Virus record (IMG/VR): IMGVR_UViG_3300043776_000020
Span: 1-23,825 of that record
DNA: 23,825 bases
Direction: 5' to 3' (one strand)
Source of the DNA: a virus
A program made the position numbers and the translations under genes. A model generated the notes under the pieces. That model was not told the DNA's origin. It saw only the letters and a list, made by a program, of their open reading frames with translations, and did no database searches. Positions 1-23,825 of the stretch are shown here, in pieces (within the stretch, counting starts at the first letter, position 1; each line of letters opens with the position of its first letter).

Positions 1-3000
1 CCAAATATACGAACTGCACCCGCTGGTCGCAGTCGAAATAGAGATCGTCGTTCCGCTGGTGATCGCGCCCGCCACAGGAGAGAACGTCGGCGCTGAGGCC
101 GGAGCTTGGAGAATCCCGCCCCCTCCCGTGCCGTTTGTGGCCGCCGTGATCTGCCCCTCAGAGTTTACCGTGATATTCGCACTAGTATAAGATCCTGGTG
201 TAACAGAAGTGTTTGCTAGCGCCGAGCTTGGGACTTGGCCGACCGTCACAGAAGAAACACTTCCAGAGATCGCGCCTACAAGAAACACTCCTGCCGACGA
301 GGGCAGCAAGGGGAAATTATAAAAGCCGTAACTTGAGCTGCATGAGGAGGGGAACGTGATGCCCATGAATCCAGAAGCTGGCGATGCGTTCGCTTCGCAC
401 TTGATCGCCAATCCCGCCGTGGAGCTTCCCGAAGTCAAGGGGCCCGCTGTTGCCGCGAGACCGCCGGAGCCCGAGTAGCTCGCGGTCGTGCCGTTGTCGG
501 TGAACAGGGAGTTCCCGATGGCGCTCGCGCCGGTCGCTACCGTCATCGTTCCTGCCGTTAACCCGGCGATTCCCGGCGTCGGACAGGTCGAGCCCGAAGC
601 GCAAGCCAGGGTCGCTCCGCTCTGAATCGTGAGCGTCGCTCCGCTGGGAACTGAGGCTCCCCCGGTCAGGGTCGATAGCCCCGTGACGCCGAGCGTGCTG
701 CTGAAGGTCCCCGTGGTCCCGGAGACTGTCCCGCCGCTGAGGTTCGTCGCTGTGGTGGAGGTCGCCGCGTTGCCGCCGATGCTGAGGTTGGAGACCGGAG
801 TGGTGCTTGCAACGACGAACGGGGCGGTCCCGGTGGCGACGGTCGACGTGAACTGGCTCGTCGCGGAGAGCGTCGTGGCCGCTATGGGCGCTGGAGTCGT
901 ACCTCCGATGGCTGGAGGGGTGGCGTAGCTCTGCGTGGCGAACGTTCCGAACGCGACGGAGTTCGTCTTCGTGCAAGTAATAGCCGCCGAAGAGTTGAGC
1001 GTGCAATCCCCGCTCAGGGACTGAGGGGCGTAGGCCGTCCCCCCGGAGTTCCCCACGGGGATCTGGCCCCCAGAGGGCGACGATGAGCTTCCAAGCCCCC
1101 CGTTCGTGGCGCCGAGCGTTCCGGTGACTCCGGTTGATAGGGGCAGGCCAGTCGCGGCTGTCAGCACCGCCGCGGACGGCGTGCCGAGGTTTGGCGTAGT
1201 CATGGCGCAATTTGTGACCAGACAAAAATTCCCACTGCCCGAAGTGTTCCCCGATGCATCTGCTGAAGTCACGGCAGAGGTGCTCAACACTCCCGCCGAA
1301 CTGTTATGCACGACCCCGGCAGTTGACCACGCCGAGACAGCCGGGGCAGAGGAGAATGTCTGAACTCCAGCGAAGGTCTGAGCCGAGTCAATGCGCGCGA
1401 CTGAGGCGCTGGTCGAGGGGAAGGTCATCGTCGTGCCGTCCGTGCCGGCCAGGTAGAGTGAACTGCTCATCGTGAGGGTCTTCGCCGTCGTTCCGCCAGT
1501 TACAGAAAACCCCGTGGAATTCGAGACCAAGCTAAGGCCGTTGAGGCTAGTGGCGGTCGCTACCCCCAAGGTTGGGCTCGTCATTGTCGGGCTGGTCAGC
1601 GTCTTGTTGGTGAGCGTCTGGCTGCCCGCGAGAGTGACGACCGAAGAGACGGCGAGACCGGAGTTGGAGAGCAGCCCCTGGGTTCCGCTGGCCTGCACGA
1701 GGTTGCCTCCGGTCAACCCCGACTGGATCGTGGTCAGGGAATTCGTGTTCGTCCCGTCGAAAAATTGCAGGATCCCACTCGCATTCCAGAAATCTCCGCT
1801 GCCGGGAGAGGATGGCACCGCTCCGGTCGGAAAATTGGCGCTCGCGGCTGATGTGGTCGATGCTGCGTGAGTGGCTTTCCCTGGAAATGTGAACGGATTC
1901 GCGACCGCTAGCGTGGTGGCGCCTCCGAGCGAGACCGAGGACGTCGACGATGTGATCTCGCTCGAGGTCCCCGAGACTCCGACCGTCGAGTGAGCGAGCG
2001 CTGCGTTCGCGATGCTGCCGTAGTCGGACAAGTCCGTGCTTAGAGGCTGAGTCTGCGTAAAGGACCCGCTGGAAGCGTTGTAGGAGTTCAGCCACTCGTG
2101 CGAAGTATTCGAGATCGTCTGCGCCAGCGTGGGGCTCTGCCAAGTGTAAGCCGAGCCGGTGTAGAAAAGATATCCTCCCGAAGGGGTGATCGAGGAGTTC
2201 CAGGCGCTTCCGGTGCTGAGGACCAGCCCGGCGCTGGGATAGGTGAAAGATCCCCCACTGCTGATCAGCGTGCAGCCGGTCGCATTGCCGTTTGGCAGTA
2301 TCCCCTGAGCGGCATATCCAGAAGTGCAAAGCCCCGGAGTCCCAGACAGCGCTGCGGCCGTCGCGGCTGTCGTTGCGGTCGCCGCCAGGGTCGCCGTCGC
2401 CGCATTCCCGCTGGTGTTCGCCGAGTTTGCTGGGATGTCGGCGGATACGAGTGCGGGAAGTTGGGCGTGGGGAAGCGTGCCGGAGTTGATGTTGGTCGCG
2501 TTCAAGGCATTTGTCGTGGCCGATGGAGCGAAGCCCGTCCCGGACGTCTTCGTGCACGAGATGGAGCCGGAGGAAGCCAATGAGCAATCTCCACTCATGG
2601 TGACCGGGACGTAGACTGAAGACCCATTGCCAACCGGGATTTGCGCGGAGGCGGGCGCCGCTCCGCTGCCTGTCCCTCCAGAGCCAGGACCGAGTGGGAT
2701 CGCCAGCGAGGAGTTCCACCCCAAGCCGGTACTGACGACGATCCCCACGGAAGGGTAGGGCGGAGTCGGAGTGCATCCTACCGCGTTGCCGTTCGCTTGC
2801 ACTCCCTGCGCCACGTAGCCGCTCAAGCAGATAGAGGGGGCCGCATAGAACTGGGTCGCCGTCGCAGCGTTCCCCGTGGTGCTCTGGTTGAGCGTGGGGA
2901 AGTTCGTCATGTTCGCGGCGCTCAGCGCGGGCGAGTTAGAGAATGCTGGAGCGTTCGGGGTGCTTCCACTTCCATGCGATATCAGGGCCGCATCGGTGGC

Positions 3001-4422
3001 CGATGTGTTGCCCGCTAGGAAGGAGGTCGAATTCGGCCCCGATTGATAAGGGACGGCGCCCAAGCCTCCGCCCTGAAGACTGGTAGACGTCAGAGCATTC
3101 CCGGTCGTCGACTGGTTGAGCGTCGGGATGTCGGCTGCGGCGATGGCTCGAAAGGACGGATTGCCGGGAATTCCGTTCGGGGCAGCCAGGAAGTAACTCG
3201 AAGACTGGCTCCCAAACAAAGCTCCGCTCACGGATCCGTAATCCGAAAGGTCCGTGCTTAGTGGCTGCGTCTGAGTGAAAAGGCCCGTCGAGGAGTTGAA
3301 CGCGCTCAACCACTCGTGCGCCTGGCTTGAGGCTGTCGCTGGAAGGAGAAACTCGGCGATGGCGTTGCTTCCCGAGACCTTCCAGGTCGCTGCCGTGTAG
3401 CCGGAGTCGGGAGAGGGGCTCAGCCCGTTGAAGTTGGGGTTGCTGGCCTGGACTCCGTTGAAGTTCACGGATGTTCCCGAGGGGGTGGCGCAGGTCCCGT
3501 TGTATTCGAGATAGCCGCTCGTGCACCCCGACCATAGGGCGACGATGTTCGAGAACGACGCGGGGAAGAGCGAGGCGTAATCTGAATTCGAGAGAAGCCC
3601 CGCAGTCACTCCCAGAGCTGAGGCCATCGGGATATTGAGTGTGTGGGCTGACCCGGCTGATACCCAGTTCGGAGATGTCCCCGACGTGCCCGGGATCGAG
3701 AAGGTCTGGGTCCCGGACGTCAAGCCATTCAGCGAGGAGATGCCGGAACCCGAGGAGACATTGCACGCCCACCCGCTCCCGGTCCACTGCGGGAATTGGT
3801 TCGCCAGGCATCCGGACGGAGCCGCGAGGTTCGAGAAGGAGATTCCAGCCGGCATCATGGATGCGCTCAGAGGTGAAAAAGACGGGTTTGCCCTGATTCC
3901 GGCAGGGTTCCCGAAAATGCAGTATGGGCAGGCCCAGGCCGTGCCGGTCCCCCCTGACGTAGTTCCCAGAAGGCCGATGGGGCTCAACAGTGAGGGGTAG
4001 GCTTGGATCGTCATCCGGTCCACCGGGCCGGTGGACGGAACAGACCAGTACTCAGTCCAGCTCGTCGGCCCCGTGCTGGCTTGCAGGCGGAAGGCCACCT
4101 CGTAGTAGCTCGGCGTCGGAGATGACCCGGAGTTGGGGATGAGGCTGACTGAGAAACTCCCGCTCGTGAGGGTCAGCGTCGTGGGCGCGCCGGGCGCTAC
4201 CGTGTACCCGTCGGACGACTTGAAAGGCTGAGTGGAGGAGCACCCGGAGGTGGTCGTCCACACGCAGCCGCGAATCGAGACGGTTCCCGATAGGGCTCCT
4301 CCGCTCGGCACGAGGTTGGTGCCGGTGACGGTGGTTTTGACCTGCGCGGAGGCCAAGGACGCAAAGAATATGAAGGCCAATCCGAAGATCGATGATTTTC
4401 TCATGCCGGCCTCGATGCTCAT
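1..4422 (-). CDS. Giant repeat-rich tail fibre-like protein with signal peptide (3' end beyond window)
   Basis: I checked this reading frame triplet by triplet: it has no stop from 4422 to base 1, so at least 1474 codons are present and the C-terminus lies outside the window. The ATG at 4422 overlaps the previous gene's stop (ATGA). A second ATG at 4404, behind GAGG, starts a classic Sec signal peptide (MRK, hydrophobic core, ASA|Q) and may be the true start. After the signal come a small Cys-containing beta-sandwich-like domain (to about residue 120) and long Ser/Thr/Gly/Ala-rich repeats. The repeats include TLNQSTTGNA, SQTLTNKTLTSPT (a common phage-fibre motif) and two copies of a 29-residue HEWL...DYGS unit. 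It follows another fibre-like giant, so a host-binding or surface-adhesion role is inferred. No enzyme domain is visible. The signal peptide is odd for a virion protein. Confidence 0.88.
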   Translation of the reverse strand, partial: MSIEAGMRKSSIFGLAFIFFASLASAQVKTTVTGTNLVPSGGALSGTVSIRGCVWTTTSGCSSTQPFKSSDGYTVAPGAPTTLTLTSGSFSVSLIPNSGSSPTPSYYEVAFRLQASTGPTSWTEYWSVPSTGPVDRMTIQAYPSLLSPIGLLGTTSGGTGTAWACPYCIFGNPAGIRANPSFSPLSASMMPAGISFSNLAAPSGCLANQFPQWTGSGWACNVSSGSGISSLNGLTSGTQTFSIPGTSGTSPNWVSAGSAHTLNIPMASALGVTAGLLSNSDYASLFPASFSNIVALWSGCTSGYLEYNGTCATPSGTSVNFNGVQASNPNFNGLSPSPDSGYTAATWKVSGSNAIAEFLLPATASSQAHEWLSAFNSSTGLFTQTQPLSTDLSDYGSVSGALFGSQSSSYFLAAPNGIPGNPSFRAIAAADIPTLNQSTTGNALTSTSLQGGGLGAVPYQSGPNSTSFLAGNTSATDAALISHGSGSTPNAPAFSNSPALSAANMTNFPTLNQSTTGNAATATQFYAAPSICLSGYVAQGVQANGNAVGCTPTPPYPSVGIVVSTGLGWNSSLAIPLGPGSGGTGSGAAPASAQIPVGNGSSVYVPVTMSGDCSLASSGSISCTKTSGTGFAPSATTNALNATNINSGTLPHAQLPALVSADIPANSANTSGNAATATLAATATTAATAAALSGTPGLCTSGYAAQGILPNGNATGCTLISSGGSFTYPSAGLVLSTGSAWNSSITPSGGYLFYTGSAYTWQSPTLAQTISNTSHEWLNSYNASSGSFTQTQPLSTDLSDYGSIANAALAHSTVGVSGTSSEITSSTSSVSLGGATTLAVANPFTFPGKATHAASTTSAASANFPTGAVPSSPGSGDFWNASGILQFFDGTNTNSLTTIQSGLTGGNLVQASGTQGLLSNSGLAVSSVVTLAGSQTLTNKTLTSPTMTSPTLGVATATSLNGLSLVSNSTGFSVTGGTTAKTLTMSSSLYLAGTDGTTMTFPSTSASVARIDSAQTFAGVQTFSSAPAVSAWSTAGVVHNSSAGVLSTSAVTSADASGNTSGSGNFCLVTNCAMTTPNLGTPSAAVLTAATGLPLSTGVTGTLGATNGGLGSSSSPSGGQIPVGNSGGTAYAPQSLSGDCTLNSSAAITCTKTNSVAFGTFATQSYATPPAIGGTTPAPIAATTLSATSQFTSTVATGTAPFVVASTTPVSNLSIGGNAATSTTATNLSGGTVSGTTGTFSSTLGVTGLSTLTGGASVPSGATLTIQSGATLACASGSTCPTPGIAGLTAGTMTVATGASAIGNSLFTDNGTTASYSGSGGLAATAGPLTSGSSTAGLAIKCEANASPASGFMGITFPSSCSSSYGFYNFPLLPSSAGVFLVGAISGSVSSVTVGQVPSSALANTSVTPGSYTSANITVNSEGQITAATNGTGGGGILQAPASAPTFSPVAGAITSGTTISISTATSGCSSYIW
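2014..2100 (-). repeat. 29-residue HEWL...DYGS repeat, copy 2
   Basis: Second copy of the unit at 3232-3318, same length and frame. Only the middle (NSYNASSGS against SAFNSSTGL) differs. Confidence 0.8.
2272..2436 (-). repeat. Divergent SGNAATAT...GNATGC repeat, left giant protein
   Basis: A second Cys-pair unit of the same type, with an internally expanded Ala/Thr run after SGNAATAT and ending LPNGNATGC. The expansion suggests repeat slippage. Confidence 0.6.
2773..2901 (-). repeat. TLNQSTTGNA...GNAxGC repeat, copy in left giant protein
   Basis: This 43-residue unit begins FPTLNQSTTGNAATAT and ends QANGNAVGC with two Cys, matching the repeats of the neighbouring giant protein almost motif for motif. 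It is one of the clearest signs that the two genes share a modular origin. Confidence 0.75.
3232..3318 (-). repeat. 29-residue HEWL...DYGS repeat, copy 1
   Basis: It encodes HEWL, a variable Asn/Ser/Thr stretch, then FTQTQPLSTDLSDYGS. The same 29-residue pattern recurs at 2014-2100 in the same frame, with the QTQPLSTDLSDYGS part identical in protein sequence. Confidence 0.8.
4345..4404 (-). other. Predicted Sec signal peptide of the left giant protein
   Basis: Reading from the internal ATG at 4404, the first 20 residues have Arg-Lys at positions 2-3, a hydrophobic stretch of about 12 residues (IFGLAFIFFASL) and an Ala-Ser-Ala motif before Gln. This is a textbook signal peptidase I site. If translation starts at 4422, six more residues (MSIEAG) precede it, which would weaken but not abolish the signal. 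Confidence 0.7.
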
Positions 4423-7400
4423 GGTATGTGGCTCAGAAGTCTCCAGTACCCATATTCGGTCTCGTAGACGTAGGTCGAGCTGCTTCCCAGATCCCCGTTC
4501 TGAGGGACGCTCGCCCCGGTGTAGGTCCAGATTTTCGTTCCAGTGGGGGCATTCGCATCATTATTGTTGATCGTCATGGTCTGAGTCGTCATGTTCAGGA
4601 CAGTCAAGGGCCATCCGTTCGCGGGGCCGCAAGAAGACCCCAGGGTGAACCCGTCGATCTGGAAGCTGGCCGACGGACCCGTGACCAGGATCATGGTCGC
4701 GCAGCCGATGTTGACAGTCGAGCTTTCCCCGTTCCCCACGGTCACGGAAAGCACGTTGCTGAGCGCGGGCCCCTGCTGCGGAGAGCCCTGAGAATCGATG
4801 TACGGTTCAAGCTGGTTGATGGACAGCATCGGAGCGCTCACGATGAGTTGCTGCCCGCTGGCGATGGTGGCGCCGTTCGGCTGAATGCTCCAGAACAGCA
4901 GCCCGCTCGACGTGGAGGTGAAGCAGGCGTTGCCGACGGACCCCTTGAACCCCGCTGCGACGCTGCCGTAAGAATAATTTGTCCCCGAGAGGTTCGTGTC
5001 GGAGAGGCTGATGATGATCGAGCCCGAGGTGACGTGGCTGGCGTCGATGTAGAGGCTGTAGCACAGCGTCGAACTCTTCGGCGTCGCTTGTGCGATGCTG
5101 TCGAGGTATCCTGCCGTGCTCGCCGAGCCCGTGCCGGTCACATAATAATAATTGAGCCCGTTCGGACCTCCCGACCCGACGCTCCAGCCCGAGCCCGGCG
5201 TCCAGTACGCATTTCCGTCCCGAAAGCCAGGGTCAGAAACCAAATTGACGGGCGGCGCGGACATCGGGATCGTGCCGATGCTGGCGGGGTAGGAATTTCC
5301 GCCCGCAAGCCCGAAGTTTCCCCAGTTCGGCGCGGAACCGTTGTTCGAATAGAACCAGTAAGCTTTGGCGTTGTCGCTGCCGTTGTCTTCCCAGTTTATG
5401 TCCAGGAAATTGTTGGTGAACTGCGAGAGCGAGTCCACCATGACGATCGCCTGGTTGTATCCGCTGCCGCTGTCGAGGTTGGCGTGGATCTTGACGTGGC
5501 TGTTGTCCAGCAGGGCTCCGACCGTGGTTCCCGACACGTCGGGCCCGCTGACCAGGTTGATCCCGTTCGAGGCCGCTCCGTAGGTCGTGCCCAGGTGGGT
5601 CATGTCGATCCAAGAATAAAGAAAGGAATTCTTGCAGTTCGTCGAGGCGACGCAGGCGACTTTGAACGTGATGGAGTTCGAGCACTGCTCGAAGAGGTTC
5701 GACTGATAGCGCCCGTGCTCCGTGAAGTAGTTCTTGTTGACGACTTGGATCGCCGTGTCGCCCGACCCGCTGAAGTTCAGGAAGTAGTTGTGCTCGTAGC
5801 GCAGCCCCCCGACGTCCCCGGTCTGGATCGCTATCATCGGGGAAGTCGAGCCCGACTTTTGGACGTTGCACCCTTCGACCCCGCCGGGTTCGTCCCAGTT
5901 CGTGTCTTGAACTCCGAGCGCGTCGTACGCGTTCTGATCGAATCCTATAGATGCCGAGATCGACAGCGTGGCTCCCGGGTCGCATCTCAGCATCACGGCG
6001 GGCGGGAGAAGGACGGTGGTCGAGATCAAATAAGTCCCCGCCGGGACCAGGACGGTGCCGCGGTGGCTGCTGTCGTATCCGGTGGCGGGCAGGGCGGCTA
6101 TCGTCGAAGTGAAAGCCGCGCTCGAACTTGTCGCGCCGGTCGGGTCGGCGCCGAAAGGCAGCACGTTGCAGACCTGCCCGCAGTTATCCTCCACAGCCAG
6201 CGCGGGCTTGTTGTTCCACACCGGAGCCTGGGATGCACTTCCCGTACCAGTCGAGACTAGAACCTTGTTGACCGTTGTCGCGTTTCCAGCGAGCCGGGTC
6301 GATGCTCCCGATGTTCCTCCGTAGATGACGTCGCCGAGCGCGGTCATGGGGTTCGTCGCCGTAGCTACGCAGCCGGTGGCGTTGCCGTTGGCGAGTATCC
6401 CGGCCGCTACTTGCCCAGCCGAGCAACTGGTCGGCAGGGCCGCCAGGGACGTCGCGGTGGCGGCGGTTCCCGATGTGCTGGAAGTGATGGAGGCGGGAAG
6501 GTCCGAGGCCACGATGGAGCGAGGACTAAGATTCCCGCTCGCCCCGGAGGGGGAAGCGAAGAATTGGCTGGCGGCCTGGCTGCCGAGAATCGCTGAGATG
6601 GTCGTGCCCTGAATCTGCGACGCCGAGGTCCACTGCGCCACTTGGCCGCTGGCGGGGGTCCCGCTCGCGGAGACTCCGCCTGCCGGGATCCCACAGTTCG
6701 CGTTCCCGTTCGCCGCGATGCCGGTCGAGAACTGGCTCGCGGGGCACTGCGCGGGGGTCGCCGCGAGGGCGGTAGCCGTCGAGGAATTACCAGACGTGTT
6801 GCTGGCAATCGTGGAGGGCAAGTCGCCGGAAGTGAGCAGCCGGAAAGATGGAGAGCCTGTTCCGCTGGCCGGAGAAGCATAGACCATATTCTGTGACTGG
6901 GACCCAACGCAGTTGGCGTTGCCGGACGCCGCGATCCCAGTCGAGAAGGAAGACCCGGAACACTGCGTCGGAGTTGCAGCCAAAGCGCTCGCCGTCGAAG
7001 CTGTCCCCGTATAAGTTCCGCTGATCTCGAATTTGATCTGGTTGCCAGTCGGGTTCGACGGGGTGGCGATCAAGCCCACGGAGTTCGAAGTCGAGGTCAC
7101 GAAGTTGATCCCCGTCACGCTGGAATTGCCGTTGCCGTTAGTCTGGAAGGCTATGCTGCAAGTCCCTCCGAGCTGGCATGAGGCCCCGTTGAAGATTGTG
7201 GACCCGTTCCCGGGGAGATCCGTGATGACGATGGATCGGAATGAGGGGTTTCCGGACACGGAGCTCGGAGACGCGAGAAACAAACTCTGGCTCTGGCTCC
7301 CGAACCCCGATCCTGTCAGCGGGCCCCAAACCGGGTCGGTGCCGTTCGAGTAGATGAATTGATTCGATGACCCGACGGCCAGGGCTTTGTTCGTCCCCGA

Positions 7401-9197
7401 ATTATAATAGATCATCGATCCTTCGGAAACATTCGGGGCTAGAGCATTAAAGGCTGCGGCTTGAGTCGTCTGCCCCGTTCCACCGCCTCCGATGGAGACG
7501 GTGGAGAACGATGGGTAGGATGAGGCTCCGTTCGAAACCAGGGGAATCCCTGCCGTGCTCGAGGGCGAGACCCCGCCGATGGCCGTCCCGTTCGAGAAGA
7601 CGGAGACTTGGTATTGGCTCGGCGAGCCGCTGGTTGAGACGTTCCCTCCACCCGAAGGCGTGCCGCAGAGCAGCGCTCCTGATGTGTTGAGCGAATTCAC
7701 GAATTGCCCCGTCGAGCACGTATAAGATAGAACTCCTCCCGGCAAGGTCGCAGTCGGGAATGGAAGCTGGGAATTTAGGACGAACCCGCTGATGTTCGAG
7801 AACGAAGGCTGCGCGAGGTGGAGGTTCCCGGCCGTGTCCAAATATTGGACGAACTCGTTCGCCGTCTGCGCGACCGCCTCGACTCCCCCTAGGGTGGAGA
7901 CCGTCGGGGCTGGCATCAAGGATGCTGGAAGGCTCGATTGCCCCTGAAGGGTCGTGGCTCCGGTCCAGATAGCGATCTGGCCGTTCGTCGGGGTTCCGGA
8001 GTTCGACACGTTCCCAGCTCCCGCCGGAGTGCCGCAGAGGGCGTTGCCGTTCACCGCGATCCCGGTGGCGAACTGCCCGGTCGAGCAGGCCGTCGGGGTT
8101 GTGGCGAGGCTGGTCGCGGTCGCCGCGTTGCCGGTCGTTGATTGGTTGAGCGTCGGCACCATCGCCGGGGTGATCGAGCAGAAAGAGGGGTTCCCCGATC
8201 CCGCTCCGCAGTTTCCGAAAATCACGTTCGCGATCTGCGACCCGAACTGGCTGCCCGTGAGGAATTGCCAGCTCGGCAGAGTCCCATTCGACGTCATGAC
8301 GGTGTTCGCCACCCCGATCGGAAGGCGAGAATTCCCGGAAAGGTAGTAGAAGGTGATGTCGCCCTCGGTCGTGTTGGGCGAGAGGGCGTTGTACGATGCA
8401 GGCGCCGTGGTCTGTCCCGTCCCCCCGTTTGCGAGGGACACCGGGTTCCAGCCCGAGGGGAGCTGCGTGCTGGCGAGCGATCCCGAAAAGTTCGTGAACG
8501 CGGGCTGCGAGCAGTTCGCGTTGCCGGACGCCGCCACGCCCGTCGAGAAGTTGTTGGTCGAGCATTGGGTCGGAGCCGAAGCCAAGGCGGTCGCGGTCGA
8601 GGCGTTCCCGGTAGTGCTCTGATTCAGAGTGGGCACCATCGCGGCCGTGAGCGAGCAGTAGGAGGGAGTAGCTGAACCGGTGCCGCAGTTTCCGAGAACC
8701 GTGTTCGCCGAAGCTGAGGACCAGGTGACATTGAAGGACCCCGAAGTCGTGATCGGAGTTCCAGACACCGTGAAGACGGACGGCATCGAGAGGCCGGCGC
8801 TGATTACCGTCCCGCTTCCCCCTCCGCCGCTCGCGCACCCGGTGGTCGTGATGTTGAGATTCGAATCGATGCAGACCGTCGTCCCGGAGGCTCCCGAGAG
8901 CGTGCCGGCCGTGACCACCTCCGTCGTGTTCCCGCTGAAAGAGGCGATGCAGAGCTTCGATGCGACGCAGAACTCGGCCGCGGTCACGTTCCCCGTGAAG
9001 CTCGCGCTCGGCAGCGAGATCCCGCCAGATAAGAGGAGGTCGAGCCGGTTGAGGTCGTAGTTGATCGGGACCTGCCAATTCGACTGGTTGTAGGCTGGGA
9101 CCTGGAGTTGGATGTTCGGCGTCACAGTCGGGCTGCTCTGCGCCAGCGCCTTGGACGCATAGAGGATAAATCCGAGAACCAGCATGAATTTTCGCAT
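4419..9197 (-). CDS. Giant tailspike-like protein: signal peptide, Cys repeats, pectate-lyase beta-helix
   Basis: A 1592-residue protein. The ATG at 9197 overlaps the upstream stop (ATGA) and starts a Sec-type signal peptide, so the long upstream extension of the frame is rejected. Residues 20-60 (NIQLQVPAYNQSNWQVPINY, then a DLNRLDLLLSGG stretch) look like a fibre attachment segment. Residues of about 60-950 are low-complexity modules with five copies of a TGNAATA...C...GNANC repeat and two GGTGQTT fibre motifs. From about residue 1010 a Pectate_lyase_3-like beta-helix begins (VLPFGADPTGATS, GTVLVPAGTYLIS) and extends to about 1310. A carbohydrate-binding-like beta-sandwich (NLVSDPGF...YWTPGSGW) and a C-terminal domain follow. 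The likely role is polysaccharide binding or depolymerisation at the host surface. Catalytic residues cannot be assigned by eye. Confidence 0.9.
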   Translation of the reverse strand: MRKFMLVLGFILYASKALAQSSPTVTPNIQLQVPAYNQSNWQVPINYDLNRLDLLLSGGISLPSASFTGNVTAAEFCVASKLCIASFSGNTTEVVTAGTLSGASGTTVCIDSNLNITTTGCASGGGGSGTVISAGLSMPSVFTVSGTPITTSGSFNVTWSSASANTVLGNCGTGSATPSYCSLTAAMVPTLNQSTTGNASTATALASAPTQCSTNNFSTGVAASGNANCSQPAFTNFSGSLASTQLPSGWNPVSLANGGTGQTTAPASYNALSPNTTEGDITFYYLSGNSRLPIGVANTVMTSNGTLPSWQFLTGSQFGSQIANVIFGNCGAGSGNPSFCSITPAMVPTLNQSTTGNAATATSLATTPTACSTGQFATGIAVNGNALCGTPAGAGNVSNSGTPTNGQIAIWTGATTLQGQSSLPASLMPAPTVSTLGGVEAVAQTANEFVQYLDTAGNLHLAQPSFSNISGFVLNSQLPFPTATLPGGVLSYTCSTGQFVNSLNTSGALLCGTPSGGGNVSTSGSPSQYQVSVFSNGTAIGGVSPSSTAGIPLVSNGASSYPSFSTVSIGGGGTGQTTQAAAFNALAPNVSEGSMIYYNSGTNKALAVGSSNQFIYSNGTDPVWGPLTGSGFGSQSQSLFLASPSSVSGNPSFRSIVITDLPGNGSTIFNGASCQLGGTCSIAFQTNGNGNSSVTGINFVTSTSNSVGLIATPSNPTGNQIKFEISGTYTGTASTASALAATPTQCSGSSFSTGIAASGNANCVGSQSQNMVYASPASGTGSPSFRLLTSGDLPSTIASNTSGNSSTATALAATPAQCPASQFSTGIAANGNANCGIPAGGVSASGTPASGQVAQWTSASQIQGTTISAILGSQAASQFFASPSGASGNLSPRSIVASDLPASITSSTSGTAATATSLAALPTSCSAGQVAAGILANGNATGCVATATNPMTALGDVIYGGTSGASTRLAGNATTVNKVLVSTGTGSASQAPVWNNKPALAVEDNCGQVCNVLPFGADPTGATSSSAAFTSTIAALPATGYDSSHRGTVLVPAGTYLISTTVLLPPAVMLRCDPGATLSISASIGFDQNAYDALGVQDTNWDEPGGVEGCNVQKSGSTSPMIAIQTGDVGGLRYEHNYFLNFSGSGDTAIQVVNKNYFTEHGRYQSNLFEQCSNSITFKVACVASTNCKNSFLYSWIDMTHLGTTYGAASNGINLVSGPDVSGTTVGALLDNSHVKIHANLDSGSGYNQAIVMVDSLSQFTNNFLDINWEDNGSDNAKAYWFYSNNGSAPNWGNFGLAGGNSYPASIGTIPMSAPPVNLVSDPGFRDGNAYWTPGSGWSVGSGGPNGLNYYYVTGTGSASTAGYLDSIAQATPKSSTLCYSLYIDASHVTSGSIIISLSDTNLSGTNYSYGSVAAGFKGSVGNACFTSTSSGLLFWSIQPNGATIASGQQLIVSAPMLSINQLEPYIDSQGSPQQGPALSNVLSVTVGNGESSTVNIGCATMILVTGPSASFQIDGFTLGSSCGPANGWPLTVLNMTTQTMTINNNDANAPTGTKIWTYTGASVPQNGDLGSSSTYVYETEYGYWRLLSHIP
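6369..6482 (-). repeat. TGNA/GNANC repeat 5 of tailspike-like giant
   Basis: A 38-residue unit, SSTSGTAATATSLAALPTSC, ending ILANGNATGC. This is the form closest to the units in the next giant protein. Confidence 0.75.
6693..6803 (-). repeat. TGNA/GNANC repeat 4 of tailspike-like giant
   Basis: A 37-residue unit, SNTSGNSSTATALAATPAQC, ending IAANGNANC. Confidence 0.75.
6909..7013 (-). repeat. TGNA/GNANC repeat 3 of tailspike-like giant
   Basis: A shorter 35-residue unit with STASALAATPTQCSG and ending IAASGNANC. The TLNQ lead-in is replaced. Confidence 0.7.
8034..8153 (-). repeat. TGNA/GNANC repeat 2 of tailspike-like giant
   Basis: A 40-residue unit, TLNQSTTGNAATATSLATTP, ending NGNALC, with the same Cys spacing as repeat 1. 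Confidence 0.8.
8511..8630 (-). repeat. TGNA/GNANC repeat 1 of tailspike-like giant
   Basis: A 40-residue unit, TLNQSTTGNASTATALASAP then a Cys, then STGVAASGNANC. Two Cys lie 17 residues apart. Confidence 0.8.
9141..9197 (-). other. Predicted Sec signal peptide of the tailspike-like giant
   Basis: Nineteen residues: MRK, a hydrophobic core FMLVLGFILYAS, then Ala-Leu-Ala before Gln. Layout and cleavage site match the signal of the next giant gene, so a chance hydrophobic start is unlikely. Confidence 0.75.
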
Positions 9198-9901
9198 CAG
9201 AGTTGCTCCACCCTCACATGAAGATCGTAGACGCTGGTTCCGCCGCCAGCACTCCATGCCGCAGACACGGTAAGGCTCAAGACGGAATCGACGAAGATCA
9301 TCGCGGACCCCGAAGAGCTTCCGCCGGACGTCGGGAATCCAAAAGAGGGTATGACTATCGCGCTGTAAGAAGTGGAAGTCCCCGCTATGGTTTGGTCCCA
9401 ACCCACGCTCACGGAAAGAGACGGAGTCCCGGTCGTGAGGCTCATCGCCGCCTCGGCCCGCACCAAGTAGGCTCCCGAGCCGGGAAGAGAGAGGTTGATG
9501 ACCGCCCCGTTCACCGTCATCCCCTTCTGGTCGAACCTGTAGATGATCTGCGCCAAGCTGGAGAGTTGGTTCGTCGTGAGCAGCCCGGCCGCCTGGAAGC
9601 TGACTGCCCCGATCCCGCCCTTGCTGATTGGAAGAGGCATGTCGGCGTTGGTGAGGATGTTGGACAGGACGGTGGCGAGGGCGCCGAGGTTCGAGTCGCT
9701 CGTGCTGTAGCCCTTCGCGGCCAGCATATTCGCGAAGGCCGTGACGAACGTTGACCACTGGTAAAAGGCTTTGTTGGCAAGAACGCTCGCGAAGATCGAG
9801 TTAGTTGTGGCCCCTCCGGAGCGCTGGGCATCCGCAGTATATTGCGCATCATCTTCGGCGTTCGCTAGATTCGGGTTGAAAACCAAAAAATTTGTGCTCA
9901 T
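9197..9901 (-). CDS. Tail fibre-like protein, 234 aa
   Basis: It starts at ATG 9901 with GAGGT six bases upstream, right after the DUF2612 gene; its stop overlaps the giant gene's start (ATGA). The N-terminal half (about 1-85: VFNPNLANAEDDAQYTADAQ, R-GG, then a LANKAFYQWSTF-type helix) resembles the N-terminal part of phage fibres that attach to the baseplate. The C-terminal half (about 125-234) is rich in alternating beta-strands (AYLVRAEAAMSL, SLSVSVGWDQ) and reads like a beta-sandwich head. The position between baseplate wedge and tailspike-like giant fits an adaptor or short fibre. The family assignment is from pattern only; no lysis or chaperone function is suggested. Confidence 0.8.
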   Translation of the reverse strand: MSTNFLVFNPNLANAEDDAQYTADAQRSGGATTNSIFASVLANKAFYQWSTFVTAFANMLAAKGYSTSDSNLGALATVLSNILTNADMPLPISKGGIGAVSFQAAGLLTTNQLSSLAQIIYRFDQKGMTVNGAVINLSLPGSGAYLVRAEAAMSLTTGTPSLSVSVGWDQTIAGTSTSYSAIVIPSFGFPTSGGSSSGSAMIFVDSVLSLTVSAAWSAGGGTSVYDLHVRVEQL

Positions 9902-9909
9902 GCTTTACC

Positions 9910-10584
9910 TCACGCCCAGTGGCCCGTGTCCCACCCCGCCACATAAGAATTATCTGCGTCGAACCCAAAAACCGGCTCCGTCGCGAAGACGTAGATGTAG
10001 CCGACAGTTTCTGGCCTCGGGACGACCATGTCGTGCGAGATCAAGTCCTGGAGGATCGACGTGAAGGCCCCGCTTATCAGGATGTTGGCCGTCATGTTCT
10101 GGTTGTCGACGATGACGATCTTCCCTCCGGGGAACAGGTTCTGCCAGAATGAATAGAGGCTCCCCACGAGCCCGTCCCACTGGTTGTTGAAGATCGTCGC
10201 CTTGATGAGCACCCGGTAGGTCGCATCGTCCAAGACCGGACTGACGGAGTTCGACGGCTGGAACGGCACCGTTCGAGAGACTCCGGCGATGGAGCCGAGG
10301 ACGTCGAGCTGAGCGCCCACCGCCACGTCGAGGTCGAACGCCAGGTCCATCGAGACGTAGCACTGCTGGATGTCGCTGAAAAGTTTTAGGCAGAGGTACA
10401 GGAATTGGTTGAACTTCGGGGAGTTCGGATACTGGTAGAAGCTCGTGATGAGCCCCAAGTAGTATCCGATCGGAAGCGCCTCTATCGGGGGGTTGCCCCA
10501 CCCGCCGCCGCCCCACGAGCCCGTTCCGAATGATTCATTTTTAGGATCATTTACTGGATTGATTCGATTAGGAGGGCTAGACAT
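9910..10584 (-). CDS. DUF2612-family baseplate wedge protein, 224 aa
   Basis: Family marks: IGYYLGLITSFYQYPNSPKF near residue 38, then FDLDVAVGAQLDVLGSIAGV (about 85-105), LDDATYRVLIKATIFNNQWDG (about 120-140) and FGFDADN near the C-terminus. DUF2612 proteins are part of simple contractile-tail baseplates, next to the J-like wedge. The start is ATG 10584, with GGGAGGG at 10591-10597. The first 20 codons have GC3 4/20 while the next 20 have 17/20, and a second version of this N-terminus lies stranded at 11522-11563 on the other side of an HNH endonuclease gene. The present 5' end therefore appears to be a replacement. The rest of the protein looks intact, so it is probably functional. Confidence 0.9.
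   Translation of the reverse strand: MSSPPNRINPVNDPKNESFGTGSWGGGGWGNPPIEALPIGYYLGLITSFYQYPNSPKFNQFLYLCLKLFSDIQQCYVSMDLAFDLDVAVGAQLDVLGSIAGVSRTVPFQPSNSVSPVLDDATYRVLIKATIFNNQWDGLVGSLYSFWQNLFPGGKIVIVDNQNMTANILISGAFTSILQDLISHDMVVPRPETVGYIYVFATEPVFGFDADNSYVAGWDTGHWA
10525..10584 (-). other. Recoded AT-rich 5' tract of the DUF2612 gene
   Basis: Codons 1-20 use mostly A/T third bases, unlike the gene body. They encode INPVNDPKN, matching INPANDPRN in the stranded remnant at 11522-11563. Of the seven amino acids identical between these two nine-residue stretches, five use a different, synonymous codon here. This fits a resistant copy of the endonuclease target brought in with the HNH gene. Confidence 0.7.
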
Positions 10585-10607
10585 GTGAATCCCTCCCATG
10601 ATAGAAT
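10578..10607 (+). promoter_or_regulatory. Candidate sigma70-type promoter for the HNH gene
   Basis: TAGACA (10578-10583) and TAGAAT (10602-10607), each one mismatch from consensus, are 18 bases apart and point toward the HNH start at 10643. The -35 box lies inside the first codons of the divergent DUF2612 gene. A dedicated promoter is expected because this gene opposes the tail operon. Confidence 0.4.
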
Positions 10608-10621
10608 GGGGATGGTTGTGA

Positions 10622-10637
10622 AGCCGTGGAGGCGGCT
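10622..10637 (+). promoter_or_regulatory. Small hairpin presenting the HNH ribosome binding site
   Basis: AGCCG (10622-10626) can pair with CGGCT (10633-10637), leaving a six-base loop TGGAGG that contains the GGAGG ribosome binding site of the HNH gene (ATG at 10643). A five-pair stem is weak, so a regulatory effect is only possible. Confidence 0.3.
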
Positions 10638-10642
10638 ATCGC

Positions 10643-11506
10643 ATGAACCTGACAACTCAGGAAACCATCCCCGCATTTGATAATAGCACCATAGATCGTT
10701 TTTGGGGAAAAGTTGACAAGAACGGACCCGTTCCCGACTTCTCCCCCGAGCTTGGACCTTGCTGGATTTATCTTGCGGGCAAGGACAAGGACGGATATGG
10801 ACAATTTTCCGTCAAATACAAGAACTTCAGGGCGCACCGCTTCGCTTTTTTGATTACGAAGGGACCCATCCCCGAAGGTTTTCAGCCCGATCATTTGTGC
10901 CGAGTTCATCCTTGCGTGAGGCCGGATCATTTGGAATTCGTAACTATAAGGGAGAATGCGCTCAGGGGGATCGCTCCCCTGATTCGGGAAAGAAAAGCAT
11001 TTTGCAAGCGGGGCCATGAATTGACTGACGAGAATTGCTATCAACGTCAAGATAGGTACGGCCAGCGAGAATGCCGAGCTTGCGCGCTTGAAAGAACATC
11101 TGAGTGGAAAAGGAATCATCGCCATCCGAGACAGATAAAGACTCATTGCCCTCATGGGCATGAATTTACCGAAGAAAATACTCGCGTGAGGCCGGGTAAC
11201 GGCAGAGAATGCCGAATCTGCATTCGGTTGCGAGTGGCTGAATACAAAAGGAAAAAGAGAATTGCGCGAGGGCCGGTGAATAGAAAAAAGACTTACTGTA
11301 AAAATGGCCATGAATTGACGGAAGCGAATTGCTACTATCGCCCGGATCGCCCAGGAGATCGAGAGTGCAGGATTTGCTTGCTGGCCAGAGTTGGGAAATA
11401 TAGTAAGGAACATCCCCTGACAAGAGAACAGCAACTTCGTCAGAATTCCAGAGAACGCGCCAGACGCAATTCTCCAAATCCAAGAGGTCCGTATAAAACC
11501 TCGTAG
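10643..11506 (+). CDS. HNH homing endonuclease with three CxxxH/CxxC zinc motifs, 287 aa
   Basis: The only plus-strand gene. Residues 40-107 form an HNH_3-like nuclease: CWIYLAG...GYGQF, AHRFAF (about 64-69), PDHLCRVHPCVRPDHL (82-97) with His84, Cys86, Cys91 and His96, then REN at 103-105. Three tandem zinc motifs follow with Cys and His at 121/125/144/147, 169/173/190/193 and 219/223/242/245, each shaped C-x3-H-E ... C-x2-C. They probably bind DNA. The C-terminus is basic. The gene lies between the J-like and DUF2612 wedge genes, opposite the operon, and its borders coincide with a split copy of the DUF2612 start. It is a selfish mobile gene rather than a tail component. A GGAGG lies ahead of ATG 10643. 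Confidence 0.92.
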   Translation: MNLTTQETIPAFDNSTIDRFWGKVDKNGPVPDFSPELGPCWIYLAGKDKDGYGQFSVKYKNFRAHRFAFLITKGPIPEGFQPDHLCRVHPCVRPDHLEFVTIRENALRGIAPLIRERKAFCKRGHELTDENCYQRQDRYGQRECRACALERTSEWKRNHRHPRQIKTHCPHGHEFTEENTRVRPGNGRECRICIRLRVAEYKRKKRIARGPVNRKKTYCKNGHELTEANCYYRPDRPGDRECRICLLARVGKYSKEHPLTREQQLRQNSRERARRNSPNPRGPYKTS

Positions 11507-11522
11507 CCCACTGCATTGTGGG
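11507..11522 (+). terminator. Possible terminator hairpin directly after the HNH stop
   Basis: CCCAC (11507-11511), loop TGCATT, GTGGG (11518-11522), followed by TTTCTC on the plus strand only. It starts on the base after the HNH stop codon. The short stem and broken T-run make it weak. On the minus strand no T-run follows, so operon transcription should pass. Confidence 0.35.
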
Positions 11523-11563
11523 TTTCTCGGGTCGTTCGCCGGATTGATCGCGCCGTTGCTCAT
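11522..11563 (-). pseudogene. Stranded 5' fragment of the original DUF2612 wedge gene
   Basis: An ATG at 11563, four bases after the J-like gene's stop, opens 14 codons reading MSNGAINPANDPRN. This matches the start of the intact DUF2612 protein (MSSPPNRINPVNDPKN). The remnant has the GC-rich codon use of the operon (GC3 about 12 of 16 codons including the next two), and similarity stops at the border of the HNH insert. It is best read as the pre-insertion start of that gene. Confidence 0.75.
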
Positions 11564-11567
11564 TCTC

Positions 11568-13037
11568 TTAAACCGCCGCCACCGCGACGTTGTTCGCCGA
11601 AGTCTGCGCCACCTGATAGAACAACAATGAGAGGTCGGTCGTCCCGGTCGGCGCCACCTGAGTGAGGTTGAGATAGCAGCCGTGTCCGGTTCCCCCCGTC
11701 GTCGCGTAGTTCGTCCCCACCGTGTATCCGCTTCCCCCGGAGGTCGCCACCGGGGAGATCCCCGTCACCGTCCCGCTTCCCGTGATCTGAGTCACGGTGA
11801 ACGTCCCTCCGCTCGCTCCGCCACCCTCGACCACCGTCAGAACGTCGCCGAGCGTGTATCCGGTCCCGTTGGCGTTGATCGTGGCGGTGAACGCCGCGAG
11901 AGCGGTGTTGCCGAGTGTGATGCTCTTGATGCTGAACTGGGGATTCGAGAGGTTTGGGGTGGCCGACATCGCCGCCGCGTAGAGGGCCGAGATGGTGATC
12001 TCGTCCCCAATCCCCAGGCCGTTCAAGTAATTTACCACGGCCGATTGGATGGAACTCAAGGTCGCGGTGGTGAACCCCGCCAGGCCGTGCGCCTGGATGC
12101 CGACGTAGATCGCGTAGTAGGTCGGCTCGTAGAACGAGATGTTCATCGTCTGGTTCGTGTTCGGGTCCGTCACCGTCACCGTCGTCGTCCCGTTCGTCAG
12201 CGGGCCGATCCCGCGGTTGTTATAGATGGCCTGCGCTATGGCGGACTGAGTCGAGCCCTCCACGACGCAGGTGATGGAGTGAGCGGGAAGCCCGGAGGGA
12301 AGCGGGGCGTAGGCCGGGTATCCGTAGACTGTCGAGCCGTCGCTCGTCGCCGCCGTTGGGTTCTCGTAGAACGCCGACCTCCCCACGCCAGGAAGGGCTT
12401 CTATCGCCGCGATGGTCCCGGCGAGCCTCGTCTCCGAGGGAAGAGCCACGGAGTTGGCTTGGCGCGCCCTCAAGGCCGAATCCGCTTCGACGGGGAGCCC
12501 GGCGTCGGCCGCCGCGCCGTTCGTGACAGAAGCCCAGCCACCCACCGGGGTGGCGATGATGTCGATGTCTCCCGGCTCGGCAGCGATGGCGCCGGGAGTC
12601 GTGCAGACCGCCGCCACCAAAAGAGACCCTCCGGTTGGGATCGTCACCTGAGACGGAAGAGCCCACAGATATCCGTTCACATCCTGAGCCGCTCCGTTGT
12701 TGATCACCGTCCCCGCTGCCCCAACGACCGTCAAGACGGCGGTTGAGAACGTATAGGGGAGCCGGGCGATGCCGTTCATCTTTACGATGCCGTCGAGCCC
12801 GCTCCCCACGGCCGTGGCCGGGCTCCTCTGGTTGTAGGCGAGCTGGAGCCCCTGGTTGCAGTCGTTCGCGAGCAGGGCGATGAGGGACAAAAGCTGGTAC
12901 GGCTGGCTGTCGCTCGCAACGTACTGATTTTGGCCGTAAATCTGCAAGTAACCCTGAATGAGATAGTTCAGGATCGCGCTGTAGCTTGGAACAGATAGGC
13001 CTGGGGGTCCGATGCTGGGAGCTGAATATCCGCCCAT
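11568..13037 (-). CDS. Baseplate J / gp47-like wedge protein with an inserted GTGY module, 489 aa
   Basis: The length, the N-terminal SYSAILNYLIQGYLQIYGQN segment, a central region about 185-360 (ADSALRARQANSVALPSETR, then LPGVGRSAFYENPTAATSDG, AHSITCVVEG, QAIYNNRGIGPLTNG) and its place after a gp25-like gene identify a Baseplate_J/gp47 wedge. This protein joins the gp25-like wedge and the peripheral wedge in the baseplate ring. Residues of about 386-460 are a Gly-rich module (GTGYTLGDVLTV ... GGSGYTVGTNYATTGGTGHG) that interrupts the C-terminal region and recurs in the tail sheath. The ATG at 13037 overlaps the gp25-like stop by one base (TAATG). Confidence 0.93.
   Translation of the reverse strand: MGGYSAPSIGPPGLSVPSYSAILNYLIQGYLQIYGQNQYVASDSQPYQLLSLIALLANDCNQGLQLAYNQRSPATAVGSGLDGIVKMNGIARLPYTFSTAVLTVVGAAGTVINNGAAQDVNGYLWALPSQVTIPTGGSLLVAAVCTTPGAIAAEPGDIDIIATPVGGWASVTNGAAADAGLPVEADSALRARQANSVALPSETRLAGTIAAIEALPGVGRSAFYENPTAATSDGSTVYGYPAYAPLPSGLPAHSITCVVEGSTQSAIAQAIYNNRGIGPLTNGTTTVTVTDPNTNQTMNISFYEPTYYAIYVGIQAHGLAGFTTATLSSIQSAVVNYLNGLGIGDEITISALYAAAMSATPNLSNPQFSIKSITLGNTALAAFTATINANGTGYTLGDVLTVVEGGGASGGTFTVTQITGSGTVTGISPVATSGGSGYTVGTNYATTGGTGHGCYLNLTQVAPTGTTDLSLLFYQVAQTSANNVAVAAV
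11658..11882 (-). other. GTGY-xxGD module inserted in the J-like wedge protein
   Basis: About 75 residues with paired motifs GTGYTLGDVLTV and GSGYTVGTNYATTGGTGHG. It lies between a normal gp47 C-terminal beta segment and the terminal LSLLFYQVAQ helix, so it looks like a surface insertion. The sheath gene carries a similar module at 21025-21246. Confidence 0.65.
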
Positions 13038-13432
13038 TATGATTGCGCTCCAATCTGGGCTTGCGAGCCGGGGCTGAAGGTGATCGGCACCGTCCCGAAG
13101 GCCGTGATCGCGGTCGCGGAATAAGTCAGCGCCCGGTTCGACGGGTTAAAGGATACCGTCGGGTTCTCCACCCCCGAGACGTAGGGCGTGCCCTGGATCT
13201 GCGCCGTGATTAGAAGATTGATGGCATCCTGGCTCTTCTGCGTGCCCGGGTTGCTCAATATGGACTGGAACATCGGGAGCCCGAGATTGAGGTCCTCCCA
13301 CCACGAACCCTGGAAAAGGTTCAGGCGGGTCAGGATCGCTTGGGTGACGGCGTAGAGGTCCGTCAGCGATGCCTGCCCATTCCAAACCGTGTCGTTTTCC
13401 GCATCGAGCCTCAAATACTGGATGGTCGCCAT
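13037..13432 (-). CDS. gp25/GPW-like baseplate wedge protein, 131 aa
   Basis: The size and the patterns ALTDLYAVTQAIL-like (SLTDLYAVTQAILTRL), GSWWEDLNLGLPMFQSIL (about 42-60), then DAINLLITAQIQGTPYVSGV and a beta-rich C-terminus fit the gp25/GPW wedge family. These proteins connect the baseplate hub to the J-like wedge. It lies directly before the J-like gene, the usual arrangement. The start is ATG 13432, with only a weak AGGGTG upstream; its stop overlaps the next start. Gp25 of T4 was once called a lysozyme, but nothing here supports enzyme activity. Confidence 0.85.
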   Translation of the reverse strand: MATIQYLRLDAENDTVWNGQASLTDLYAVTQAILTRLNLFQGSWWEDLNLGLPMFQSILSNPGTQKSQDAINLLITAQIQGTPYVSGVENPTVSFNPSNRALTYSATAITAFGTVPITFSPGSQAQIGAQS

Positions 13433-13438
13433 GACACC

Positions 13439-13654
13439 CTACTGCTTCGTCGGAAAAATCGCCGGAACGACCGCGATTCTGGATTGCTCCGTCCTCTGCC
13501 GCGTCTCCAAGAAGACCACCTTCGCCATCTCGATCAGCCCGAGGAACATCGGGCCGTCGTTCAGCGGCCCGTGGACGTTGATCTGCTGAGTATTCGGGTC
13601 GAAGTCGATCACGATCCTAACCATCGGCCTGAGTTGCACCGTTCCGTTCGGCAT
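13439..13654 (-). CDS. Small conserved-type phage protein of unknown function, 71 aa
   Basis: It starts at ATG 13654 behind an excellent GGGAGGA (spacing 7) and fits tightly between the spike and gp25-like genes. The protein reads IVIDFDPNTQQINVHGPLND, then GLIEMAKVVFLETRQR, so a short beta-hairpin and one helix are likely. No signal or membrane segment is present. Small proteins with a 'VHGPL...G..EMAK' look occur in other phage tail clusters as far as I recall, but I know of no assigned role. Confidence 0.8.
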   Translation of the reverse strand: MPNGTVQLRPMVRIVIDFDPNTQQINVHGPLNDGPMFLGLIEMAKVVFLETRQRTEQSRIAVVPAIFPTKQ

Positions 13655-13669
13655 CGAAATTCCTCCCTT

Positions 13670-14398
13670 TCAGCTCACCACCGCCACCGTGCTGAAGATC
13701 AGGCCCCCGGTCTGATAGAGGTCGCCGGTCACGAGCCCCGCAGCCAACGCCGCCGCGTTGTTCGCGTAGGTCGGAAGCGATGAGATTTGAACCGTCCCCG
13801 TGCTCCCCACGCTCAGTGTGACCTTCGGCCCGGTGATCTTGACGCCCGACTCCGAGACGTCGACGACCACCGTCCCGTCGTCGCTGCGGATCTGGAGGGA
13901 GGAAGAAGAGTAGTTCGAGAGCTTCCTGGGTTGGCTCCGCGCGCCGGGCACGAAAACACAGTCGGTCAAGTCGTGTCGCCTCCTCTCGAAGTTAGGTTGA
14001 GGAAGCGTGGCGATTTGGCCTTGAAGCGTCGGCGGAGGCTGAATCCCCCCATCTTGCCACCAAAGATCGATGCAGGAATCGCAGAAGACCAGCAACCCCT
14101 CATCTCCCTGCTGTAGAGGCAGCGTGACCGAGAACCCCCCGCAGGACGGAAGGGCTACGGGGACTTTCTGGATCGGCTCAATCTGCATCCACATCGGCCC
14201 CAAGGGAGTCTTCGCGAGTTCGCTCACTGCGATCTGCGCGGTCACGGTGTTCGTCGACGAGTCGAAGTACTGCACGATGGCCGGGGCCGCGACTCTCAAG
14301 TTGAAGAGGGCTTGCTTCAAGATCTCTCGCCACTGGTAAGTCTCCGCTCCCTGAAGCTGCGGTGGAGTCATCGGGTAGATCGTCGGCGTGAAGCTCAT
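13670..14398 (-). CDS. Central spike protein, Gp138 N-terminal-domain type, 242 aa
   Basis: ATG 14398 overlaps the hub stop (ATGA). The N-terminal part (about 20-150) has the layout of the Gp138 OB-fold: WREILKQALFNLRVAAPAIV, FDSSTNTVTAQIAV, a VPVALPSCGGFSVTLPLQQG stretch, DEGLLVFCDSCIDLWWQDGG, then RRHDLTDCVFVPGA. The C-terminal part (about 165-242) is a run of short beta-strands (LQIRSDDGTVVVDVSESGVK, VTLSVGSTGTVQISS) that suits the trimeric beta-helix needle. Its place after the hub is normal for the membrane-piercing spike. No metal-binding HxH tip is seen at the C-terminus. Confidence 0.85.
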   Translation of the reverse strand: MSFTPTIYPMTPPQLQGAETYQWREILKQALFNLRVAAPAIVQYFDSSTNTVTAQIAVSELAKTPLGPMWMQIEPIQKVPVALPSCGGFSVTLPLQQGDEGLLVFCDSCIDLWWQDGGIQPPPTLQGQIATLPQPNFERRRHDLTDCVFVPGARSQPRKLSNYSSSSLQIRSDDGTVVVDVSESGVKITGPKVTLSVGSTGTVQISSLPTYANNAAALAAGLVTGDLYQTGGLIFSTVAVVS

Positions 14399-15456
14399 TG
14401 AGAACCTCCCGAAGTCGAAAGAAAGATCCCCTTCAAGAGGTTCTGGCAGTAACCCCGCATGTAGCCCGTCACCTCCGTCGACCACTCCTGGCCTCGGGAA
14501 TCTCCGACGTGCTTGACCTGAGCGACGACGAATTGCCGGCTCTGGTCGAGCGGCAGGAAGGGTGTCAGAGGGTACGGCACCTTGATTTGAGAGATCACCT
14601 GCACGTCCAGCTGGATGAGCAGGGGCGGGACCTGCACCTTCAGCCGCGGGTCGAGGAAGACTCGGAAGATGACTCCGAACGGAGTCTGCTTCGGGACCCC
14701 GATGACGCTCCGCGTGACGCTCTTGTCGGGGATTCCCGAGACGTAATCCGGGGGGAGTGGGGAGGCGTAGGTGATGTCGGGCTTGACCTTCCCGGCGTCG
14801 AGTTGGGTGAAGTAGGCTTGGTTTCCCGACATCCAGGAATTGAGGAAGTTATCGTCGGCCATCTCGAAGATGTACTTCGAGCACTTCCCGAAGATCGTTT
14901 TCCCCCGGGGATATTGCTTCTGGTCGAGCATCTGGCTCGCCAGCGGGCTGTACTGAGTTTTGAAGACTCCGTTGCTCTGCGACTGCATGTAGGCGACCAC
15001 GCTTGCCTGAGAGGTCAGCGGTCCGAAGGCATGGTTCATGATCGCCTGCTCGATGAACGGGATCGTCGCGATGCAGTGCAGGGTGATCTTGTAATCGACC
15101 ACGTTCTCGCGGTCGAAGAGGACCTGCAAGACTCTTCCGTCCCAAATCACTCCGGGCGGCATCGGCGCCGACTGGTTCGCCGACTGGCTCTGGTAGCCGG
15201 CCGAAAGCGTGGCCCAAACAGCGTTCAGGAGCGCGTTCTGGATCGATTTGTCATTCATGTTCCAGATGGTGATGTCTGCGAACCAGTAGGGGGAGGGGAG
15301 CGTGCTCTCGAGGACCTCGAAGGTGATTTTGAGGGCTTCGGGCTCCCAGGCGTCGCTGGTGATGATCTCCTCGCTCTGCGTCTGGTCGGCCGAGACGTAC
15401 TTCACCGTCAGGCTGTACGACCTGCCCCAAAGCGGGATTGTGGAGAAAGATCCCAT
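14395..15456 (-). CDS. Baseplate hub protein (gp27/gpD-like), 353 aa
   Basis: Start ATG 15456 behind AGGAAG. The protein opens with beta-strands (YSLTVKYVSADQTQSEEI), contains PYWFADITIWNMN and IWDGRVLQVLFDRENVVDYK typical of the first hub barrel, a helical segment PFIEQAIMNHAFG, and a C-terminal beta region (QFVVAQVKHVGDSRGQEWST, then EVTGYM). Hub proteins form the trimeric platform between tail tube and spike. The neighbours on either side are plug and spike. No lysozyme or peptidase motif is visible; cell-wall cleavage here is more likely supplied by the tape measure. Confidence 0.82.
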   Translation of the reverse strand: MGSFSTIPLWGRSYSLTVKYVSADQTQSEEIITSDAWEPEALKITFEVLESTLPSPYWFADITIWNMNDKSIQNALLNAVWATLSAGYQSQSANQSAPMPPGVIWDGRVLQVLFDRENVVDYKITLHCIATIPFIEQAIMNHAFGPLTSQASVVAYMQSQSNGVFKTQYSPLASQMLDQKQYPRGKTIFGKCSKYIFEMADDNFLNSWMSGNQAYFTQLDAGKVKPDITYASPLPPDYVSGIPDKSVTRSVIGVPKQTPFGVIFRVFLDPRLKVQVPPLLIQLDVQVISQIKVPYPLTPFLPLDQSRQFVVAQVKHVGDSRGQEWSTEVTGYMRGYCQNLLKGIFLSTSGGSQ

Positions 15457-15462
15457 AACTTC

Positions 15463-15801
15463 CTAGTTCGGAGTATCGTCCCAAAGCAACGAGTAGCTTC
15501 CGCCCAGCTCATCGATGCCGGGATAATCCGTGTCCGTCCCCCCGTTGTTGATCAGGCAAGCGCTGCCAATCTGGAGGTAGGCTTGCTGCCCGAGGATGTT
15601 CGCCGCGGGGTAGGAGCCGGTGATCATCGGCACTGAATCGAGTAGGAGGTCCCCGTTCGCGTCGAAAACCGTCAGCGTCCAGTACCCCGCCATCGCCGAC
15701 CACTGGACGGAGAGTCGGAGCGTCAGCGGGGCGTCGTCGACCTGAAGCTGAACGACGAAGCTCTGGTTCGGGGCCGAAGTGAGGTTGATGATCTGAGCCA
15801 C
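15463..15801 (-). CDS. Baseplate plug protein (Pam3 gp18-like), 112 aa
   Basis: A GTG start at 15801 with AGGAGG just upstream gives VAQIINLTSAPNQSFVVQLQ. Longer versions of this frame begin inside the previous gene and have an implausible Arg/Ser-rich head, so they are rejected. Features of the plug family: QSFVVQLQVDDAPLTLRLSV, GYWTLTVFDANGDLLLDSVP, then a TGSYPAANILG loop and ELGGSYSLLW at the end. In Pam3 this protein closes the tube end inside the hub. Its place between the Dit-like and hub genes agrees. Confidence 0.8.
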   Translation of the reverse strand: MAQIINLTSAPNQSFVVQLQVDDAPLTLRLSVQWSAMAGYWTLTVFDANGDLLLDSVPMITGSYPAANILGQQAYLQIGSACLINNGGTDTDYPGIDELGGSYSLLWDDTPN

Positions 15802-15808
15802 GCTCCTC

Positions 15809-16498
15809 CTAATGCGCCGGGACGGGCGAGAGGGGGTCGCTCGACCACGGCATGAGCCCCTGGACGTGCGCCGAAACGGGCTCGGTAACCTCGTGCTGAG
15901 AAATCTGTCCCTGAGTCGGGGCTGACGTGGTGACTGTCCCGATGTCCGTCGAATCCGTGTCCTGGGGCCTCGCGCTGTCCGGGACTGTCTCGGTGTTGGC
16001 GACGAAGAGTTGCTCGAATTCGACACGCATCCTCAACCCCGCCACCGTCTTCATCGTCTCCTCAGCCGTGATCCTCGCCACGATCATGTTGGCGTAGGTC
16101 CGGAGCTTCGTATAGACCGTCATCGGGATTCTGGCGAACAGCATCGCCGTCATCACCTGAAAACAACTGATACTCTTCGTTCGTGCCCCCACCCACAGGC
16201 CGGCGGCGTAGGCATCCATCGCGTCCGACATCCCCACCTCGATCGGCAGCCTCGCCGGGTTGACGTAGGCGTGGTCCGAGGCTGCGGCGCCGGTCTGGAT
16301 CGGCTGCTGGGTCTTCGTCACCGACTGCTCGTGCCCGACTCTCAGGACGGCATCAAAGACGTATTGCGTCTGAGAGGTCGGAAGGGTCGCCGTGATCCCC
16401 TGAGAACTGTATTGCGCCTTAGTGGGTTGGCCTGGAAACACCACGACGACGGTCTGCGCGATTTGCGGCCCGCTTACCCATTGTGGAGGCCTATACAT
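15809..16498 (-). CDS. Dit-like baseplate/tail-tip protein, 229 aa
   Basis: The ATG at 16498 overlaps the tape-measure stop (TGATG). Core motifs at about residues 85-170: DHAYVNPARLPIEVGMSDAM, SISCFQVMTAMLFARIPMTV, a YTKLRTYANMIVARITAEET segment and TVAGLRMRVEFEQLFVANTE. This pattern belongs to Dit-like phage tail proteins (N-terminal domain family), which link the last tail-tube ring to the baseplate hub. The C-terminal 50 residues are Ser/Thr/Pro-rich and probably disordered. Confidence 0.8.
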   Translation of the reverse strand: MYRPPQWVSGPQIAQTVVVVFPGQPTKAQYSSQGITATLPTSQTQYVFDAVLRVGHEQSVTKTQQPIQTGAAASDHAYVNPARLPIEVGMSDAMDAYAAGLWVGARTKSISCFQVMTAMLFARIPMTVYTKLRTYANMIVARITAEETMKTVAGLRMRVEFEQLFVANTETVPDSARPQDTDSTDIGTVTTSAPTQGQISQHEVTEPVSAHVQGLMPWSSDPLSPVPAH

Positions 16499-18078
16499 CA
16501 GTAACTCACTCCGGTATAGCCGAACTCGGTCATGTTGCGCTGCGCCTGGCTAGAAGTTTTCTCCGCGACGGCGTTAGCCGTCTTGTGGGCAATCTCGTCA
16601 GCCGTAGCCTTGGGCTCAGTCACGTTCACTAAGACGCTGATATGATTCTCGATGCTCGCTGCTGCCGGAGACCATCGCTTGAGCCCCGCGGCATAATTGC
16701 TCTGGAGGTCCTCATAATAATGCCCTTGTTTGAGATAAGCAGCCATCTCTTCCGGGGTTCCGGGTTTGGGGATCCCAGCGAATTGAGGACCGGACAGGAC
16801 GGAGATGTATTTGTCCGCGAAATCCCTGAACGATCCGAAACTTTGGTATTGGCCGCCCTTCCGTATTCCCCCGAGGTTGTGCATAGCATCGACCTTGTAA
16901 TCCGTCAATCCTCCCGTCTCATGCAACCACTGGGAGAGGATGAGTTGCCAAGGGATTCCGAGCCTGGAAGAAGCGTATTTCGCTGTCGTGGCAATCTCTT
17001 CGATCTGATTAGCCTGGAGTTGCTGCGAAAGCTTCCTGTATTCGCCCGGTATCCCGGCGAGATAGCCTCCGACTCCTCCGATAATTCCTCCGGGAACTCC
17101 CGCCATCGCCGTTCCCGCGATAGCGCCCGTCACGGCCATCGACCCCTGAGTCGAGACTCCGAGAGCGGCCTGGAGTTCCTTTCTGGCTTCTCCAAACTTT
17201 CTGTTTTTCACGGCGGCTGCGGCATTCGCGACGTGGATGACAGCTTCTTCCGCGCGAATGAGGTCTTCGATAAGATCCTTGATCCAGCCGATGACATGCT
17301 GGATCGCCGTCGCCATCTTGTCGAAGCTTACCGTCGTTCCCTCGAGAGATTTGTCGCCGGAAAGAATTCCGACCATATCGGTGAAGGCGGCGCCAGTCAT
17401 TTTGAGCAAATTCCAAGTATCGTAGAGGACGCCCTTCACGTCCTTGAGGATCGGCTTCAGCTTCTCTTCCAGCCAAATAGAAATTTGCGGCATGTTGGCG
17501 ATGATCCAGTTGTTCCAATTCTTCAACTTGGCTGCGATGTCGTCGATATTCACGCCCAAGACTTTTCCAAGATCCCGAACGACGAACATCGTGAGGTACT
17601 TCAACTCCATCCCGAAGCGGTTGAATTCGAACCGCACGTCCCGAATGCGGAGCATCTGGCGCTCGAAGTCGGGCCCCAACTGCTCGGTCATCGTTTGCTG
17701 GTCCTTGACGAGCTGTCCGAATCGCCTCGCGAGTTCGGGGTCCCAGGCGATCATCTCCAGAGGCTGGCCAAGCGAGGTCATCGCCAGCTTCAACTCCCTG
17801 GCCTGCGCCGTCGTCGTGTACATCCGCAGGGCCAGCAGCCGGAACTCCTGGTCGGACATCGCCACCTTGTCGACGATGCCCAAAAAACCAGCCCCGATGG
17901 AGGCGAAGCCCGCCGTCAGCCCGGCCTGCCATTTGAGGAAATTGAAGAGGACCGAAGAGGTTTTGTTCTGAATGAGCGACTCGGCGTCGCGGAGGGACAT
18001 GGCGAAGCGGTTGAAAGCCGCTTGGTCTGTCTCGAAACCGAGTTTTACTAAGTACTCCGACAACCACGACGTAGCCAA
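16498..18078 (-). CDS. Tail tape measure protein with C-terminal glucosaminidase-like domain, 526 aa
   Basis: Position after the tube and chaperone genes, a long helical N-terminal half and a Gly/Ala-rich hydrophobic stretch (about 312-345) mark a tape measure protein. Residues of about 365-475 look like a glucosaminidase (FlgJ/LytG-type) muramidase: GIPWQLILSQWLHETGG with Glu387 in the catalytic position, then AMHNLGGIRKGGQYQSFGSF and FADKYISVLS. The domain would open peptidoglycan during injection. Start TTG 18078 has AAGGA six bases upstream. At 526 residues it is short and predicts a short tail. Confidence 0.88.
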   Translation of the reverse strand: MATSWLSEYLVKLGFETDQAAFNRFAMSLRDAESLIQNKTSSVLFNFLKWQAGLTAGFASIGAGFLGIVDKVAMSDQEFRLLALRMYTTTAQARELKLAMTSLGQPLEMIAWDPELARRFGQLVKDQQTMTEQLGPDFERQMLRIRDVRFEFNRFGMELKYLTMFVVRDLGKVLGVNIDDIAAKLKNWNNWIIANMPQISIWLEEKLKPILKDVKGVLYDTWNLLKMTGAAFTDMVGILSGDKSLEGTTVSFDKMATAIQHVIGWIKDLIEDLIRAEEAVIHVANAAAAVKNRKFGEARKELQAALGVSTQGSMAVTGAIAGTAMAGVPGGIIGGVGGYLAGIPGEYRKLSQQLQANQIEEIATTAKYASSRLGIPWQLILSQWLHETGGLTDYKVDAMHNLGGIRKGGQYQSFGSFRDFADKYISVLSGPQFAGIPKPGTPEEMAAYLKQGHYYEDLQSNYAAGLKRWSPAAASIENHISVLVNVTEPKATADEIAHKTANAVAEKTSSQAQRNMTEFGYTGVSY

Positions 18079-18080
18079 GC

Positions 18081-18131
18081 TTAATCCTTCCGTAAGCTGA
18101 TTGGATGTGCGGAAATCCAGTTACCGGCCAA
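18081..18131 (-). CDS. Possible 16-codon leader minicistron before the tape measure gene
   Basis: TTG at 18131 lies eight bases after GGAGG within an unusually complete ribosome binding site and opens a 16-codon frame (MAGNWISAHPISLRKD) ending TAA two bases before the tape-measure TTG. If translated it could couple initiation of the tape measure. It may be chance: another tiny frame (ATG at 18156, 11 codons) overlaps it. Confidence 0.3.
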   Translation of the reverse strand: MAGNWISAHPISLRKD

Positions 18132-18134
18132 GGA

Positions 18135-18144
18135 GATCACCTCC
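18135..18144 (-). promoter_or_regulatory. Extended Shine-Dalgarno (10-base match to 16S rRNA tail)
   Basis: GGAGGTGATC is fully complementary to the common bacterial 16S 3' end. It sits 57 bases before the tape-measure TTG, too far to serve it directly, but at ideal distance from TTG 18131. Confidence 0.55.
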
Positions 18145-18206
18145 CTCGGCTGGCATGTTTTGGGAGGGGTAGAAGATGGAGAAGCCGCCCGCTCGCTGGG
18201 CAGCCG

Positions 18207-18850
18207 TCACTTTTGAGATTCGACCCACTCCTTGTGGCGCCATTCGTTCGAGGCCTTCGTGTCGAGGTATTCGTGAACGTCCAACAAATCCCCGAAATCA
18301 TAGGTTCCGTCCCAGAGTTCATGCTGTTTCCAAAGGCCAGCCGCAACGGGCCGGAACGCGTAACCGTCAAGGGTCGGGTAAGGCTCGGGCTCGAACCCTA
18401 TTTCCGGTCGAGGGCCGACCCGATCCCTCGCGCGAAAAAATCCGAGAAGTTGAAGACCAGGACCTCGATCTGGAGTTTCGTCAGGAGCGGCAAGTCATCC
18501 TCTAAATCCTTCGCCGCGAAGTCGCCGCGCGCGCTGACGATCGGCATCGGGATCTTCTGCCCGTCCGGTCCCTCGAGCCTGGAAATCTTCTTCATGCACT
18601 CCGAGAAGATCAGGCCGTGTTCTTCCCGCCCGAGCCCGCCCATGAGGGCGATCTGGATCAAACCCCTCCCGCTGTCCTCCGGCGGCTTCTCGGGCGCTTC
18701 CTGCTCCTGGACCCCCGAGGATAACTGCGCCGCTTTCTTCAGGGCTGCTCCGAGCAGCAGGTTGACGATGAAGCTCCCGAGTTCCGGTCCGAACCTCGAA
18801 AGCTGGTAAGTCGCTCCGTCGATCTCTATCGTGGTCGTTCTCGCTCGCAA
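18207..18850 (-). CDS. Tail assembly chaperone, -1 frameshift fusion product (about 214 aa)
   Basis: The chaperone frame contains T TTT TTC at 18440-18434. A -1 slip there leaves the zero-frame stop at 18398-18400 and continues through an open frame to TGA at 18207-18209, adding 75 residues. The added part has good coding character and no start of its own: FEPEPYPTLDGYAFRPVAAG, LWKQHELWDGTYDFGDLLDV, then YLDTKASNEWRHKEW. This is the known G/GT arrangement of tail chaperone genes in phages: both products help the tube protein assemble round the tape measure. It also explains an otherwise empty 190-base gap. Confidence 0.8.
18398..18850 (-). CDS. Tail assembly chaperone, short form (150 aa)
   Basis: A TTG start at 18850, with GAGGTGAG close upstream and directly behind the tube stop, gives MRARTTTIEIDGATYQLSRF. 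Residues of about 15-40 and 100-140 are mixed helix and strand (PELGSFIVNLLLGAALKKAA; LTKLQIEVLVFNFSDFFARG), the middle has a Glu/Pro-rich linker (QEQEAPEKPPEDS). Size, position between tube and tape measure, and the frameshift site identify it as the tail chaperone. I cannot name the family. It probably acts in the cytoplasm during tail assembly and is absent from virions. Confidence 0.85.
   Translation of the reverse strand: MRARTTTIEIDGATYQLSRFGPELGSFIVNLLLGAALKKAAQLSSGVQEQEAPEKPPEDSGRGLIQIALMGGLGREEHGLIFSECMKKISRLEGPDGQKIPMPIVSARGDFAAKDLEDDLPLLTKLQIEVLVFNFSDFFARGIGSALDRK
18434..18440 (-). promoter_or_regulatory. Programmed -1 ribosomal frameshift slippery heptamer
   Basis: On the minus strand the zero-frame codons GAT TTT TTC give T TTT TTC, a canonical X XXY YYZ site, 34 bases before the zero-frame stop. 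It lies in the last part of the chaperone gene, where such sites normally occur. The downstream sequence is GC-rich and could fold, but I could not compute a structure. Confidence 0.8.
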
Positions 18851-18858
18851 TTCTCACC

Positions 18859-19380
18859 TCACATGTTGACACACGAAGCGGCCAGCAACGTCCAAGTGAC
18901 GTTCTGGCCCCTCGCCGCATAGGGCTTGTCGGGGAGCTTCTGAAAGCCGACCCCGGACATGAAGTGGCCGCTGCCGTCGAGGATCGTCCGGAAGGCAAGC
19001 GTAGTCGAGAGCCAGTTCGACACGTCACCTCCGTTGGCGGCGGTGACCAGAGTATTGTAAAGGTCAACCAGAGCGTGGTGCAGAGAGGAGGTCTGCTGCA
19101 TCTCGATGGTGACTTCGGCGCTGTCGCCTGCCACGTAGGAGCCCATCACCACGCCGTCGGCCGCCGTGTCCATCTCGGTGCGCTGCGTCATCATGCGGAT
19201 GGTGATCGTTCCGGTGCCGATGTTGCCGCCGACGATGGGGAATCCGGCCTGAAGCGCGGGGTTGGTCAAGGCTCCGACGAGATCCCGAAAAGAATAAGTA
19301 GTTTGGATAGCTTTCTGGCCTAGAAGTCCAGTCAGGCTTGCAGCAATGCCACCTAAGCTCGGAATGCCAAAAGTCCCCAT
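18859..19380 (-). CDS. Tail tube protein, DUF3277-like, 173 aa
   Basis: Family signature: TYSFRDLVGALTNPALQAGF (about 28-47), IGTGTITIRMMTQRTEMDTA, DGVVMGSYVAGDSAEVTIEM (about 76-95), LVDLYNTL, and near the end FQKLPDKPYAARGQNVTWTL. DUF3277 proteins are encoded next to DUF3383 sheaths and form the inner tube of contractile tails. The start is ATG 19380 behind GGGGAGGT (spacing about 6). The first 31 codons have GC3 11/31 against 26/31 for the next 31, an abrupt change that abuts the GIY-YIG gene just upstream. Confidence 0.88.
   Translation of the reverse strand: MGTFGIPSLGGIAASLTGLLGQKAIQTTYSFRDLVGALTNPALQAGFPIVGGNIGTGTITIRMMTQRTEMDTAADGVVMGSYVAGDSAEVTIEMQQTSSLHHALVDLYNTLVTAANGGDVSNWLSTTLAFRTILDGSGHFMSGVGFQKLPDKPYAARGQNVTWTLLAASCVNM
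19288..19380 (-). other. Low-GC3 5' tract of the tube gene beside the GIY-YIG gene
   Basis: Codons 1-31 of the tube gene use A/T third bases in 20 of 31 cases, in a gene that otherwise strongly prefers G/C. The tract ends near the conserved YSF motif. Its position right after the endonuclease gene suggests donor DNA co-converted during homing. Confidence 0.5.
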
Positions 19381-19392
19381 TTCGCACCTCCC

Positions 19393-20127
19393 CTAATTCT
19401 TGGTCCCGACGATCTCACATGAGCCATTTGTAGCTTGGATTATATCTCCTACTAACTCTAGGCCTCGCTGCAATGAGGAATTCATTTTTCGTTGTATCGC
19501 AGCGTTCTGATTGCCGATCCGCTTGGCTCTTGATTCTGGTTTAGCTAGAGCCGCCCTCAACGCCCTTGACCGCTTTTCAGGAACTCCGGGCTTGTTTAGT
19601 GCTTCACTTTGTTTTCGGTGAGCTTCGGGATTAGCCCATCGATTTATTGAACCTGCAAGAATTCTGAGTCGTTGTTCTTCGGTTCTCTTCCCGGCAGCAT
19701 TCGCCTTTCCTGTCATGCCTTTCGATTTCTTCAATCGCGCCTCTGGATTTGACCAGTAACGAAGGGCCGATGCTTTCATTTTAGCGATAGATTTAGAGGA
19801 GAATTTAAACCCGATCAGCGTCCTTCCTCCGGGCTTGATGTTATAGCCCTTCTGCGGGTTCGTGCTGTCGTAGCGGCTGATGAAGGATTCTTCGAGGAAG
19901 TCTGCCTCAGCACAATTCTCGGCGAAACAAAGTGCTCGAATTTCGAAATTCTCTGGCCCGTATTTCCTGATGGCCCGGTAGAAAATAGGGCAGCCGCTCT
20001 CTCCTTCGAGTGCGTCATTGACGTGCCGGCGCCACCGCTCTTCAAAAGCCTTGCTCGTCTGCCCGACGTAGACCTTTCCGTTCGCCAAGCACCGAATCAG
20101 GTAAATCGTGATGATCGAGTTCGTCAT
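19393..20127 (-). CDS. GIY-YIG homing endonuclease, 244 aa
   Basis: The N-terminal GIY-YIG nuclease (about 5-100) shows IYLIRCLANGKVYVGQT, the conserved Arg near 31, CPIFYRAIRKYGPENFEIRA, a catalytic Glu near 79-80 (FLEESFISRYD) and KGYNIKPGG. The basic C-terminal half (SSKSIAKMKASALRYWSNPE, then RWANPEAHRKQSEALN) is a repeat-like DNA-binding region. The gene stands alone between sheath and tube, where no such gene belongs. The 5' half is GC-rich like the phage and the 3' half is AT-richer. ATG 20127 has no good ribosome binding site. It is a selfish element that promotes its own spread. Confidence 0.92.
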   Translation of the reverse strand: MTNSIITIYLIRCLANGKVYVGQTSKAFEERWRRHVNDALEGESGCPIFYRAIRKYGPENFEIRALCFAENCAEADFLEESFISRYDSTNPQKGYNIKPGGRTLIGFKFSSKSIAKMKASALRYWSNPEARLKKSKGMTGKANAAGKRTEEQRLRILAGSINRWANPEAHRKQSEALNKPGVPEKRSRALRAALAKPESRAKRIGNQNAAIQRKMNSSLQRGLELVGDIIQATNGSCEIVGTKN

Positions 20128-20145
20128 GGCTTAATTCTATCTTTT

Positions 20146-21552
20146 CTAGAGTTGCACGTTCACCGAGATCGAAACCGAATGGACGGCGCCCGCCTCGTTG
20201 TAGAAGCAGTAGATCGGCATCGCCTGCCTCGCCTGCTTGTTCGCCAGCGATTGGTAGGCGTAGGACTGCGCCTGGTCGAGATAGCCCTGCGGGAGGGCCT
20301 GGCCGTAAGAGATGTTGACCCCGCCGGGGAGGCTGTAGTTCCCCTCCACCCACCATCCGGGGCCGATGTAGCCGATCCCCACCATCGTCGAGCACGCCGC
20401 ATCGACTCCGTTGATGAGCTGGTGCTCGCCCGGGTCGGTCTGCGGGACCTTCGGGACCGAGGTCAGGATGTTGAGCTCGTTCACCTGGATCATGTTGACC
20501 AGCATGGCCCGGAACAAGATCTGGTCGAAGAAAAGCCCTCCCCCCAAGACCCCGCTGGAGAAGACCCCAATCAGAGGTCCGAAAGTCATGACCGCGTTGC
20601 AGTTCGCCGCTTTCAGCGTCGAGTATTGGGTCTGCGTCAGCGGCTCCGGCGCCACGAGGTTGATGGTCTGAAGGTTGAGCGTGAAGGCGCTCCCCGCCAG
20701 CCCCGTGTTGAGCCCGCAGTATTGGCCCAGGACGGCTGCGGCGGAGTAGGCGTTGTTCGTGTAGTTCCCGCCCTGAGTCGTCGAGTAGATCAGAAGGCTG
20801 TAGCAGTTCAGGGCTTGGAGCTGGAGGGCGATGTTGCCCGCCGTTCCCGAGACGACGGCGGAGTCCGAGGTCGTCCCGATGTAGAGGGCCGCCTGCCAGT
20901 TGGCCGTGGCCCATTCGGCCAGTTGCAGGTGGTCGGTGTCGGAGGCGTTGCAGCACATGAACCCGTACCAGTTCGCGTTCGCCTGCTGGCAGGCCTCGAC
21001 CGCCTGGAGGTAGGTCTCCCCGACCGCCGTGATGTCCACGAAGAGTCCGGTCCCGCTCCCGTTGGTCGTCGCGAGGTCCGCCTGCACGGAATAGCCCGTG
21101 CCCTGGTTGCCGATCGTCGTCCCGAGAGAGAGCACCGCGCCGGTCGAGGGGTTCGTGGTGAGGACGGTGAGGACCCCGTTCGAGGCCGAGCCCTGAGTGA
21201 CCCCAACTTGGTCTCCGACCTTGTAGCCCGTGCCCGCCGCCCCGCTGTGCGGCACGGCTGTCTGGATGGCGGTCAGGTCCTGGCGCCCGACGTAGACGTA
21301 GCCGGGGCCGGAGGCCGCCCCGAAATAGAGCGTGGCGGCGAGATACTCCGGCGCTGTCGTCGACCAGGTGTCGGCCACCATGCCGGCGAGGCTCGAATAC
21401 TGCCGGATGCGCGGGTTGGTTCCGTAGGACGGAATGGTCGTGGACGGCCCCACGATGAGCCCCTGGTTGAAGCTCTCCGCCGCTATCGGGGCCTTCGCCG
21501 CCGAGACCGAGACCTGGATGATGTTGTTGACCGAAAGAGGTCCGACGCTCAT
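20146..21552 (-). CDS. Tail sheath protein, DUF3383-like, with inserted GTGY module, 468 aa
   Basis: From ATG 21552 (the upstream in-frame extension overlaps the previous gene and is rejected) the protein reads SVGPLSVNNIIQVSVSAAKA, GLIVGPS, then EYLAATLYFGAASGPGYVYV. This is the N-terminal pattern of DUF3383 sheaths. The C-terminal part has LFFDQILFRAMLVNMIQVNE, TDPGEHQLINGVDAACSTMV and VHSVSISVNVQL at the end, typical of sheath C-terminal beta-strands. Residues of about 103-176 are a Gly-rich insertion with GTGYKVGDQVGV and GTGYSVQADLATTNGSGTG, interrupting the domain. The sheath contracts to drive the tube through the cell envelope. Confidence 0.9.
   Translation of the reverse strand: MSVGPLSVNNIIQVSVSAAKAPIAAESFNQGLIVGPSTTIPSYGTNPRIRQYSSLAGMVADTWSTTAPEYLAATLYFGAASGPGYVYVGRQDLTAIQTAVPHSGAAGTGYKVGDQVGVTQGSASNGVLTVLTTNPSTGAVLSLGTTIGNQGTGYSVQADLATTNGSGTGLFVDITAVGETYLQAVEACQQANANWYGFMCCNASDTDHLQLAEWATANWQAALYIGTTSDSAVVSGTAGNIALQLQALNCYSLLIYSTTQGGNYTNNAYSAAAVLGQYCGLNTGLAGSAFTLNLQTINLVAPEPLTQTQYSTLKAANCNAVMTFGPLIGVFSSGVLGGGLFFDQILFRAMLVNMIQVNELNILTSVPKVPQTDPGEHQLINGVDAACSTMVGIGYIGPGWWVEGNYSLPGGVNISYGQALPQGYLDQAQSYAYQSLANKQARQAMPIYCFYNEAGAVHSVSISVNVQL
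21025..21246 (-). other. GTGY-xxGD module inserted in the tail sheath
   Basis: About 74 residues with the order GTGY-KVGD ... GVLTVLTTN ... GTGY-SVQADLATTNGSGTG, the same order as the J-like wedge insertion at 11658-11882. It probably forms an outward-facing beta decoration. Confidence 0.65.
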
Positions 21553-21556
21553 GTTT

Positions 21557-22180
21557 TCACCCGCCTTCCACCGTCGTGTCGAAGACTTGTCCGGTGGGGA
21601 TGTTGCCGACCACCTCGACGCTCTCGACCGTCTGAACGGCGATGCTCTCTTGCACGAACTCGTACATTTGGCATTCGAAATCGACCCTCTCGATCCACTG
21701 CCCGTTGCGGTTCTCGGGAACACGCACCGGGCGCGGATACGCAGAGACGGGGAACAACCCTTTGCCGGCGAGCTGCTGACAAAAATAATCCTGATAGAGG
21801 GAAGACCTCAGCATGCGCGCGTTGTCCCAGGAATTGGGGCCGTAGAAGATCCAGTGGATTCTCCAAACCCGCGTGTATGCGTCCTGCTCGGTGACGGTCA
21901 AGCCCTCGGTGTCGCCCGGCGTCGGCACCATCACCCTGTCTCTGATCTGGTCGTAGTCGTCCGCGTCGAACTCCGTGCACAGCAGGTAGCAGACGTCCTC
22001 CGTCCGCTGCTGGAAGGGTGCGCCTTCGCTCGGCCACCCGAGGCGCACGAGGTTCGAGGTCGAGGATTGTTGCTGGCCGAGCATCCCCAGCGTGAGCGGC
22101 TGCAGGACTCCCCCGATCCCCGCGATGCTCAACGCGTCGGAGGAAAGAACCGTGTTGTCGGGATACTGCGTGTTGCTCAT
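21557..22180 (-). CDS. Neck/tail terminator protein, gp12-like, 207 aa
   Basis: The ATG at 22180 overlaps the upstream stop (ATGA). Features: LVRLGWPSEGAPFQQRTEDV (about 44-63), a DDYDQIRDR loop, YTRVWRIHWIFYGPNSWDNA (about 102-121), LRSSLYQDYF, and WIERVDFECQMYEFVQESIA (about 162-181). This pattern is that of phage neck terminator proteins in Pam3-like contractile tails, which cap the end of the tube/sheath and join it to the head-closure complex. Its position immediately before the sheath agrees. Confidence 0.78.
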   Translation of the reverse strand: MSNTQYPDNTVLSSDALSIAGIGGVLQPLTLGMLGQQQSSTSNLVRLGWPSEGAPFQQRTEDVCYLLCTEFDADDYDQIRDRVMVPTPGDTEGLTVTEQDAYTRVWRIHWIFYGPNSWDNARMLRSSLYQDYFCQQLAGKGLFPVSAYPRPVRVPENRNGQWIERVDFECQMYEFVQESIAVQTVESVEVVGNIPTGQVFDTTVEGG

Positions 22181-22551
22181 GACCCCATGTCCATCCGCGT
22201 GGCGATCGCCAAAAAATAGCCGTAATCGGAGTATTCCAGCACCTGGAGAACCCGGAAGTTCTTCCCCCTCCAGACCAGGATGTCGCTCGACCCCGGCTGG
22301 CCGTCCTCCCCGTTCTCCCTCGTGGTGAAGATCGGGGCCTCGGAGTGGAACGCCATCGCGCTCGTCACCACGTCGCCCTCGGGGAGCATCTCGATCTGCT
22401 TCGGAGTCGCCGGAGTGATCGTCCCGAACCCCTGGACCGTCTCAGTGTTCGGAGTCCACACGCCATCGACATAGGAGCCGCCGTTCGACCGGACGATCTG
22501 GTACGGCTGGGCGAACTCGTTCGCGTTGACCACCATCGAGAGATCGATCAT
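22177..22551 (-). CDS. Head-closure / head-tail connector-like protein, 124 aa
   Basis: Start ATG 22551 overlaps the stop of the GIY-YIG gene (ATGA). An upstream in-frame ATG at 22638 lies wholly inside that gene and is rejected. Features: YQIVRSNGGSYVDGVW, FGTITPATPKQIEMLPEGDV (about 45-65), DILVWRGKNFRVLQVLEYSD (about 93-112), YGYFLAIATR. The 'G..rvlqv.dy..yGyf.aia.r' C-terminus is typical of small head-completion/closure proteins. No good Shine-Dalgarno is visible, so translation may depend on coupling to the endonuclease gene. Confidence 0.72.
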   Translation of the reverse strand: MIDLSMVVNANEFAQPYQIVRSNGGSYVDGVWTPNTETVQGFGTITPATPKQIEMLPEGDVVTSAMAFHSEAPIFTTRENGEDGQPGSSDILVWRGKNFRVLQVLEYSDYGYFLAIATRMDMGS

Positions 22552-23285
22552 ATTCGTGTTCTGTGCGCGACTGACATCTTCAGCCTCGTCTCTTCTGAAT
22601 GCTTCTTCCCAATGTGAGATAAGGAAAGATGACTGCAATGCTGTTCAGAAAGTCGCTTTCCCTTGTTCCACGGACGGTTCCCCATCAGCGTTGCTGATAT
22701 TTTCTGGCGTGCTTCTTCTGAAGGAGCCATTCCCTTGTGAGCTTCCGAAATCTTTCTGCGCGTTTCTTCGGAGTGCGGACCGCGCTTTTTCCCTCTCTGG
22801 CATTCGGAGATGTGGAGCTTTCTTTCATCGCTTAGTTTGATCCCGCTAAATCTGAGCGTAGCCCGCTTAGACCACTCAAGCCTCTGCTCCCCTGTCCACA
22901 CTCTTGCCCTCTGCGCCTTAGACATTTTTCGGCGTGTTTCCTCAGAAACAACTCTATTTCGGTTGGCTCGTGAAAGTTTCTCCCGAGTCTCATCTGTTAG
23001 GCCTTGCTGTCCATCTCCTCCATCTGTTAAGTTGTAGCCAGAAGGATGCTTAGAATCCAATTCCTTTATCCAGTGGCGCTCTTTCTCTTGCAACTCAGTC
23101 CAGTCGGCGGCTGAATCAATTATAGAAAACTCAAATCCCGACGTCCCATACTTTCTGAGGGCATCACGGAAGGGGGTCTTTTTAGCCGACCGAAAGTGTT
23201 GGCCGATCCGTTTTTCAAGAGTTTGGCGCGTCATCCCCACATATATTCTTCCGCTTACAAGATTTCGCGCCTTGTAAATAATCAC
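22548..23285 (-). CDS. GIY-YIG homing endonuclease with multiple NUMOD3 motifs, 245 aa
   Basis: The N-terminal nuclease (1-92) has IIYKARNLVSGRIYVGMTRQ, Arg26, TPFRDALRKYGTSGFEFSII, a catalytic Glu near 69 (LQEKERHWIKEL) and SGYNLTDGGDG. The rest is a chain of NUMOD3-type DNA-binding units: LTDETREKLSRANR, SEETRRKMSKAQRA, HSEETRRKISEAHKG, PSEEARQKISATLMGN, HSEETRLKMSVAH. It starts with GTG 23285 overlapping the stop of the upstream gene (GTGA) and ends overlapping the next start (ATGA), so it sits seamlessly in the operon. Codon use is AT-richer than its neighbours. It is a selfish insertion, separate in type from the endonuclease at 19393-20127. Confidence 0.93.
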   Translation of the reverse strand: MIIYKARNLVSGRIYVGMTRQTLEKRIGQHFRSAKKTPFRDALRKYGTSGFEFSIIDSAADWTELQEKERHWIKELDSKHPSGYNLTDGGDGQQGLTDETREKLSRANRNRVVSEETRRKMSKAQRARVWTGEQRLEWSKRATLRFSGIKLSDERKLHISECQRGKKRGPHSEETRRKISEAHKGMAPSEEARQKISATLMGNRPWNKGKRLSEQHCSHLSLSHIGKKHSEETRLKMSVAHRTRI

Positions 23286-23825
23286 GGCCTTCCCCTAAGC
23301 TTGATATTCATTTGCTCCCGTTTTTGGACGGAAGTCATTTTCTCAAATCCTCTCAATACCCAGCGTATCGAGCGCCGCAGTTGCCCGGAATCTATGAGCG
23401 GCCTGTCCGACCCCTTCCTGGCAATCGTCGAAGGAGCGTTCGGCGCCCAGCCGTTTCTTGGGTCGGTGAACCACGCCTTGCAGCGGTTCGTCGCTTCCGT
23501 CCCGGCCCTCTGGAGGAATCGCTTCGCCTCCGTGGGCTTTCGGTTCATCCACGCCGTCGCCGCGTCTTTCAATTCCTTCGCGATGGCTTGCTTGTTCCCG
23601 CTCGCCTGGATCGCGGGCTCGATGACCGGTCGCGGCGGGATGTGGCGGATCGGGCTGCCGTGGGTGTGAATGTAGAGCAATTCTGCGTTGTTGATCTTCG
23701 TTCTCTTGCCCTTGACCACCCTCCTATCGGCGGTCGCCTGCGGGATGCCGACTAGCACCTCGACCTTCCTCAACTCCATCAGGGTATTCTGGAAGTTCTT
23801 GAGCCCCGATTCCCGTTTTGTAACC
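23282..23825 (-). CDS. Virion morphogenesis / tail completion protein, gp10-like (5' end beyond window)
   Basis: The frame is open to the window edge. The ATG at 23779 lacks a ribosome binding site, and the in-frame residues before it (VTKRESGLKNFQNTL) match the usual start of this family, so the real start is probably outside. Core motifs: VEVLVGIPQATADR, INNAELLYIHTHGSPIRHIP, then PRPVIEPAIQ, and near the C-terminus NAPSTIARKG, PLIDSGQLRRSIRWVL. Such proteins join neck and tail in phages. The last 25 codons have only 13/25 G/C third bases and extend past the family's usual end, beside the endonuclease gene. Its stop overlaps the GTG of that gene. Confidence 0.82.
   Translation of the reverse strand, partial: VTKRESGLKNFQNTLMELRKVEVLVGIPQATADRRVVKGKRTKINNAELLYIHTHGSPIRHIPPRPVIEPAIQASGNKQAIAKELKDAATAWMNRKPTEAKRFLQRAGTEATNRCKAWFTDPRNGWAPNAPSTIARKGSDRPLIDSGQLRRSIRWVLRGFEKMTSVQKREQMNIKLRGRP

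Follow-up and report, generated by a model that had tools for sequence, protein, structure and literature searches.

Duplicated C-termini are found in mobile open reading frames (mORFs) of fungal mitochondria, for example in Allomyces macrogynus atp6 and in atp6, atp9, cox2, and nad3 of Glomus sp. (PMC3630166). As outlined in the excerpts of that source, an endonuclease ORF interrupts a gene that relatives carry without a break, the native gene end is left behind, and a second, diverged copy of this end is joined to the gene body and keeps the gene whole. The synonymous divergence between the two copies is strong, and in some cases the gene is fused in frame with the endonuclease. The mORFs described there affect 3' ends of mitochondrial genes and encode LAGLIDADG or GIY-YIG enzymes.

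In phages, the free-standing homing endonucleases Seg and Mob of T4 are associated with co-conversion and marker exclusion (PMC2988022). Their genes are intron-less, stand beside essential phage genes, and are transferred together with their flanks. They are usually located between genes, and no duplicated native gene end is described for them in the excerpts of that account. Other homing endonuclease genes (HEGs) lie within a coding region and split it, such as mobE in Aeh1 nrdA and mobA in T4 gene 60; according to the same excerpts, both fragments of the split gene are made and then assemble (PMC2988022). HEGs near structural genes have been reported in phages (PMC10448857, in part), as has resistance of the recipient through a replaced cleavage sequence (PMC12724721, in part). 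A substitute gene end in a phage was not described in the open-licence papers that were searched, represented mostly by abstracts, which is weak evidence of absence.

The window analyzed here, a 23.8-kb virus record with a structural operon on the minus strand, shares features with all of these systems. As in the T4 systems, an intron-less HEG stands beside essential genes, and as for mobE and mobA, it lies within a coding region; however, the missing end of the split gene has been replaced, and one intact protein is encoded instead of two fragments. As in the mORFs, an endonuclease ORF interrupts a gene, the native end is left behind, a substitute end keeps the gene whole, and the copies differ in synonymous codons. 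Nevertheless, because it involves a 5' end, a phage, and an HNH enzyme, the locus works like an mORF but is not classified as one; the HNH gene is also antisense to its target and is crossed by an open bridge frame. With a probability of roughly 0.8, an HNH gene invaded the 5' end of a DUF2612 baseplate gene, a diverged head was imported along with it, and the old head was left as a remnant. Such an event would let an intron-less selfish endonuclease enter the coding sequence of a structural phage gene while the gene survives.

Layout of the interrupted locus and its uninterrupted relatives

The HNH homing endonuclease gene occupies positions 10643–11506 on the plus strand (PF13392, E = 1.8e-12; phrog_826, E = 6.6e-66). 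Its catalytic domain scores 47.1 bits against a cut-off of 24.8, and three zinc-ribbon-like repeats are found in the protein (C-x2-GH repeats, D1). The central Asn is replaced by Arg, as it is in 7 of 79 relatives. A search of solved structures with the HNH profile gave no match.

The intact DUF2612 gene in its present form is located at 9910–10584 on the minus strand (PF11041, E = 6.7e-31), and its product is 51–68% identical to its relatives. Its ATG is at 10584 and the protein begins with MSSPPNRINPVNDPKN; the start chosen by the ORF tool, at 10599, adds MGGIH and nothing more. Across the HNH gene lies a J-like baseplate wedge gene (11568–13037, minus strand; phrog_6, E = 4.6e-51), directly upstream of the native DUF2612 start; the sole match found among relatives of its product was a near-identical contig. 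This second contig, 99.99% identical to the window, has the same arrangement, so an assembly error is unlikely, and the two contigs still represent one event in one phage, the only one from which the DUF2612 case is known.

The initial annotation had noted a native-like DUF2612 start after the J-like stop codon. This start is indeed present: an ATG at 11563, 4 nt beyond the stop, opens a remnant of 14 codons (11522–11563, minus strand) encoding MSNGAINPANDPRN. The likeness between the remnant and the present head breaks off at about 11522, by the HNH border, as had been stated. The substitute head comprises about 18 codons (MSSPPNRINPVNDPKNES; 10531–10584, minus strand); the span of 10525–11563 originally assigned to the whole feature was thus right in essence, its lower bound being slightly too low. 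Both copies carry the motif INPxNDPxN, as INPANDPRN in the remnant (11522–11548, minus strand) and as INPVNDPKN in the head (10537–10563, minus strand). The similarity score of the remnant and the head was reached by only 1 of 20,000 shuffles. When all 38,880 nine-residue windows of the six frames are ranked, the two copies of the motif come first, with scores of 39 and 38; the next window scores 23. The back-translated motif was found in only 28 stretches across the IMG/VR collection, and DUF2612 contexts among these matches are confined to the phage of the window (twice) and to the relative L061/L178 (once).

Relatives of the DUF2612 gene were collected by a single-protein search (14 loci) and by an alignment search (80 loci). 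The initial annotation had predicted that in relatives lacking the HNH gene the J-like gene would be followed directly by DUF2612. This is the case in the relatives for which both genes could be mapped. For the 83 with a measurable gap, the distance between the two genes is −8 to +21 nt, and the HNH gene is found in none of them. The predicted native start was also recovered in an uninterrupted relative. In L061 the J stop codon, GAGA, and the ATG follow each other exactly as at the native junction of the window (TAAGAGAATG; 11561–11570, minus strand), and the gene begins with MPLNINPKNDPLN, the only uninterrupted gene with INPxNDPxN. Since L061 has both this junction and this motif, the remnant represents the native DUF2612 start, with the HNH gene inserted after codon 14. 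In protein similarity, L061 scores higher with the substitute head (47) than with the remnant (39). Many other DUF2612 heads among the relatives resemble M-NPYYGTQGYG-GGYGN. Neither this HNH gene nor homologs of the two GIY-YIG genes of the phage were found in ten syntenic operons.

Two findings could have spoken against displacement, namely an HNH-free relative carrying both heads, or a sequence at 11563 unrelated to DUF2612. No such relative was found, and the sequence at 11563 is a DUF2612 head. As judged from these comparisons, the ancestral order in the phage was the J-like gene, 4 nt, and DUF2612 beginning with MSNGAINPANDPRN. The HNH gene thus split DUF2612 behind its codon 14, and the start was replaced by a head of foreign appearance. 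The displacement and replacement of the DUF2612 5' end, first proposed from the window itself, are supported by the L061 junction, by the 83 HNH-free relatives, and by recurrence elsewhere.

Duplicated gene ends around other phage HNH genes

Other phage HNH genes were scanned for same-strand protein similarity between their two flanks, with mismatched flank pairs as the null. Low-complexity matches dominated the unfiltered scan, and an entropy filter was applied against them. The filter also drops the short repeat of the window, which is therefore counted from direct evidence.

In the first set of 94 distinct loci, L299 (score 74) and L269 (61) were clearly above the best of 400 mismatched pairs (47). 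In the second set of 78 loci, with a null maximum of 54, the loci above it were L386 (108), L379 (77), and again L269 (65, as L375). The locus L384 also exceeded this maximum by a low-complexity match and was dropped, as were L308 and L291, which have a low-complexity look. Among 22 loci from named phages, a duplicated gene end was found only in the Brevibacterium phage Cantare (88). In the control set of 145 non-HNH ORFs, a single one, a repetitive sequence, scored above the threshold. The comparison of rates is modest by itself; the strength of these cases is in the position of the copies and in their codon pattern.

In L269, an upstream stop codon overlaps the GTG of VSGGVCAVMLVKDE, the frame of which continues into the HNH gene. 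A glycosyltransferase-like gene then begins with VSGGVCAVMLCKDESDIIETT, and its GTG is overlapped by the HNH stop codon. Over 14 codons the two copies agree in 7, differ synonymously in 6, and differ in the encoded residue in 1. For the glycosyltransferase-like protein, the search for relatives returned only the protein itself in IMG/VR and only distant matches in phages. The remnant of L299 had no match in phages, and its gene runs off the contig.

The cultured phage Cantare (L340; NC_071014.1, about 62353–63090) has a ParB-like remnant, the HNH gene gp76, and a re-coded gp77. The resolvase gene and the remnant, MHDRSVVEEYDTIALSELKPF, have 14 nt in common; gp76 comes next, and its stop codon overlaps the start of the ParB-like gp77, MHERSVVEEYDTMRLQDLTPF. 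Between the remnant and the gp77 start, 8 codons are identical, 7 synonymous, and 6 changed. In the Gordonia phages Gray, DalanDe, and GMA6 the ParB-like gene directly follows the resolvase gene and no HNH gene is present; Gray has the same 14-nt overlap. Cantare being in culture, target recognition, immunity through recoding, and translation across the insert would be directly testable in this phage.

Two further loci have 3'-end versions, unlike the 5' end affected in the window and likewise in phages. In L379 (1943–2445), the gene tail IIDWQVFKELIEGSDYE precedes the HNH gene and IIDWEVFKELIRDSDYE follows it, with 9 synonymous, 5 identical, and 3 changed codons; 9 of the 14 shared residues are thus differently coded. 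In L386 (1745–2815), the duplicated gene end resembles a glycosyltransferase C-terminus. This locus is a probable case, less certain than L379 because an additional ORF start precedes its second copy. A weak further candidate is L364 (1920–2510), with a score of 45 inside the null range; here, MTRTAQDTFLSPEATAADR is fused in frame to the HNH gene, the stop codon of which overlaps the start of VTRTPLDTFLSDQTLATAR.

Since the same architecture recurs around other host genes, the DUF2612 case is more than a one-off. Duplicated ends around unrelated phage genes suggest a recurring trick previously known from fungal mitochondria, and they suggest that the mitochondrial mORF strategy operates in phages too, at 5' as well as at 3' ends.

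Origin of the substitute head

The present DUF2612 start is AT-rich at third codon positions, in agreement with the initial annotation: GC3 is 4/20 in codons 2–21 and 17/20 in the following twenty. With 2/16 in codons 2–17, the head has the lowest GC3 when the structural genes are scanned in windows of sixteen codons (3,564 in all). The runner-up among non-overlapping stretches, at 4/16, is where the tube gene begins, 12 nt downstream of a GIY-YIG gene; the seven lowest also include the 3' end of the neck gene, which adjoins the other GIY-YIG gene. In the INP-NDP-N stretch the two copies share seven residues, five of which are written with different synonymous codons, as had also been noted; of its nine codons, 2 are identical, 5 synonymous, and 2 nonsynonymous (19/27 nt). 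The HNH gene has a GC3 of 0.49, higher than that of the head, so the two need not have one source. A search for a donor of the head found none.

These data are best accounted for by the following sequence of events. The HNH enzyme would have cut the head of the HNH-free allele, and repair would have brought in the cassette along with a diverged DUF2612 5' end, so that the tail gene stays intact, according to the logic of mORFs. The different DNA spelling of the head should stop re-cutting of the rebuilt site, and this protection is expected because a head of identical sequence would restore the target next to the gene body. Such a putative immunity to cleavage through recoding is plausible. 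As a second possible benefit, the lower homology between the two copies of the head should limit loss of the cassette by deletion or recombination.

The strongest alternative, which we rate only a little below an even chance, is plain co-conversion, by which an intergenic HNH gene of a diverged phage was transferred together with the adjoining DUF2612 start, an imperfect join left the recipient head in place, and the codon divergence is passive. That phage HEGs carry their flanks along by co-conversion is well documented in the excerpts of PMC2988022, and the head differs from the remnant in amino acids as well. The tube start and the neck tail, each next to a GIY-YIG gene, show AT3-richness too and have no remnant. 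However, the ordinary form of co-conversion swaps the flank and no duplicate remains, while duplicated ends recur at several unrelated genes, and L269 keeps 13 of 14 residues with 6 codons re-spelled.

The two GIY-YIG loci were also inspected in their own right. One homing endonuclease gene (19393–20127, minus strand) is located between the sheath gene and the tube gene (18859–19380, minus strand), the first approximately 31 codons of which are AT3-rich (10/30) and form the second-lowest stretch of the operon. The other, a GIY-YIG/NUMOD3 gene (22548–23285, minus strand), is located between the neck1 gene (23282–23779, minus strand) and a phrog_939 gene and has an overlap of a few bases with each. 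The neck1 gene ends in an AT3-rich stretch (7/16) that is unlike its relatives. A search by eye for remnants beside these two genes found none. With the low GC3 of the tube and neck ends, this phage seems to have more than one case of an imported host gene end beside an HEG.

An AT-rich head may instead reflect an accessible translation start or an HNH promoter and not a foreign origin. AT-rich gene starts are common in GC-rich genomes, a Shine-Dalgarno-like GGGAGGG read from the sequence precedes the new ATG (10591–10597, minus strand), and one promoter-like match is found on the plus strand at 10578–10607. This reading is unlikely: all other gene starts of the window have a GC3 of 6/16 or more, and the head has changed in length and in residues too.

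A tandem duplication, in which the insertion came to lie between two copies of the resident head and codon usage then drifted in one of them, would explain why both heads have a rare motif in common, but it is highly improbable, since a GC3 of 11/13 in the remnant vs. 2/16 in the head and the replacement of 2 of 9 codons are a divergence far beyond the rest of the operon. Least credible of all is a split gene in which the remnant acts as exon 1 and is connected to the rest by intron splicing or ribosome bypassing: group I introns often house HNH genes and the remnant would fit well as a 5' exon, but a search of 10100–12100 for catalytic intron structure gave no Rfam match at E ≤ 1, and the gene body is complete in itself, with a start, a Shine-Dalgarno-like site, and a head of its own.

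Bridge frame and possible translation across the insert

For the favored reading, HNH invasion with an imported head, translation of the displaced gene is also of interest. From the native start, a bridge ORF of 328 codons (10577–11563, minus strand) runs through the antisense strand of the HNH gene, and its TAG overlaps the new start codon (ATGTCTAG). The codons TTA, CTA, and TCA are absent from the HNH gene. In L299, the other antisense case, the remnant frame is open for 253 codons and its TGA overlaps the new start (ATGAATACTGA). Among HNH genes of 45–55% GC, 2 of 28 have the equivalent antisense frame open; among those of 55–62% GC, L299 included, 6 of 54 do.

As a weaker part of the proposed mechanism, the old DUF2612 start may still be functional and coupled to the J stop codon, and the long frame, by ending over the new start codon, may relay ribosomes past the insert. 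We have moderate confidence that ribosomes are carried from the native to the substitute start, a pattern noticed after the fact. More tentatively, and with the odds rather against it, these loci may belong to a class of phage HNH genes that invade within about 35 codons of a gene end, bring a re-spelled substitute end, use a native-start relay, and, where the HNH gene is antisense, keep a bridge frame open to the substitute start.

For annotation, short ORFs beside phage HNH genes can be native-start remnants, and gene ends adjoining HEGs may be imported.

In L269 and Cantare, the new start is overlapped by the HNH stop codon itself. As a separate observation, in the actinophages Yvonnetastic, PapayaSalad, DrYang, and HFrancette (L319, L322, L325, and L334, respectively) an HNH gene is located directly before the gene for the single-stranded DNA-binding protein, abutting or overlapping its start.
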